Below, one piece after another: positions 1 to 64,000 of a DNA stretch of 64,000 nucleotides. This DNA is from Bacteroidota bacterium (GTDB lineage: Bacteria; Bacteroidota; Ignavibacteria; Kapaibacteriales; UBA2268): NCBI GenBank assembly GCA_004322215.1, contig SCSM01000040.1:1-64000 (forward strand), written 5' to 3'. The stretch's first letter is position 1. Each line of letters begins with the position of its first letter. The position numbers and the translations under genes were made by a program. The notes beneath the pieces were generated by a model, which saw nothing but the letters and a program-made list of their open reading frames with translations, did no database searches and was not told the DNA's origin.

Positions 1-33
1 GGAGGTTAATTAAACATCCCTCATCCTTTGCTT

Positions 34-54
34 CCTTCTCCCGGTGGGAGAAGG
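34..54. repeat. Perfect hairpin CCTTCTCCC-GGT-GGGAGAAGG
   Basis: A 9-bp perfect inverted repeat with a 3-nt loop. A near copy (CCTTCTCCCAGTGGTAGAAGG) lies at 63280-63300, so this is a dispersed palindromic repeat rather than a gene-specific terminator. It lies just downstream of the 3' end of the minus-strand gene at 103-1323 and could still stop its transcription. Confidence 0.6.
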
Positions 55-102
55 ATTGAGGTTGAGGGTTATATAATATATCCGAATTTTTCATATTCCA
101 TT

Positions 103-1323
103 TTACTTAATAATCACCAGAGGAATTGTTTCAACAATTTCATTAATATTTATTTTAACATAATAATAACCATGCGGCAGTTTTTCGCAATTTATATTTT
201 TCTCGTTTGTTCCTTCACTGGCTTGTTCAGTTCGGCTCATAACACAGTTGCCAAGCAAATCGAAAATATTTATTTGAACTGTAGTTTCAATAGGCGAGTG
301 AAACTTCAACCTGAATTCATTTGAAGCGGGATTGGGATAGATTTTAATTTCATTTTTTTGCTCTTGCTCTTTTACATCAGTAATACCAAAATCACTTAGA
401 TTCGCCCTGAAAATTCCAACCTTAGTACCTGCAAAAATAAAATCGCCAACTATCGCTAAACTAAATATCCAAAGACCTTTATCTGTTAATCCATCATTTA
501 TTACTGACCAGCTATCGCCACTATCAGTTGATAGGTATATCCCATCAAAAAAAGTACCTGCAAATATATTATTTCCATATACTAATATACGATGAACATT
601 TGTATCAGTTAAACCCGAATTTTTCGCAGACCAGTTACTACCACTATCTACTGATAAAAATACACCGCCACCGGTAGCAATAAATATGCTATCATTATTA
701 ATCTCTATGTGATTAATATATAGGTTTGTTAATCCGGTATTTTTTGGAATCCAGCTATTACCTTCATCTGTAGAGAGATAAACACCTGCCGCACCGCCAA
801 TACCGACAAATAAATTATTTCCATTTATTGCTAATGAATTAAAATGTATTATAAAAGATAATTCATATGTTATATCAATCCATGTATTACCGCTATCGAG
901 TGACTTATAAATTCCCCTGCCTAATGAACCGATAAATATTTTATTCCCACCTGCCGCCATTGAATAAATAGAAAAATTACTTATGCTGTCATTTTTTGCT
1001 ATCCAATTATTGCCATTATCTGTTGTAAGAAATACTCCCTCTCCAAAAGTGCCTGCAAATATAATATCTCCAATTAAAACTAAATTTGAAATACCTGGAT
1101 AAGTAATACCAGAATTTTTTTCTGACCAACTATCACCATAATCCGATGAATAAAATACACCTTCATCCGTACCAATAAAAACATTAGTATCCTTAATTAG
1201 TATACAAAATACACCTTTATTATCCAAACCATTATTAACTGGTACCCACTGCGCATTTACGCGAATTGAAAAAAAGAGAATTGTCAGCAAGTAAAAAGAA
1301 AGCTTTTTCATAATCGAATCCAT
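103..1323 (-). CDS. Secreted beta-propeller (YCF48/sialidase-like repeat) protein with T9SS type A sorting domain
   Basis: This 406-residue protein has an N-terminal signal peptide ending near VNAQ. It then carries about seven ~40-residue repeats of the type 'xxFAGTxxxGVFLSTDSGxxW', the aspartate-box pattern of YCF48/sialidase-like beta-propellers. The C-terminal ~85 residues (KIYPNPASNEFRLKF onwards, with a glycine-tyrosine element and terminal VIIK) form a Por/type IX secretion sorting domain. It should be exported through the Sec and T9SS systems and be attached to or released from the surface. No catalytic residues are recognisable, so a binding or structural role is likely. An internal ATG at 1311 (MKKLSFYLL) gives an equally good or better signal peptide. 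Neither start has a clear ribosome-binding site. Confidence 0.85.
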   Translation of the reverse strand: MDSIMKKLSFYLLTILFFSIRVNAQWVPVNNGLDNKGVFCILIKDTNVFIGTDEGVFYSSDYGDSWSEKNSGITYPGISNLVLIGDIIFAGTFGEGVFLTTDNGNNWIAKNDSISNFSIYSMAAGGNKIFIGSLGRGIYKSLDSGNTWIDITYELSFIIHFNSLAINGNNLFVGIGGAAGVYLSTDEGNSWIPKNTGLTNLYINHIEINNDSIFIATGGGVFLSVDSGSNWSAKNSGLTDTNVHRILVYGNNIFAGTFFDGIYLSTDSGDSWSVINDGLTDKGLWIFSLAIVGDFIFAGTKVGIFRANLSDFGITDVKEQEQKNEIKIYPNPASNEFRLKFHSPIETTVQINIFDLLGNCVMSRTEQASEGTNEKNINCEKLPHGYYYVKININEIVETIPLVIIK

Positions 1324-1644
1324 TTTTTTAAGAAATACATTCTAAATTAAATTATTTTCTATTCTCAAATCGCTGATGCGAAATTACTACATTTTGGCAA
1401 TTCGTGAACCGAAGCGAAGCTGAGCTCAACGAAGTTAATTACCCCTACGATAACAAACAATATCAAAATATCAGTCATATATACAATGACACATGAAACC
1501 TCAAAAAGTCTCAGAAAGTTTAACCATTATTAATTGCAATAACAAATTAAAAGGTAAAATGTTACAGCGGGTATGAAATTTTTTTTAAACAATATTTCGT
1601 AATTTTAAGGTTTAATTATTTTCTCAAAATTGAGGGATTATTTT
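1324..1644. other. Intergenic region with a split palindromic repeat
   Basis: About 320 bp between two divergent genes, with no credible ORF. It holds a dispersed-repeat half-site at 1396-1407 (GGCAATTCGTGA) and its partner at 1437-1448 (AATTACCCCTAC), separated by 29 nt. The two halves together match the uninterrupted palindrome at 63000-63021. The remainder is AT-rich and probably contains promoters for both flanking genes, none of which I can place with confidence. Confidence 0.5.
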
Positions 1645-2979
1645 ATGAACAGATATATTCTATTCATTATAATACTAATGATTGTTTTACCAATTATGGG
1701 GGGAAGCCCTGTGAATAAGACTTTTCCTTATGAGTACACAGTAAAGACACTCGATAACGGATTAAAAGTCATAATGATACCGATGCAAAGCAACGGTATC
1801 GTTGCCTATTATTCCGTTGTACGTACAGGAAGCCGCGACGAATGGGAGCCGGGACATACTGGCTTTGCTCATTTCTTCGAACACATGATGTTCCGCGGAA
1901 CAAAGGGTTACCCGGGCAGAGTGTATGACAGCTTAATCACTTCGATGGGTGCAAATGCCAATGCCTACACAACAGACGATTACACCTGCTACCATCTCAG
2001 CTTTGCCAAAGAGGATTTGGAACAAGTGATGAATCTGGAAAGCGACAGGTTCCAGAACTTGTTTTACGAAGAAAGGGAATTCCAGACTGAATCCGGTGCC
2101 GTTTACGGCGAATACAGGAAAAGCAAGACAAGCCCTTACTTCCTGCTGGAAGAAAAGATGTGCGAGACTGCATTCGACAAGCATACTTACAAGCACACAA
2201 CCATGGGCTTCGAGAAAGACATTGCAGCTATGCCGACAATGTATGCCTACAGCCGCAGTTTCTTCGACAGATATTACCGCCCTGAAAATGTTGTTCTTGT
2301 TATTGTCGGAGATTTCGACAAAGACAATACTTTCGGTTTGGTAAAGAAATATTACGGTAACTGGAAGAAAGGTTACGTAATACCGCAAATCGAAGCAGAG
2401 CCGGAACAAAAGGGTGAACGATTTGCCGATGTGAAGTATCCCGGAAAAACTTTACCTATTATTGACATTGCATATAAAGGTGCGGCATATAATCCGAATG
2501 ATGTTACTTCGGTGGCTGCAATTCTTTTCGGTGACCTTGCTTTCGGAAGCAACAGCGAGTTAAGCAAGAAGTTATATATCAAAGAACAAAAGGTTCAATT
2601 CATAGAACCGAGTATTTCTTTAAACAGAGACCCAACGCTATGGTCAATTTATTCAATGGTAAAAAATGAAAAAGATATAGATTATATAAAGAGCGAAATT
2701 TATAATACTATAGCAAAGTTCCAGTCAACACCCGTCGATGAAAAAGCACTTGAGAAGCAAAAAAAGAATATGAAGTATTCATTCCTGATGGAACTCGATG
2801 CTCCTGACAAAGTCGCCGGGCGGCTTGCAAGAATAGTTGCACTGACAGGCGGCATCGATGCAGTTGATAATTACTTTGCAACTGTTGACAAAATCACTCC
2901 AAAGGACATTCAGGATGCAGCGAAGAAATATTTCGTTCCTGAAAAACGAACTGTATTAACACTGACAGGGAGTAAATAA
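1645..2979 (+). CDS. M16 family zinc metallopeptidase (catalytic member of a pair)
   Basis: A predicted secreted M16 (pitrilysin/insulinase-like) peptidase of 444 residues. The inverted zinc motif HFFEH lies at residues 76-80, and the third ligand, Glu156 in GAVYGEYRK, sits at the expected ~76-residue distance. An N-terminal hydrophobic segment (MNRYILFIIILMIVLPIMGG) acts as a signal peptide. The ATG at 1645 is chosen because GAGGG sits 8 nt upstream; a TTG at 1630 would add five residues before it. The gene is separated by only 1 nt from a second M16 gene lacking the zinc motif. This is the common arrangement in which catalytic and non-catalytic subunits form a heterodimer, probably periplasmic or outer-membrane associated. 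Confidence 0.93.
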   Translation: MNRYILFIIILMIVLPIMGGSPVNKTFPYEYTVKTLDNGLKVIMIPMQSNGIVAYYSVVRTGSRDEWEPGHTGFAHFFEHMMFRGTKGYPGRVYDSLITSMGANANAYTTDDYTCYHLSFAKEDLEQVMNLESDRFQNLFYEEREFQTESGAVYGEYRKSKTSPYFLLEEKMCETAFDKHTYKHTTMGFEKDIAAMPTMYAYSRSFFDRYYRPENVVLVIVGDFDKDNTFGLVKKYYGNWKKGYVIPQIEAEPEQKGERFADVKYPGKTLPIIDIAYKGAAYNPNDVTSVAAILFGDLAFGSNSELSKKLYIKEQKVQFIEPSISLNRDPTLWSIYSMVKNEKDIDYIKSEIYNTIAKFQSTPVDEKALEKQKKNMKYSFLMELDAPDKVAGRLARIVALTGGIDAVDNYFATVDKITPKDIQDAAKKYFVPEKRTVLTLTGSK

Positions 2980-2980
2980 T

Positions 2981-4504
2981 ATGAAAAAAATCAAACTAAT
3001 ACTTATAAGTTCATTATTCATTATTTGTGCTTTAATTATGAACTCATGCGGAAGAATAAGCAATACGGGTGACAACACAGTGCTTCTACCCGTTAAAGAT
3101 GACCCAACAGTATCATTCAGAATTTGGTTCAAAGCCGGTTCCCAAAATGACCCGAAAGGTAAAGAAGGACTTGCCCAATTGACAGCGAGCATGCTCGTTT
3201 CTGCCGGCACTCAAACCAATTCTTACGAAGACATACTGGATAAGCTCTATCCCATGGCATCGGGTTACGATGCAAAAGTTGACAAGGAGATGACCGTTAT
3301 CAGCGGCAGGACTCACAAGGATAACCTGAAGGATTATACTACATTGTTTACAGAAGCAATCCTTAAGCCGGCTTTCAAGGAAGAGGATTTCAATCGAATC
3401 AAAGAAGAGATTCTCAATTACATAGAAAAAGAGCTTTCTTATTCGAGTGATGAAGAGCTTGGAAAAGCTGCACTTTATAATTTTGTATTTGAGGGCACTC
3501 CTTACGGACATATTACCGATGGTACTGTCGAAAGCGTAAAATCAATCACGCTCGACGATGTAAAACAATTCTATAAAAAATATTATACAAAAGATAATCT
3601 CGTGATTGGTCTCGGCGGCGGTTATGACGACGAATTTCTAACATCATTCGAAACAGAATTGAACAAACTTGGGGCGGGAAAAGTGGAAGATGTTGCAAAG
3701 CCAAAATGCGAAAAAATTAATGGACTGAACTTCCTTCTCGTTGACAAGGAATGTGACGCTACTGCAATCAGCTTCGGATTCCCTGTTGAATTCACACGCG
3801 GAGACGAAGATTTTTATGCAATGGCACTTTTTGCATCCTGGTTCGGAGAACATCGAAATTCCTCGAGCCATTTATACCAGGTAATCAGGGAAACGCGCGG
3901 AATGAACTACGGCGATTATGCCTATGTCGAAGCTTTTCTTAATGGGAGCGAACTGCAAATGCCAATGCCTAACAATGCACGCCGCCAGCAGATTTTTGAA
4001 GTGTGGCTCAGACCTGTCCCAAACGTTCAGAGGCATTTTGTGTTGAGGGCTGCTTTGAGAGAATTAAAAATGGTTGTTGACAAAGGAATGACAAAAGAAG
4101 CATTCGAAACCACGAAGAAGTTTCTATATAAATATGCACTGAATTTTGCACCGACTACGTCAATCCGTCTTGGATACCAGATTGACAGCCGTTTTTATGG
4201 TGTCGAAGATAATGGCAACTATATTGATTATTTCAGAAATAAAATCAACAATCTGACACTCGAGCAGGTGAACAAGGCAATCAAGAAATATTTGCAGTAT
4301 GATAATATCAAGTTCGGGATAGTTACCCGGGATGTTGAAAAATTCAAAGAGGAACTCGTGAATAATACTCCAAGCCCGATTGTTTATCCGACCCCGAAAC
4401 CGCAATCTGTGATGGATGAAGATAAAATTATCGAAGTTTATCCTTTAAAGGTTACACCCGATAAAGTTAAAATAGTAAAGGTAACGGACCTTTTTTTGAA
4501 GTAA
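2981..4504 (+). CDS. M16 peptidase-like lipoprotein lacking the zinc motif
   Basis: This 507-residue protein has a lipoprotein-type signal peptide (lipobox-like LIMNSC, Cys23), so it is probably membrane-anchored in the envelope. It has the M16 two-domain layout: an N-terminal domain, then a C-terminal M16_C-like domain from about residue 180. The position of the HxxEH motif is occupied by GKEGLAQLT, so no zinc site is present. It is best read as the structural or substrate-binding partner of the catalytic M16 protein encoded just upstream, with the two translated from one mRNA. The hairpin 30 nt downstream probably ends the transcript. Confidence 0.88.
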   Translation: MKKIKLILISSLFIICALIMNSCGRISNTGDNTVLLPVKDDPTVSFRIWFKAGSQNDPKGKEGLAQLTASMLVSAGTQTNSYEDILDKLYPMASGYDAKVDKEMTVISGRTHKDNLKDYTTLFTEAILKPAFKEEDFNRIKEEILNYIEKELSYSSDEELGKAALYNFVFEGTPYGHITDGTVESVKSITLDDVKQFYKKYYTKDNLVIGLGGGYDDEFLTSFETELNKLGAGKVEDVAKPKCEKINGLNFLLVDKECDATAISFGFPVEFTRGDEDFYAMALFASWFGEHRNSSSHLYQVIRETRGMNYGDYAYVEAFLNGSELQMPMPNNARRQQIFEVWLRPVPNVQRHFVLRAALRELKMVVDKGMTKEAFETTKKFLYKYALNFAPTTSIRLGYQIDSRFYGVEDNGNYIDYFRNKINNLTLEQVNKAIKKYLQYDNIKFGIVTRDVEKFKEELVNNTPSPIVYPTPKPQSVMDEDKIIEVYPLKVTPDKVKIVKVTDLFLK

Positions 4505-4534
4505 TTGAAAATTGATAATATAAATTTAAAATGT

Positions 4535-4560
4535 ATGGGCAGACCTGTGTGTTTGCCCAT
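4535..4560. terminator. Hairpin downstream of the M16 operon; also a dispersed repeat
   Basis: ATGGGCAGAC-CTGTGT-GTTTGCCCAT forms a 10-bp stem with one G:T pair and a 6-nt loop, 30 nt after the M16 lipoprotein stop codon. The core CAGACCTGTGTGT recurs at 25421-25444 after mvhG. It is therefore a dispersed palindromic element that may be reused as a terminator; no strong T-tract follows. Confidence 0.5.
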
Positions 4561-4686
4561 TTAATTTAAAAATATCTATCTTTACCGGTTATGTATTAGT
4601 TTATGCCAGTATTTAATCATCCCTTATTTAAGGAAGAAATTATGTTGGACAAAATATCAATCGTAATTCATAACCTGTAATTGTAA

Positions 4687-4920
4687 TCAATGCATTTCTG
4701 CCAGTACTTTCATGGCTCTCTGCTTGTCAACTTTACGTATCAATAGCTTAGCACTTCTTTGCAAACTAACTATTGCAGGGTCATCAATAGATACAAATGC
4801 CTGAATATTATGTGACTTTAAATGCCCAACATCAATATCTGCATAAACCTCGTCATAATATGTTTTAATAACGATGATTTCATCATCTTGTACTGAGCCG
4901 TCAGATTCATTTTCGCTCAT
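4687..4920 (-). CDS. DUF2007-like small signal-transducing protein
   Basis: A 77-residue acidic protein. After a charged N-terminus, the pattern 'KTYYDEVYADIDVGHLKSHNI' leading into a hydrophobic strand and 'LLIRKVDKQRAMKVL' matches the DUF2007 (putative signal-transducing) fold. That fold is a small alpha/beta domain often found as a stand-alone protein or behind a zinc ribbon. Its biochemical role is unknown in the family. A second DUF2007-type protein with a zinc ribbon lies at 46227-46559. The gene stands alone on the minus strand, facing the M16 operon. Confidence 0.7.
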   Translation of the reverse strand: MSENESDGSVQDDEIIVIKTYYDEVYADIDVGHLKSHNIQAFVSIDDPAIVSLQRSAKLLIRKVDKQRAMKVLAEMH

Positions 4921-5118
4921 GACAGTAGCTCCGCATATATTTGAAATTTGATTAATTCCGAAAACAAATAATTTTCAGATTGTATTTAATATCCAATATA
5001 TATAATTTGCCGTCAATAATCAATACACAAATTGTCTTTATATTGTATTTCAATAAATTCATTATTAATTTATCGTTGGCAGAGTTGTAACTTAAGATAA
5101 ACAAAACAAATCATTCGT

Positions 5119-6930
5119 ATGAAAGCTGTAATCATCGGAGGTGGCAAAGGATGCCGTTCATTGCTTGAACTCACAAGGGGAAAAACTCTCAAGGAGTTCA
5201 GGATTGACGTTGTTGGCGTAATCGATATCAATCTCAATGCACCAGGTATTGCGTATGCCCGGGAACTCGGCTTGAGAACATTTAAGAAATTAACCGATGC
5301 ACTGAATGAACTGGATTTTGAACTGATTATCGAACTTACAGGAAACGAAAGATTCTTACAGGAACTATACCACGATTTAAAACCGGGAATAAAAATCATT
5401 GACCACGAAGTGGCAAGAATTTTCTGGGATATATTAAATGCACAGGAAAATCAGCAGTGGCAATACAATAAGCTCGAAAAACTTGAGAAAACACTCGAAG
5501 GAGAAAAGTATTTTCTCCAGAGCATTTTCAACAGCAGTTCCGATATGTCAATAGTAATGGATACGGATAAAAACATATTGAGGGCAAACAACAGGTTTGT
5601 TGAATTTACCGGTAAGATGCACTCGGAAATAATCGGTAAAAAATGCTTCGAGGCATTAAAAGCCACTCCACTTGATTGCGGAAATTACGAATATTGCGAA
5701 ATGTTTTACACTGCTGTATTTTCGGGAACGACACAATCAAGCGTCAGACGAACTCCTCCGCCAAACGAATCCCACTGGGAGGTAACCCGCACACCAATCA
5801 AAAACTGGGAAGGAGAAGTCGAAGCAATTCTCGCCACATGGCACAGGATAACCGAGAAAGTAATGCTAATGAGGGAAATCGAAAGTGCTGAAACCAAATT
5901 CAAAAGCTTCATTAATTCGGCACAGGATTGGATTTCAATAAAAGATACGAAAGGAAAATATGTAATTGTGAATAAAGCGATTGCAGGTACTTTCGGCTTT
6001 GTTCCCGAGGATTTTGCCGGCAAAAAAGCAGTTGACATGCTTCCCCCAAAAATGGCTTTTACCATCACTAAACATGATGCCGAAGTACTCGAGACGAAGG
6101 CACCAAAGCATTATGATGAAATTATTCCGATTGAAGGGCAGGACCATCATTTCCATACTATCAGGTTTCCTTTATTCGATTACAGCGGTAATCTGACAGG
6201 AGTTTGTACAATTGCACGCGATACAACAAGGGAGTTCATGTTGCAGGAGCAGCTTGTCCAAAGCGAAAAGCTTGCAGCACTCGGCAAGCTCGCAGCCGGA
6301 GTTGCCCATGAAATAAATAATCCCTTGACCGGAATTATGGCTTACACTGAGGATTTAATTGATTCCATACCTTCAGATGACCCCCATAATGAGGATTTAA
6401 AGGTTATATTGAGAGAAACATTAAGATGCAGGGATATTGTCAGAAACCTCCTCGATTTTGCTCGGCAGGATAAACCCAAATTGGAAATCAACGAACCGAA
6501 TAAGATAATCGAAGATTCTTTGAATCTGCTTCTGCGGTTACCTCAGTTCAAGGATATTATTATTCAGCAAAATCTCGACCGGAAAATTCCATTGATACAG
6601 TCTGACCCAAGCCAGATTCAGCAGGTACTTCTGAATTTATTACTGAACGCAGCCGATGCAATGCAATACAAGGGAAAAATTACAATCAGGTCTGAATATG
6701 ACAGGAGAAATGACAAATGTACGATTTCGGTCGAGGATACAGGACCAGGTATTCCCGAAAATCTCATTGATAAAATATTCGAACCGTTCTTTTCGACCAA
6801 AGGAACAAACGGTTTGGGACTTGCTGTGAGTTGGGGTATTATCGAAAGACACCATGGCAACATAGAAGTAGATACAGCAGAAAGCGGAGGGGCAATTTTT
6901 AAGGTAATTCTACCTGTTTATAGAAGATAA
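5119..6930 (+). CDS. PAS-domain sensor histidine kinase with N-terminal Rossmann-like domain
   Basis: A 603-residue soluble kinase with no transmembrane segments. Residues 1-105 form a Rossmann-like nucleotide-binding domain (MKAVIIGGGKG, then VVGVIDINLNAPG). This is followed by a short coiled coil, PAS domains at about 130-250 and 255-370, a HisKA dimerisation domain with phospho-acceptor His397 in GVAHEINNPL, and an HATPase domain with N box (NAADAM), G1 (DTGPGIP) and G2 (GTNGLGLA). The first PAS has two cysteines seven residues apart (CGNYEYC), possible redox ligands. The cytoplasmic location and the N-terminal domain suggest sensing of an intracellular dinucleotide or redox state. The cognate regulator follows 14 bp downstream, and the Rieske/cytochrome operon comes next on the same strand. 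Confidence 0.93.
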   Translation: MKAVIIGGGKGCRSLLELTRGKTLKEFRIDVVGVIDINLNAPGIAYARELGLRTFKKLTDALNELDFELIIELTGNERFLQELYHDLKPGIKIIDHEVARIFWDILNAQENQQWQYNKLEKLEKTLEGEKYFLQSIFNSSSDMSIVMDTDKNILRANNRFVEFTGKMHSEIIGKKCFEALKATPLDCGNYEYCEMFYTAVFSGTTQSSVRRTPPPNESHWEVTRTPIKNWEGEVEAILATWHRITEKVMLMREIESAETKFKSFINSAQDWISIKDTKGKYVIVNKAIAGTFGFVPEDFAGKKAVDMLPPKMAFTITKHDAEVLETKAPKHYDEIIPIEGQDHHFHTIRFPLFDYSGNLTGVCTIARDTTREFMLQEQLVQSEKLAALGKLAAGVAHEINNPLTGIMAYTEDLIDSIPSDDPHNEDLKVILRETLRCRDIVRNLLDFARQDKPKLEINEPNKIIEDSLNLLLRLPQFKDIIIQQNLDRKIPLIQSDPSQIQQVLLNLLLNAADAMQYKGKITIRSEYDRRNDKCTISVEDTGPGIPENLIDKIFEPFFSTKGTNGLGLAVSWGIIERHHGNIEVDTAESGGAIFKVILPVYRR

Positions 6931-6944
6931 ATTTAGTGAATATT

Positions 6945-7730
6945 ATGGAGCATATTGTTAACGTACTTGTAGTTGATGACGAACAGATTATACTCGATAG
7001 CATCAACAAGCATCTGAGAAATGAACCCGAATATAAGGTCATGACTGCCTTGTCGGTTCCCGAGGCATATACGGTTATGGAAAAGGAAAAGATACACATA
7101 ATATTAACCGACTTAATGATGCCCGAAATTGACGGGCTGGAATTTATGAAAGTGTTGCGTGAAAAATTTCCTGAAATAATTGCTATTATGATAACCGGCT
7201 ACGCAACCATCAATACTGCTTTGCAGTCAATGCAGCTTGGTGCCTTCGATTACCTTGCCAAACCGTTCACGCGCGAAGAACTTAAAAAACTTATGAAAAG
7301 GGCTTACGGTTTGGCAGTAACCATTATCAATGCAGGTGGACAATCGTCATTTACAAGACAGACAGAAGCTGAAAAGATTATGAGCTCAATCAAAGGAATA
7401 GGTGAACATTCATGGATTATAATCGAAAATGACGGGAATGTTCTAATCGGTGCTGAAAGAACATTTCTATTTACAATAGGCACAATCCAGACAGTTTACC
7501 TTCCATCCGTAGGTGATGAAATCAGGCAGGGCAGCATCTACTTCCAGGTGTTTTCTACGGATTTACGCTCTCAATCCCTCTTATCCCCTTTAACCGGTAC
7601 GGTTGTCATGGTTAATGAGGAAATACATGAACATCCCAACGAAATACTCGAAGACCCTTATGGCAAGGGCTGGCTAATAAAACTAAAACCGAAAAACCTC
7701 GATTCGGAAATAAAATTGATTGGTAAATAA
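6945..7730 (+). CDS. Response regulator fused to a GcvH-like domain lacking the lipoyl lysine
   Basis: Residues 1-120 are a CheY-like receiver domain: acidic pair Asp10/Asp11, phospho-acceptor Asp56 in ILTDLMMPE, Lys in YLAKPF. Instead of a DNA-binding or AAA+ domain, the C-terminal ~110 residues align with glycine cleavage H protein (SVGDEIRQG, then SPLTGTVVMVNE and EDPYGKGWLIKLK). The H-protein ESVKA loop is replaced by FSTDLRS, so the lysine that carries lipoate is missing. The output is therefore probably protein-protein interaction rather than transcription. ATG at 6945 is chosen; an in-frame GTG at 6936 is an alternative. The gene is cotranscribed with the upstream kinase. Confidence 0.88.
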   Translation: MEHIVNVLVVDDEQIILDSINKHLRNEPEYKVMTALSVPEAYTVMEKEKIHIILTDLMMPEIDGLEFMKVLREKFPEIIAIMITGYATINTALQSMQLGAFDYLAKPFTREELKKLMKRAYGLAVTIINAGGQSSFTRQTEAEKIMSSIKGIGEHSWIIIENDGNVLIGAERTFLFTIGTIQTVYLPSVGDEIRQGSIYFQVFSTDLRSQSLLSPLTGTVVMVNEEIHEHPNEILEDPYGKGWLIKLKPKNLDSEIKLIGK

Positions 7731-8175
7731 ATTCTGAATATTAACAAATACGTAGATGCAAATTATTGATTTAGCTTATTGGAATAATGAAAATAATTTC
7801 AAATAAAATAATTTATAGATTTACCAAATAATGACTTAGTAATCAATAACTTATTGATTTTAAAGCATAAGAATTAATGCAACAAATCAGTTTTTTTATT
7901 TTTAATGTGTTTTTATTTTAATGATTATTATTTATTTTAGTAAAAAACACATAAGTCAAGTTTGGTTATAGGGATATTAATTTACTATTGTTGGTGAGAA
8001 GCGGGATTTTATTATTATCTGATTAAAAGTTTTGGTTTTGTAAAAGTTCAAAGTTTCTGAATAATTATTGAAAATATTTTAAAATTAGTTTTTAATTATC
8101 AGCTAAGACTGTTCACTTAAACTAATAATCTCTCCGTTTATCGAGCCGGTTTTAAAAAAATATTCCAAAGGTCAA
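7731..8175. other. AT-rich intergenic region before the Rieske operon
   Basis: A 445-bp stretch with no plausible ORF. It is extremely A+T-rich and presumably holds the promoter of the Rieske/cytochrome b operon. I see no recognisable riboswitch, strong hairpin or operator. Confidence 0.5.
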
Positions 8176-8643
8176 ATGAATAAAGACATAAGCGGAAAAG
8201 AGCAATTTCCCGGGACCATTCCAAGGCGTGATTTTCTTAAATATATTTTCGGGGGAAGCTTACTCGCCTGGGCTTTATCTGTACTATATCCCATACTTGC
8301 ATACCTGAAGCCGCCAAAGCAGCCGGAGGTGGAAGTAAACAGCGTCAAAGCCGGCAAAGCAAGTGCTATGGAAAAAGACAGCGGCACTATCGTAAAATTC
8401 GGAAACAAGCCTGTTATTCTCGTCCACACTGCAAGCGGAGAATTCAAGGCGTTTTCTGCCACCTGCACCCATCTCGACTGTACTGTTCAATACAGAAAAG
8501 ACATGGGTTTGATTTGGTGTGCCTGTCACAACGGAAGGTACGACCTTACAGGCAGAAACGTTGCAGGACCTCCCCCAAAGCCATTGATTGAGTATCGAGT
8601 GTTAATTCAGAATGATGAAATATTAATATCTAAAAACACATGA
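8176..8643 (+). CDS. Rieske [2Fe-2S] protein of a cytochrome bc/b6f-type complex
   Basis: A 155-residue Rieske protein. The N-terminus has a twin-arginine signal (RRDFLK, residues 17-22) followed by one membrane anchor, as expected for Tat-exported Rieske subunits. Cluster ligands are in CTHLDC (Cys97, His99, Cys102) and CACHNG (Cys115, Cys117, His118). These spacings suit a quinol-oxidising complex. The stop codon overlaps the cytochrome b start (ATGA), implying translational coupling. It should pass electrons from menaquinol to the multihaem cytochrome c encoded two genes downstream. Confidence 0.95.
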
Positions 8644-9719
8644 AATCTTATTTTACAAAATTTTACAATTGGATTGACGGCAGGGTTGACCTTTCAGACC
8701 TGGTTGAATTTATGGGCAAAAAATATGTGCCCGTTCATAGCCATTCGATGTGGTATTACTTCGGTGGTGTATCCTTGTTCCTGTTTATTATCCAGGTTAT
8801 AACAGGAATCCTCCTTCTTCTTTATTACAAAGGAGGACCTGACCTCGCTTTCGAAAGCATTCAGTTCATTATGTCGAAAGTTCAGTTTGGATGGCTCATC
8901 AGGTCAATTCATAGCTGGGCGGCAAACTTATTCATCCTCTCGGCAATGATACACATGTTCAGTGTATATTTTGAAAAAGCATACAGGAGACCGCGTGAAA
9001 TAACCTGGCTGACAGGAATGTTTATGTTCTTTCTTGCTCTTGGATTCGGATTCAGCGGGTATCTTCTCCCCTGGAATGAGCTGGCATTTTTCGCAACCAA
9101 AGTGGGAACCGACATTGTCGGCGTTATTCCGTTAATCGGAAAACCGATTATGATATTCCTTCGGGGAGGAGAAGATGTAACAGGTGCAACTCTATCCAGG
9201 ATGTTCGGTTTTCATATTGCTGTTTTCCCCGGAATATTCACAGTTCTTCTCGGCATTCATTTGCTTCTCGTTCAAAGACAAGGGATGAGCGAGCCATTCA
9301 GAACAATTGAAGAGCCAGGTTGGGAAAAGAAAACAATGCCTTTTTTCCCGAATTTTTTGTTGAGAGATTTGCTTCTTTGGTTAATTGTATTGAATATAAT
9401 TGCCATATTAGCAGTATTTTTCCCATGGGAACTTGGGAAAAAAGCTGATGCTTTCGCACCTGCACCGGCAGGAATAAAACCCGAATGGTATTTCCTATTT
9501 ATGTTTCAGACATTGAAATACATACCCGGGAAAATCGGATTTTTTGACGGAGAGGTGCTCGGAATCATGCTTTTTTCGTTTGCAGGACTTGCCTGGCTTG
9601 TTATTCCATTCTGGGATAGAAAGAGCCAGCGCGGTGAAAAAAACCGATTGATAAACTATATCGGAATATTTGTTATTATTTATATTATTATTCTTACTAT
9701 TATCGGGTGGATATTTTGA
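8640..9719 (+). CDS. Cytochrome b subunit (b6/subunit IV fused) of a Rieske/cytochrome b complex
   Basis: A 359-residue integral membrane protein with about eight transmembrane helices. Haem-b ligands are His91 and His105 in one helix and His192 and His207 in another. The second pair is separated by 14 residues, as in b6-type proteins. The Qo-site PEWY motif is present in IKPEWYFLF. The length shows that the b6 and subunit-IV parts are joined, though shorter than mitochondrial cytochrome b. It oxidises menaquinol in the membrane. The gene overlaps the Rieske gene upstream (ATGA) and the cytochrome c gene downstream (TTGA). Confidence 0.95.
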
Positions 9720-11185
9720 GAAAAGCTTTATTATCTATACTTGTTTTCTTGTTTTGCATATTTTGGCTGAATAATGCGTTGTCCCTGAATACTGTGAATC
9801 AGTGCCTGGTTTGCCATGAATCAAACGGAGATAAACCGGCTATGCTTTTTAAAAAGGATATCCACTATAAGATGGGGATAACCTGTGCCGATTGCCATGG
9901 TGGGAACAGTAAATCCGATGACATGGAAATTGCAATGAATAAGCGTGCTGGATTCATTGGTATTCCAAAGGGAGACGATATATCCGGAATGTGTGCCAAA
10001 TGCCATTCCAATCCCGATGTAATGAAAAGATATCACTCTGAATTACCGACCAACCAGCTTGAAATGCTCAAAACAAGTGTACATGGAAAATTATCAATTA
10101 CCGGAAAAGAAAACTTACTGCAATGTATTACCTGCCATAATGCTCATGGGATAGTTCCTGTTAAAGATAAAGCTTCGCCAGTTCATCCTTCAAATGTTAT
10201 TAATACCTGCGGCTCATGCCACAGCAATGCAAAGTTTATGAGGGCTTATAATCCTGCTTTGCCAATTGACCAGGCAGAAAAATACCGTACAAGCGTTCAC
10301 GGCATACTTCATGCAAAAGGTGATAGCAAAGTAGCAGTCTGTACAAGTTGTCACGGCAGTCATGACATAAGGCAAAAATCCGATTTGAAGTCAAAAGTGT
10401 ATAAAACCAATCTTCCTTCGACATGTTCGGTTTGTCACAGCAATTCGGAGTACATGAAAGAGTACAAGATACCGACAAATCAATATGACAAATACACACA
10501 TAGCGTGCATGGGATAGCTTTGTTCGAAAAACATGATATATCGGCTCCCGTTTGCAACGATTGTCACGGCAATCATGGTGCGACTCCTCCGGGATTGGAA
10601 TCAATATCAAAAGTCTGCGGAACCTGTCATGCAATGAATGCCGATTTGTTTTCATCCAGTCCCCATAAAAAAGCTTTCGATGAACATAAGTATCCGGAAT
10701 GTGAAACCTGCCATGGCAACCATGAGATAATAACTGCAACAGACCAGCTTCTCGGTGTAGATAAAAATGCCGTGTGCAGCCGGTGTCACAGTGAATCACA
10801 GAACACAAAAGGATTCAAAGTGGCAAAAAACATGAGAATGTTGATTGACAAGCTCGAAAAAGCAGAAAAAAGAGCAATTGATTTGGTTCATGAAGCTGAA
10901 CAAAAAGGGATGGAAATCAGCGAAGCGAAATACAAACTGAAGGATGCTCACCAGGCAAGATTGGAAGCCCGTACAATGGTTCACTCCTTTAATCTTGGCA
11001 AATTTCAGAATGTTGTTAATACCGGCTTAGTAACTACTTCCGAGATAACAAGCGAAGCCGGGCTTGCAGTAAAAGATTATTATTACCGGCGCTATGGTTT
11101 GGGAATTGCCTCATTGATAATTACCATACTCGTTATATCACTTTACAAAATCATACGTCGTATCGAGAAGAAACAGAAATCTTAA
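9716..11185 (+). CDS. Membrane-anchored multihaem (11 CxxCH) cytochrome c
   Basis: A 489-residue secreted cytochrome with a signal sequence and eleven CxxCH haem-binding motifs (CLVCH, CADCH, CAKCH, CITCH, CGSCH, CTSCH, CSVCH, CNDCH, CGTCH, CETCH, CSRCH). These are followed by a helical, charged segment and a single C-terminal transmembrane helix with a basic cytoplasmic tail. Many extra 'SVHG' histidines could serve as distal ligands. It replaces the cytochrome c1/f of classical complexes and should pass quinol-derived electrons to periplasmic acceptors. The TTG at 9716 overlaps the cytochrome b stop and has GGGTGG 5 nt upstream; a GTG at 9707 is the alternative. Confidence 0.92.
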
Positions 11186-11218
11186 GGAATTAATTTACAA
11201 TATTTAGGAAATGCATCA

Positions 11219-11533
11219 ATGGTTGTTGTCAAACCTGAAATATTAGATATAGCAAAAAGATATATTCAATTACTTGAAGACACAGGGTATCCTGTAAAGG
11301 AAGTATATTTATTCGGTTCTTACTCGCAGGGCAGGGAAGATGAATGGAGCGATATTGATATCGCTGTGGTCTCTGATAAATTTGAAGGGAACCGCTTTCT
11401 TGATAAAGAAAAAATCAGGGGATTATATCGAAAAGTTGATAATAGACTTTCTATATTACCTCTCAATAGTTCCTCTTTGGATAGTTATTTTATTCAACAT
11501 GAAATTATTAATAAAGGTATTCAACTTTTTTAA
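11219..11533 (+). CDS. MNT-type nucleotidyltransferase domain protein (MntA/minimal nucleotidyltransferase-like)
   Basis: A 104-residue polymerase-beta-superfamily minimal nucleotidyltransferase. It carries the signature LFGSYSQGREDEWSDIDIAVV (within residues 31-51), with the GSY turn and the two catalytic aspartates of SDID. Such proteins are usually antitoxins that AMPylate a HEPN toxin partner encoded next to them. Here no HEPN gene is adjacent: cytochrome c lies upstream and a cyclophilin downstream. It is thus either a solitary antitoxin or an orphan of a broken pair. The ATG is supported by AGGAAATG just upstream. Confidence 0.85.
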   Translation: MVVVKPEILDIAKRYIQLLEDTGYPVKEVYLFGSYSQGREDEWSDIDIAVVSDKFEGNRFLDKEKIRGLYRKVDNRLSILPLNSSSLDSYFIQHEIINKGIQLF

Positions 11534-11655
11534 TAAAATAATTTAATTATTTTTTTAAAATTCCCTTTAGGTTTTAAGTTATTTCAGAATAACAATAAAA
11601 CCTTTAAATCAAAGTCTAATAACCGAAAATTTTTGTTAAACGGAGGATAAATTAA

Positions 11656-12258
11656 ATGAAAGCATTTATTAGGTTATTCATTATCGGTTTGCTGATAACA
11701 TCTGTAGCATTTTGTGCAGATTCAAACAATAAAAAGAAAGGTAAAATGGAAGAAAAGAAAAATCCCCAATATGTGATGAGCGTAAAGCAGGGTGACGTAA
11801 AATTTGGCGATATAACACTTGAATTATTTCCTGACGTGGCACCAAAGCATTGTCATAATTTTGATAGTCTTGTCAGCATAAAGTTTTTTGACGGGACAGC
11901 ATTCCACAGGGTAATTCCCGGTTTCATGATTCAGGGCGGCGACCCAAATTCAAAAAATAAACCGAGAGAAACATGGGGTATGGGCGACCCGAGCCAGAAA
12001 ACAGTGCCAGCAGAATTCAACGATATCTCTCATGAAAGAGGAATTTTATCTGCTGCCCGGACATCGGACCCAAACAGTGCGACCTCCCAGTTTTTCATCT
12101 GCGTGGCTGCTGCTCCACATTTGAACAAGCAATATACTGTTTATGGAAAAGTTATTTCGGGTATGGATGTAGTTGATAAAATCGTAAATGTCCCACGCGA
12201 CAAACGCGATAATCCGTTAACAAAAGTTGAAATGACAATTCATAAGAAAACGGATTAA
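11656..12258 (+). CDS. Periplasmic cyclophilin-type peptidyl-prolyl cis-trans isomerase
   Basis: A 200-residue protein with a signal peptide (cleavage near FCADSN), a lysine-rich linker and a full cyclophilin domain. The catalytic arginine and substrate-binding residues are in FHRVIPGFMIQGGDP, with further conserved parts in SQFFICV and YTVYGKVISGMDVVDKI. It catalyses proline isomerisation during folding of exported proteins. A strong ribosome-binding site (CGGAGG) precedes the ATG. A perfect 11-bp hairpin lies 77 nt after the stop codon. Confidence 0.93.
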   Translation: MKAFIRLFIIGLLITSVAFCADSNNKKKGKMEEKKNPQYVMSVKQGDVKFGDITLELFPDVAPKHCHNFDSLVSIKFFDGTAFHRVIPGFMIQGGDPNSKNKPRETWGMGDPSQKTVPAEFNDISHERGILSAARTSDPNSATSQFFICVAAAPHLNKQYTVYGKVISGMDVVDKIVNVPRDKRDNPLTKVEMTIHKKTD

Positions 12259-12334
12259 ATTTATTTTTGCAACCAAACATCAATTTTTGTGTAATTATAT
12301 ATTGTACATACGAACTTTTTATAAAAACGTGTTG

Positions 12335-12361
12335 TGGAAGAGCAATCTGATTGCTCTTCCA
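12335..12361. terminator. Perfect 11-bp hairpin downstream of the cyclophilin gene
   Basis: TGGAAGAGCAA-TCTGA-TTGCTCTTCCA is a perfect inverted repeat in the gap after the cyclophilin gene. The following sequence (TTAACAAAAG) lacks a T-run, so it would be a weak intrinsic terminator or an mRNA-end stabiliser. Confidence 0.6.
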
Positions 12362-12403
12362 TTAACAAAAGATTAAATTGATTAACAAATCAAATTCAAT
12401 ATT

Positions 12404-13207
12404 ATGCGTTCAGTTGCTTTAGTTTTAGTAATATTCATAATTTCAATATCATTAAATGCCCAATTACCCGGCAATGGCAATGTTCAGGTTCTCGTCAAGG
12501 GTGTGATTACAGATGAATATACCGGAAAACCCTGTGAATCTACCATTACAATCAAAGATAAAAACGGGAAAAAATTCAAAATCAAATCGAATTCCATCGA
12601 CGGCACTTATGAGCAGGTTTTGGCTGTCGGTGAAAACTACGAATTTACTTTTATAAATTTCGATGTATTGAAAAAAGTGGAAAATATTTATGTCGAATCA
12701 GCAGAAAAATATACTGAACAGAAAGCTGACTTCACGGTAAGGAAACTCAGCCCCGGACTCCATCTTTTTGCAAGCGACTTGTTTGCTTCCGGTGAATCGG
12801 TAATTTCCAATTCTCCCGATGATATACTTAAAGAACTCGAAGAAATACTGGTTTATAACCGTTCTGCTAAATTCGGATTTGTCGTTACTGCACATGATAC
12901 TTATGCGTCATCATCCAAAATCACTGATAATACAAAATCAACTAAATCAAAGAAATCAAGGCAAAAACAAAATTTCCCTTCAATGATTAAAAAAACAAAC
13001 CCTGACGAAGGGCTTGTCAAACTTCTTGTAGATAATAGATTGAAAGCTATTGAAAAACTAACAGAAAAATTTATACAAAGAAATAATCACAGATTGTCAT
13101 ACAGGGCTGATTATTCGCTTGCAGAGCCATGTGCTGATGCAGCAAAACTATCGCAATACCCGGATTTCATCATTGAAGTTACTGAAATTAAAAATGCTTT
13201 CGAATAA
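12404..13207 (+). CDS. Secreted protein of unknown function, possibly OmpA/CarbopepD-like
   Basis: A 267-residue protein with a clear signal peptide (ending SLNAQ). Residues about 25-110 resemble a carboxypeptidase-regulatory-like beta-sandwich (VLVKGVITDEYTGKPCESTITI). The C-terminal part, with a long insert rich in Lys/Ser, has the shape of an OmpA-like peptidoglycan-binding domain (helix containing DDILKELEEIL; LLVDNRLKAIEKLTEKFI), but the arginine/aspartate signature is not convincing. I infer an envelope-associated periplasmic protein and cannot assign a function. It stands alone between a hairpin and the minus-strand mobile-type module. Confidence 0.6.
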   Translation: MRSVALVLVIFIISISLNAQLPGNGNVQVLVKGVITDEYTGKPCESTITIKDKNGKKFKIKSNSIDGTYEQVLAVGENYEFTFINFDVLKKVENIYVESAEKYTEQKADFTVRKLSPGLHLFASDLFASGESVISNSPDDILKELEEILVYNRSAKFGFVVTAHDTYASSSKITDNTKSTKSKKSRQKQNFPSMIKKTNPDEGLVKLLVDNRLKAIEKLTEKFIQRNNHRLSYRADYSLAEPCADAAKLSQYPDFIIEVTEIKNAFE

Positions 13208-13208
13208 T

Positions 13209-13718
13209 TTATTTATTTGATATCCTGCTTAATATTTCGAGTGAAAGATTCGTGGCAATTTCATCTTCATTAATGAGTTTAATAATAGAGAATGATTCTT
13301 CGAGCTCTTTCTCTTTCAGTGGTTCCATTGTAAAAGTCTGAATATAATCCAGAACCTTGGGAATTGATTTTATGTAGTTATTAATCAATTTTATTAAATC
13401 CTCGATTTCCATCTTATCGAAGTATTCATCTGAATTTGATAGTTTTTCAGTAAATAATTCAATTATTTTATCGAGTGATTTGGTTATTTGAATCGACATT
13501 TCCTCATGTTCTTTCACAAGGGATTTAAATTTCAATTCATCCGATTTTGTTTGTTCCTCTTCCTTCAATCTCTGCTCCCAATCCCATTCCTTTTCCCATC
13601 TTTTTACGGTATCAATTTTAATATTGAGTTCAGATGCAATCCTTTCAATGCTTCTTCCATCACCAAGATTTCTGTAAAGCAGGAATCCTTTCTGTGCTCT
13701 TTTTGATTCTTTTTGCAT
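13209..13718 (-). CDS. Phage terminase-small-subunit-like HTH protein
   Basis: A 169-residue protein. Residues 10-55 contain the pattern FLLYRNLGDGRSIERIASEL followed by TVKRWEKEWDWEQR. This is the helix-turn-helix seen in phage terminase small subunits and related transposon or phage DNA-binding proteins. The rest is a charged helical region with probable coiled coil. The ATG at 13718 is chosen because AGGAAGG lies upstream with good spacing; a GTG at 13724 is too close to it. It is the last gene of a three-gene minus-strand set with a tyrosine recombinase, so it likely belongs to a small integrated element. Confidence 0.65.
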   Translation of the reverse strand: MQKESKRAQKGFLLYRNLGDGRSIERIASELNIKIDTVKRWEKEWDWEQRLKEEEQTKSDELKFKSLVKEHEEMSIQITKSLDKIIELFTEKLSNSDEYFDKMEIEDLIKLINNYIKSIPKVLDYIQTFTMEPLKEKELEESFSIIKLINEDEIATNLSLEILSRISNK

Positions 13719-13821
13719 TTTCACCTTCCTTTTTGGGATTGAAAATAATTGATAAGAGAGTTGAAAAAAATAAAACCATTTTAAAATTGTTTTTAAATGA
13801 TTTTAGAAAGGTTTTAAAAAT

Positions 13822-14109
13822 TTAATTTATGGAATTAATCAAAGTTTTAAATTCAGCCAGAATTTCATCGCAATTTGATTCGGGCAGAAAAAGTCTTGCC
13901 TTTTTATTGCCTAATGCACCCTTAAGAACATATTTGTTTTTATAATGAAGCCGGAAAAAAGGTTTTTCAAAATTGTCGAATACTTCGAGTTTTCCCGACA
14001 ATGCTAATAAGCCGAGAAATTCCCTGCTGATTTTATCATCAAAGAATAAGTCAATCTGGTTGTTGCTTTGGGAGCAGTTCCTTATAACTTTTATCCGTGC
14101 GATTTTCAT
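13822..14109 (-). CDS. Small protein of unknown function in recombinase module
   Basis: A 95-residue mixed alpha/beta protein without a signal peptide or recognised motif. It has basic stretches (KIARIKVIRN, HYKNKY, LGNKKARLFL). It starts 14 bp after the recombinase stop codon and is therefore probably cotranscribed with it. It could be an excisionase-like or accessory factor, but nothing in the sequence proves this. Confidence 0.5.
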   Translation of the reverse strand: MKIARIKVIRNCSQSNNQIDLFFDDKISREFLGLLALSGKLEVFDNFEKPFFRLHYKNKYVLKGALGNKKARLFLPESNCDEILAEFKTLINSIN

Positions 14110-14123
14110 TCAAATTTTAATAT

Positions 14124-15173
14124 TTATCTGTCTAATAAAATTTCCTCGATTTTATGTTCCAGCACTTTTGAATACTGAACCGAATATGCAGGATTCTTAT
14201 GCCCCAACTGCTTTTGAATGGCTGCGGGATTACCTGTTTTCTTCATTATATAAATTCCCATAGCGTGTCTCGATGAATGAGGTGTTTTTCCGACTATTCC
14301 CGCTTCTTTACAAACCCTATTCCAAATACTGTTGATAACGCAAGGCGTGAGTTTGCCCTTTCCCCTGTTTACAGTTGAAGAAGGAAGAAACAACACATTT
14401 GATTGCCATTTGTCGTAATCATTTTCTCTTTCCTTCTTTATATAATCTTTTATTGCGTTAATTCCAAGCTTGGATATTTGATATTTTGATATTTTTTTTC
14501 CCCTGATGTAAATCTTTTTTGTTTTGAAATTCACTTTGTCGAGAGTGATATTTATAACATCGCTTCGCCGCATACCGGTTTCTATCAATGTGTAAATAAT
14601 CGCTTTGTCCCTGTAAGGACGCTTGTATTTGAGCTGCGGCTTATCCTTGTCTTTGTACCTGTGCTTGTCTCTTGAAAGCGAATTCAGGTTAAGCAGATTA
14701 TCTGCAACGCTCAATAATTTTTCTCTTTCTTCGGGAGTAATAGCATTATCAATATCGAGTTCGTTTCCCGATTCGGATAATTTGATTTTCAGCATTGGAT
14801 TGAATAGCGTAAACGGTTTATTCTTATGAATCCATTTGGCAAAAGTTTTCAGGTGCGCATTGATTCTGTTTATTGTCCTGTCGTTTCTCAGCGGCTTCCC
14901 GTTCGAATCAGCCATGGATTTCAGATAGGTTTGAAAAGCTCTCGAAACTTTTAATGTCCAACTGCTCCTTTTGATTGAACCGTAATTAGTGTACAAAAAT
15001 TCCAGGAATAATGTAATGTCTCTTCTTTGTGCTTTTTGGGTATCGGGAGAGGTTTCTACTTCATATTCAAAGTACTTATCGAGCCACCAATCGAGTTCGT
15101 CATTGAAGTCATCAGGAAATTGTAAAGCTGATATGCTATTATTTCGTTTATTATTTTGATTTTCAATTTCCAT
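14124..15173 (-). CDS. Tyrosine recombinase/integrase
   Basis: A 349-residue site-specific recombinase. The N-terminal ~110 residues are a SAM-like core-binding domain. The catalytic domain has the first arginine in ETGMRRSDVINI (Arg202/203), HxxR as HSSRH (His299, Arg302), LGH (His325) and the nucleophile Tyr334 in SVQYSKV. A charged insert at about residues 168-188 (SRDKHRYKDKDK) precedes the catalytic arginine and is unusual. It is followed by a 95-residue protein and an HTH protein, and preceded by 630 bp of AT-rich non-coding DNA. It looks like the integrase of a small genomic element; no attachment-site repeats were found by eye. Confidence 0.9.
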   Translation of the reverse strand: MEIENQNNKRNNSISALQFPDDFNDELDWWLDKYFEYEVETSPDTQKAQRRDITLFLEFLYTNYGSIKRSSWTLKVSRAFQTYLKSMADSNGKPLRNDRTINRINAHLKTFAKWIHKNKPFTLFNPMLKIKLSESGNELDIDNAITPEEREKLLSVADNLLNLNSLSRDKHRYKDKDKPQLKYKRPYRDKAIIYTLIETGMRRSDVINITLDKVNFKTKKIYIRGKKISKYQISKLGINAIKDYIKKERENDYDKWQSNVLFLPSSTVNRGKGKLTPCVINSIWNRVCKEAGIVGKTPHSSRHAMGIYIMKKTGNPAAIQKQLGHKNPAYSVQYSKVLEHKIEEILLDR

Positions 15174-15806
15174 CGGGCAAATACTGTACTAATTAAAAAA
15201 AAAATTTATAAAAATTAATTGAATAAACTGTCATTCGAGATTTTACAAAAAGTGTATATAAATTTGTAAAATAAATCCGTTCATCACAAAATTCATAATT
15301 CTAAGTACAGTTAATATAAGAAAATGAAATAAAATCCCAATTCAAATTTATATACATAATAAATATTTCCTATATAATATTGTTGTAATGTGTGTTTGCA
15401 AATATTATAAACTACCTTTATAACTTATAAGTTACAAATATACAAAAATTTTGATTTATACAGAAATATTCCAAAAAATTAAAAAATATTTTGTTTTATA
15501 AAAAATTTATTTTTATTTTTAACATGGATTTTAAGTTGATAATTAATATTCATTGAAAGTCATTTATTTGTTTGTTATGATGAAAGATAGTCTGGTACTG
15601 GATTTATTGACCGTATGTATTGGGAAAAAGCGAGCCGTTAACTTTCCTTAAAAATTATTATCAACTTGTTGAAAACGATTATTGGTTTTTGCATTTACCG
15701 TTAATTTTTGATTTAAGTGCAAAATTAGCTCCGTTTGGTACGGCTATTAATTTTTTCAGATTAATATCGGAAAAAAATTTACAATAAACATATAAGGAGT
15801 ACAATA
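15174..15806. other. AT-rich non-coding region beside the integrase
   Basis: A 633-bp stretch with homopolymer-rich A/T sequence and no ORF longer than about 25 codons. It separates the integrase (minus) from the CK-like/etf cluster (plus), and is the likely place for an attachment site and for two divergent promoters. I identified no tRNA and no clear direct repeat. Confidence 0.5.
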
Positions 15807-16613
15807 ATGCAGATTATCACTATTTCACGCGGGTCACTGGACGGGGCAAAAAAAGTTTCGGAGCATCTGGCTCGCGAAATTGATGTCCCCATAATAAAAC
15901 GCGAAGACGTTTTTGAAGAAGCAGATAAATACTCGATTATTGAAACCGGCTTTTGTGACATTTCATTTATTGACAGAGCACCAAGCGTTCTCGAAAGGCA
16001 ATATTACCGACGCAAGCATTATTTATTAAGTTTCCAGGTTGCTCTTCTCGACCTTGTAATACAAGGCAGTTGTATTTATGAAGGTCATCTCGGTCAATAT
16101 CTCCTGTCTGGAATTCCGTTCGTATTAAGAATCAGGGTTATCCAGCCAATCGAGAAGCGAATTTCGACTCAAATGGAAAAAAACAAGATGAATTACGAAC
16201 AGGCAAGCAATTACGTCAAACTTATTGACGAAAGACGCCGCCACTGGTCGGAATTTTTATATGGTGTGAATATCGAAGACCCCAAGTTTTACGATTTGGT
16301 TATAAATCTCGATTCGATGAAAGTACAGACGGCTACTAATTTAATTACTTCTGTTTTGCAGCAGAAGGAGTTCAATTCTACGAGTGAATCGTTGAATGCA
16401 CTGAAGAATCTTCACCTCGCCGCAAGGGCAAAATTGAATTTGTACCTATCGCCTGTTACCCGGGGAGTCGAAGTGGATATCGATGCTGATGCCAGAAACC
16501 GTTCTGTGGTCGTTAAAGGTCTCAGTCCGACTATGGATAATGATAAATATGAAATGTATATAAAAAGTGTTTTCGATAAAATGAGCGAAGTCAAATCTGT
16601 TTCATTTGCATAA
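15807..16613 (+). CDS. Cytidylate kinase-like protein with degenerate P-loop and C-terminal BON-like domain
   Basis: A 268-residue protein. Residues 1-190 follow the cytidylate-kinase-like family (opening MQIITISRGS, YEGHLGQYLL, RIRVIQPIEKRI, basic LID-like DERRRHWSEF). The glycine-rich nucleotide-binding loop is degenerate (SRGSLDGAKKVS instead of a GxxGxGK/S loop), so kinase activity is doubtful. The C-terminal ~60 residues (LNLYLSPVTRGVEVDIDA, VVVKGLSP) resemble a BON-type binding fold. It lies immediately upstream of etfBA and the Hdr/hydrogenase genes, suggesting a regulatory rather than nucleotide-metabolic role. An AAGGAG ribosome-binding site precedes the ATG. Confidence 0.75.
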   Translation: MQIITISRGSLDGAKKVSEHLAREIDVPIIKREDVFEEADKYSIIETGFCDISFIDRAPSVLERQYYRRKHYLLSFQVALLDLVIQGSCIYEGHLGQYLLSGIPFVLRIRVIQPIEKRISTQMEKNKMNYEQASNYVKLIDERRRHWSEFLYGVNIEDPKFYDLVINLDSMKVQTATNLITSVLQQKEFNSTSESLNALKNLHLAARAKLNLYLSPVTRGVEVDIDADARNRSVVVKGLSPTMDNDKYEMYIKSVFDKMSEVKSVSFA

Positions 16614-16737
16614 TGGAATTTGGGATTTGGGAGTTATTTAGATAGTTCTTTGATTAAAGAAATCAATTTAATTGATGATGATAATATATGAAATTCGAGT
16701 GAAATTATTAATTATTAATTAAAATAAAGGGGGAGCT

Positions 16738-17517
16738 ATGAATTTTATAGTTTTTTTGAAAATGGTTCCTGACGTTATTGAAGAATTGAAAATTGCTGAT
16801 GATGGTAAGCAACTCGATAGTGACTGGATTAGGATGAAGCTGAATGAATGTGACGAAAATGCCGTTGAAGAAGCGATTATACTCAAAGAAAAATTCGGAG
16901 GAAAAGTTACTGCGGTTGCTTTAGATGCACCTGAATTAGACGATGCACTTTTCAATGCACTTGCAAAAGGAGCCGACAAAGCCGTCAAAATAATCGGGGA
17001 ATGGAAAGACGTTCATTCACCCGCTATAGCCGAAATCTTCGCAAAATACCTGCGTGACAACAACCTTATAGACAACCAGACTTTGATTCTTTCGGGTTCT
17101 CAGGCAATTGATGACATCGAAGGGGAACTTGTTTACTATCTGGGTGAATTATTGAATCTGCCTGCATTCGGAGTAATTACACATGTCGATTATGATTCGG
17201 GGCAAAACTCTGTTTCACTCGTAAAAGAATTTGCCGGTGGACTGCGTGGAGAATTTTCTTCCGGCTTGCCTGCTGTACTCGGTATCCAGGCATCAGAAAA
17301 TCCACCAAGATATATTCCTATAGCAAAAATCCGTGCAATTATGAAATCCGCTGCAATCGAAGAAGTGGTAATTCCCCCGGATGGTTTGCCTGCCGGAACA
17401 ACCATTGAAAAAATGTTCGAGCCGGAAACCACAGGGAAAGCTGAAATGCTCGATGGTTCAACAGACGAGATAATTGAAAAGTTAATTGGCATTTTCTCGG
17501 ACAAAGGAATTATTTAA
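16738..17517 (+). CDS. etfB: Electron transfer flavoprotein beta subunit
   Basis: A 259-residue EtfB-family protein. It has the N-terminal MNFIVFLKMVPD, an adenine-nucleotide-binding alpha/beta fold (NECDENAVEEAI; GKVTAVALDAP), the ILSGSQAIDD segment, and the C-terminal recognition-loop region near PPRYIPIAKIRAIMKSA. It pairs with EtfA, encoded 11 bp downstream. Together they carry electrons as FAD/AMP or FAD/FAD heterodimers. The neighbouring membrane Fe-S oxidoreductase indicates delivery to menaquinone. GGGGGAG precedes the ATG. Confidence 0.93.
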   Translation: MNFIVFLKMVPDVIEELKIADDGKQLDSDWIRMKLNECDENAVEEAIILKEKFGGKVTAVALDAPELDDALFNALAKGADKAVKIIGEWKDVHSPAIAEIFAKYLRDNNLIDNQTLILSGSQAIDDIEGELVYYLGELLNLPAFGVITHVDYDSGQNSVSLVKEFAGGLRGEFSSGLPAVLGIQASENPPRYIPIAKIRAIMKSAAIEEVVIPPDGLPAGTTIEKMFEPETTGKAEMLDGSTDEIIEKLIGIFSDKGII

Positions 17518-17528
17518 GGAGAACGGTT

Positions 17529-18500
17529 ATGAATAATAGTATTTTGATTTTAATCGAGCATCTTAAGGATGCAATAGCCGACATCAGTTTCGAGATGCTC
17601 GGCATCGGGAGAAAAATCGCCGATTCATTTAACGGTTCACTGCATGCGGTAGTTCTTGGCAAAGACATAAATAAATTTTTGCCCGAGCTTGGAATTGCGG
17701 ATTCGATTTTTGTCGCCGATGATGAAAAACTTGAAATGGCAAGTCCCGAAACAATTGCTGATATAATTAAAAGCATCATTGAAATCAAAGGTATTTCGAT
17801 TACGATTCTTGGTGGAACTAATACTGCGGCAGGTGTTGGTCCAATATTATCATCAAAGTTGAAATTACCTTATCTCAATTTTTGTAAAAATATTCGGGTC
17901 GAGGGCGATAATATTATCGTAACAAATCAGCTTTTCGGCGGTAAAATATTATCTGATGTGAAACTCGATGGAATGAAAGGGATAATTAGCGTTAATCCCG
18001 GTTCTTTCCCTTCCGATGCCGGAAAAGCAAGTAAGGTTGTGCCTGTCGTTGAAATTGATTTATCTCAAATAAAAATTAAAAATTATTTCAAAAAATATAT
18101 AGAGCCGGAAGCCGGAGATGTTGACATAACAAAAGAAAATGTGTTGGTCTCTGTCGGCAGAGGAATTGAAAACGCAGATAATCTCAGCTTAGCGGAAGAT
18201 TTGATTGGTGTTCTCGGGGGTGCTATCTCTGCATCGAGACCGGTGATTGACCAGGGCTGGCTTCCATTGAGCCGCCAGGTTGGTAAATCGGGAATGACAG
18301 TAAAACCGAAATTATACTTTGCACTTGGTATAAGCGGTGCACCGGAACACGTCGAAGGAATGAAGGATTCGGATTGCATTGTAGCAATCAACAAAGACCC
18401 TGCAGCACCGATTTTCAATGTTGCACATTACGGTGTATGCGGTGATTTACTTGAAATTGTTCCATCATTAACTGAAAAACTAAAAGCGAAAAAAGGATGA
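17529..18500 (+). CDS. etfA: Electron transfer flavoprotein alpha subunit
   Basis: A 323-residue EtfA. The C-terminal FAD-binding domain is intact: VSVGRGIENADNLSLAEDL, then ASRPVIDQGWLP, the conserved QVGKSGMTVKPKLYFALGISG, and VAINKDPAAPIF. The N-terminal half has the EtfA/B Rossmann-like fold. It forms a heterodimer with EtfB and probably docks to the membrane oxidoreductase encoded 100 bp downstream. GGAG is followed by the ATG, and the gene is cotranscribed with etfB. Confidence 0.95.
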   Translation: MNNSILILIEHLKDAIADISFEMLGIGRKIADSFNGSLHAVVLGKDINKFLPELGIADSIFVADDEKLEMASPETIADIIKSIIEIKGISITILGGTNTAAGVGPILSSKLKLPYLNFCKNIRVEGDNIIVTNQLFGGKILSDVKLDGMKGIISVNPGSFPSDAGKASKVVPVVEIDLSQIKIKNYFKKYIEPEAGDVDITKENVLVSVGRGIENADNLSLAEDLIGVLGGAISASRPVIDQGWLPLSRQVGKSGMTVKPKLYFALGISGAPEHVEGMKDSDCIVAINKDPAAPIFNVAHYGVCGDLLEIVPSLTEKLKAKKG

Positions 18501-18599
18501 AAATAATTCACAATTAATAATTAAAAAAATTGTGAGTCGAATTTAAAATTGATACTTGAAAATTTATTGAAAATTGAAAATTAAAAATTGAAAATTATT

Positions 18600-20573
18600 A
18601 TGGACCCGGTTGATGTTAATATTTTAGGAGTTCAGGGAGTTTATATTCTCTGGGTTTTGACTGCAGTATCAATGTTCTTTTTTGTAAGAAGAATTACAAA
18701 AATTATTAAAATACTAAACAGGGCAAGACCTGAAAACAGATTTGATAATTTCAAAGAACGCATCGTTAACTTTATATTATATGTATTGGGACAGAAGAAA
18801 TTGTTCGGCGAACGTACAATCGGTTTGCCGCACTTTTTATTCTTTTGGGGATTTGTCTTCTATGCAGGTTCTTTCTGGTGGAACCTGCTTAGGGGACTTA
18901 TTCCGGTGCTTCCGATTCCTTACTCAGATGAAGTAGGAATTATTACATTCGCTCTCGAAATAATGGGCGTTTTAGTTTTATTGTCTATTATTGTTGCAGT
19001 ACTAAGAAGAATATTCTTTCCTCCACAACATTTACAACAATCATTCGATGCAGTAATAATATTATCATTAATTACAATATTAATGGTTACTCTATTATTG
19101 GGACAGGGCTATAAAGGAACTATAGAAGCATCTGTGTGGAGTCCAATCGGAAGTATTATTGCATCGGGACTTTCAGTTTCAGAAAATACAGCGGTAGATA
19201 CATTCAAAGCTTTTTGGTGGATTCACATAATCTCAGTTTTGTTCTTTCTTGGTTATATCCCCTATTCAAAACACATGCACCTGCTTGCTTCACCTTTCAA
19301 CGTGTTATTCAGAAACAATTCACAGCCGGCAGATTTAACGATAAAATCGAATAGCGAAGATATTGGTTCAGGTGCTTCGAAATGGACAGAATTTACATGG
19401 AAAGATTTGCTCAACAGCTTTTCTTGTGCAGAGTGCGGAAGATGTGACCGCGCCTGCCCTGCTCAAAACTCAGGAGCTGTTCTTGCCCCACGTGTTATTC
19501 TTCATAAAATCAAAGAGCAGATGTATGAAACCGGCTTTAATAAAAACGGTAACGGAATACATGAAATATTCGAAGATAAGATTTCAAAAGAAGAATTATG
19601 GCAATGCACAACCTGCATGTCATGTATGCAGCAATGCCCGGTATTGAACGAACACCTTCCCGTAATTATTTCGATGAGACGGTTCTTAATCAACCAGGGT
19701 GAAGTTGAGCAAACAGTTCAGGATGTATTACAGAAAATAACACGATACGGAAATTCATTCGGTCAATCCGACAGAAACAGGCCAAAGTGGACAGCCGCTC
19801 TCGAACCGAAAATCAAAGATGCACGTAAGGAAGAAGTAGAATACCTGTGGCTGACAGGTGATTATGCTGCTTTTGATTCAAGATTGCAGAGCATCACCCA
19901 AAAAACCGCATACATCTTCCAAAAGTCGGGATTGGATTTCGGAATATTATATGAAGCAGAAAAAAATTCCGGAAACGATGTTCGCAGAATTGGCGAGGAA
20001 GGTCTGTTCGAAGTTTTGAGAGATAAAAACACTCAGCAAATTAAAAAATCCAAATTCAAAAAAATTATAACAACTGACCCGCACACATATAATACATTAA
20101 AAAATGAGTATAAGCTAAGTGATAACGGCGATGATGTGAGCATTCGGCATTATACCGAAGTGATAGATGAATTGATAAATGAAAAGAAAATAACATTTAA
20201 TAATAAATTAAATATAAAAGCAACTTATCACGACCCCTGCTATCTCGGCAGGTATAACGGAGTGTATGAACCACCGAGAAAAATATTGAAATCAATCGGA
20301 GTTACACTTGTCGAAATGCCCAGGAACAGGGCGAAGAGTTACTGCTGCGGTGCAGGTGGCGGAAGAATCTGGATGGAAGATAAGACTCCCGTAAAGGAAC
20401 GTCCCTCGGAAAGCAGGATTCGTGAAGCAGCAGCTTTAAAGGATGTTTCTCTTATGGTTGTTGCCTGTCCCAAAGATATTGTGATGTTCCAGGATGCGGT
20501 CAAAACAACGGGGAATGAAGGTAAACTCGAAATAAAAGATATTTCTGAATTGGTCTTTGAATCGATGAAATGA
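18600..20573 (+). CDS. Membrane ETF:menaquinone-type oxidoreductase (HdrD/GlpC-like Fe-S domains with NarI/DsrM-like cytochrome b domain)
   Basis: A 657-residue protein. The first ~240 residues carry about five or six transmembrane helices with histidines of a NarI/DsrM/HdrE-like cytochrome b (GLPHFLFF; WWIHIISV; SKHMHLL). Then come two [4Fe-4S] motifs (CAECGRCDRACP; CTTCMSCMQQCP) and two CCG-type domains. The first CCG domain has lost its cysteines (SGNDVRRIGEEG); the second is intact (HDPCYLGRYNG and CCGAGGG). This is the architecture of the DUF224/EMO proteins that link EtfAB to menaquinone in anaerobes. The ATG at 18600 is chosen over a TTG at 18588 lying in a low-complexity repeat. The etfBA genes immediately upstream support the assignment. 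Confidence 0.88.
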   Translation: MDPVDVNILGVQGVYILWVLTAVSMFFFVRRITKIIKILNRARPENRFDNFKERIVNFILYVLGQKKLFGERTIGLPHFLFFWGFVFYAGSFWWNLLRGLIPVLPIPYSDEVGIITFALEIMGVLVLLSIIVAVLRRIFFPPQHLQQSFDAVIILSLITILMVTLLLGQGYKGTIEASVWSPIGSIIASGLSVSENTAVDTFKAFWWIHIISVLFFLGYIPYSKHMHLLASPFNVLFRNNSQPADLTIKSNSEDIGSGASKWTEFTWKDLLNSFSCAECGRCDRACPAQNSGAVLAPRVILHKIKEQMYETGFNKNGNGIHEIFEDKISKEELWQCTTCMSCMQQCPVLNEHLPVIISMRRFLINQGEVEQTVQDVLQKITRYGNSFGQSDRNRPKWTAALEPKIKDARKEEVEYLWLTGDYAAFDSRLQSITQKTAYIFQKSGLDFGILYEAEKNSGNDVRRIGEEGLFEVLRDKNTQQIKKSKFKKIITTDPHTYNTLKNEYKLSDNGDDVSIRHYTEVIDELINEKKITFNNKLNIKATYHDPCYLGRYNGVYEPPRKILKSIGVTLVEMPRNRAKSYCCGAGGGRIWMEDKTPVKERPSESRIREAAALKDVSLMVVACPKDIVMFQDAVKTTGNEGKLEIKDISELVFESMK

Positions 20574-20577
20574 TAAA

Positions 20578-20640
20578 TTAACAATTAATAATCAATAATT
20601 AAAAATGAAAATTAATTGTGAATTGTGAATTGTTAATTAG
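20578..20640. repeat. Low-complexity AT repeat between oxidoreductase and hdr genes
   Basis: Iterated AATTAATAATCAATAATT, GAATTGTGAATTGTT units. Similar tracts occur at about 18561-18595, 25475-25505, 27135-27178, 34415-34452, 36685-36825, 46620-46660, 49940-49975 and 51520-51560, all intergenic. They are short A/T-only or GTGAATT-type iterations with no coding content. Confidence 0.6.
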
Positions 20641-20684
20641 AAAAATGATTGATGAAAATCAAAATAAATTAGGAGAAAAGAATT

Positions 20685-21881
20685 ATGATTGTAGAACTTG
20701 ATGCAATAAGAGGCGTATCTCTCGACACGATTTATGATTCACCTGAAGGGAAATTGATACAAACATGTATTCAATGCGGGACATGTTCCGGAACATGCCC
20801 TTACGGAGAATACATGGAATACCCTCCCCGAAGAATAATAAAGCTTCTTCAGCATGGATTGGTTGATAAAGTATTCGATACCGACAGCATGCTGAAATGT
20901 GTCAATTGCTATGCCTGTATGATGAAATGTCCGAGAGAAATTCACTTGACCGAAGTGCTTCTTCAGTTGGTCAAGGAGCAAACAGTAATCAAGCTTCCCG
21001 TAGTTCCGCCGGAATTACAGAAAGCATTAGAAAATAATTACCGCTACGGCAATCCTATGGGTGAGTCCGGAAGAAAAAGGGCAAACTGGGTGCAGACATC
21101 GAGCGTCCCGATACGAATACTAAGTCAAAATCCGGAACCGGTTGACGTTTTATGGTTTGTCGAAAGTTATCCTGCTTTCCATCCGAGAGGACAAGACACC
21201 TGCCGGGCTATCGCGAAAATTCTTAATGCTCTCGGAGTTGATTTTGCAATCCTCGGGAATGAAGAGAAAAGCGCCGGTGAATGTGGATTGCTATCATGGG
21301 AATCAGGTCTGGCAGAAGCACTTGTCGATTACAATATGGCTATTTTCAGCAAATATAAATTTAACAGGATTATCACTTCAGACCCTCATGCACTCGATGC
21401 ATTTAATTTCAGATACAGGATGTACGGCTTTAAGGGAAGCATAACCCATATCGTTCCGTTTATCATCGAGAATATTGATAAATTGAAACCGATGCTTCAT
21501 AAGACTTTGGGTTATTCTGTAACATATCATGATTCCTGCTGCCTTGGCAGACATAACGGCTATTATGACGAACCCCGTGCATTATTGAAAGCCATTCCCG
21601 GGATAAAGCTGATTGAAATGGTGCATAATCGTATTAATACACTTTGCTGTGGTGGTGGTGGGGGCGGTATGTGGCTCGATACATATTTCAAATCGCAGAA
21701 TATGGAACGTCTTTCTGACCGCAGAATCAAAGAAGCAATCGACACCGGTGCCGATGTACTTGCAGTTGCCTGCCCTTATGAAATCCCAAGATTTGAGGAT
21801 GCCCTCAAAGTTGCCGGATATGATAAGAAAATGGTCGTCCGCGATATTATGGAATTAGTTTCAGAAGCAATGGAGGATTGA
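20685..21881 (+). CDS. HdrD-like (HdrC-HdrB fused) heterodisulfide reductase subunit
   Basis: A 398-residue soluble Fe-S protein. Residues 25-85 hold two [4Fe-4S] motifs like HdrC (Cys28/31/34/38 and Cys72/75/78/82). From about 145 onward are two CCG-type HdrB-like domains. The first is degenerate (AGECGLLSWESG, a single cysteine), while the second is complete (HDSCCLGRHNG and CCGGGGGGMW). In HdrB the intact CCG sites ligate the noncubane clusters that reduce disulfides. Here one such site remains. The natural substrate is unlikely to be CoM-S-S-CoB in a bacterium. AGGAG lies upstream, and hdrA begins 3 bp after the stop codon, so this is an HdrABC-type complex partner. Confidence 0.9.
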   Translation: MIVELDAIRGVSLDTIYDSPEGKLIQTCIQCGTCSGTCPYGEYMEYPPRRIIKLLQHGLVDKVFDTDSMLKCVNCYACMMKCPREIHLTEVLLQLVKEQTVIKLPVVPPELQKALENNYRYGNPMGESGRKRANWVQTSSVPIRILSQNPEPVDVLWFVESYPAFHPRGQDTCRAIAKILNALGVDFAILGNEEKSAGECGLLSWESGLAEALVDYNMAIFSKYKFNRIITSDPHALDAFNFRYRMYGFKGSITHIVPFIIENIDKLKPMLHKTLGYSVTYHDSCCLGRHNGYYDEPRALLKAIPGIKLIEMVHNRINTLCCGGGGGGMWLDTYFKSQNMERLSDRRIKEAIDTGADVLAVACPYEIPRFEDALKVAGYDKKMVVRDIMELVSEAMED

Positions 21882-21884
21882 GTT

Positions 21885-23897
21885 ATGTCGAAAACAAACG
21901 GAAAAATCAGAATCGGCTTTTACATCTGCCATTGCGGAACTAATATTGCAGGCACGGTTGATGTCCAGAAAGTAGTTGATTATGCTGCGACACTTCCTAA
22001 TGTAGTTGTATCGAAGCATTATAAGTATATGTGTTCCGACCCCGGGCAGGAGATGATTCAGAAAGACATTAAAGAACAAGAGTTGAACAGGGTTGTTGTT
22101 GCAGCTTGTTCTCCTTTTTTGCATGAGAGAACATTCCGCAATGCTACATCTCAAGCCGGATTGAATCAGTTCTATTTCCAAATGGTCAATACACGCGAGC
22201 AAAATGCCTGGGTGCATCTCGACCCTGAAGCATCGACAGAAAAAGCAATGGATTTGGTAAGGTCTGCCATCAAAAGGGTTGTATTCCACAAACCGCTCGA
22301 GCAAAAGACAGTTCCAATCAAACCGGATGTCCTCGTCGTCGGTGGCGGAATCGCCGGAATACATGCATCATTGACTTTAGCAAATGCCGGAAAGAAAGTT
22401 TACCTTGTTGAGAGAGACCCAACTATTGGCGGGCACATGGCAATGTTCGACAAAACATTTCCCACCCTCGATTGTGCCGCATGTATTCTTACCCCGAAGA
22501 TGTCGGCTGTTAAGAATCACCCGAACATAACTATGTGGACTTACTCCGAGGTGGAAAGTGTTGAAGGTTATGTAGGGAATTTCAAAGTAAAAGTAAAAAG
22601 AAAACCAAGATATATAATTGATGATTTGTGTGTGGGATGTCTCGATTGCATCGAGGCATGTGTTTACAAGGAACCCCGTTTTTATGACGAATTCAACCAG
22701 GGTTTATCGAAGCGAAAACCGGTTTATATGCCTTTCCCGCAAGCAACCCCCCAACTGGTAGTAATTGACCCGGATACATGTATTTGGTTCAAAACCGGAA
22801 AATGCAAACAAACTTGTGTGGAATCCTGCGAAAGAAAAGCGGTTGATTTGAATCAGCAGCCGGCATATAAGGAAATCGAGGTCGGAACAATTATCGTGGC
22901 AACCGGGTTCAAGCCATTCGATGCAGGTAAAGTTTACTATTATGGATATGGAACCTATCCGAATGTTTATACCGCACTCGAAGTTGAAAGATTGATAAAT
23001 GCCTCAGGTCCAACTTCCGGTGAAGTTATAATGAGGGACGGAAGCACACCGAAATCCATAGCAATTGTTCATTGCGTCGGTTCGCGCGATAAAAATACAA
23101 ATCTGTGGTGTTCGAGAGTGTGTTGTTTGTATTCTTTAAAACTGGCTCACCTGCTCAAGGAACACACTCACGCAGATATTTACAATTTCTATATTGATAT
23201 AAGAACACCGGGTAAATTGATGGATGAATTTTATACACGTATGGCTGAAGAAGGCGTGAAATTCATTCGCGGCAGGGTTGCAGACATTTATCCCGATACA
23301 TCTGATGAAGAACATCGCAGATTAGTTGTTAAAGCAGAAGACACTTTAATCAGGGAAATAATTAAAGTTCCTGTTGATATGGTGGTTCTTTCGACCGGAT
23401 TGGTGCCGAGAGATGATGCAAATGATGTTCGCAGGTTGTTTAATATAACCTGCTCTACCGAAGGATTCTTCATAGAGCGTCATCCCAAGCTGGCACCTGT
23501 AAATACTTTCACTGATGGTATCTTTCTTGCAGGATGCTGCCAGGGACCGAAGGACATTCCAGATACGGTTGCACAGGCAGGAGCAGCAGCGGCAGAAGCA
23601 CTGGCACTCATAGATTTAGGTTATATCGAATTAGAGCCAAACACTGCATTCATTGTCGAAGAAGAATGTTCCGGCTGTAAATCGTGTGTGCCGCTCTGTC
23701 CATATTCTGCAATATCTTACAATGAAGAGAAAAGGAAAGCAAACATCAATGAAGCATTGTGCAAAGGATGCGGTACTTGTGTCGCCTCCTGTCCATCCGG
23801 TTCAATCAAGCAGAATTTGTTCGAGGACGAAGAAATTTACAGTGAAATTGACGGTATTTTAAATTATGAAATATACGAGGAGGCAGTATGTTGTTAG
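21885..23897 (+). CDS. hdrA: Heterodisulfide reductase subunit A, bifurcating flavoprotein
   Basis: A 670-residue HdrA. It contains an N-terminal cysteine-bearing domain (YICHCGTNIAGTV), a thioredoxin-reductase-like FAD domain (VVGGGIAGIHASL at 151-163; CAACILTPKM cluster at 197-206), an inserted ferredoxin-like domain (CVGCLDCIEAC; CKQTCVESC), and a C-terminal pair of [4Fe-4S] motifs (CSGCKSCVPLCP; CKGCGTCVASCP). HdrA holds the flavin that splits H2-derived electrons between a high-potential disulfide acceptor and low-potential ferredoxin. It overlaps mvhD by 10 bp, indicating translational coupling with the hydrogenase-linking subunit. Confidence 0.95.
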   Translation: MSKTNGKIRIGFYICHCGTNIAGTVDVQKVVDYAATLPNVVVSKHYKYMCSDPGQEMIQKDIKEQELNRVVVAACSPFLHERTFRNATSQAGLNQFYFQMVNTREQNAWVHLDPEASTEKAMDLVRSAIKRVVFHKPLEQKTVPIKPDVLVVGGGIAGIHASLTLANAGKKVYLVERDPTIGGHMAMFDKTFPTLDCAACILTPKMSAVKNHPNITMWTYSEVESVEGYVGNFKVKVKRKPRYIIDDLCVGCLDCIEACVYKEPRFYDEFNQGLSKRKPVYMPFPQATPQLVVIDPDTCIWFKTGKCKQTCVESCERKAVDLNQQPAYKEIEVGTIIVATGFKPFDAGKVYYYGYGTYPNVYTALEVERLINASGPTSGEVIMRDGSTPKSIAIVHCVGSRDKNTNLWCSRVCCLYSLKLAHLLKEHTHADIYNFYIDIRTPGKLMDEFYTRMAEEGVKFIRGRVADIYPDTSDEEHRRLVVKAEDTLIREIIKVPVDMVVLSTGLVPRDDANDVRRLFNITCSTEGFFIERHPKLAPVNTFTDGIFLAGCCQGPKDIPDTVAQAGAAAAEALALIDLGYIELEPNTAFIVEEECSGCKSCVPLCPYSAISYNEEKRKANINEALCKGCGTCVASCPSGSIKQNLFEDEEIYSEIDGILNYEIYEEAVCC

Positions 23898-24403
23898 ATA
23901 AATTAACAGAACAAACTGGCTCTAAGCAATGGCAGCCGAAAATTGTTGCCTTCTTCTGCAATTGGTGTACATACACTGCCGCTGACTTAGCAGGTGTTTC
24001 GAGAATCAAGCATGCTCCGAATATTAGGGTAATTAGGGTTATGTGTTCTGGAAGAGTTGACCCGCAATTTATTCTCGATGCTTTTTCAAAAGGTGCCGAT
24101 GGAGTTCTTATTGGGGGTTGTCACCCCGGTGATTGCCATTACCAGGAAGGCAACTACAAATGCCTGAGAAGATTTCAAATGCTGAAAAGAGTTATTAGTT
24201 CTCTCGGCATCGAGAGCGAACGGCTTCGTCTCGAATGGATTTCTGCATCAGAAGGCGACAAGGTGAGAGTTGTCGTTAATGATATGGTTGCAAAAATCAA
24301 GCAACTGGGACCTCTCGGATTGCCTGTAAAATACAAAGAGTGGGCAAAAGAAATGCATGTTTTAGATAGTGAAATTGCAGGGAAGGAGGAAGTTTATGCC
24401 TGA
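23888..24403 (+). CDS. mvhD: MvhD-type [2Fe-2S] hydrogenase delta subunit
   Basis: A 171-residue MvhD family protein. Conserved cysteines Cys24 and Cys27 (FFCNWCTY), Cys53 (VMCSGRVD), Cys78 and Cys83 (GGCHPGDCHY) bind the [2Fe-2S] cluster. It relays electrons from the NiFe hydrogenase MvhAG to HdrA in the heterodisulfide-reductase complex. The start overlaps the last 10 bp of hdrA and has GAGGAGG just upstream. The end overlaps the start of mvhG by 8 bp. Confidence 0.95.
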   Translation: MLLDKLTEQTGSKQWQPKIVAFFCNWCTYTAADLAGVSRIKHAPNIRVIRVMCSGRVDPQFILDAFSKGADGVLIGGCHPGDCHYQEGNYKCLRRFQMLKRVISSLGIESERLRLEWISASEGDKVRVVVNDMVAKIKQLGPLGLPVKYKEWAKEMHVLDSEIAGKEEVYA

Positions 24404-25364
24404 CAAACCGAAATTGGCTTTTTATTGGTGTGCCGCCTGTGGCGGCTGTGAAGAATCAGTTGTTGACCTTGCAGAAGATATTCTCTTCGTCGTTGACAAT
24501 GTTGATATTATCTTTTGGCCTGTTGGTATGGACTTCAAGAAATCGGATGTTGAAAAATATGCCGATGGAGAGATTGTCGTATCATTGATAAACGGAGCTA
24601 TTCGCAGCTCCGAACAGCAGGAAATGGTTCAACTTCTTCGCAGGAAAAGTAAGGTTGTAATTGCATATGGCGCCTGTGCCCAGTATGGTGGAATACCCGG
24701 CCTTGCTAATGAATTTGAGAAAGAGGAAATCCTGAAATGGGTGTATGAAGATTCTCCTTCGACATATAATGAAGAAAAGGTAAGACCTCTGATAAAATAC
24801 AAAGCAAATGGTTCTGATGTATTTCTTCCTGAATTATGGAATGTTGTCAGACCTTTGAACAAGGTTATTGATGTAGATTATTATCTTCCCGGATGCCCTC
24901 CTTCCTCAAAATTATTGAAGGAAGCAGTTCTTGTTCTGCTTTCGGGAAAATTACCGCCAAAGGGAACTGTGCTTGCCCCTGACATAGCTTTGTGCGACGA
25001 ATGTCCGCGTAAAGATACTAAGCCGACTGATTTGGCATTTACAGAATTTTTACGTCCCAATCTCCATAACATTGACCCGGAGAAGTGTATTCTCTCGCAG
25101 GGATTTGTGTGTATGGGACCAGCAACGAGAAGCGGATGCGGTGCTTTGTGTGTAGGCGGGAACATGCCCTGCACAGGTTGTTACGGTCCGACATCGAGGG
25201 TGAAAGACCAGGGAGCTAAAATATTATCATCAATCTGTTCTAATGTCGAAGCAAAAACAGAGAAGGAAATTGATGTAGTATTGAAGGGAATACCCGACCC
25301 TGTCGGAACCTTCTACCGTTACTCCCTGGCTGGTTCGATATTGAGAAAGAAAGTCAGCATTTAG
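24396..25364 (+). CDS. mvhG: [NiFe] hydrogenase small subunit, group 3c (MvhG-like)
   Basis: A 322-residue Fe-S subunit without a Tat signal, so cytoplasmic. The proximal cluster ligands are the Cys12/15/18 set (WCAACGGCEE), Cys94 (YGACAQYGG) and Cys167 (LPGCPPS). The extended C-terminal part has eight cysteines (Cys200, 203, 231, 239, 248, 252, 259, 262) for two further clusters. It forms the heterodimer with MvhA and passes electrons to MvhD. The ATG at 24396 is chosen because GGAAGGAGGAAG sits immediately upstream; an upstream GTG at 24369 would put an implausible extension inside mvhD. Confidence 0.95.
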   Translation: MPDKPKLAFYWCAACGGCEESVVDLAEDILFVVDNVDIIFWPVGMDFKKSDVEKYADGEIVVSLINGAIRSSEQQEMVQLLRRKSKVVIAYGACAQYGGIPGLANEFEKEEILKWVYEDSPSTYNEEKVRPLIKYKANGSDVFLPELWNVVRPLNKVIDVDYYLPGCPPSSKLLKEAVLVLLSGKLPPKGTVLAPDIALCDECPRKDTKPTDLAFTEFLRPNLHNIDPEKCILSQGFVCMGPATRSGCGALCVGGNMPCTGCYGPTSRVKDQGAKILSSICSNVEAKTEKEIDVVLKGIPDPVGTFYRYSLAGSILRKKVSI

Positions 25365-25420
25365 AATTGAATTTTAATAATGAAAAATTCAAAATGCTGA
25401 ATGTAAAATAAAAATTACTA

Positions 25421-25444
25421 TGGTCAGACCTGTGTGTCTGCCTA
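25421..25444. repeat. Second copy of dispersed CAGACCTGTGTGT palindromic repeat
   Basis: TGGTCAGACCTGTGTGTCTGCCTA lies in the gap between mvhG and mvhA and matches the hairpin at 4535-4560 (core CAGACCTGTGTGT-TGCC). It forms a stem of about eight pairs. Because it lies inside the hydrogenase cluster it may affect mRNA stability or partial termination between the two subunits. Confidence 0.5.
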
Positions 25445-25518
25445 ATAGAAAATAATAATAGAAAAATTACTGAAAATTATAAAATTGAAAATTGAAAATT
25501 CTTTAAATAGGTAAGCCA

Positions 25519-27042
25519 ATGGAAGCGAAAGTATCAAAAAAGTTCAATGAAGCTATGCAAAAAGCCGACGACTCATATATGAACAAGCGTAGAATTCTTA
25601 TTGACCCGATTACACGGCTCGAAGGCCACGGGAAAATTGACATCTTCCTCAACGACAAAGGTGATGTTGCAAAGGCATATTTCCAGGTGCCCGAACTGAG
25701 AGGATTTGAAGTGTTCAGCCGCGGAAGACCTGCCGAGGATATGCCTCAAATCACGAGCCGTATTTGCGGTGTCTGCCCGACTGCTCACCATATTGCTTCC
25801 ACTAAAGCTTTGGATGATTTATACAAAGTTGAACCAACTTTGACTGCAAAGCTAATCAGGGAATTGGTTTATAATATCTTTTTCCTCGAAGACCATGCAC
25901 TTCACGTTTATGTTCTTGGCGGTCCCGATTTCATTGTCGGTCCAGATGCTCCAAAGGAACTCAGGAATGTTGTCGGTGTCATTCAGAAAGTCGGAATAGA
26001 CATTGGAAAAAAGGTGATTTCGATGAGGCGTGAACTAAGGGAACTGATTACTTATCTCGGTGGAAAAGTAATCCATCCCGTTCTCGGTTTGCCGGGTGGT
26101 GTGGCGAAAGCGTTGCCTCCTGAAGAATTATCCGGATTTCAGAAAATTGCAAAAGACGGTCTCGACTTTGCTCTATTCACATTGCAGGTTTTCAAGGATA
26201 TTGTACTCAAGAACGAAGAATACGTCAAGCTGATAACTTCGGATGCCTATACACACCAAACTTACTATATGGGCTTGGTTGACGAGAATAATAAAGTAAA
26301 TTTCTATGACGGGCAAATTCGTGTCGTTGATACTATCGGCGCAGAGTGGGCAAAATTCCCTGTTCAGGATTATACTGATTACATTGCAGAACACGTAGAA
26401 CCCTGGAGCTATATAAAATTCAATTATCTTAAACCGCTGGGCTGGAAAGGATTCGTTGACGGACCTGACACGAGTATTTATTCTGTTGCTCCGCTTGCAC
26501 GCCTGAACGCCGCAGACGGAATGGCTACACCGCAAGCACAGAAAGCTTATGATGAAATGTACGCTACTTTAGGCGGGAAGCCGGTGCATCACACTCTTGC
26601 GAATCATTGGGCAAGAGTAGTGGAAATGGTATATGCAGGAGAAAGAATAAATGAAATTTTATCCATGCCGGAAATCACAAGCAAAGATATCAGGACTATA
26701 CCTGTAAATGTGCCGACAGTTGGAATCGGAGTTGTCGAAGCGCCGAGAGGTACATTAATTCATCATTACGAAACCGATGAAAAAGGATTAATCCAAAAAG
26801 CGAATTTAATCGTTGCGACTCAAAACAATTCGGCACGAATTGCAATGAGTGTGGAAAAGAGTGCAAAATCACTGATTCATAATTTCAATGTTAACGACGG
26901 ATTATTGAATATGATTGAAATGGCGTTCAGGGCTTATGACCCGTGCCATGGCTGCGCGACTCATTCCCTGCCGGGGACAATGCCATTAAAAATCTATATA
27001 TATGATAAGGACAGGAATTTGTTGGAGGAAATCAAACGTTAA
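25519..27042 (+). CDS. mvhA: [NiFe] hydrogenase large subunit, group 3c (MvhA-like)
   Basis: A 507-residue catalytic subunit. The L1 motif RICGVCPTAHH has Cys83 and Cys86. The C-terminal L2 motif DPCHGCATH has Cys476, Cys479 and His482. These four cysteines bind the NiFe active site. Twenty-five residues follow His482 and should be removed by the maturation protease, encoded at 36204-36668. No signal peptide is present. Group 3c enzymes oxidise H2 in the cytosol and feed HdrA. A low-complexity repeat precedes the gene, but AGGTAAG lies close to the ATG. A terminator-like hairpin follows the stop. Confidence 0.96.
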   Translation: MEAKVSKKFNEAMQKADDSYMNKRRILIDPITRLEGHGKIDIFLNDKGDVAKAYFQVPELRGFEVFSRGRPAEDMPQITSRICGVCPTAHHIASTKALDDLYKVEPTLTAKLIRELVYNIFFLEDHALHVYVLGGPDFIVGPDAPKELRNVVGVIQKVGIDIGKKVISMRRELRELITYLGGKVIHPVLGLPGGVAKALPPEELSGFQKIAKDGLDFALFTLQVFKDIVLKNEEYVKLITSDAYTHQTYYMGLVDENNKVNFYDGQIRVVDTIGAEWAKFPVQDYTDYIAEHVEPWSYIKFNYLKPLGWKGFVDGPDTSIYSVAPLARLNAADGMATPQAQKAYDEMYATLGGKPVHHTLANHWARVVEMVYAGERINEILSMPEITSKDIRTIPVNVPTVGIGVVEAPRGTLIHHYETDEKGLIQKANLIVATQNNSARIAMSVEKSAKSLIHNFNVNDGLLNMIEMAFRAYDPCHGCATHSLPGTMPLKIYIYDKDRNLLEEIKR

Positions 27043-27047
27043 AAATA

Positions 27048-27080
27048 TTGCAGGGACAGAACATTGTTCTACCCCTGCAA
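27048..27080. terminator. Hairpin after mvhA
   Basis: TTGCAGGG...CCCTGCAA with a further AGAAC/GTTCT inner stem, separated by two mismatches, lies 5 nt after the mvhA stop codon. The position suits transcription termination or 3'-end protection of the hdr-mvh message. No long T-run follows. Confidence 0.55.
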
Positions 27081-27198
27081 TGAATTCAAAATCGAAATTT
27101 GGGATTGTTCATTGAAATATTATTTTATGAGGGATTAAAGTTAATTATGAATTGTTAATTGTGAATTATTAATTATTCACTTTTGGGAGGTGGTTGTT

Positions 27199-27636
27199 AT
27201 GAAAGTCAGTGAAATTTTAAAATCGAAGGGTCCTCACGTTTACAGCATCGGTGAAGACCGCATCGTAAGGGTTGCAATAGATATGATGCATAGGAATCAT
27301 ATCGGCTCGCTTGTCATATTGAATATCAGCGGCGAATTGACAGGAATTATTACCGAAAGGGATATACTCGAATTATGCGTTAAATATCCTGACAATTTCC
27401 AAAGCTTAATTATAAAAAATGTTATGTCAAAACAGACAATTATCGCTGAACCCAACGATGATATTGACTATATAGAAATGGTTATGACGAGTGAATTCAT
27501 CCGTCACGTACCTGTAGTCGAAAATCACAAACTGGTAGGGCTTGTGTCCATTGGCGATGTCGTCAAGGCACAAAGCAAGATTATTCAATATGAGAACAAG
27601 TACCTCCGTGACTACATAAACGGAGTACGTGGTTAA
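27199..27636 (+). CDS. Two-CBS-domain protein
   Basis: A 145-residue protein made of two CBS domains. The first covers about residues 5-60 (GEDRIVRVAIDMMHRNHIGSL, LTGIITERDIL) and the second about 70-130 (MSKQTIIAEPNDDIDYIEMVM, HKLVGLVSIGDVVKA). A short helical tail follows. CBS pairs bind adenine nucleotides and act as energy sensors. Its place between mvhA and the DsrC-like/hyp genes suggests regulation of the hydrogenase-Hdr system. GGGAGG at 27185-27190 fixes the ATG at 27199; a GTG at 27190 is less likely. Confidence 0.9.
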   Translation: MKVSEILKSKGPHVYSIGEDRIVRVAIDMMHRNHIGSLVILNISGELTGIITERDILELCVKYPDNFQSLIIKNVMSKQTIIAEPNDDIDYIEMVMTSEFIRHVPVVENHKLVGLVSIGDVVKAQSKIIQYENKYLRDYINGVRG

Positions 27637-27697
27637 AATGAAGAATTAATAACGAAAAATTATTCACTATTCATTATTAGTTATTCACTGATTAAGT

Positions 27698-28351
27698 TTA
27701 CTTAATTCTTAGTCCTGCAATTTTAACTGCACCTCTGTGGTAGCCGTCAGGGAACAATGCTTTCAGTTCATCGAGTGTGATATTGCAATCATCGCACAGT
27801 TGATAGATATTAGAAACCGATTGATTCCTGCTGAAATAATCACGAAGGTAATTAATAATTACCCAGTGTTTGTCGGTTAGAAGATTAGGCATCTTTAGTT
27901 CATCGGCTGTACTGATTGCAAATTCTTCGTCCCATTCTGTCCAGTCAACGAGAAAACCCTTTGCATTAACTCTGTACGATTTGGTTTCAACTTCAGATGG
28001 AACCGGCTGTTCTGTTTTAAGAGAATGTAAATTAAGATATCCTTTGTCATAACTAATTCCGGCTAATTTACAGGCACCCCTTTGGTAACCCATTGGAAAA
28101 AGAGTTCTGAATTCGCCGATTGTAAATTTAAAATGTTCCATTGTATCGTATGCTGTCGGGCAAGTGTTGTCTCTTTTGAAAACTTCCCGAATATAATTAA
28201 GCACTTTTTTGTGGTTCTCTGTCAGTCCTTGTGTAATCTCTAATTCGAGTGCCATTCCTTCTGCAAAATTTTCATCCCAGTCGTCAACATTAGCGAGGAA
28301 TCCGTACTGGTCAACCTGGTATTCCCTGTTATTAAATACTAACTTATCCAT
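27698..28351 (-). CDS. Tandem DsrC/TusE-family protein (two fused DsrC-like domains)
   Basis: A 217-residue protein made of two DsrC-like domains, at about 5-105 and 125-217. Both show the family signatures: the 'WDExFA' entry, the 'LTxxHxxxxxYxR' helix, then LFPMGYQRGACKLAG and LFPDGYHRGAVKIAG. Domain 1 keeps only the inner cysteine (Cys94); the penultimate-cysteine arm is absent (YDKGYLN). Domain 2 has valine at that site and ends before the arm. Other cysteines are Cys64, Cys186 and Cys189. DsrC proteins carry sulfur or present a thiol/disulfide to HdrB/DsrK-like enzymes, so its place inside an Hdr/hydrogenase locus is striking. A redox or regulatory role is my inference. GAAGGTGA lies upstream of the start. 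Confidence 0.88.
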   Translation of the reverse strand: MDKLVFNNREYQVDQYGFLANVDDWDENFAEGMALELEITQGLTENHKKVLNYIREVFKRDNTCPTAYDTMEHFKFTIGEFRTLFPMGYQRGACKLAGISYDKGYLNLHSLKTEQPVPSEVETKSYRVNAKGFLVDWTEWDEEFAISTADELKMPNLLTDKHWVIINYLRDYFSRNQSVSNIYQLCDDCNITLDELKALFPDGYHRGAVKIAGLRIK

Positions 28352-28540
28352 AAATTCACCTTCATTTTTTTAACTCTTAACTCCCTGAGAAATTCATAAA
28401 AATGCACATCTTGCGGTAAATCCTTGTGATGTTTTGAATAATATTTCATAATAATTTTTGAAATATAAATATTAAAAAAAATAAATTATCAAATTTTTGT
28501 TATTTTACATAATGTTCTAATAAAAAGTGTTGCTGATTGT

Positions 28541-28885
28541 ATGCACGAAGTTTCGATAGCACAGGAAATCATAGAAATCGTTAAGGATTATCTACCTGAC
28601 GGAAACGGCATTTCTGTTAAATCGGTCAAAGTTGATGTCGGTGATTTCAGCAATATCTTACCGGAAGCTCTCACTTTTGGTTTTGAAGTTTTAACTGACA
28701 ATTCCGGTATGAAAGGTGCCGAATTGATAATAAATAAAATTCCATTGACAGTGAATTGCATAAATTGCAATTATATATCAACACTTGACGAACCTCTTTT
28801 CTTTTGCAAAAAGTGTAAAAGTCCGAATGTTGAGATTCTCACAGGTACAGAATTAAAGGTAACCGAAATCGAGCTTAACGATTAA
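28541..28885 (+). CDS. hypA: Hydrogenase nickel-insertion protein HypA
   Basis: A 114-residue HypA. Its first residues MHE bind nickel through His2. The zinc-finger cysteines are Cys73/Cys76 and Cys89/Cys92. It acts with HypB to deliver nickel to the precursor of the hydrogenase large subunit. It opens the hyp operon (hypA, B, F, C, D, E) on the plus strand, 12 bp upstream of hypB and divergent from the tandem DsrC-like gene. Confidence 0.95.
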   Translation: MHEVSIAQEIIEIVKDYLPDGNGISVKSVKVDVGDFSNILPEALTFGFEVLTDNSGMKGAELIINKIPLTVNCINCNYISTLDEPLFFCKKCKSPNVEILTGTELKVTEIELND

Positions 28886-28896
28886 AAGGAATAGAT

Positions 28897-29544
28897 ATGA
28901 GCTTAATTACCGTTGAAAGAAAAATTCTTGAAAAAAATGATGAGATTGCAAATCTTAATCGTGAGAAATTCAGATTCAAAGAAATGTTCACGATGAATCT
29001 TGTAAGCTCCCCGGGTTCCGGAAAGACGAGTTTAATCGAACAATCGATTAACGTCCTGAAACACAAATTGAAAATCGGCGTCATCGAAGGGGATGTTCAG
29101 ACTAATCTCGATGCTCAAAGAATTGATGCACTCGGCGTGCCTGTTGTCCAAATCGTAACAAACGGCAGCTGCCACCTCGATGCGATGCTTGTTCGCGATG
29201 CATTTCAAAAATTGATTGATTTGGATTTGAATTTACTTTTCATCGAGAATGTAGGCAACCTCGTTTGTCCCGCGGCTTATGACCTCGGCGAAGAAATGAA
29301 AGTTGTAATCATCAGCACAACAGAGGGGGACGACAAACCCCTGAAATACCCAGCTATATTCCATAACTCGAAAGCACTTGTTATAAATAAAATAGATTTA
29401 TTACCTCATGTGAATTGCAATGTTGATGCAATCAGCAAAAATGCTTATTCTATTAATTCGGAATTAAAGATATTCGAAACATCCTGCACGACACAAGAGG
29501 GAATCAGCGAGTGGTGTGAATATTTATTAAGCATGGTAAAATGA
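28897..29544 (+). CDS. hypB: Hydrogenase nickel-incorporation GTPase HypB
   Basis: A 215-residue SIMIBI-class GTPase. It has a P-loop SSPGSGKT (residues 37-44), the metal-binding Cys92-His93 (NGSCHLDA) with Cys124 (NLVCPAA), Walker-B-like LLFIENVG, and the base-recognition NKID. The N-terminal histidine-rich nickel-storage stretch seen in some HypB proteins is absent. A histidine-rich loop occurs instead in the nickel transporter downstream. It couples GTP hydrolysis to nickel transfer into MvhA. The hypF start follows 2 bp after the stop codon. Confidence 0.95.
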   Translation: MSLITVERKILEKNDEIANLNREKFRFKEMFTMNLVSSPGSGKTSLIEQSINVLKHKLKIGVIEGDVQTNLDAQRIDALGVPVVQIVTNGSCHLDAMLVRDAFQKLIDLDLNLLFIENVGNLVCPAAYDLGEEMKVVIISTTEGDDKPLKYPAIFHNSKALVINKIDLLPHVNCNVDAISKNAYSINSELKIFETSCTTQEGISEWCEYLLSMVK

Positions 29545-29545
29545 A

Positions 29546-31831
29546 TTGACATCGAGAGTCGTAATATCAATCAGGGGAGCTGTCCAGGGAGTTGGATTTC
29601 GACCTTTTATCTATCGTCTTGCAAGCGAGATGAAGCTGACCGGTTTTATAAAAAACAACTCGATTGGAGTAATTATCGAAGCCGAAGGTGAAAAGCGAAT
29701 ACTCGATTATTTTATAAATCAAATCCGCGAGAAAAAACCTTCTTTAGCAAAAATCACGGGATTTGAATTTTCTTTTCACGAAAAAAACGGATATACATCT
29801 TTTCAAATTCTTAAGAGCGAGGAATCAGGCGAGATTTCTGCTTTCATTCTCCCCGATATTGCAATATGTGATGATTGTCTTAGAGAGATGAACAATCCTT
29901 CAGACAGAAGATATAAGTATCCATTTATAAATTGCACAAACTGTGGTCCGCGCTTTTCAATTGTCGAAGCAATTCCTTACGACAGGAAAAACACAACGAT
30001 GAAAAATTTTAATATGTGCCCTGACTGCCAAAAGGAATATAATAACCCAAATGACAGAAGATACCATGCGCAGCCGGTTGCCTGCCCAGAATGTGGTCCC
30101 CATGTTGAATTATGGAATAATAACGGAAGTATAATTGATACTCATCATAATGCAATTTTAAAACTTGTTGAATTTGTAAGAGCCGGAGAAATCTCAGCAG
30201 TAAAAGGTATAGGCGGATTTCATCTTATGTGTGATGCATATAATGATGAAGCAATAATTAAGATGAGAGAAAGGAAACAAAGAGTTGACAAACCGTTTGC
30301 ATTGATGTTCCCTTCGCTTGAATCCGTGAAACAAGTTTGCAATGTTAATCAGTTGGAAGAAGCTCTTTTACTCTCTCCCGATTCACCTATTGTCTTACTT
30401 AAAAGAAAAGATAAATCAATAAAAGCACCATCACAATTCATAGCACCCGGAAATCCGTATTTGGGAGTAATGCTGCCTTATTCGCCACTTCATCATTTGA
30501 TTATGAAAGAGCTGAATATACCGGTTATAGCCACCAGTGCAAACATTTCAGAGGAGCCAATGTGTATTGACGAATATGAGGCACTCGACAGATTGAAAAA
30601 CATTGCCGATTATTTTCTCGTCCACAACCGTCCAATCAAAAGGCATATTGATGATTCGGTTGTTCGAGGAGTCAAAGGTAAAGTGATGATGCTCAGGCGT
30701 GCGAGAGGTTATGCTCCGTTACCAATCGAATATGATACAAATGAGAATAATAAAATAATTCTTGCAATGGGTGGACAACTAAAAAATTCAATTGCTATGA
30801 AGGTAGGAAAAAATGTTTTTCTAAGCCAGCATATAGGTGATTTGGAAACATACGAAGCTACAAGGGCTTATACAAGGGTAATTGATGATTTTAAAATGCT
30901 TTACAAGGCGGAACCGGAGCTGGCTGTGAAAGATTCACATCCCGATTATTTCTCTACTAAATTCGTAGATAATTTAAATATTGAAAGTAAAAGTATTCAG
31001 CATCATATAGCACATATCGCTTCCTGCAAAGCAGAAAATCAGGTCAAAGGAAGCTGTCTGGGTGTATCCTGGGACGGTACCGGTTATGGCTTCGACAAGA
31101 CAATTTGGGGGGGTGAATTTTTCAGAGTTGATGAAAATGTGTGTGAGCATATAGCAAGTTTCAGGCAATTCCCTCTCCCAGGAGGAGAAACTGCAGTCAG
31201 GGAACCGCGACGTTCAGCACTCGGCTTGCTTTATGAAATGTACGGTTCTTCAGCTTTTAATTACCCGGTCATTCATAATAATTTCGAGCAGAAAGAAATT
31301 TCAGTTTTAGAAAAAATGCTGGCTAACAAAACAAATTGCCCACTCACATCAAGTGTGGGACGGTTATTCGATGCTGTAGCTTCAATTCTTGATATCAATC
31401 AGATAATAAATTTCGAGGGTCAGGCAGCTATGAATCTCGAGTTCGCTGCTTCTTCGAATGAAAAAGGAGTATATAATTATTATATTTATCATAATGATTT
31501 CATAACAATAGACTGGCAGCCAATAATTGAAGAAATTCTTTTAGATTCTAATTCCGGTATGAATAATTCAATAATCTCTGCCAAATTCCACAACACTTTG
31601 ACTGAAATTATTCATGAAATAGCAAAAAGTGTTAATGAAGATAAAATTGTTCTTAGTGGCGGATGTTTTCAAAATGTTTATTTACTGGAAGAAGTGATTA
31701 ATAAATTGGAAACAAATGATTTTAACGTTTATTGGCATCAGCGTGTGCCCACAAACGACGGCGGCATTGCCTTCGGTCAAATTATAGCTTCTGAATGGAA
31801 TATCAAAAGCAAAATTTCTAATTACAAATGA
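29546..31831 (+). CDS. hypF: Carbamoyltransferase HypF
   Basis: A 761-residue HypF. An acylphosphatase domain (RGAVQGVGFRPF, residues 10-21) is followed by two zinc-finger-like sets (Cys108/111, Cys130/133, Cys158/161, Cys180/183). A YrdC-like domain (about 205-385) and a Kae1-like carbamoyltransferase domain (HHIAHIASC, then DGTGYG) complete the protein. It makes the thiocarbamate on HypE from carbamoyl phosphate for synthesis of the cyanide ligands. The only start giving the full acylphosphatase domain is a TTG at 29546, one base after the hypB stop codon; translational coupling explains the weak codon. Confidence 0.93.
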   Translation: MTSRVVISIRGAVQGVGFRPFIYRLASEMKLTGFIKNNSIGVIIEAEGEKRILDYFINQIREKKPSLAKITGFEFSFHEKNGYTSFQILKSEESGEISAFILPDIAICDDCLREMNNPSDRRYKYPFINCTNCGPRFSIVEAIPYDRKNTTMKNFNMCPDCQKEYNNPNDRRYHAQPVACPECGPHVELWNNNGSIIDTHHNAILKLVEFVRAGEISAVKGIGGFHLMCDAYNDEAIIKMRERKQRVDKPFALMFPSLESVKQVCNVNQLEEALLLSPDSPIVLLKRKDKSIKAPSQFIAPGNPYLGVMLPYSPLHHLIMKELNIPVIATSANISEEPMCIDEYEALDRLKNIADYFLVHNRPIKRHIDDSVVRGVKGKVMMLRRARGYAPLPIEYDTNENNKIILAMGGQLKNSIAMKVGKNVFLSQHIGDLETYEATRAYTRVIDDFKMLYKAEPELAVKDSHPDYFSTKFVDNLNIESKSIQHHIAHIASCKAENQVKGSCLGVSWDGTGYGFDKTIWGGEFFRVDENVCEHIASFRQFPLPGGETAVREPRRSALGLLYEMYGSSAFNYPVIHNNFEQKEISVLEKMLANKTNCPLTSSVGRLFDAVASILDINQIINFEGQAAMNLEFAASSNEKGVYNYYIYHNDFITIDWQPIIEEILLDSNSGMNNSIISAKFHNTLTEIIHEIAKSVNEDKIVLSGGCFQNVYLLEEVINKLETNDFNVYWHQRVPTNDGGIAFGQIIASEWNIKSKISNYK

Positions 31832-31846
31832 TAAGGATTATTGTCT

Positions 31847-32086
31847 ATGTGTTTAGCAATACCGGGAAAATTAGTTTCAATCGATGTTTCAAATGAAGAC
31901 TTGAAAATGGGTAAGGTGGATTTCAGCGGCATCGTCAAAGATGTTTGCCTTGATTTTGTTCCTGAAGCGAATATCGGTGATTATGTAATCGTTCACGTCG
32001 GATTTGCATTAAATGTATTGAATGAGGAAGAAGCATTGAAAAATATTGAAATGCTCAATGAAATAATGAGTTATAATGAACAATGA
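31847..32086 (+). CDS. hypC: Hydrogenase maturation chaperone HypC
   Basis: A 79-residue HypC with the hallmark N-terminus MCLAIPGK. Cys2 binds the Fe(CN)2CO moiety and contacts the large-subunit precursor, so the ATG at 31847 must be the start rather than the TTG at 31841. It works with HypD to assemble the iron centre. Its stop codon overlaps the hypD start codon (ATGA). Confidence 0.95.
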   Translation: MCLAIPGKLVSIDVSNEDLKMGKVDFSGIVKDVCLDFVPEANIGDYVIVHVGFALNVLNEEEALKNIEMLNEIMSYNEQ

Positions 32087-33174
32087 AATACATTGATGAA
32101 TATAGGAACAAAGAGCTAATCAGGATTATATCCGATAAAATTCGTTCTGTTCTAACAAAGCAAATCTCAATTATGGAAATTTGCGGAGGACAAACCCATA
32201 CAATACTAAAATATAACCTCGAAGAATTTTTACCGGCTAAAATTAATTTGATTCATGGTCCCGGCTGTCCTGTTTGTGTTACTCCAATAGATTATATTGA
32301 TAAAGCCATAGAACTTTCGATGAAGGATGATGTAATTCTTGTTTCCTTTGGCGATATGCTTAGAGTTCCCGGTTCAGAAAAAGATTTATTGTCTGCCAGA
32401 GCTAATGGTGGAAATGTACGAATGGTATATTCTCCATTAGATTCAGTGAAAATTGCCTCTGAAAATCCTGATACGAAGGTAGTATTTTTTGCTGTTGGTT
32501 TTGAGACAACTGCGCCTGCAAATGCAAGGGCAGTGATTGAAGCAGATAGACTGGGTTTGATAAATTATTACATGTTATGTTCACACATGCTTGTTCCGCC
32601 GGCTATCGAAGCATTGATGTCAAATAATAAAGTTAAATTAGATGGGCTATTGGCGGCTGGACATGTTTGCACCGTTATGGGTCTCAGAGAATATGAATTG
32701 TTATCTGAAAAATTTAAGATGCCGGTTGTTGCTATGGGTTTTGAACCGCTCGATATTATGAATGCTATTTATATGGTGGTGAATCAGATAGAAGAAAATA
32801 GATTTGATGTTGAGAATCAATACTCAAGAACTGTTACAAGAGAAGGTAATGCACACGCAATAGAAATAATTAATAAAGTGTTTACAAAAGAAGACAGGGA
32901 GTGGAGAGGTATTGGAGTAATAAAAAACAGCGGATTAAAATTAAGAAATGAATATTCAAAATATGATGCTCTTTTAAATTTTGATTTTGAAAAAAAGGAA
33001 ACAATGGTTATAGGTAACTGTATTGCCGGAGAAATTCTTCAGGGATTGAATAAGCCGGCTCAATGCAGTTCTTTCGGCAAAGAATGTAAGCCCGAACACC
33101 CTCTCGGTGCCCCTATGGTGTCGTCTGAAGGTGCCTGTGCTGCATACTTCCGTTATAAAAGAAGCAAAAATTAA
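32083..33174 (+). CDS. hypD: Hydrogenase maturation protein HypD
   Basis: A 363-residue HypD with conserved motifs: CGGQTHT (Cys34), HGPGCPVCVTP (Cys62, Cys65), CSHMLVPP, GHVCTVMG, and the C-terminal [4Fe-4S] cysteines in QCSSFGKECKPEHPLGA and SEGACAAY. It builds the Fe(CN)2CO unit with HypC and HypE. The gene overlaps hypC by 4 bp. A gap of about 120 bp with AT-rich sequence separates it from hypE. Confidence 0.95.
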   Translation: MKYIDEYRNKELIRIISDKIRSVLTKQISIMEICGGQTHTILKYNLEEFLPAKINLIHGPGCPVCVTPIDYIDKAIELSMKDDVILVSFGDMLRVPGSEKDLLSARANGGNVRMVYSPLDSVKIASENPDTKVVFFAVGFETTAPANARAVIEADRLGLINYYMLCSHMLVPPAIEALMSNNKVKLDGLLAAGHVCTVMGLREYELLSEKFKMPVVAMGFEPLDIMNAIYMVVNQIEENRFDVENQYSRTVTREGNAHAIEIINKVFTKEDREWRGIGVIKNSGLKLRNEYSKYDALLNFDFEKKETMVIGNCIAGEILQGLNKPAQCSSFGKECKPEHPLGAPMVSSEGACAAYFRYKRSKN

Positions 33175-33294
33175 ATTTTAAATTTTGAATGTTGAATATT
33201 GAATTATGGATGTGTTTTTTTTAAACTGCAAAGACGTTAGTCTCAAAGAAAAATTAAAACTGAATTCTGAAATATAAATTGAGAATTGATAATT

Positions 33295-34362
33295 ATGAAA
33301 ACTGAAAATGAAAATAATATAAATACAGGAATGAGTTGCCCGGTACCTATTAGAGATTATAAACAAATACTCATGGCACATGGCGGTGGTGGCTCATTAT
33401 CGCATCAATTAATCAGCGAATTGTTTGTAAAAGTTTTTGATAATCCGGCTCTCAATCTACAGCATGACGGTGCAATTCTCGATATTAGCAGTACAAAGTT
33501 AGCTTTTACAACTGATTCTTATGTCATCAATCCAATATTTTTTCCGGGTGGAGACATCGGTTCTCTTGCGGTCAACGGCACAGTAAATGATTTGTCTGTT
33601 TGCGGTGCAAAACCGCTTTTCATTTCCGCAGGATTTATTATAGAAGAAGGTTTTCGGATTGAAGAACTCTGGAAGATTTCTTTATCAATGAAGCAGGCGG
33701 CTGATGATGCGGGTGTTCAGATAGTTACCGGTGATACAAAAGTTGTCGAGAAAGGTAAGGGGGATAAAATATTTATCAACACAGCAGGTATTGGAATAAT
33801 TGATAATGATGTAAATATATCTCCTTTAAATTGCAAACCGGGTGATGTGATAATAATTAACGGAAGCATAGCCGAACATGGAATAGCCATTTTATCGAAG
33901 CGGGAAGGATTTGAATTTGAATCTGAAATTGTAAGCGATTGCTGTCCGTTAAATGGATTAGTGCAAAATATTCTTACGATTTCAAAAAACATTCGCACTA
34001 TGCGTGATGCGACTCGAGGTGGTGTGGCAACTGTTCTGAACGAAATTGCAATGTCATCAAATCTTGGAATTGTTATCGAAGAAAATAAAATTCCCGTTAA
34101 GGACAATGTAAAATCCGGCTGTGAAATTCTGGGTTTTGACCCACTGTATGTAGCTAATGAAGGCAAGGTTTTGATTATAGTTTCTACTGAAGATGCTGAA
34201 AAAGTATTACAAGTTATGAAAAATCATCCTTATGGGAATGATTCAGCTATAATTGGAAATTTAGTGGAAGAAAATCCCGGAATGGTTGTGATGAAAACAA
34301 TAGTCGGAACAACAAGAGTGGTTGATATGCTTTCAGGCGAACAACTGCCGAGAATATGTTAA
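33295..34362 (+). CDS. hypE: Hydrogenase maturation protein HypE
   Basis: A 355-residue member of the PurM-like superfamily. It includes the ATP-binding region (MAHGGGGSLSHQL, LAFTTDSYV), the RDATRGGVATVLNEIA motif, and the C-terminal PRIC whose terminal cysteine carries the thiocarbamate/thiocyanate. It dehydrates the carbamoyl group received from HypF. The ATG at 33295 is chosen; a TTG at 33286 adds three residues. It completes the hyp set, and the nickel transporter follows after a short repeat-rich gap. Confidence 0.95.
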   Translation: MKTENENNINTGMSCPVPIRDYKQILMAHGGGGSLSHQLISELFVKVFDNPALNLQHDGAILDISSTKLAFTTDSYVINPIFFPGGDIGSLAVNGTVNDLSVCGAKPLFISAGFIIEEGFRIEELWKISLSMKQAADDAGVQIVTGDTKVVEKGKGDKIFINTAGIGIIDNDVNISPLNCKPGDVIIINGSIAEHGIAILSKREGFEFESEIVSDCCPLNGLVQNILTISKNIRTMRDATRGGVATVLNEIAMSSNLGIVIEENKIPVKDNVKSGCEILGFDPLYVANEGKVLIIVSTEDAEKVLQVMKNHPYGNDSAIIGNLVEENPGMVVMKTIVGTTRVVDMLSGEQLPRIC

Positions 34363-34454
34363 TTACTAATTAATCTAAAAATGATTTTTTATGTAAAGTG
34401 AAATATAGATGTTTTAATTATTAATTATAAATTGTGAATTGTGAATTGAATATT

Positions 34455-35162
34455 ATGTCTGAGCTTGTTATTTTAATTTCAACTGCTGTGGCTTTAGGAT
34501 TCGTACATACCATTATTGGTCCGGACCATTATGTACCATTCATAGCAATAGCTAAAGCAAGAAGCTGGTCAAATCCGAAAGTACTGGGTATCGTATCGCT
34601 GTGCGGTCTGGGACATATTCTATCATCTGTTATTATAGGATTGATTGGCATTGCACTCGGCATAACCATTTCCTCGATTGAAGCATTCGAATCCAGCAGG
34701 GGAGAAATTGCCGGCTGGCTTTTGATTAGTTTCGGTTTAATTTATATGATTTGGGGAATAAAGAAATCTTTTAAGAATAAACCCCATACCCACATCCATA
34801 TTCATCCCGACGGAAGCAGTCATAATCACGAACATATACACGAAGAGGAACATATTCATGTTCATACAACTGATAAGAAAAATATAACACCCTGGATGTT
34901 ATTCATTGTTTTTGCATTCGGTCCCTGCGAACCTCTCATACCTCTGCTGATGTATCCCGCAGCAAAGCAGCATTATTTTTCAGTTGTTGTTGTTACAGTT
35001 GTTTTTGGAGTTGTTACTATTGCAACTATGCTCGCAATGACATTTCTCGGATTGAAAGGGATGAGCTTTATACCAATGCAAAAGCTTGAAAAACATATTC
35101 ACACAATTGCAGGATTAACAATACTTATTTGTGGCGTTGGGATAATATTTTTTGGATTGTGA
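34455..35162 (+). CDS. Nickel transporter (UreH/NicO-like) with a histidine-rich loop
   Basis: A 235-residue membrane protein with about six helices. It shows the signatures GFVHTIIGPDHYVPFIAIAK and SLCGLGHILSS of the UreH/NicO-type nickel exporter-importer family. The central loop HTHIHIHPDGSSHNHEHIHE is rich in histidine, then HIHVH, likely metal-binding. Linkage to hypABFCDE implies nickel supply for the hydrogenase. The ATG at 34455 is used; a GTG at 34434 lies in low-complexity repeat sequence. Confidence 0.88.
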   Translation: MSELVILISTAVALGFVHTIIGPDHYVPFIAIAKARSWSNPKVLGIVSLCGLGHILSSVIIGLIGIALGITISSIEAFESSRGEIAGWLLISFGLIYMIWGIKKSFKNKPHTHIHIHPDGSSHNHEHIHEEEHIHVHTTDKKNITPWMLFIVFAFGPCEPLIPLLMYPAAKQHYFSVVVVTVVFGVVTIATMLAMTFLGLKGMSFIPMQKLEKHIHTIAGLTILICGVGIIFFGL

Positions 35163-35236
35163 TAGTATTTTTTTTATTTAATTAAATATTTTTTTAAATT
35201 GAAATTAATAATTGATTTACAATATAAGGTGTGAAT

Positions 35237-35998
35237 ATGAATACAGTAAATGGTTTTGCTCGTTATTTTTTATTATCTGTTATTTTATCAATTCAAATTT
35301 TTCCACAAACAAAACTTCCCGGGCAATGGAGCTTAATGTTTAACGGAAATTATTTCACTAATTTTGGAATTTCAGAGGCAATGCGAGGAAAGGGTGAGGA
35401 ATTTTACAATGATCTTTCAGTAGATTACAACAATTCCAAATTCCCTTTCGGAGAAAGTGGTACGAAATCATTTAATTTTGGCGGTCAATTATCTTATCGG
35501 TTTTCTGAAAGTAATTTCAGCCCTTATCTATCATTAAATTTATTCTTCTTTTATTTGAATAGTGATGCTTCATATCTATCTATTCCAGCACATGCTTCAA
35601 TGACTCTTTTTGTATGGTCTCTGGGTTGTGAATACACTTTAGGTTTACCTTCTGATTTACTTAATTTTATCGGGAGACTTGGTATTAATACAAGTACAGT
35701 AGCCGGACATATTGATTATTTTATGGAGACAGATGTGATACCGACGCAACGATTGGGTTTTGAAACAGAAATAGGTAGTAGATTAAATATTCCCGGAACA
35801 CCACTCGCTGTTGAACTTTTAACTAATTATTCAAATATAAATCTTATTGGTAAAAGTTACACAAAACCTGCAACACTGCCTCGACTTTATTTACCGGAAA
35901 GAGAACTGAATGACGGAAAAAATCCTGACGATCCGAACGATAAAGACAGAACGATAGATTTTCTTTCAATAAGACTGGGATTGAGGATTTGGTTTTGA
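35237..35998 (+). CDS. Outer-membrane beta-barrel protein of unknown function
   Basis: A 253-residue protein with a signal peptide (ending IFPQ) followed by alternating aromatic/hydrophobic strands (LMFNGNYFTNFGIS, LSYRFSESNFSPYLSLNLFFF, LGLRIWF at the very C-terminus). The C-terminal aromatic residue and strand pattern indicate an outer-membrane beta-barrel. No cofactor motif is visible. Its position after the nickel transporter might suggest metal passage through the outer membrane, but nothing in the sequence shows this. Confidence 0.65.
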   Translation: MNTVNGFARYFLLSVILSIQIFPQTKLPGQWSLMFNGNYFTNFGISEAMRGKGEEFYNDLSVDYNNSKFPFGESGTKSFNFGGQLSYRFSESNFSPYLSLNLFFFYLNSDASYLSIPAHASMTLFVWSLGCEYTLGLPSDLLNFIGRLGINTSTVAGHIDYFMETDVIPTQRLGFETEIGSRLNIPGTPLAVELLTNYSNINLIGKSYTKPATLPRLYLPERELNDGKNPDDPNDKDRTIDFLSIRLGLRIWF

Positions 35999-36203
35999 TT
36001 AATGAAGTAATAAAAGTTGAATTCGAAATTATTTCTTTTAATTTAATATTTAACTTATGTTTACCATTTATCTTTTTGATATATATAAATTTTCTATTTG
36101 AATATTTAAAATTAGTTTATTGAAAATTCAATAAAAATTTAAAATTTTAAATTAAAAATTCGATTTTCTAATCTCCACATATATATTGCGTAACATGAGT
36201 TAG

Positions 36204-36668
36204 TTATTCCCCCGTCCACCCTTCAATTATCTGAATTGCACGCCCTGCATATTCAGGCAATGCAACTTTAATCGGGATACTCAATTCTTCAGTAACTTCA
36301 TGCTGAAGTTCTGTATGTATTGCTAAAATTTTCACAATAGCAGGAAAATCAATTTCAAACATGTCAGCCAGCCGCAACACTTCGGGTAATCCAATGTAAT
36401 GTGGCGATGAAGTCAATATAACCGGAAAATCCTCTCTTTCAATTTCAGTAATACTACCTGCCGGCTTATTTCCCTCGGAAATTGTATCGAGAATTAAAAC
36501 CTTTTCCCTTCCTTCGAGATAATCGAGTATTTCCATTCCTCCGCCATAAACGCTCTCATAATCAACTTCATCCGGGAATCTATTTTGGATTAACTTTGCC
36601 GCTTCGAATGCTGCTCCGTCGTCTCCCATAATATCGTTGCCGATGGACATAACAAGAATTTTGTTCAT
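36204..36668 (-). CDS. [NiFe] hydrogenase maturation protease (HyaD/HycI family)
   Basis: A 154-residue endopeptidase with the family hallmarks: MSIGNDIMGDDG near the N-terminus (Ni-sensing Asp/Glu), ILDTI in the middle and the histidine in SPHYIGLPEVL. It removes the C-terminal peptide after the last histidine of the large subunit once nickel is inserted. The 25-residue tail of MvhA is a fitting substrate. It is on the opposite strand from the hyp genes. The MTH1187-like gene lies 160 bp upstream on the same strand, separated by AT repeats. Confidence 0.92.
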   Translation of the reverse strand: MNKILVMSIGNDIMGDDGAAFEAAKLIQNRFPDEVDYESVYGGGMEILDYLEGREKVLILDTISEGNKPAGSITEIEREDFPVILTSSPHYIGLPEVLRLADMFEIDFPAIVKILAIHTELQHEVTEELSIPIKVALPEYAGRAIQIIEGWTGE

Positions 36669-36828
36669 ATTTTTTTAATAAAATATTCAATAATTAATTT
36701 TCAATTTTCAATGAATTATTATATTTATAATTTACAAACAATCGCTTCATTCATCATTAATTATTAATAATTTAAAATTTATTGAAAATTTGAAATTGAA
36801 AATTGAAAATTGAAAATCATCTCTAAAT

Positions 36829-37137
36829 TCAATGTTTTACTTCCTTTTGAAGAAGTGATTCAATCTTTTCAATTTTTGATTTCATTCTTGACTTATCTCC
36901 TTTGCGGAAATCCACCTTGATTGAGGAATAAATCCTGTTGCACTGCGGCTCGAGAATTTTAAAGCAGGTAGTAATCACACCGAATACATCATCCCACGAG
37001 CCTTCGAGTATTGTTCCCATAGGTGTTAGCTGGTAAGTGATTCTGCTTTTATCAATCAAATCAATTACCTGTGAAACATAAGGGCTGACGCTCTCCCCTT
37101 TGTCAGTCGGGAACATAGAAAATTCAACAAGCACCAT
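36829..37137 (-). CDS. MTH1187/YqgV-like thiamine-binding protein
   Basis: A 102-residue protein of the DUF77/thiamine-binding family. It has the opening VLVEFSMFPTDKGES, then the SPYVSQVIDLI helix, YQLTPMGTILEGSWDDVF, and CNRIYSSIKVDFRKGD. Members form tetramers that bind thiamine in the cytosol. No TPP riboswitch is seen; the giant surface-protein gene ends 15 bp upstream on the same strand, so expression may be by readthrough. AAGGAGA precedes the ATG. Confidence 0.9.
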   Translation of the reverse strand: MVLVEFSMFPTDKGESVSPYVSQVIDLIDKSRITYQLTPMGTILEGSWDDVFGVITTCFKILEPQCNRIYSSIKVDFRKGDKSRMKSKIEKIESLLQKEVKH

Positions 37138-37151
37138 ATTTTATTCTCCTT

Positions 37152-40100
37152 TTATCTTACTATACTGAAGAATTTTGTTTTTATTACTGTCGGTGTTTTT
37201 AGCGTAAACATATAAATCCCATTTTCAAGTGAGTTTGTAGAATAATCCATTTTGTATCTCCCGGCTAAAGGAATCGATTCAAATAAAATCTCATTTTTTC
37301 TACCCAACATATCAGTTATTATTAGTGAAGTCGCTGCTTCCTCGATTATTTCAAACTCAAATGTGATTTTATCATTTGCAGGATTCGGCTTTGCATCGAA
37401 CAAAGTTATTTGACCTGGTGATATTAACCTCGCACCACCTTCACGGCATAATCCCGCAATGCAGAACTGCCCGTTTGTAATATATGAACGGCACAAGCCA
37501 CCGGTCCATATCACAGTATCTATTTCTACAGAACTACATTCTACTTCACCCAATGCAGGTATGAATTGAAGTTGTGCCAGAGTTCCGATTGTGTCTCTGA
37601 GTGTACCGCTTAATTGTATAATTCTCCTGTTATTCACAAATGTACCCTGAGGCGTATTTCCCCGGGATTTAAGTACGGTTCTGTCTGTGCTTACTCTGAT
37701 TGTATATCCTGTTATACCGCTTTCAATCAATCCGGTTGATGATTTCAACAGAATGGGAATCGTTACCTGTGTTCCAACCAATGCGCTGTCTGTCGGAATT
37801 TCCAGATATGCTTTCGCTGTAACAGGATTCCCTTTCGCACTTACAGGAATTGTCTCATCCAATTGACATGGCTGAGAAGCGTACACAATCAAATCGAATG
37901 TATGCAATAAATCATCATCTGCAAAAAACGATAACGTAAATACAATCGAATCTCCCGGAGATAAATCCACGGGAAGTGCCGGATTAATGTTCGATATTCC
38001 GAACAATTGAGGTGGAGTGGAAATGCTGTCAACATGAACAACCGCATTCCCGTTATTTCTAAGTACGACTCTTCTCGTTGCCGTTGTTCCGTTATCAACC
38101 GAATCAATCAGTAAAGATGTACTGTCTGCATTGAATTGCGGGTCAACGATTCTTGCAAGTAATACGACATTTTTTACTCCGCCGCATGTATCAATAATCT
38201 GAAGAGAATCATTCAATATTCCGGAAGCAGAAGAACCGTTAAATCTGAGATTTGCTGTCCTTGTTTCGTTTACATTGAAATTCGATGCGAATGTGTTGCC
38301 AATTACAGAAAACAATCCCGAATAATTATTTGTAAGGAAACTCGTAGGTAAAATTGAAGTATTAGTTACATCAAATGTAACTGTCTTCTGATTATTTATA
38401 CAAACATCGCCGAAATCAATTGTGTCCTTCACATCGATTTTTGGCAGAAATATATTTGCCTTCAATGCTAATTTCTTTGAATTTCCGCACGTGTCAATAA
38501 CAATCAGAGAATCAATAATTATACCTTCGTTGGTTGAACCTTTAAAGAAGATTGGTACATCTCTTGATTCACCCTGGTTTAACTGGTTTGTCAGAGAATA
38601 ATCCATCAGCGAAAACATTGATGTACTGTCAATTTTTCTGGAGAATGAAGTTGCTCTCGACGAAGAATTAGTAATACTGAATCTTGTGCTTGCCGATTGA
38701 TTAATACATATTGTTCCGAAGTCGAGAGTATCATTGAAACTCACTGACGGCTGGAATATAAACGAACTCAGTTCAATCGTTTTTACATTATTACAAACAT
38801 CGGTAAAAGTTAGTTTCCCCGTATAATTCCCTTCATTGCCGTTTCCGAAGCTTCTTACCCGTATATTTTTTGTCTCATCGGGTGCAAACTTAATTGACAT
38901 CGGATTATTATCGAGAGAAAATAATGATGTCGGATTTATATCTGCTAAAATTGTTGTTTCTCCCTGTGATGCATTATGTATTGTCAATAATGTATCCGAT
39001 GTTCCCGTAACACATACCGGTTTAAAATCGAGTGTATCTTCAACATTCTGGAATTCGAGAACAACATTCGGATTAATTGAAATTGTCATAGTATCACGTC
39101 CCACGCATCCGTTAGCACCCGTTACAGCCAATTCGTATGAAGTCGTAACAGACGGTGTGGCAAGCGGCGTTAATGATGTCGGATTACTCAGTCCTGTCGC
39201 AGGTGTCCATCGTATTGACTGGTATGGAGTGATGCCGCCGGTAGCTGAACCGTTCATTCTGACGGATACAATATCTCCCTGGCAAAAAACAGTATCCCTT
39301 CCTGCATCGACAACGGGTGTCGGCTTCATTGATACTACAATCGTATCTGTATATCTGCAGTTATTGGCATACGTTGCGACTACCCAATAAGTCCCGGGTT
39401 GAGTAATAGTGTAAACCGAATCGGTGCTTCCGTCCTGCCATAAATATGAAATTGCCCCGTTGAAATTATTTGTCTTTATTATTTCACCCGGGCAGATGTC
39501 GAGGTCAGGACCCAATCCGTAAATATATCCCGGTGAGTTATTAAAGAGCCAGTTTGTATTATTCGCTATATCCTTGCTGAACTTCCCCGCATAAAATGTC
39601 GCTCCTCCCGTTGCCTGCATATCGGACATCTCGATGAAATCGCCTGACACGATTCCTGTGTTCTGGTAAACATAAGCTTGCTGTCCGGAGCTCGATGCTC
39701 TTAGTACTATCGGGAAACAATTGTTTCCCCTGACATTGAATTGCTTTCCGATGTACTGCGTGTTTCCGCTGTTTAAAATATATGTCTTACCCGGTGAAAA
39801 AGTCAAAGTATCATACCTGCTGCTATTGTAAATTCTTCCATTACCACGGAAAATCACTTTGTTATATGACGCAGAATCATAAAGCTGAACATTTGTCGCA
39901 GCATTCGTAAATTCCACCTCATTATACTTCATTCCCTTTCCGGACACCATTGCCAAATCCGTTCCTGTAAAAATAATTTCCGATTTCCCGCAATTGAAAA
40001 ACAGATTCCTGTCGAGTAGATACCACTCGGGATTTGTACCGCTTCCGGTTAGAGTTATTTTTGAATTCCCGAGAACTAACGAACGCACATTATCCCGGTC

Positions 40101-42788
40101 TGATATTAGATGTGAAGCAGTTACCGGCTTGCTGTTCGTGTTCAATATTCCGTTATAATGAAATATCATACCGGTTGTATTTATCCCATCCTGTATGTAC
40201 CAGCTTCCACCTACACCCTCAAATATCATATTACTGGGCATCGGATTCATACCTGTTGTTATATTTTGGTTCAGATTTGAAGATTCAAATATGTATTGCC
40301 CGTTATATGTAATGTTCATATCCGGAATAAATGCCAGTGAACCGAAAATTCTTATGTCAACACTGTCACCTGCAAAAGTCGGCTGGAATGTGGAACCCGT
40401 CCAATTCATATTATTGCACGCTGCATTGCGGGAATCGAGGTAAACAGACTGTCCAAGCATCTTGAAGGAATTTGCATCGAAAAACACATTGTCTATTCCT
40501 GTCGGAATGCATGTACCGCCTATTCCGCCACTCGTCAATGACCAGTGGGAGCCATCGCTCCAATTACCCGTTCCGCCTACCCAGTACAAATTTTTTGGAT
40601 TTGTCGAATTTATAGTCCATCCGGTATTGTTACCCAAATCTACCGAGTTATTAGCAACAAATGTAGCTGCTCCCTGGGTATGAATGTCTTTTAAAGATAC
40701 ATAATTTACTGAAATACTGCCTGTGCTCTTTTCAATCGTTGCGAACGAACCGGGTGTCGTACTCCTTATTGAAATTGGTGCTGCACAAGTCCCCGATGCA
40801 GATAATGAATTATTTATGGTCTGAACTGAATTGCTGTATAAAATGTAACTTTTACCGGGAGAAAACACAAGGTTATTGTAAACATTATTATCAAAAATTA
40901 TCCCATTCCCAAAAAATGTTACTTTATTAAAGGTTGATGCACTATACAAGGAATAAGTCTCCTTCGGGTCAAAGAATTCGACATTATAATATGTCAGTCC
41001 ATTTCCTGAAAACATACTAACGTCATTACCTATAAATCTTATTGTCGAGGTTCCGGCATCAAAAGTCAATTTTGTATCATTGAAATTCCACTGGGCATTT
41101 TTCCCGCTTCCGATTAGAGTTACCAGCGATGAACCGAGGGATAGTCCTCTTGTCTTGTTTCCGTCCGAAACAAATCTTTCGCATGTAACCGTCTCGTCAT
41201 TTGTTCTTAGTGTTCCGTTTACTAAAATAATGCTTGAAGCACAATCGATAGAATCGAGCAAGGACCATTCTCCACCAGAACCATTGAAAACTACATTATT
41301 GATGAACTGTTTACCTCTGGACAGTATTGTATTTCCTACCGATTGTGCCTCAAAATATACTAATCCTGAGTATTTCAGAGACATCACCCGGCTTAATTCG
41401 AGTGAACCGTAAATGCTGAGCGATGTATTGTTAGCACCGTCAAGAATGGGATTGAAAGCTGCTCCGGTCCATTTCATATTACTGCAGGATGCACTCGATG
41501 TATTAATCATCACTGTTTGAGAATCGGATGAAAACGAATTTGCATCAAAAAATACATTGTCATAAGCATTAGGTATGCATGCTCCCCCCGTGCCTCCGCT
41601 TGTAAGTGACCAGTGTGAAGGGTCAGTCCAGTTTCCTCCGTCTCCTACCCAGTATAAATTAAGTGGTGAAGCCCTGAAAATAAACCAGCCATTGTTGTTT
41701 CCGAGGTCAACTGAATTTCTTGCTGTAAACACTGCGAGACCTTGTGTATAGCAATCCTTCAAAGTAACATAATCCACGTTAACACTTCCGCTGGTCTTTG
41801 CTAATATTGTTTGAAACCCGGGCACCCTCGAACGAATGATTATAGAACCAGTGCAGTTGCCAGTCGCCTTTAACTCACTTCCTATAATTTGGATTCTGCT
41901 CGAATCGAGCTCATATACTTTTCCGGGTGAAAAAATCAATGTATCAAAAAAATTGTTTTTCGTTATTAATCCCCCGCCTTTAAACTCAACCCTTCTATAT
42001 GATGATGAATCGTTCAGAGTATGTGTTGATGATGAATCCTTGAAAGTCATAAAATAGTATATCAGTCCGTTTCCGGGAATTACATTTGTGGCTGAGCCCG
42101 TAAAATTTATTTTTGATGACCCCGCAGTAAAACTAAAATATGAGGAATTGATATTCCATTCGGGATTATTACCGTTTCCCGTTAGTGTTATTACAGATGA
42201 ACCGAGATTTAATGTCCTTATATTTGTATTGTTCGATACAAATCTCGAACAGGATACCGGTTGATTGTTGGTATATAAATTCCCGTTTATAAGAGATATA
42301 TTTCCTGTTACATCGAGTCCGTCCTGGAGTGTCCAGCCGCCTCCGGTTCCATTAAAAGTAACATTATATTTCAGTTGCTTCCCGGCTGACCTTATTGTAT
42401 TTCCGTTATTGATGGATTCAAAATAAATTTGCCCGGCAAATGTAAGATACATTGCATTTATCAGCGTAAGGGAGCCGTATATTCTCAAATTGTTGAAATC
42501 TCCCGCAAGTGTGGGATTATTTGTTGCTCCGGTCCAATTCATTGACTTACATACCGCCGATGAATTGATTTTTACGATACTCCCATTCTGACTGAATGAA
42601 TTAGCATCAAAATACACATTATCATCCTGGGTAGGAACCACAAGATGAGTAGTTGTACTTCCGGAGGCAATTGCCCAGTGGCTGATTTCTGACCAATTAC
42701 CCGAACCGCCTACCCAAAAATAATCTGTTGAAAAGGATTCTGTAAATCCGAAAATTATTAATATAAAAATAAATATGTTTTTTTTCAT
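37152..42788 (-). CDS. Giant multimodular T9SS surface protein
   Basis: About 1,878 residues after a signal peptide (MKKNIFIFILIIFG). Three near-identical modules of ~355 residues begin with a 'YWVGGxGNWSDxSHW' motif followed by 'DNVFFDANSF' (DNA starts near 42725, 41655 and 40590). They contain many predicted beta-helix or beta-sandwich strands. A PKD/SprB-like stretch (DICPGEI, VDAGRDTVFCQGD) follows. Next come three ~105-residue repeats with a shared 'FGxxCxN...TNxS...DTCGxxK' core (HYDIN/ASH-like), and a cohesin-like domain. The end is a T9SS type A sorting domain (AKPNPANDKITFEF). I choose the ATG at 42788; ATGs at 42809 and 42857 are upstream alternatives. It is probably an adhesin. Confidence 0.9.
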   Translation of the reverse strand: MKKNIFIFILIIFGFTESFSTDYFWVGGSGNWSEISHWAIASGSTTTHLVVPTQDDNVYFDANSFSQNGSIVKINSSAVCKSMNWTGATNNPTLAGDFNNLRIYGSLTLINAMYLTFAGQIYFESINNGNTIRSAGKQLKYNVTFNGTGGGWTLQDGLDVTGNISLINGNLYTNNQPVSCSRFVSNNTNIRTLNLGSSVITLTGNGNNPEWNINSSYFSFTAGSSKINFTGSATNVIPGNGLIYYFMTFKDSSSTHTLNDSSSYRRVEFKGGGLITKNNFFDTLIFSPGKVYELDSSRIQIIGSELKATGNCTGSIIIRSRVPGFQTILAKTSGSVNVDYVTLKDCYTQGLAVFTARNSVDLGNNNGWFIFRASPLNLYWVGDGGNWTDPSHWSLTSGGTGGACIPNAYDNVFFDANSFSSDSQTVMINTSSASCSNMKWTGAAFNPILDGANNTSLSIYGSLELSRVMSLKYSGLVYFEAQSVGNTILSRGKQFINNVVFNGSGGEWSLLDSIDCASSIILVNGTLRTNDETVTCERFVSDGNKTRGLSLGSSLVTLIGSGKNAQWNFNDTKLTFDAGTSTIRFIGNDVSMFSGNGLTYYNVEFFDPKETYSLYSASTFNKVTFFGNGIIFDNNVYNNLVFSPGKSYILYSNSVQTINNSLSASGTCAAPISIRSTTPGSFATIEKSTGSISVNYVSLKDIHTQGAATFVANNSVDLGNNTGWTINSTNPKNLYWVGGTGNWSDGSHWSLTSGGIGGTCIPTGIDNVFFDANSFKMLGQSVYLDSRNAACNNMNWTGSTFQPTFAGDSVDIRIFGSLAFIPDMNITYNGQYIFESSNLNQNITTGMNPMPSNMIFEGVGGSWYIQDGINTTGMIFHYNGILNTNSKPVTASHLISDRDNVRSLVLGNSKITLTGSGTNPEWYLLDRNLFFNCGKSEIIFTGTDLAMVSGKGMKYNEVEFTNAATNVQLYDSASYNKVIFRGNGRIYNSSRYDTLTFSPGKTYILNSGNTQYIGKQFNVRGNNCFPIVLRASSSGQQAYVYQNTGIVSGDFIEMSDMQATGGATFYAGKFSKDIANNTNWLFNNSPGYIYGLGPDLDICPGEIIKTNNFNGAISYLWQDGSTDSVYTITQPGTYWVVATYANNCRYTDTIVVSMKPTPVVDAGRDTVFCQGDIVSVRMNGSATGGITPYQSIRWTPATGLSNPTSLTPLATPSVTTSYELAVTGANGCVGRDTMTISINPNVVLEFQNVEDTLDFKPVCVTGTSDTLLTIHNASQGETTILADINPTSLFSLDNNPMSIKFAPDETKNIRVRSFGNGNEGNYTGKLTFTDVCNNVKTIELSSFIFQPSVSFNDTLDFGTICINQSASTRFSITNSSSRATSFSRKIDSTSMFSLMDYSLTNQLNQGESRDVPIFFKGSTNEGIIIDSLIVIDTCGNSKKLALKANIFLPKIDVKDTIDFGDVCINNQKTVTFDVTNTSILPTSFLTNNYSGLFSVIGNTFASNFNVNETRTANLRFNGSSASGILNDSLQIIDTCGGVKNVVLLARIVDPQFNADSTSLLIDSVDNGTTATRRVVLRNNGNAVVHVDSISTPPQLFGISNINPALPVDLSPGDSIVFTLSFFADDDLLHTFDLIVYASQPCQLDETIPVSAKGNPVTAKAYLEIPTDSALVGTQVTIPILLKSSTGLIESGITGYTIRVSTDRTVLKSRGNTPQGTFVNNRRIIQLSGTLRDTIGTLAQLQFIPALGEVECSSVEIDTVIWTGGLCRSYITNGQFCIAGLCREGGARLISPGQITLFDAKPNPANDKITFEFEIIEEAATSLIITDMLGRKNEILFESIPLAGRYKMDYSTNSLENGIYMFTLKTPTVIKTKFFSIVR

Positions 42789-42958
42789 AATGTTCCCTGC
42801 ACGTTTCATATTCCCTTCAATAATTAATATACTAATAAAAGTAATGAAATAAAACAAAATTCCTATACATTTTTTTTCATTAATGTCCGAAATTTTTTAA
42901 ATTACATAGATATTTGTGATTAAGAATAAAATAGTAAATAAACCAATACAGGAATCTT

Positions 42959-43606
42959 ATGAAAAAGAAATTATTAATTTACGTGTTTATTGCAATGTTT
43001 TTATTTGTAAATCTATCATTCTCCCAAAAGAAGGATGAGGGTTATATTCAAACGGCATATAATGCAATTCTTAAAAAGGATTATAAAACTGCTATCACTA
43101 ATTATACCCTTGCTCTCGAAAAATTCAAGGGATATGCTCCCACTTACTATGGAAGAGGATTGGCTTACACTTATTTAGACCAATACCAGGATGCAATCGG
43201 CGATTTTTCCAAAGCTATAGAATTGAACGCCAATTATCACCAGGCATACTATGGCAGGGGATTGGCTTATTATAAAACCTCCGATATGACCAATGCAATT
43301 TCAAATTTTACATCTGCAATTGCTGCCGAACCGAAGGAATCCGATTATTACTATGCACGTGCTATTGCTTACTACCAGCAGAAGAATTTTGAATCGGCAC
43401 TCGTTGATTACAACAAAGCAATCGAACTGAACCCGAAAAATGGCGTGGCTTTCTACGGAAGGGCTGTTGTCAATAAAATTTTGAATCGCAAGCAGGATGC
43501 TATTAATGATTTTACGACATATATTCAGCTTAACGATGATAAGGATGGTTTGCAAAATGAAGTTTACCGGCTGATTGCAGAAACAAAAGAAGAGGAAGAA
43601 AAATAA
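42959..43606 (+). CDS. Periplasmic TPR-repeat protein
   Basis: A 215-residue protein with a signal peptide (ending LSFSQ). It has about five tetratricopeptide repeats (YYGRGLAYTYLDQYQDAIGD, YHQAYYGRGLAYYKTSDMTN and similar) and a Glu-rich C-terminus. It is likely a protein-protein interaction scaffold in the periplasm. The gene lies between the divergently transcribed giant surface-protein gene and a DUF6029-like barrel gene. An A/T-only hairpin overlaps its stop codon. Confidence 0.88.
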   Translation: MKKKLLIYVFIAMFLFVNLSFSQKKDEGYIQTAYNAILKKDYKTAITNYTLALEKFKGYAPTYYGRGLAYTYLDQYQDAIGDFSKAIELNANYHQAYYGRGLAYYKTSDMTNAISNFTSAIAAEPKESDYYYARAIAYYQQKNFESALVDYNKAIELNPKNGVAFYGRAVVNKILNRKQDAINDFTTYIQLNDDKDGLQNEVYRLIAETKEEEEK

Positions 43607-43622
43607 AATTAAATTTTATTTT
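43600..43622. terminator. A/T hairpin at the end of the TPR gene
   Basis: AAAATAAAAT-TAA-ATTTTATTTT is a perfect 10-bp A/T inverted repeat starting inside the stop codon and ending in a T-rich run. It looks like a weak terminator that functions in an AT-rich genome. Confidence 0.45.
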
Positions 43623-43685
43623 CTTTAATAATACTGCTTTAATCATTGTTTATTTATTCAAAACATTATTTTTTTCTGCTATAAT

Positions 43686-45353
43686 ATGAAAATAATTATA
43701 CTCATTTTATTATTATTAGTCTGGGTTTCATCCATGTTCTCGCAGGATGTTCTTGATAAAGGGAAACTCTCCGGCAATTTCCAGCTTGACGCCCAATACT
43801 ACCAAAAGGATTCAATCATCGGCGCCCAGGATGTAAAAGAAAAGATTTTATCAAATGGATATCTCTATTTGAATTATACAGCAGGTAACTTTTCAATGGG
43901 TATGAGATATGAAACTTATCTGAATCCGATTCTCGGCATAGACCCCCGCTACAAGGGAAGCGGCATTGCTTACCGCTTCGGTGAATTCAGGTCGGAGATG
44001 ATTGATGTTACAGCCGGTAACTTTTACGAGCAATTTGGCAGTGGATTGATTTTCCGTGCCTACGAAGAAAGGTTGTTGGGCTATGATAATGCAGTTGACG
44101 GCTTGCGTGTCAAATTCAGACCAAAAAATGGTATTGAGCTGACCGGTTTAATCGGTAACCAGCGTTCTTTTTGGGATAATGGTTTAGGTATTGTCAGGGG
44201 TGGAAGCGGAAGAATGGAAGTGAATACGGTTTTTCCGGAATTACTTCCTTTCCAATCAACTGTTGAGGGAAGTTTGATTAGTAAATATCAACCAGACCAG
44301 GAATCTTTTTATAATCTTCCTGAAAATGTTCTTGCATGGTCTGGTAAGCTTTCCATCAATACTGAAGATTTTATGGTCGAAGGGGAGTATGCTTACAAGT
44401 GTAATGACCCCGATGCAGTAAATAAATTCAATTTCAATCCAGGCAAGGCATTGATGTTGACTGCTTCTTACTACCCATCGGGTTTCGGTGCTTCTATCAA
44501 TTTCCATACTATTGACAATATGGATTTCCGAAGCGACAGGGATGCACGTGGGAATAATCTGAATCTGAATTTTATTCCTCCCTTGACCAAACAGCATATT
44601 TACCGTCTTGCCACCTTATACCCGTCTGCTACACAGCTTAACGGTGAAATCGGATTCCAGGCTGAGTTAACCTATACTATCCCAAAAAAGACTTTTATTG
44701 GTGGAGATTACGGAACAACCATAGCATTAAATTATTCACAAATAAATTCGATGGACAAAACTCCTCTCGATGTTGATTCTTCTGATAATCATATTTATAC
44801 ATATAAGTCTTCATTTTTCAAATTCGGTGATGTCCTGTATTTCAGGGATATAAATCTTGAAATTACAAGAAAATGGACAAAAGATTTCAAATCTATTTTT
44901 ACTCTTATTAATCTTGTTTACAATAAAGATGTAATGGAAAATGAAGGTTCAGGGAAATATGGAAAAGTAAATGCCACAATAGCTGTTGCTGAACTTACTT
45001 ATTTAATATCAAAAACGAATTCCATAAAATGCGAGTTACAGTATATATGGGCTAAACAGGATTCTGTGATAAAAGTACCTGACAATACTAACGGCAACTG
45101 GTTCATGTTCCTTGCAGAATATACTATTGCACCCTCTTGGTATTTCACTGCATTTGATGAATACAATTACGGTAACCATGACACCGGTCGCAAAATACAC
45201 TATTTGAACGGTTCATTCGCATTTATTTATGAAGCCACAAGAGTTCAGTTTGGTTACGGGAGACAACGCGGCGGATTATTATGCGTTGGAGGAGTATGCA
45301 GACCCGTCCCTGCATCGAACGGATTCTTTTTAAGTGTTTCATCAACTTTTTGA
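43686..45353 (+). CDS. Outer-membrane beta-barrel protein, DUF6029-like
   Basis: A 555-residue secreted protein. After a signal peptide (FSQD) it shows the DUF6029 pattern typical of Bacteroidota (LSGNFQLDAQYYQKD, LYLNYTAGNFSMGMRYETY, VTAGNFYEQFGSGLIFRAYEER). Many amphipathic strands follow, and it ends with an aromatic residue (SVSSTF). It is a large outer-membrane barrel of unknown function. An Omp28-like lipoprotein gene follows 13 bp after the stop, so the two are probably cotranscribed. Family naming is from memory; the barrel nature is visible. Confidence 0.8.
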   Translation: MKIIILILLLLVWVSSMFSQDVLDKGKLSGNFQLDAQYYQKDSIIGAQDVKEKILSNGYLYLNYTAGNFSMGMRYETYLNPILGIDPRYKGSGIAYRFGEFRSEMIDVTAGNFYEQFGSGLIFRAYEERLLGYDNAVDGLRVKFRPKNGIELTGLIGNQRSFWDNGLGIVRGGSGRMEVNTVFPELLPFQSTVEGSLISKYQPDQESFYNLPENVLAWSGKLSINTEDFMVEGEYAYKCNDPDAVNKFNFNPGKALMLTASYYPSGFGASINFHTIDNMDFRSDRDARGNNLNLNFIPPLTKQHIYRLATLYPSATQLNGEIGFQAELTYTIPKKTFIGGDYGTTIALNYSQINSMDKTPLDVDSSDNHIYTYKSSFFKFGDVLYFRDINLEITRKWTKDFKSIFTLINLVYNKDVMENEGSGKYGKVNATIAVAELTYLISKTNSIKCELQYIWAKQDSVIKVPDNTNGNWFMFLAEYTIAPSWYFTAFDEYNYGNHDTGRKIHYLNGSFAFIYEATRVQFGYGRQRGGLLCVGGVCRPVPASNGFFLSVSSTF

Positions 45354-45366
45354 TAAGGAATAAAAA

Positions 45367-46221
45367 ATGAAAATAATTTACCATTTATTGTCTTTAATTA
45401 CACTCTTTATTTTACTTGCATGTTGCGATGAAATCACTGGCGATTACAGGCAATCCCAAAATCAAAACATTGATACTTCTAAAAATGCAAGGAGAATCCT
45501 CCTGGAAGATTACACCGGATTCAAATGCGGAAGTTGTCCTGCTGCTGCAGAAATTGCTCACGATATAGAGTCGCGTTACTCCGGAAGGGTAATTCTTATG
45601 ACTGTACATGCAGGGTATTTCGCAGAACCGACAACTGCTCATCCCTACGATTTCAGAACACCGGAAGGTAACGAATGGAATGTAACGTTTGGAATTAGAG
45701 ATATTGGTAATCCCAATGGTATGGTGAATAGAATCAAGTCCGACGGCTCCTATGTGATTACTCCGACAAAATGGGATGCTGTGGTATTATCTTTATTAAA
45801 TACAGAACCTGTTTTGAAATTGGAATTTAATGCTTATTATAGTCTAAGCCGAAAAGAAATCTCAGTTGATGCAATGCTCACTTATTTGAAAGATGGCTTT
45901 CCTACCCATAATTTTGTTGCTTGTATTCTTGAAGACAGCATCGTCCAGTACCAGATAGATTACAGGAAAACTCCGCAAGATATCGAAGACTATGTTCATA
46001 ACCATGTTTTCAGAGCAACAATGAACAGTACATGGGGTGAACCGGTTTCGGTAAACGATATCAAAGCGGGGGCAGTTATCAGGAAAAATTGTAAATATAT
46101 TATACCTGAATCAAAGGGTTGGAGAATAGATAAATTGAAGATTGTTTGCTTTGTACATGATAACAGCACGAAGGAAATTCTACAGTCAGGGGAAACCGAT
46201 AAACTAATCCTCATACCTTGA
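45367..46221 (+). CDS. Omp28-like lipoprotein with thioredoxin-like CxxC
   Basis: A 284-residue lipoprotein with lipobox LLAC (Cys19). The segment LLEDYTGFKCGSCPAAAEIA has a CxxC pair (Cys54, Cys57) in a thioredoxin-like context, as in Omp28-related outer-membrane proteins of Bacteroidota. The rest is beta-rich and probably Ig-like. It may handle thiol/disulfide or be a structural partner of the DUF6029-like barrel upstream. The next gene begins at the stop codon region. Confidence 0.82.
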   Translation: MKIIYHLLSLITLFILLACCDEITGDYRQSQNQNIDTSKNARRILLEDYTGFKCGSCPAAAEIAHDIESRYSGRVILMTVHAGYFAEPTTAHPYDFRTPEGNEWNVTFGIRDIGNPNGMVNRIKSDGSYVITPTKWDAVVLSLLNTEPVLKLEFNAYYSLSRKEISVDAMLTYLKDGFPTHNFVACILEDSIVQYQIDYRKTPQDIEDYVHNHVFRATMNSTWGEPVSVNDIKAGAVIRKNCKYIIPESKGWRIDKLKIVCFVHDNSTKEILQSGETDKLILIP

Positions 46222-46226
46222 TTATT

Positions 46227-46559
46227 ATGAAATGCCAGGTCTGCAATTCAGATATTAATGAAGTTTCAACCTGTCCTGTTTGTGGTGCGGAAATTGAACC
46301 CGAAAACATTAATCTGAAGCATTATCCATGGCTCCTTGTTTATACGACTAACACTCTAATCGATGCCGAAATGTTCAAGGCAAACCTCGAAAGTGCCGAT
46401 ATTCCCGTTCATATTTTATCCCAAATTGATTCGACCCGTCAATTAACAATCGGTGACCTGGCAATCGTGAAAATCTACGTACCGAGCATTTATGAATCTG
46501 ATGCAAAAGCAATAATAGAACAGATTGAATCAGATGGTTCTTTATTTAATAATGAGTAA
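46227..46559 (+). CDS. Zinc-ribbon plus DUF2007-like protein
   Basis: A 110-residue cytoplasmic protein. Residues 1-22 hold a zinc ribbon (CQVCNSDI, CPVCGAEI). Residues 33-105 are a DUF2007-like domain (PWLLVYTTNTLIDAEMFKANL, IPVHIL, VKIYVPSIYESDAKAII). The fold has unknown biochemical function. It follows the Omp28-like gene with only a few bases' separation, so it is likely cotranscribed. A second DUF2007 protein without ribbon is at 4687-4920. The ATG at 46227 is chosen over a TTG at 46218. Confidence 0.78.
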   Translation: MKCQVCNSDINEVSTCPVCGAEIEPENINLKHYPWLLVYTTNTLIDAEMFKANLESADIPVHILSQIDSTRQLTIGDLAIVKIYVPSIYESDAKAIIEQIESDGSLFNNE

Positions 46560-46670
46560 TTAATTTCTTATTGTTTTCAATTATTGTAGAGTATGATATG
46601 GATTTATAAAAATTTATCAATTAAACATTCATTGAAAATTGAAAATTGAAAATTGAAAATTTATTTAGTA

Positions 46671-48323
46671 TTACCACCAAAAAACTCTTCCGGGCAGAAG
46701 GAGACTTTCGATTTTCTTCTTTTCTGCCGGTGTGAAATCGGAATCTGTCAGTACGAGTGATTGAAGATTTCGCAATCTGCCTATATCTTCAGGGATTTCC
46801 TTTAATTGATTCTTCATCAATACAAGCGACTTGAGGGATTTCAAATCACCGATTCCGTCAGGCACCCTTGTCAAAGCATTACGCATCAAATCGAGCGTTT
46901 CCAGGTTTTGCAGTTTCTTCATGCTCTCGGGTAATGAAGCCAGGTTGTTCCAGCTTAGGTCAAGAGTTTTCAGCTTTCTTAAATTTCCTATCGAGCCGGG
47001 AATATAATTTATCTGGTTCCTGCTTAACTTTAATTCTTCAAGGTTAAAAAGATTTCCGAATTCTTCGGGAAGTGATGTCAGAAGATTGTCATTTAAACTT
47101 AGTGATTTTATATTATCGAGTAAAGCTATACTGACAGGGACTGCGGTCAATTGATTAAAGCTGAGAATCAGTGAATTTAAATTTGGCAGCGATTTTAACT
47201 TGATGAATGTATCGTCAAGATTAAGGTTGGGATTGCCGCTTAAGCTCAATGTGTGCAATCCTTTTAATACCTTGATTGATGCCGGCAATTTATTGATTTG
47301 ATTAAAATCGAGTACGAGCGTGTGCAATCCTTTCAGCTTGCTTATGCTTTCGGGTATGGTTGTCAAATCGTTTGAATACAAATCCAGTTCCTGCAATGTG
47401 CTGATTTTTGAAATAATTTGGAATACATCGTTGAGATTCATTTTCAAATTATCACCAATTGAAAACGAATGAAGATTTGATAATTTTGAAAAACTTACGG
47501 GCAAATTTTTCAGATTGTTCGAATAAAGGTTCAAATCCACGAGATTAATCAATTTTCCTATGCTTTCGGGAAGTTCATTCAAATGATTCGATGACAAATC
47601 CAATTCCTGTAAATTTTTCAATTCACCGATTGAAGCAGGCAGTGATTTCAAATTATTATCAGAAACAAATAGTGATTTTAGATTCATCAAGGTACCTATG
47701 TTTTCAGGTAATTCCATTATACTGTTCGAACGCAGGTTCAAAGTGTTCAATTCAGGAAGACTTGAAATCTTCTCGAGGGCTGCTTTAATATTTAACAAAG
47801 GATTTACACTCAAATCGAGAGTATGCAGCTTTTTCAGATTACTTATGCTTTGTGGAAGCTCTATCAGCATATTCTTTATCAAATCCAGCGTCCTCAGGTT
47901 CTCCAAATCGCCAATTGTCTTTGGCAGAGCTACCATTTTATTATCACCAAGTTCCAAGCTGAGAAGCATTTTCAGATTCCCTATGCTTTCAGGCAGAGTT
48001 TTCAAATGATTATAACTCAAATCGAGTGTTACAAGATTAGTCAACTTTCCTATTGAATTCGGTAAAAATGTCAGTTCATTCCATCTAAGGTCAAGGTATT
48101 TCAAATTCTTAAATTTATCTATGCTATCAGGTAAAATCGAAAGCTTACTGTCTTTGAGGTCAAGCCGAATGACATCGAGGGGAGACTTGAATGCCTCAGC
48201 CAGTGATTTATAGCCCTTATGTTTATTAAATTCGAGGGTATCTAATAATCCGTTTTGCGCAGAACATATTGTATTAAATAACAATAACACTGCAATGCAA
48301 ACATAAATCGTTCTGTTTTTCAT
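46671..48323 (-). CDS. Secreted leucine-rich-repeat protein
   Basis: A 550-residue protein with a signal peptide (ending ICSAQ). About twenty leucine-rich repeats of 23 residues follow ('LKNLKYLDLRWNELTFLPNS' type), continuing almost to the C-terminus. No T9SS sorting domain is visible at the end (LLLPGRVFWW), so it may be periplasmic or membrane-associated. LRR solenoids bind proteins, and the ligand is unknown. It lies opposite the zinc-ribbon gene, with an AT repeat between. Confidence 0.9.
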   Translation of the reverse strand: MKNRTIYVCIAVLLLFNTICSAQNGLLDTLEFNKHKGYKSLAEAFKSPLDVIRLDLKDSKLSILPDSIDKFKNLKYLDLRWNELTFLPNSIGKLTNLVTLDLSYNHLKTLPESIGNLKMLLSLELGDNKMVALPKTIGDLENLRTLDLIKNMLIELPQSISNLKKLHTLDLSVNPLLNIKAALEKISSLPELNTLNLRSNSIMELPENIGTLMNLKSLFVSDNNLKSLPASIGELKNLQELDLSSNHLNELPESIGKLINLVDLNLYSNNLKNLPVSFSKLSNLHSFSIGDNLKMNLNDVFQIISKISTLQELDLYSNDLTTIPESISKLKGLHTLVLDFNQINKLPASIKVLKGLHTLSLSGNPNLNLDDTFIKLKSLPNLNSLILSFNQLTAVPVSIALLDNIKSLSLNDNLLTSLPEEFGNLFNLEELKLSRNQINYIPGSIGNLRKLKTLDLSWNNLASLPESMKKLQNLETLDLMRNALTRVPDGIGDLKSLKSLVLMKNQLKEIPEDIGRLRNLQSLVLTDSDFTPAEKKKIESLLLPGRVFWW

Positions 48324-48520
48324 TTTCGGCTCTTATTATTGCTTAAATATAAAATGCAAAATACAAAAAAATAAAATTTTTACATTAAATTGCAAAACTC
48401 ACTGTAAATAATTCCAATTTCCCGTATTATTAAATATTGTAATTCATTAAAGAGTGTTAATTCCGACTTCCCGTCTTAATTATAGTCGTGATTGCTCATT
48501 AATAAATCTTTATGTTACTT

Positions 48521-49012
48521 CTAATTAATTCTCTCCCTTTGATGTGATTGAGTAAACGCTTTCGCATAATCATTAAGAGAGTGAATGCTTCTAATTTTGT
48601 CCACTGACTTCTCCCTTATATCGAGCAATGTTTCATCGCTCAGCATTTTATAAGCCAGGTCGCGGAGCTTTCCCCATTTCTCGTGTACAGGACAGGGCTT
48701 TTCGACTGTACATCCCCTGAATCCCAACACACATTTGTGAAACATCTCAAGCCCATCCATAGCTATTACAATATCAATCAGGCGAATTTCATTGAGAGGT
48801 CTGCCAAGTGTGAATCCACCCGATTTGCCCTTCTTCGATACTACGATACTATGCACTGCGAGTGACTGAAGAATCTTTGCAAGAAATTCTTTGGGTATTT
48901 TCAATCGCTTCGAAATGTCGGTTGCCGTAAAATAAGTATCTTCATTAAACACTGATAAGTACAAGACAGCTTGCAATGCTAACTCGCACTTTTTTGAAAA
49001 AATCACTGTCAT
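48521..49012 (-). CDS. Rrf2-family Fe-S/redox transcription regulator
   Basis: A 163-residue Rrf2/IscR/NsrR-type winged-helix regulator (FSKKCELALQAVLYLS, ATDISKRLKIPKEFLAKILQ, GKSGGFTLGRP). Three cysteines Cys94, Cys101 and Cys107 (CVLGFRGCTVEKPC) match the cluster-binding set of the family. It is probably an [Fe-S]-sensing repressor reporting redox, NO or iron-sulfur status. It is divergent from the cupin gene across a 475-bp gap and adjacent to the sulfur-relay genes further right. Target genes are not identified. Confidence 0.9.
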   Translation of the reverse strand: MTVIFSKKCELALQAVLYLSVFNEDTYFTATDISKRLKIPKEFLAKILQSLAVHSIVVSKKGKSGGFTLGRPLNEIRLIDIVIAMDGLEMFHKCVLGFRGCTVEKPCPVHEKWGKLRDLAYKMLSDETLLDIREKSVDKIRSIHSLNDYAKAFTQSHQRERIN

Positions 49013-49487
49013 TGTGTAACCATCTAAGAATATTTATCAAAAAGAACTAATAAAATTCCAAATTAATTATTGATTTATTATAAAACAAGGTAAATCGGGA
49101 TTTTTTTCACTTTATTTGAATTATTATTTGAAAATGTTAAATAATTATTATATTTTTAATATGTGAATTATATGTCTGTTTGATTAAATTTTTTAAATTT
49201 ATTATCCGGGAGGTTTATTTTTATAAGTATCTATTGAAATTTGCATTGGTTCTTATAATTCATAGTATTTATATTAAATAAATGCATTTTTTTCCGAATA
49301 TTATAAAAATAAATAGTAAAATTATTGGAAAATCAATTATTTTTTAAAAATTGAAATTAATGTAATACGTTAATAAAAATTAGGCTGGTAAAGTAGCTGT
49401 TTAATTGCACGATTTCATATATGCACACTCCCTTTGAATGAGATTTTGCAACAGTTCCTTCCCAGCCTTTTATATTTGGAGAATAAT
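49013..49487. other. Intergenic region with possible structured leader of the cupin gene
   Basis: A 475-bp AT-rich gap between divergent Rrf2 and cupin genes. AGGCTGG at 49382-49388 and CCAGCCT at 49462-49468 are perfect complements bracketing an ~87-nt segment with a second CTGTT/AACAG pairing. The segment ends 19 nt before the cupin start codon. It could be a regulatory leader. No known riboswitch class is recognised. Confidence 0.4.
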
Positions 49488-49823
49488 ATGGCTCAGGACA
49501 ATATACTATATTCTAATTCATCTAATATCAACAGCTTGATTGCATACCAGGAAGGTGCTGTCGTTAGCAGAACATTAATCAATAAAAAAGTTGGAACGAT
49601 TACATTGTTCTCATTTGATGAGGGTCAATCCTTGAGTGAGCATACTGCCCCATTCGATGCTTTTGCCCAGGTCATTGACGGTGAAGCTGAAATAACAATC
49701 GGTGGCATTAACCATCATCTCATAGCTGGTGATGCCATTATTATGCCCGGAGGGGTGCCTCACGCAGTCAAAGCAACAAAGCAGTTCAAAATGCTTTTGG
49801 TGATGGTCAAACAAGCAGATTAG
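49488..49823 (+). CDS. Small cupin-fold protein
   Basis: A 111-residue single-domain cupin. The two beta-strand motifs appear as LSEHTAPFDAFAQVIDGEAEITIGG and IAGDAIIMPGGVPHAVKA, with metal-ligand candidates His in SEHTA and PHAV. Substrate is unknown. The ATG at 49488 has TTTGGAG upstream; a TTG at 49434 is unlikely because it would fall within the possible structured leader. It is divergent from the Rrf2 regulator. Confidence 0.85.
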   Translation: MAQDNILYSNSSNINSLIAYQEGAVVSRTLINKKVGTITLFSFDEGQSLSEHTAPFDAFAQVIDGEAEITIGGINHHLIAGDAIIMPGGVPHAVKATKQFKMLLVMVKQAD

Positions 49824-49960
49824 AATCAATTAATTATTTCTCAAGAAATGAAATAATTTCTTTAACAGTTCTCAACACATTTTGATAATAATAATTTCAA
49901 TAAATTCTATTACAAAAACCTAATCTAATTAAAATAAATACCATTATTAATTATTAATTA

Positions 49961-50404
49961 TTAATTCTTCATTCTTATGGCATCTTTGATTCTGTCGCAG
50001 GTTGCGTATTGCTTATAGACCTCACAACTTCGGCATTCTCTGCCCGAACAGCAGTTGTCTATGTGGTGGTAAGTCCAGCATGGATTATTATGTCCGTTGT
50101 ATGATTCGCATTTTTCCCTGTCTTCTTCCGAACAATTCACGATGTCCCAGCATGGAATTAGCGAGTAGATTGTTTTAATAGCAGGTATCGAAAATTTTTG
50201 TTGTGTAATGGCATTCCTGATACATTTTAATCTTTCAATATCAGTGTCCGAGTACAGTCTGTGAGCCGATTCCTTTTTGAAAGGTATCAGTAATCCCTCA
50301 TGTTCGTACATTCTCAATGTATGAACAGACACACCAAGCATCCTTGCCGCCGAGCTAATTGAGTACAGCGGTGTATCTTCATTTATTTTATTATCTGTTC
50401 CCAT
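49961..50404 (-). CDS. MerR-family regulator with cysteine-rich two-CW tail
   Basis: A 147-residue regulator. Residues about 10-75 are a MerR helix-turn-helix (YSISSAARMLGVSVHTLRMYE, then HRLYSDTDIERLKCIR). The C-terminal part holds nine cysteines (PCWDIVNC, KC, NPCWTY, DNCC, ECRSC, TC). The two Cys-Trp pairs match the 'two-CW' domain, which probably binds metal or an Fe-S cluster. It likely senses a redox, metal or sulfur signal. Its neighbours on the same strand are DsrE2-like, TusE-like, DUF1641 and SQR-like genes, so it may regulate them. The start is either ATG 50404 or GTG 50407. Confidence 0.85.
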   Translation of the reverse strand: MGTDNKINEDTPLYSISSAARMLGVSVHTLRMYEHEGLLIPFKKESAHRLYSDTDIERLKCIRNAITQQKFSIPAIKTIYSLIPCWDIVNCSEEDREKCESYNGHNNPCWTYHHIDNCCSGRECRSCEVYKQYATCDRIKDAIRMKN

Positions 50405-50602
50405 CACTCCTTATGAAATAATGCAATATAAAAATTGTTTGTTCAATTATTCACTATTCGTTTTTCACTATTCACTAAAAAAAGCCGGAATTGCCCCTAT
50501 CGTCATCTTGCTCCTTATCGCCATCATCTTAATTCCATTACTCATCATTCTAAATTATATCATTCATTTTAATTAGAGACAATCCACGGCTCTTCATACG
50601 AA

Positions 50603-51085
50603 TCAGGTAAAAATGATATTTGCTCCTGCAGACACTTCATAGAACTGTCCGACCGAAATAATATCATCCACCTCATCACAAAAATCAGATTTTGTCAAAT
50701 GAAACATGTCCACCGTTGCCTTACAGGCATAAATGTTGCATCCTGCATCATGTATCATAGTTAAAAATTCTCTCACCGGCGGAATGTCAATCTTCTCGAT
50801 TTCCTTCTTCATCATCGAAGTAGCAAAAGCGGACATACCCGGGATACTCCCCAATATTGTGGGTATATGCATCGCTGGATTTCCCACTGTTGCAACTTTC
50901 AGCTTATCCATCTTCTTGTTAACTATTGCTTCCATTCCGAAAAAAGTAAAAAACAAATTCGCTTCGATTCCCGCCATCCTCGCACCATTTGCCATTATCA
51001 ATCCGGGATATACTCCTTCGAGTGAACCATGAGAAACAATGATTGACACCTTCTCAATCGGTGGATAATTACTCGTGTTTTCCAT
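50603..51085 (-). CDS. DsrE2-like (DsrE/F/DrsH family) sulfur-relay protein
   Basis: A 160-residue protein of the DsrE/F/DrsH family (IIVSHGSLEGVYPGLIMANGA, then FFTFFGMEAI and a conserved IYACKATVDMF). Cys121 is in the usual sulfur-carrying position of DsrE2 proteins; Cys115 and Cys136 are additional. A hydrophobic central helix (IPGMSAFATSMM) is also typical of DsrE2. It passes persulfide to or from TusE/DsrC-type carriers. The single-cysteine TusE gene lies 70 bp upstream in the same strand. AGGAAAG precedes the ATG. Confidence 0.85.
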   Translation of the reverse strand: MENTSNYPPIEKVSIIVSHGSLEGVYPGLIMANGARMAGIEANLFFTFFGMEAIVNKKMDKLKVATVGNPAMHIPTILGSIPGMSAFATSMMKKEIEKIDIPPVREFLTMIHDAGCNIYACKATVDMFHLTKSDFCDEVDDIISVGQFYEVSAGANIIFT

Positions 51086-51153
51086 TATTATCTTTCCTAT
51101 ATTATTTTATCAATTATTTTTTATCATAAATGTCATGCCGAACAGTGACACTA

Positions 51154-51471
51154 TTAAATACACCCTGTTGGTTTTGGCAAACCCGCAACCTTTGCTGCTT
51201 TCTTTGCCGGACCTTTCGGAAAAAGTGAATACAATTCTTTTGTCTCGACACCACTCTCTTTTGTCAATTTCCTGATAGAAGGTGCATTGCCTTTTTCCAT
51301 ATACTCCTTACGCATGAAATTGATGACAAGCCAGTGCCTGTCTGTCAATTCCAGTATGCCTTCTTCTTTTGCCAGTTCGATTGCTACTTGTTCATTCCAA
51401 TCATCGCGGTTTTTCAGATGATTGTCTGTGTCAAATTCGAGCATCTTACCTAATATTTCTCTTGCTGCCAT
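51154..51471 (-). CDS. TusE/DsrC-like sulfur carrier with a single penultimate cysteine
   Basis: A 105-residue DsrC-family protein. It has the full C-terminal arm LPKPTGCI, with Cys104 penultimate. The inner cysteine of true DsrC is replaced by alanine (KGPAKKAAKVAG), so it is TusE-type rather than sulfite-reductase DsrC. Cys104 is its only cysteine and would carry a persulfide. The preceding AGGAG fixes ATG at 51471; an upstream ATG at 51492 would add seven residues. It sits between DUF1641 and DsrE2-like genes, fitting a sulfur relay from SQR. Confidence 0.9.
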   Translation of the reverse strand: MAAREILGKMLEFDTDNHLKNRDDWNEQVAIELAKEEGILELTDRHWLVINFMRKEYMEKGNAPSIRKLTKESGVETKELYSLFPKGPAKKAAKVAGLPKPTGCI

Positions 51472-51564
51472 TTTAAAACTCCTTTTAAACATTAATTATA
51501 TTTACTATTTTAATAACAATTCATAATTATTAATTGTGAATTCAATTTCATTTTTCATTTTTCA

Positions 51565-52233
51565 TTAATTCCTGCCCTCAGCCATCCCTTTTACGAGTTT
51601 AGTTACAAAGAGCAGTCCTTGCTTCATCTCAGGTTTATTAAGCTCTCTCAGCAAACCGAACAATGAGATTTTACCTGCTTCATCCCTGTCTATCGTTTTA
51701 TATATTTCCACTGCATTATTCACTGTCGCAAGCATTTCGGGTTGTGTCAGATTTTTAATCGTATTTAATATCATAACAATATTATCCCCGAGATTTTTCA
51801 CGTCCTGCGGCGAAAACGATGTTACAATTTTATCCAGGACATTAAACGCTTCCTTTGAAAATTGAAAATACCCCGCTCTGTCCATTTCATCGAATTTCAG
51901 GAGCAATGACTGAAACATCTCCTTAGAGATTACTTTTGCATCATCCACAAAATCCCTGAAACTCTCTATTTGCTCGAATGCATTCGATAAATTATTTGTA
52001 TTTCTCACAAGCTTTTTCAGAAGATGAAGAATGTCGCCTGTCTGCAAATGATTAGATAATTCTTCAAACTCATTCAAAGATGTCTGATAAACATCCTTTG
52101 CCACAATGAGCAAATCATCTTTAAGGTCTTCCATCTCCAACCGGTGCCTGCGTTGATATTCAAGCTCCTGCACAATGAAATCGAGCTTGTCATTGAGTGA
52201 ATCAATCCGGCTTTGTACTTCGGTGTCTGTCAT
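51565..52233 (-). CDS. DUF1641-family protein
   Basis: A 222-residue helical protein. The N-terminal half is coiled-coil-like (IDSLNDKLDFIVQELEYQRRHRL). The C-terminal signature (ISLFGLLRELNKPEMKQGLLFVTKLVKGM) is the DUF1641 motif. This family often accompanies SQR, formate dehydrogenase or DsrE-type genes and its function is not known. It starts 1 bp after the stop of the SQR-like gene, so translation is coupled. Confidence 0.85.
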   Translation of the reverse strand: MTDTEVQSRIDSLNDKLDFIVQELEYQRRHRLEMEDLKDDLLIVAKDVYQTSLNEFEELSNHLQTGDILHLLKKLVRNTNNLSNAFEQIESFRDFVDDAKVISKEMFQSLLLKFDEMDRAGYFQFSKEAFNVLDKIVTSFSPQDVKNLGDNIVMILNTIKNLTQPEMLATVNNAVEIYKTIDRDEAGKISLFGLLRELNKPEMKQGLLFVTKLVKGMAEGRN

Positions 52234-52234
52234 A

Positions 52235-53464
52235 TCAATACCTCTTTCCTGCCATTGTCATATTTGAAGTTACCGGCAATTCCTGTCCTCTCAAAAGCAA
52301 GTTCCAATACATCCAGCGGAACATAACCTTGCCGTAATGATTCATCTTCGTTTCCTGTAAAAGAGAAAATGGTCCAATTCCCGGCAATGGATATTTTCCT
52401 GGTAAAGGTTCCACATCGAAGTTGAAATCAATCAATAATCCTTTACCGAATCCTGATTCGATAAAGCAATTTGCGTGACCGTCGAACTTTGCCCTCATCG
52501 GTCTTTCTTCTACTGCATTAAGGAAATTATCATACAGAATTTCTGCTTCGAAATGAGCCACTGAGCCGGCTTTCGAACTTGTCAAATCAGTCGTGTCACC
52601 AATTACAAAAATGTTCGGAAAATTTTTTGAACGTAATGTGTCCTTATCTGTAGCAACATAGTTGAATTCATTCCCCATTCCACTTCTCTCGATTGCCGAA
52701 TCACCTTTATTGGTTGGAATTGTTACGAGCACATCGTAAGGAATTTCCTGCTCATCCCAGGATACGATAACCTTCTTTTCGTTATCAACTCTTGCAATTC
52801 CAAATTCTGTAGTCAACCGTATGTTCTTCTTTTCAAGAATATCACCCAAAATCCCGGATGCAATCGGCTTTGTGAAAGCACCTGGCAAAGGTGTAACAAA
52901 ATGTATGTCAACCTTATCCCTTATTCCCATGTTTGTAAAGTAAGCATCTGCAAGAAACAAAAACTCGAGTGGAGCTACCGGGCATTTAATAGGCATTTCA
53001 ACAATATTAAGTACCAGCTTTCCGCCTTCCCATGATTTGAAGAAATTCTGTAATGCACATGCCCCTTCGAGTGTATAAAAATCGAATTTGTCTTTGTGCC
53101 AGTTCCCGTCTATCAATCCTTCGGTTTCTTCGGGATGTATGTGTGTGCCTGTTGCGATTATCAAATAATCATAGCTGAGAATTTGATTGTTTTTCAGAAG
53201 AACTCTATTATTCCCGGCGTCGATTTTATCAATTTCTGCAATTACTACTTCAACACCTCTCGGATAAAAATCCCGTTTTGGTTTCATCACATCCTTAGAT
53301 GTATATATACCGAACGGAATAAAAAGAAATCCCGGCTGATAATAATGTGTCTCGCTTTTATCAACAATTGTGATATGCCATTTGCTTTGGTCAAGGGCTT
53401 CGTGCAGTTTATTGGCAATGATTGTGCCTGCTGTCCCGCCACCTAATATTAACAACTTTTTCAA
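52235..53464 (-). CDS. Sulfide:quinone oxidoreductase-like flavoprotein
   Basis: A 409-residue FAD-dependent oxidoreductase. It has the N-terminal ILGGGTAGTIIANKL dinucleotide motif, LIIATGTHI, the second FAD motif NIFVIGDTTDL, and the SQR-typical PIKCPVAPLEF. Three cysteines, Cys136, Cys161 and Cys333, are placed like those of the SQR active site. It probably oxidises sulfide to a persulfide or polysulfide and reduces menaquinone. The C-terminal region (FRWMYWNLLLRG) has an amphipathic helix for membrane docking. It is the first gene of the SQR-DUF1641-TusE-DsrE2 minus-strand set. Confidence 0.88.
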   Translation of the reverse strand: MKKLLILGGGTAGTIIANKLHEALDQSKWHITIVDKSETHYYQPGFLFIPFGIYTSKDVMKPKRDFYPRGVEVVIAEIDKIDAGNNRVLLKNNQILSYDYLIIATGTHIHPEETEGLIDGNWHKDKFDFYTLEGACALQNFFKSWEGGKLVLNIVEMPIKCPVAPLEFLFLADAYFTNMGIRDKVDIHFVTPLPGAFTKPIASGILGDILEKKNIRLTTEFGIARVDNEKKVIVSWDEQEIPYDVLVTIPTNKGDSAIERSGMGNEFNYVATDKDTLRSKNFPNIFVIGDTTDLTSSKAGSVAHFEAEILYDNFLNAVEERPMRAKFDGHANCFIESGFGKGLLIDFNFDVEPLPGKYPLPGIGPFSLLQETKMNHYGKVMFRWMYWNLLLRGQELPVTSNMTMAGKRY

Positions 53465-53961
53465 TTTAACCTCAATACAATAAAACTATATTTTTAAATA
53501 TCAAATAATCTACTATTCAAAATTATAGGTTTATTGACAAAAAAGCAAGAAAAATATTTTACTAAATCCTTGATTTTTAATAGTTTAGGAGAATATAAAT
53601 TATAATTTAATAATAACTAAAATTATAACTTAATGATAATATTATATCTTAATGGGTTTTAATTTTGAAAAAAATTTTTATTTATTTGAAAATATTTTTT
53701 ATAATATTTAGTTATAACCGCCAAATATCATAATAATTTGCTAATATAATGGAAAATTATTATAATTTCTTTCAATTAGTTATATTACTTCGGCTTATAA
53801 TATTATACAATGGCTAATATGAACATTGATTTGAGGTTTATTTTAATCAGCCCAAAGATTCCTATTTATATATAGAATAAGTTACTTAATTAATATACAC
53901 TCAAAATAATCATTATGGTATAGCTTTTGTCATATACATCACAAACTAAATAAAAAGGTAT
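53465..53961. other. AT-rich intergenic region
   Basis: A 497-bp gap between the divergent SQR-like and flhB genes. It is almost entirely A and T. No ORF, hairpin with GC stem, or recognisable regulator site is visible. It should contain both promoters. Confidence 0.5.
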
Positions 53962-55044
53962 ATGGCAGAGAACAAAGAAGGCCAGGAAAAAACCGAACCG
54001 GCGAGTGCGAAGCGACTGAACGAAGCACGAGCCAGGGGACAAGTTTCAAAAAGCATGGATGTTACCACAGCAGCAATGATGCTGTTTGGGGGGCTTATTA
54101 TATTTTTATTCGGCAGGGAATTGATTTCATCCTTGCAAGATTTCATGCGATTTATATTCCACAATTCCTCTAACATTACTATAACCGACAATAATTTCGG
54201 AACAATGTTCCAGCAACTTTTACTCTTTCTCGCAAAAATACTTCTCCCGATTCTCGGATTTGTGATGTTGATTGCAATTGTCGCCGAGGTTTCCCAGGTT
54301 GGATTCATGTTCGCTACAAAAAAATTTACGGAAGGACTGCATTTCAAGCAAATCTTCAATCCTTTCGGCGGACTGAAAAAAATATTCATGTCGGGTAGAG
54401 CAGGATTCGAGCTTGTAAAAAGCTTTGCAAAATTACTTTTGTTCTCTCTCATTGTTTACCATGTGCTTTCGAACAGGGCAGAGGAAACAATAGGACTAAT
54501 GGAAAGACCAATCGGAGATATTGGTGCATTCATTGGGGAAGTATGCCTCGAATTGCTAATCAAGATTTCAATCGTTTTCATACTCATTGCAGTAGCCGAT
54601 TTCTTTTACCAGAAATATCGTTTTAAAGAAGATATGAAGATGACCAAACAAGAGACCAAAGAGGAAACCAAGCAAACTGAGGGCGACCCGAAAATCAAGC
54701 AGAGAATAAGGTCAATTCTTAGGTCAAGACTGAGAAAACTCATGTTGAAGAAAGTTAGAACTGCTGAGGTAGTCATCACAAATCCTACGCATTTTGCAGT
54801 TGCACTCAGTTACAAAACCGAAAATATGTCCGCCCCCATCCTCGTTGCAAAAGGCGTTGACTTCCTCGCACTTCAAATCCGCGATATTGCTGAAAAGTCC
54901 GGTGTCCCCATTGTCGAAGACCCACCGCTTGCCCGGGTGATTTACTACAAAGTGGATGTCGAGCAGGAAATCCCCGAAAACCTTTTCAAAGCCGTTGCGC
55001 AGGTACTTGCCTATGTCTATCATCTGAAACGCAGGTCTGGATAA
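53962..55044 (+). CDS. flhB: Flagellar type III secretion protein FlhB
   Basis: A 360-residue FlhB. It opens with the conserved 'EKTEPASAKRLNEARARGQV' motif, four transmembrane helices follow (to about residue 215), then the cytoplasmic domain with the autocleavage site NPTH at residues 274-277 (ITNPTHFAVAL). It selects substrates for flagellar export, switching from rod/hook to filament proteins. No other flagellar gene is in the window, so it is not in a local operon. The C-terminus is of normal length for flagellar FlhB. Confidence 0.95.
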   Translation: MAENKEGQEKTEPASAKRLNEARARGQVSKSMDVTTAAMMLFGGLIIFLFGRELISSLQDFMRFIFHNSSNITITDNNFGTMFQQLLLFLAKILLPILGFVMLIAIVAEVSQVGFMFATKKFTEGLHFKQIFNPFGGLKKIFMSGRAGFELVKSFAKLLLFSLIVYHVLSNRAEETIGLMERPIGDIGAFIGEVCLELLIKISIVFILIAVADFFYQKYRFKEDMKMTKQETKEETKQTEGDPKIKQRIRSILRSRLRKLMLKKVRTAEVVITNPTHFAVALSYKTENMSAPILVAKGVDFLALQIRDIAEKSGVPIVEDPPLARVIYYKVDVEQEIPENLFKAVAQVLAYVYHLKRRSG

Positions 55045-55291
55045 TAATTATTATTAATTTACATTTTCAAGTCTAATAAATTTCTACTTGTTTTTCAAAA
55101 TAATAATACATAAGTTAATGATGTTAATTACTTAATATACAATAGTATATAAATTTCAAAATTCAAAACGAAGTGAATTTTATTTGCCCATTTATATATG
55201 AAAAAATATTGAGCAAATAATAGAATAAACTGTCTTTGTAATTAAATAATTTAAGAAAATTTGCATCTAAAATTTATAAAAGGTATGCACG

Positions 55292-55780
55292 ATGAAGAAG
55301 CTAAAATTATTACTTGTTACAACCATATATTTTTGTTTTAACCTGATTTTACTGCATTCTCAAAACACAATTCCAACCACCGGTAAAAATGTTATATGTA
55401 GTACAGGTTCTGTAAGCTACTCGGTTGGACAAATTGTTTACAACATCAATACTGGATTCAACGGTTCAATTGTGCAAGGCGTTCAGCAACCATTCGAAAT
55501 TTCAGTGATAGGAGTGATTGATGAATTTGATTGTATTACTTTAAATAGTTCTGCATATCCTAATCCTGTATCTGATAACCTTAAAATAATAATCGAAGGT
55601 TTTTCCTATTTTAAATATTCAGCAATATTATATAATTCAATCGGAAAAAAAATAAAAGAAATACAAATTGTTAGCGATGAAACACTAATTGAAATGAGGA
55701 ATTTTGCTTCAGGGACTTATTATTTAAATGTGATGAATCAGCAATCGGCTTTTAAGGTTTTTAAAATTATTAAGGATTAA
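55292..55780 (+). CDS. Small secreted protein with T9SS sorting domain
   Basis: A 162-residue protein. A signal peptide (ending LLHSQ) is followed by a ~55-residue region that resembles the 'SxGxxSYSVGQIVY...GVQQPFEI' module seen in many Bacteroidota sorting proteins. The last ~75 residues are a Por sorting domain (SSAYPNPVSDNLKII, then YNSIGKKI and LNVMN). It is thus probably a small cell-surface or secreted structural protein. It comes before a tail-fibre-like protein on the same strand. Confidence 0.8.
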   Translation: MKKLKLLLVTTIYFCFNLILLHSQNTIPTTGKNVICSTGSVSYSVGQIVYNINTGFNGSIVQGVQQPFEISVIGVIDEFDCITLNSSAYPNPVSDNLKIIIEGFSYFKYSAILYNSIGKKIKEIQIVSDETLIEMRNFASGTYYLNVMNQQSAFKVFKIIKD

Positions 55781-55946
55781 TATACAAATTATTTAAAATT
55801 ATAATTTCTGTTTTGATTGTATAATATTCAGATTAATATTAATCAATCATAACATATATTCCAGGTTTATTAATAGAGAAAATCTGCAAAAATTAGTTTC
55901 TGTTTGATTAGAGAAAATAATTTTTTTCAAATATATCGGGGATAAA

Positions 55947-58070
55947 ATGGAAACAAAATTCAAATTAATCGTAATTATTTTTATTCTGCTGACACATTTA
56001 ATATTAACTTTTTCAATTTTTTCACAGGCACCGCAGAAAATGAGCTACCAGGCAGTGATTCGTAATTCGAACGACCAGTTAATTAGAAATACTCAGGTTG
56101 GTATGCGTATAAGTATCCTGAAAGGAACTGCGGGGGGAACAGTAGTTTTCACCGAAACGCAAACCCCAACTACTAATGCAAATGGTTTGATTAGCATTGA
56201 AATCGGTGGTGGTACCGGCTTTTCTTCTATTGATTGGGCAGTTGATCTATATTTTATAAAAATTGAAACAGACCCAACCGGAGGAACCGATTACACTATA
56301 TCCGGAACAAGTCAATTGCTCAGTGTTCCGTATGCATTTCATTCTAAAACAGCAGAAAGTTTAACCGGAAGTACAAATGAAACTGACCCGGTCTTTACGG
56401 CATCACCTGCAAATGGAATTACAAATTCTAATATTAATAACTGGAATACCGTTTATACTTGGGGTGACCATTCTACAGCAGGTTATTTAACCAATGAAAT
56501 TGACGGCTCAGTAACAAATGAAATCGAATTACCTTCACAAACTGGTAATGACGGCAAATTTTTAACGACTGACGGAACAAATGCGTTATGGATAACATCT
56601 TCCACCGATGAGACTGACCCTATTTTTACTGCATCACCTGCATACGGTATTAGCAATTCAAACATTAACAACTGGAATTCAGCGTTTGGCTGGGGTGACC
56701 ATTCAACCGCAGGGTATTTGACGTCTGAGGTTGACGGCTCTGTTTTAAATGAAATTGAACTACCGGTTCAGACAGGAAATTCTGGAAAGTTTTTGAAAAC
56801 AGATGGAACTACTGCTTCCTGGTCTGATTTAAGTGCTCCGGGTTGGAGTTTAACTGGAAATAGCGGAACTAATCCTACTTCAAATTTTATTGGAACAACT
56901 GACGGACAAGCTTTTGTCATTAGAACAAACAATGTTATCCGCACACGGATAACTACTAAAAGCCAGATAGAGGTTTTAAATTCAGGCAACTCGGTTTTTA
57001 TTGGGGAAGGTGCAGGAAATAACGATGACCTGTCAAGTAATGCCAATGTGTTCATCGGCTATCATGCAGGATTAAACAACACTACTGGAAGTTCATGTAT
57101 CGGTATCGGTAATAATGCATTGAACTCAAATACAACCGGTGGTTCGAATGTTGCAGTTGGCAGTGCAGCTTTATCAAGCAATACAAGCGGTTTAATGAAC
57201 ACTGCAGTCGGTGGTGGGGCTCTTAACTTTAATACTACAGGAGGAACTAATACTGCCGTCGGTTATCAATCATTAAAACAAAACTCAATTGGAGGCAGCA
57301 ATACAGCAATAGGACTTTATTCATTGTACCATAATTCTGATGGTGATGACAATACTGCAACAGGTGGTTATTCGCTTTATGAAAATACTACCGGTGAATT
57401 CAACTCCGCTTCAGGTTATATGACTCTGAGAAGCAACACTACAGGAAATAATAATACTGCTATGGGTTATTCTGCATTATACAACAATATAACAGGTTCA
57501 AACAATACCGCTTTCGGTAAAGATGCCGCTCAGAGTAGTTCAATTTATTCTAATATATCTGCTTTCGGTTATGCTGCAATACCAACAGCAAGCAATAGGG
57601 TCCGAATCGGTAACTCGAGTGTAACTCAGATTGGCGGGCAAGTTGACTGGAGCACTCTCTCCGATGCTCGTATCAAAAATAATATCAGGGAAGATGTTAT
57701 AGGTCTTGAATTTGTTATGAAATTGCGTCCGGTTACTTATACATTTGATAAAGATAATGCCGATGCTTTAATTGGAATAACAGACGATAGCGATTATCCC
57801 GAAAAATATGATATTGAGAGTATAAGATTTAGCGGCTTCCTTGCTCAGGAAGTTGAGCTTGCAGCAATTAATTCCGGATATAATTTCAGTGGAGTAACAA
57901 AACCAGAAAACGACCAGGATTTATATAGTCTTCGTTATGCGGAATTTGTGGTACCATTGGTGAAAGCAATGCAGGAACAGCAGACGCTTATTCTGCAGTT
58001 AAATCAAAAAATTGAGTTGCTTGAAAATAAATTGAATGAGCTGAAAGCTGATAATTCTGAGATTAAATAA
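55947..58070 (+). CDS. Surface fibre protein with YadA-like head repeats and S74 endosialidase-chaperone domain
   Basis: A 707-residue secreted protein. The N-terminal ~130 residues include a signal and a MSYQAVIRNSNDQLI domain common in Bacteroidota. Two ~75-residue repeats follow ('TDPVFTASPANGI...NNWN...WGDHSTAGYLT'). About ten ~24-residue repeats of the type 'NTAVGYQSL' resemble YadA/hemagglutinin head repeats. The C-terminus is an S74 intramolecular chaperone (LSDARIKNNI, AQEVE, RYAEFVVPLVKAMQEQ) with a coiled coil. The chaperone normally trimerises a fibre and then cleaves itself off at the Ser-Asp site. No phage genes are near, so this is probably a trimeric adhesin of the cell. Confidence 0.88.
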   Translation: METKFKLIVIIFILLTHLILTFSIFSQAPQKMSYQAVIRNSNDQLIRNTQVGMRISILKGTAGGTVVFTETQTPTTNANGLISIEIGGGTGFSSIDWAVDLYFIKIETDPTGGTDYTISGTSQLLSVPYAFHSKTAESLTGSTNETDPVFTASPANGITNSNINNWNTVYTWGDHSTAGYLTNEIDGSVTNEIELPSQTGNDGKFLTTDGTNALWITSSTDETDPIFTASPAYGISNSNINNWNSAFGWGDHSTAGYLTSEVDGSVLNEIELPVQTGNSGKFLKTDGTTASWSDLSAPGWSLTGNSGTNPTSNFIGTTDGQAFVIRTNNVIRTRITTKSQIEVLNSGNSVFIGEGAGNNDDLSSNANVFIGYHAGLNNTTGSSCIGIGNNALNSNTTGGSNVAVGSAALSSNTSGLMNTAVGGGALNFNTTGGTNTAVGYQSLKQNSIGGSNTAIGLYSLYHNSDGDDNTATGGYSLYENTTGEFNSASGYMTLRSNTTGNNNTAMGYSALYNNITGSNNTAFGKDAAQSSSIYSNISAFGYAAIPTASNRVRIGNSSVTQIGGQVDWSTLSDARIKNNIREDVIGLEFVMKLRPVTYTFDKDNADALIGITDDSDYPEKYDIESIRFSGFLAQEVELAAINSGYNFSGVTKPENDQDLYSLRYAEFVVPLVKAMQEQQTLILQLNQKIELLENKLNELKADNSEIK

Positions 58071-58183
58071 TACCGGAATATACCGGGAATAAATTTGAAA
58101 TAGTACTCAAATCAAACAGTTAATTTAATTTTTACAATTAACGGTCTTATTTGATTTTGTTGTGATTATGAAATAAAACATAA

Positions 58184-59464
58184 TCATACTTTCTTCACCT
58201 TTAGCATTAAGGATTCGACACAGGTAACAACTATTTCATCACCCTTTCCGATCGGCTCGTCTGATGCGGCTTTCCAGATTTCTCCTAAAACACGGACACT
58301 TCCCTTTGAAGATGAATTGATTTCTCCTAAAGCAATTCCCTTCTGTCCGATTATTGCTTCGTTTCCCAAGAATTTCCTGCGTTTCTGTGCCTTCAGTCCC
58401 AAGGCAACAATGAAAATAAAAAACAATGCAGTTAAAACCGTACCCGTAATTATGGCACTCATAGATATTCTCAGAAATTCAAAAGGTGAATCAATTAACA
58501 TTAATGAGCCGAGCAGAAATGAAATAACACCTCCAATTGTTAGTATTCCATAGCTCGTAACTTTTATTTCAATCAAAAACAAGATAATAGCAAGTACAAT
58601 TAGTGAAACTCCTGCATAATTAATCGGCAGGAACTGGAGCGAATATCCAGCAAGAATCAAACTTATTCCTCCTGCAACGCCGGGAAGAATCGAACCGGGA
58701 TTGTACAACTCGAAAAATATTCCATATATGCCTATCAACATCAGTATGTATGCTATGTTAGGATTTGTCAATATCGAAAAAAATTCCTCTTTCCAGTTCA
58801 TCTCCTGCTCCTCGACTACAGCAGAAGCTGTTTTCATAGTTATAGTTCCGGATGAGGTTTGAGCAATTGCACCGTCAACAGCACGAAGTAGAGAATCAAT
58901 ATTAGGACAAACATAATCAATCACACCTTCTTTAAGTGCCTCATTTTCTGATGATGAGATACTTTCCCTTACAGAACGCTCAGCCCACTCGACATTGCGA
59001 TGCCGCTTTTGAGCAATAGAACGGATGAAAGCAGATGCATCGTTTGTGATTTTGTCATTCATAACACTTGTTGTATCAGCACCTCCACCGACATCAACCG
59101 GATGAGCCGCACCGATATTTGTTGCTGGTGCCATAATTGCAAAATTTGCAGAAAGCGTGATGAATACACCGGCTGAACCCGCTCTGGCTCCACCGGGAGC
59201 GACATAAACAATCACCGGCACTTTCGATTTTAAAATATAACTCACTATTTCTCTCGTTGCATCCAGCAATCCTCCAGGTGTATTGAGCTGAATAATCAGT
59301 GCTTCTGCATTTCTTTTTTCTGCTTCTTCAATTGATGATTTAATGTAAGATGATGTAGCCGGTCCAATTCCACTCTCAACTTTGATTAACAGTACAACAG
59401 ACTTAGCCATCAATTCAGATGATATGGCAAGTAAAATCAATATATAAATAAACAAGCGTTTCAT
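58184..59464 (-). CDS. NfeD-family membrane serine protease (ClpP class)
   Basis: A 426-residue protein. A signal sequence precedes a ClpP-like serine protease domain (NTPGGLLDATREI; Ser97 in GARAGSAGVF; AAHPVDVG). About four transmembrane helices lie between residues 230 and 370. A C-terminal OB-fold NfeD domain closes the protein (GQKGIALGEI, SVRVLGEIWKA). Long-form NfeD proteins cut stomatin-like partners in the membrane. No stomatin/prohibitin gene is adjacent here. The length is normal for the family. Confidence 0.93.
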   Translation of the reverse strand: MKRLFIYILILLAISSELMAKSVVLLIKVESGIGPATSSYIKSSIEEAEKRNAEALIIQLNTPGGLLDATREIVSYILKSKVPVIVYVAPGGARAGSAGVFITLSANFAIMAPATNIGAAHPVDVGGGADTTSVMNDKITNDASAFIRSIAQKRHRNVEWAERSVRESISSSENEALKEGVIDYVCPNIDSLLRAVDGAIAQTSSGTITMKTASAVVEEQEMNWKEEFFSILTNPNIAYILMLIGIYGIFFELYNPGSILPGVAGGISLILAGYSLQFLPINYAGVSLIVLAIILFLIEIKVTSYGILTIGGVISFLLGSLMLIDSPFEFLRISMSAIITGTVLTALFFIFIVALGLKAQKRRKFLGNEAIIGQKGIALGEINSSSKGSVRVLGEIWKAASDEPIGKGDEIVVTCVESLMLKVKKV

Positions 59465-59694
59465 TTTGCTTAGCTCTAATATTTAAATTGAACTGCTTCG
59501 TTTCCAAATTACAAAATTTGATTGTTATTTATTAGAAAATAATAGATATGGGTTAAAATTTACAATAAGCTGCAACACAACCTCATAAATATTCTTATGA
59601 GTTCATATCAAATAATAACTTGCTTTTTTCAATTATTTTTGCTTATTTAGTCGAATATATTTAGATGTAACTAATTAATTAATTAGGGGTAACT

Positions 59695-62370
59695 ATGAGA
59701 AAAACACTAACTTTGTTGCTTCTGTTTGCCGGCTTTTCAGTAGCCGCAGAATATCAGCATCTGTATGCCGAGCCATACGATTCGAAAATACGCGAAAACG
59801 ATAACGATTTCAAGCAAAAAAGAGAACAATGGATTGAAGATATGCACAGAACCGAGCCGGGATTGAACTGGCGAATAATTGAAAACGAAAACCGTTTGTC
59901 GAAATATGAACTTATACAAACAATGATTAATGACAGAATTAAAAAAGGTTTGGATAAGACATTAGTAACTAATGTTACAATCGGCAACGGCGGATTCCAG
60001 GGTTTCTGGACTGAAAAAGGCAGTTTCAATCTCGCCGGAAGAATTCACACTGCATATATACCTCCCAATTCTTCCACAGTATATGCCGCATCTGCCGGTG
60101 GAAATGTTTGGAGAGGTAATCTTGACGGCACAAACTGGACTTGCCTGAACAATAGCTTAAAATTCAACGACATCAGGTTCATCACAACCGTTCAGGAATT
60201 AAAAAAGTTTTTTACAAGAGTTATCGTTGCAAGTTACAATCCTCCGAATGTTTATTATACTAATAATAATGGACAGACCTGGTCAACTGCAGCCGGACTC
60301 GATTCACTATCCTACGGCAGCTGGATAATCAGGGCAATTGCTAAAAACACAACAAATGAGATCATCCTACTGTGCGGTGAACAATCTTATCCGAATGATT
60401 TTGTTTCAATTTATCATTCCACAAACGACGGTACATCTTTTTCAAAAGTTTTAACCATTAATGCCGACCCGAGATTCTGTGATATCTGGACTCCGCGTTA
60501 TGACAATGAAGATGTCTATATCATTTATGAAGATAATATTTCAAAGCTCGTTAACAATCAATTGCAATTAGTTCATAAAATCAATGGCAAGTTCAAGCCA
60601 ATTCTTAATTTCGATAAATTAGACCATGGATTTCTCCAGGGGACTTACGTCAATAACCGGGCATATCTTTCCCTGCTTTACAAGGACAACACAAAAGATT
60701 CTTCTTACCTGTACAATTATAGTGAATCTTCCGGATTCCAATATAAAGGATATGTACCTACAAGAACTTTTGACCGAAACAGCTTTTGTGTTTCTGCCAC
60801 TGATACCAATTACATTTATGTCGGAAACACCGAGGTATTCAAAACCAAAAACAGGGGAACTTCATGGTCGAAACAGAACAACTGGTACGATTATTATAAT
60901 AATCCGAACTCAAAGCTCCATGCGGATATTCCGGGGATTTTATGTTTCAGACACGGAAGCGACGATATTACATTAATCGGAACCGACGGCGGCTTATATA
61001 AGTCAGAAAATAAATTGGGTTCGGTTAGTAATATTTCAGAATCAGGTATAAACGTCAGCCAGTATTACAGCACCAAATCGTATGAAGGAACCCCGGGAAT
61101 GGTGTTTGCAGGCAGCCAGGACCAGGGATTCCAGATTTGCAGGAACGATAGTAATGCAGTCCTTGGATTCGTCCAGGATAACAGTGGCGATTTCGGTCAT
61201 CTCATTTCCGGGAATGATTGCTACGACGTTTGGGGTGATTACCCGGGTTTTGTGATATTGTACGACAAAGCAAATCAATCCGGCACAAAAAAATATACGA
61301 AGAATTTTAACCATTTCGTACAAAACACACTGTGGATGCCGCCAATCGAAGAAGACCCGGCTTCCTCCAACCGTGCATATTTATTAGGTGGGCAACCTGT
61401 AAATGAACAAATAAAAAGTTCATATTTATGGCGTCTTTATCTTGCAAATGACTCAATCAATGCCGAGAAACTACCTTTCAATTTTGTTACTCATAACGAT
61501 GGAGACAATTTATCTGCATTCGCCGGAAAAATCGTTTATACTTTTCCTAAGAAAGGACAATACAATTATTACTATGCGCTTACTAAAAATGGCAGGTTTT
61601 TCTATTCGACCGACAAAGGAATCAATTGGACTGAAAATACAAGCTTCCACGGACCTTACTCACACTACTTTTATGGAAGTTCAATCGTGATTTCCGGAAC
61701 AAATGCAGAAAAACTTTATGTAGCCGGCAGCGGTTATTCGAATCCTGGTGTATTCGTTTCGACTGACCACGGGCAATCATTCACTCCCCTCGACAGCGGA
61801 TTGCCACGAACTCTCGTATTCAAAATTGCCGGCACACCCGATGACAAGTTCCTTTTCGCAGCGACAGAGGCGGGACCATATATTTACATTGCACAGGAAA
61901 ACCGCTGGTATTCGATGAGCAGTCCCGATTCACCGGACCAGACTTTCTGGTCTGTCGAATATTTACCGAATGCGAAGAAAGTAAGATTCAGCACTTATGG
62001 CAGAGGCATCTGGGATTTCAAAATCGTAAACTTCGGCAAATTTACCGATGTCAGCGATAAGCAAAATAATGATATACCGAAAATCGAACTTAGTTGCTAT
62101 CCGAATCCATTCAGTGAAAAAGTATCTATTGACGTAAACTGTACAAAACTTTCGCATTATAACATTCGCATTTACGATTTACCCGGACACCTTGTGAAAG
62201 AATTATATTCCGGCATTTTGAATGAAGGTACAAAAAATTTTGAATGGGACAGCAGGGCATCGGACGGTATCGGACTTCCTTCCGGCACTTATATACTAAC
62301 AGTTTCATCCGAAGGTTACACGAATTATGCGAAATTAATTTTCGATTCGTTTCTTGGCATTGGGGAATGA
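59695..62370 (+). CDS. Large secreted beta-propeller protein with T9SS/FlgD-like C-terminus
   Basis: An 891-residue protein with a signal peptide (ending SVAAEYQ). It has two blocks of sialidase/VPS10-like propeller repeats ('YTNNNGQTWSTAAGL', 'YKSENKLG', 'VFVSTDHGQSFTPL'). Such glycosyl hydrolase-74-like folds are common in Bacteroidota surface proteins. The last ~90 residues (LSCYPNPFSEKVSIDV, YDLPGHLVKELYSG, FEWDSRASDGIGLPSGTYI) form a FlgD-Ig/T9SS sorting domain. A role in adhesion or glycan binding is inferred; catalytic acids cannot be assigned. GGGG lies just upstream of the ATG. Confidence 0.88.
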   Translation: MRKTLTLLLLFAGFSVAAEYQHLYAEPYDSKIRENDNDFKQKREQWIEDMHRTEPGLNWRIIENENRLSKYELIQTMINDRIKKGLDKTLVTNVTIGNGGFQGFWTEKGSFNLAGRIHTAYIPPNSSTVYAASAGGNVWRGNLDGTNWTCLNNSLKFNDIRFITTVQELKKFFTRVIVASYNPPNVYYTNNNGQTWSTAAGLDSLSYGSWIIRAIAKNTTNEIILLCGEQSYPNDFVSIYHSTNDGTSFSKVLTINADPRFCDIWTPRYDNEDVYIIYEDNISKLVNNQLQLVHKINGKFKPILNFDKLDHGFLQGTYVNNRAYLSLLYKDNTKDSSYLYNYSESSGFQYKGYVPTRTFDRNSFCVSATDTNYIYVGNTEVFKTKNRGTSWSKQNNWYDYYNNPNSKLHADIPGILCFRHGSDDITLIGTDGGLYKSENKLGSVSNISESGINVSQYYSTKSYEGTPGMVFAGSQDQGFQICRNDSNAVLGFVQDNSGDFGHLISGNDCYDVWGDYPGFVILYDKANQSGTKKYTKNFNHFVQNTLWMPPIEEDPASSNRAYLLGGQPVNEQIKSSYLWRLYLANDSINAEKLPFNFVTHNDGDNLSAFAGKIVYTFPKKGQYNYYYALTKNGRFFYSTDKGINWTENTSFHGPYSHYFYGSSIVISGTNAEKLYVAGSGYSNPGVFVSTDHGQSFTPLDSGLPRTLVFKIAGTPDDKFLFAATEAGPYIYIAQENRWYSMSSPDSPDQTFWSVEYLPNAKKVRFSTYGRGIWDFKIVNFGKFTDVSDKQNNDIPKIELSCYPNPFSEKVSIDVNCTKLSHYNIRIYDLPGHLVKELYSGILNEGTKNFEWDSRASDGIGLPSGTYILTVSSEGYTNYAKLIFDSFLGIGE

Positions 62371-62428
62371 ATAATGAATAGTAAAAATCGAATTATCATT
62401 AAAAGTATAAATAATAATAGGAGTTTAA

Positions 62429-62722
62429 ATGATTATTGTAAGAGATGTATTCCAGTTAAAATTCGGTAAGGCAAAAGATGCTTTATCGCTGATGAAGCCA
62501 CTTATTAAAAAAATGAATGACAATGGCACAGGCAAGTTCAGGTTATTAACCGACCTGGTCGGTAATTATTATACTTTGGTTATCGAAGGAAGTTATGGCT
62601 CGATGGAGGAATACCTGAAAGTGCATGAACAATCAAATGATGTTGGCTGGGATGAAGTATATCCAAAATTTGTAGAACTTGTTATGAACGGTTACCGTGA
62701 CATTTGGACTGTTGAGGAATAA
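62429..62722 (+). CDS. Small NIPSNAP-like dimeric alpha/beta-barrel protein
   Basis: A 97-residue protein without a signal peptide. Its pattern 'IIVRDVFQLKFGKAKDALSLMKPLIKKMN' then 'YYTLVIEGSYGSMEEYLKVHEQ' is typical of dimeric ferredoxin-like barrel (NIPSNAP/ABM-like) domains. No active-site residues are evident and the function is unknown. TAGGAG lies upstream of the ATG. It is followed by an extended repeat-rich non-coding region. Confidence 0.65.
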   Translation: MIIVRDVFQLKFGKAKDALSLMKPLIKKMNDNGTGKFRLLTDLVGNYYTLVIEGSYGSMEEYLKVHEQSNDVGWDEVYPKFVELVMNGYRDIWTVEE

Positions 62723-62745
62723 TTATAAATTGCGGATTTGGAATA

Positions 62746-62769
62746 TTTGTCACATTTTGTCATAGTTTG
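62746..62769. repeat. 24-bp direct repeat, copy 1
   Basis: TTTGTCACATTTTGTCATAG followed by TTTG. The identical unit occurs at 62851-62874, separated by 81 bp. Each unit also contains a smaller internal TTTGTCA iteration. Confidence 0.7.
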
Positions 62770-62850
62770 CCACACTTTTTTTTATTTTTACATTGCTAAC
62801 TGGAAATAATATTGATTTGTAAGGAGTTAGAATATTACGCAAGTGGAATT

Positions 62851-62874
62851 TTTGTCACATTTTGTCATAGTTTG
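62851..62874. repeat. 24-bp direct repeat, copy 2
   Basis: Identical to the unit at 62746-62769. It is followed by one further TTTGTCATAG-like partial unit and a GTGATGTCAC palindrome. Confidence 0.7.
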
Positions 62875-62999
62875 TCATAGTGATGTCACTTTTGGAGTGA
62901 AAAAAGGTGACAGGTTTAAGAAATTTTGAATTTTGAATTTTAAATTTTGAATTGTGGATATACTAAATTTATAATCCCTCTTGATTTATAATCCCTCTT

Positions 63000-63021
63000 G
63001 GGGCAATTCGTGAATTGCCCC
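63000..63021. repeat. GGGGCAATTCGTGAATTGCCCC palindrome
   Basis: Two 10-nt arms (GGGGCAATTC and GAATTGCCCC) around a 2-nt GT centre. The same palindrome, degraded and split by 29 nt, occurs at 1396-1448. Confidence 0.75.
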
Positions 63022-63420
63022 TACATTTAGCGAATCTGGTTTATCAAAGAACAAAGCGGGGCAAAGATAAGGATGTGGGAATGATATAAAAATAAAATGG
63101 TTTTAAAAGGATTTTAAAATTGATTTTGTTTTATACACCTACCCAAACCCTTCCTCGCAGGAAGGGAAATTTTGGTTCAGGCAAAGACGGAAAGGACAGG
63201 AAGGACGCAAATTGTCTGAACAGGATTTTCTTGATTAAAGGATGGACAGGATTATTTTTAAAAAAGCTCTCAACCCTACCCTTCTCCCAGTGGTAGAAGG
63301 AAAAAAGGATATATGAAATTTATTATTGGAAAATGGCTGTGTCGCAATTTGGGAGTTGGGAATTGGGACTGGGGGAGTGCGAGAGCGGTTGAATCTCACA
63401 CGCTCACACACACCCCCTGA

Positions 63421-63440
63421 CCCCCTCTTTTTAGAGGGGG
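63421..63440. repeat. CCCCCTCT-TTTT-AGAGGGGG hairpin
   Basis: A perfect 8-bp stem with a T4 loop, directly after an ACACACCCCCTGA context. This hairpin type is a common dispersed element in FCB-group genomes by my recollection, and it may double as a terminator for the minus-strand gene beyond it. Confidence 0.6.
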
Positions 63441-63500
63441 GGAAAGCGGGCGGAGCCGCAAAAGAAAATGGCTGTGCTGGGGATTAATAGGATTATATAC

Positions 63501-64000
63501 TTAAACAATACAATGTTGAATAAAAATCATAATAAGATTCAGTACTAATCTTGCAATATGCTCATTTGCATATTCTATTTTTGGATGTGGGTCACCTGAT
63601 TCTTGCCTTTTTTGCATTAAATAGGATTGAATTTCTTTGAGTACATTTATTGAAAAAGAATCATCAGGAATTAATGATTTTTTTTGTGCTGATTTTATTA
63701 AATCACTTAAATCTCCTTTTCCAGTTTTACCAAAAACAATGATTTGTAAGAAACCTTGAAGAGCTGAAATTGCGTGTGTTATACAACTGCTATAACCTTG
63801 TGGTGTTTTTTCTTGAAATTCTCTGAATGCATCAAAGAAATCCCTATTTACTGGTGCCCACTTTTTATTAGATAAATAAGACAAAACTGGAACATATATA
63901 TCTTCAGTGATTTTTTTATCTTGGCGAAAAACTAAACCATTCCTTGTTAGAAGAACATTTAAACTAAAATGTTCAAATATATCATTGAAATCTTTAGCAA
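63501..64000 (-). CDS. Partial HEPN-like/abortive-infection C-terminal domain protein, truncated by window edge
   Basis: The reading frame stays open to the right edge (64000) without a valid start, so the 5' end lies outside the window. About 165 residues are visible. The pattern 'DIFEHFSLNVLLTRNGLVFRQ' followed by 'VLSYLSNKKWAPVNRDFFDAFREF' and a helical C-terminus resembles families of abortive-infection or HEPN-type proteins. RQESGDPH fits the loose Rx4-6H motif of HEPN RNases. This is inference from motif and shape only. It may be a phage-defence or toxin gene; its partner would lie upstream, outside the window. Confidence 0.5.
   Translation of the reverse strand, partial: AKDFNDIFEHFSLNVLLTRNGLVFRQDKKITEDIYVPVLSYLSNKKWAPVNRDFFDAFREFQEKTPQGYSSCITHAISALQGFLQIIVFGKTGKGDLSDLIKSAQKKSLIPDDSFSINVLKEIQSYLMQKRQESGDPHPKIEYANEHIARLVLNLIMIFIQHCIV

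Follow-up and report, generated by a model that had tools for sequence, protein, structure and literature searches.

An open reading frame of 217 amino acids lies on the minus strand at positions 27698..28351 of the window, the 64,000-nucleotide stretch of DNA that was analysed as a whole, and encodes a protein with two DsrC-like domains in tandem; the plus strand of this interval is full of stop codons. In order, the surrounding genes encode EtfBA, a CCG protein, HdrBC-like proteins, HdrA, MvhD, MvhG and an MvhA-like [NiFe] hydrogenase large subunit on the plus strand (25519..27042, from an NCBIfam match), followed by a two-CBS-domain protein, also on the plus strand (27190..27636, from Pfam and an orthologue search), the tandem gene itself and a divergent hypA-like gene on the plus strand (28541..28885, named from sequence). 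For the Etf, Hdr and Mvh genes, the highest-scoring NCBIfam models stay under the curated cut-offs, and the names of EtfB and the Hyp genes were assigned by eye. The initial annotation had placed the tandem gene between the Hdr-Mvh and hyp genes, a location that holds for the window and for two genomes with the same layout around it, G437 and G438, with the amendments that the CBS gene intervenes and that the tandem gene lies on the opposite strand; as it is transcribed against both neighbours, it is not part of their operon. The Hdr-Mvh genes follow those for EtfB, EtfA and a 661-residue CCG/4Fe-4S protein whose N-terminal region is membrane-like (16738-20573), an order kept in genomes G439, G411 and G369 and, as far as the available stretch reaches, in G160, where EtfB falls outside it; together, EtfBA and the CCG protein perhaps form an Etf-to-quinone link.

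The gene call rests on the open reading frame, two matches to the Pfam DsrC model (PF04358), six homologues and dN/dS. The Pfam model covers the whole protein in two stretches (E = 1.6e-40, 138 bits against a cut-off of 24.9), and each half is recognised on its own, residues 1-114 at 3.1e-19 (over 6-100) and residues 115-217 at 3.2e-20 (121-215 of the whole), with 70-73 bits apiece and thus far over the same cut-off. NCBIfam TIGR03342 also matches, with 114 bits against a cut-off of 53.5, so that the curated thresholds for DsrC superfamily membership are passed by both models and the annotated fusion of two DsrC-like domains is borne out. From the Pfam matches and an alignment of the six tandem proteins, domain 1 comprises residues 1-101 (28049..28351, minus strand) and domain 2 residues 122-217 (27701..27988, minus strand), joined by a linker of residues 102-121 (27989..28048, minus strand) that was delimited by the alignment, an AlphaFold2 model and a match by eye, and that starts with an arm-like segment. 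In phmmer searches of the PDB, both domains retrieve DsrC chains, namely 1ji8 for domain 1 (3.5e-16) and 1sau for domain 2 (1.8e-14), and all eight chains found by Foldseek with the tandem model at E <= 0.001 belong to the DsrC family. The model itself, built from the six homologues, has a mean pLDDT of 81.5, falling below 50 at residues 103-122, and a pTM of 0.47, a value too low for the arrangement of the two domains relative to each other to count as predicted. The six tandem copies are 215-222 residues long, as against about 105 residues for the single domain of DsrC proper, and five of them are acidic (pI 5.1-5.7), the sixth having a pI of 7.6.

The distribution of cysteines sets the tandem protein apart from its relatives. 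In the six-row alignment, Cys64 (codon 28160-28162, minus strand), Cys94 (28070-28072, minus strand), Tyr101 and Gly104 are invariant, and Cys94 falls in the column of the inner cysteine of DsrC (CysA) in all six domain 1 sequences, the equivalent position of domain 2 being valine in all six (Val209 in the window). The identification of Cys94 as a DsrC-type inner cysteine confined to domain 1 is therefore sound. The penultimate cysteine (CysB) is absent from both domains of all six tandem proteins and present in every one of 63 distinct single-domain relatives. This count was made with a profile from our own domain alignment over 114 sequences (113 loci and the window), which at E <= 1e-8 gave 70 distinct frames, namely the 63 single-domain proteins, the six tandem proteins and a shortened duplicate of the G437 tandem protein; it covers relatives with a locus sequence, and matches from the genome searches that lack one fall outside it. 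The loss of the arm is less complete than had been annotated for both domains. Domain 2 does terminate before the arm, at AGLR[IL], but domain 1 retains a segment of arm length together with its glycine, which runs on into the linker; by eye, the DsrC arm AGLPKPTGCV aligns without gaps on AGISYDKGYL, and the place of the penultimate cysteine is taken by tyrosine in five of the six (Tyr105, codon 28037-28039, minus strand) and by leucine in the L066 copy of G402. Likewise, both DsrC-type cysteines are missing from domain 2, but this domain is not wholly free of cysteine, since five of the six proteins have Cys186, outside the arm and at a place that is likewise cysteine in canonical DsrC (LCK), and the window protein has an additional Cys189. 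Domain 2 also carries the motif LFPDG[YF]HRGAVK in all six proteins.

These features can be set against the known classes. Canonical DsrC, a substrate of DsrAB with two arm cysteines, shares with the tandem protein its fold, its PF04358 and TIGR03342 membership, the inner cysteine (in domain 1) and its occurrence in dsrA-bearing genomes, but differs in being a single domain with a penultimate cysteine. TusE-type DsrC has the same fold and the opposite pattern, keeping the penultimate cysteine that all six tandem proteins lack and having no inner one. RspA-type DsrC-like proteins are a class that lacks both DsrC cysteines; domain 2 answers to this description, whereas domain 1 keeps its inner cysteine and the two domains are fused. 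Judged on its sequence, the tandem protein is thus a member of the DsrC superfamily that departs from DsrC in its missing penultimate cysteine and its two domains, and from TusE in its cysteines, in keeping with the annotated view that it fits neither as usually defined.

Further differences from canonical DsrC emerge from a comparison of the 12 tandem domains with 42 single-domain rows, which were kept by a motif filter from 45 hand-picked single-domain proteins (domain 1 numbering). Three positions are replaced in all 12 tandem domains, with Arg68 (38 of 42 single-domain rows) and Pro89 (42 of 42) becoming tyrosine or phenylalanine and Lys91 (40 of 42) becoming arginine, and two more are lost in all 12, namely Tyr82 (42 of 42) and Lys69 (35 of 42). 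At position 72, lysine is lost in ten of the 12 domains and the residue is non-basic in nine. The changed positions are probably on the surface, a location that was assumed rather than computed, and they argue that the tandem protein does not merely replace DsrC at its usual partners; it may no longer touch any DsrC partner at all.

The search of 54 genomes of the family with PF04358 returned six tandem copies in five genomes, all from uncultured bacteria: the window genome and its congeners G437 and G438, with one each, G398, also with one, and G402, with two. Neither the order (123 genomes) nor a class sample (391 genomes) yielded an additional tandem protein among the matches read, and a protein query against a phylum sample of 395 genomes, a sample outside which the other four tandem-bearing genomes lie, gave no second tandem genome. 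A contig scan across all phyla, for close relatives only, found one, and plasmids, phages and viral contigs gave no match. The weak PF04358 matches of the class sample, mostly frames of about 210-290 residues, were considered as further tandem proteins, and none of the 11 that were read is one: by eye, with the fusion by Pfam, eight are LexA-like, two are cysteine desulfurases that bear a DsrC-like segment and one is multihaem-like; a second weak match in G564 and partial matches in G540 and G697 lie outside these 11. A short DsrC-like protein of G160 (L113) was set aside too; its last residues are DRCM, and it is no tandem protein. The cysteine desulfurases (Aminotran_5), from two class genomes, carry their short DsrC-like segment at the N-terminus (L075:5157-6584 and L076:6912-8348), where it scores 24 bits with PF04358, just under the cut-off. 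In the literature searched, no title or abstract among the matches listed dealt with a tandem or fused DsrC, most subscription journals being beyond reach.

In a maximum likelihood tree built from 54 domain rows, the 12 tandem domains come together (100/99), as do the six second domains among them (99/97), with the caveat that there are few columns and several long branches, and that the program warned of possible false joins. The most likely history on this tree would be a single duplication, within a gene, before the genera split, in dsrA-bearing relatives. In the three members of the window's genus that carry the gene, the tandem coding sequences are 65% identical three ways. Synonymous sites are near saturation, but whole-gene dN/dS is 0.04-0.07 in two of the three pairs and that of domain 1 is 0.03-0.09 in all three; the third whole-gene pair and all three domain 2 pairs have saturated synonymous sites and hence no dN/dS. 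At amino-acid sites, it is the linker that evolves faster.

Much of what was annotated turned on the hydrogenase locus, with the protein proposed as the thiol partner or a regulator of the neighbouring Hdr-Mvh complex. Cys94 is conserved throughout and the tandem gene adjoins the complex in three of the genus's four genomes, so that the linkage to hdrA and mvhA is real for three of the six copies, and it can be said neither that the protein never lies next to hdr/mvh genes nor that its cysteine varies. All three copies, however, belong to one genus. The G398 copy is flanked by an MscS-like ORF and a small lipoprotein-like one, each on the same strand and close by (names by eye), with which it may form an operon, and the two G402 copies are among other unrelated ORFs, one of them behind a same-strand gene (names by eye). 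MvhA gave no match in G398 or G402 (the latter 89% complete), which is to say in two of the five tandem-bearing genomes. Conversely, four hdr-mvh loci have no tandem gene, those of G439, G160, G411 and G369, a count that leaves aside G403, whose MvhA is broken across contig ends. G439 is of the same genus as the window genome, yet its mvhA lies directly beside hypA with neither the CBS nor the tandem gene between, and the PF04358 search found no tandem match anywhere in its genome. Since G439 is closest to G437 in the identity of mvhA, hdrA, hypB and hypA (though not of hdrBC or mvhG), and since the canonical DsrC rows of these two genomes pair in the tree (99/87), loss of the gene in G439 is the simplest account. 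Given this distribution relative to MvhA and to the hdr-mvh loci, and a gene that runs against both neighbours outside their operon, the annotated role in the Hdr complex is weakened; we rejected it as the main reading and regard it as improbable. No better prospects attach to a unit of the tandem protein with the adjacent CBS protein, as a nucleotide-sensing pair inserted into the hydrogenase cluster. The close CBS orthologue (91-98% identity) occurs, among 12 genomes searched, only in the genus members with the tandem gene, the two being present together in three genomes and absent together in G439, but this amounts to one difference in one genus, and G398 and G402 hold only a CBS paralogue of about 50% identity, on contigs other than those of their tandem genes. 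That the gene is a decaying paralogue with no function of its own would suit its patchy occurrence, in five of 14 dsrA-bearing genomes, but is very improbable in view of its conservation: the low dN/dS ratios given above, the motifs invariant across genera and the two copies kept in G402.

A redox-sensing transcription factor, in which two helix-turn-helix-like DsrC domains form a covalent DNA-binding dimer with a Cys94/Cys64 switch, is a somewhat stronger contender, which we nonetheless hold to be rather unlikely. DsrC of A. vinosum binds DNA, and the tandem gene has no conserved operon partner. Five of the six tandem proteins weakly match LexA_DNA_bind (best 5.6e-4), and Foldseek pairs the tandem model with LexA (3k2z; E 0.27, probability 0.97). 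The DsrC model in its turn picks up LexA-like genes of class members (L074, L077-L082 and L084), with a best E of 3e-7 and a score over the cut-off in one genome, matches that we read as a sign of a shared winged-helix core. The resemblance to the LexA DNA-binding domain, a winged-helix-like stretch with weak similarity in sequence and fold, is general, however, six of ten single-domain DsrC proteins matching as well, and because ordinary DsrC shows the same we did not count it as evidence for DNA binding. What distinguishes the tandem domains within this stretch is that its basic residues are changed, at positions 68 and 69 in all 12 and at 72 to a non-basic residue in nine, and the acidity of five of the six proteins likewise speaks against a DNA-binding role. 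Between the tandem gene and hypA lies a 31-bp block (28483..28513) that is identical in the window genome, G437 and G438 despite the 65% three-way identity of the adjacent tandem coding sequence, with one match per genome at up to three mismatches, and that was not recovered from G439, a genome with no tandem gene. Neither is it found in G398 or G402, and its 19-base core, sought upstream of their three copies, was equalled in 30, 19 and 200 of 200 shuffles; an operator common to the family was thus discarded.

Where the hydrogenase genes fail as a guide, those of the dsr pathway do better. dsrA, a sulfite-reductase gene, scores over its cut-off in 14 of the 54 family genomes, including all five with a tandem protein, which is found in none of the 40 genomes without dsrA (Fisher p = 6e-4, uncorrected for kinship). 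The corresponding test against MvhA, which is matched in eight family genomes, contrasts three of these eight with two of the 46 others and gives p = 0.019, likewise uncorrected and due to a single genus. In its distribution the tandem protein follows dsr rather than Hdr-Mvh, and the dsr link is the stronger. As nine of the 14 dsrA-bearing genomes have no tandem protein, it must be dispensable for the pathway. All five tandem-bearing genomes also carry a canonical two-cysteine DsrC, and in all five the tandem gene lies on a contig other than those of dsrA and canonical dsrC. DsrD, sought as a pointer to the direction of the dsr pathway, was found in none of six, in a search in which no control matched either. 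Dsr-bearing Kapabacteria are described in PMC10591310 and PMC6338057, the former assigning them to family UBA2268 and reporting DsrD. Another sulfur cluster of the window occupies the minus strand at 50603-53464, with a DsrE2-like protein, a TusE-type DsrC that ends in PKPTGCI (51154-51492), a DUF1641 protein and a Pyr_redox_2 flavoprotein (SQR-like by eye), and a MerR regulator lies downstream of it (49961-50407).

According to PMC3397948, the penultimate cysteine is strictly conserved in DsrC, sulfur binds to it alone in the A. vinosum protein, and only organisms with DsrAB have the inner cysteine. As the sulfur-carrying residue is in neither domain, the tandem protein probably does not carry sulfur in the manner of DsrC, and its sequence would best suit an adaptor or a regulator in which Cys94 is reactive. 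We therefore favour, tentatively and with a probability of about 0.4, a neofunctionalised, dsr-associated paralogue of DsrC that serves the DsrC cycle as an adaptor or regulator rather than as a sulfur carrier, and that is not tied to a conserved operon. In such a scheme the protein would behave as an asymmetric pseudo-dimer whose two domains are covalently joined. Domain 2 could dock on a protein of the dsr pathway through its invariant LFPDG[YF]HRGAVK motif, and the thiol of Cys94 in domain 1 would resolve or sense a persulfide, trisulfide or disulfide on a different protein, for which canonical DsrC is the likeliest candidate. A bolder version, which we think doubtful, is that the tandem proteins are a distinct class of DsrC whose Cys94 acts in trans, either to resolve a persulfide or trisulfide on canonical DsrC or to read the state of that protein; if this were true, the CysA/CysB chemistry of one DsrC arm would be split over two proteins.

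Dissimilatory sulfur metabolism has in DsrC a central carrier of sulfur, whose chemistry depends on the penultimate cysteine. With tyrosine in place of this residue, the inner cysteine kept, a second copy attached that has neither DsrC-type cysteine, and a normal DsrC alongside, the tandem protein is a natural separation-of-function variant and a reagent for testing the inner cysteine alone. Should it bind DsrC or the partners of DsrC, it would reveal the way in which the DsrC cycle is regulated.
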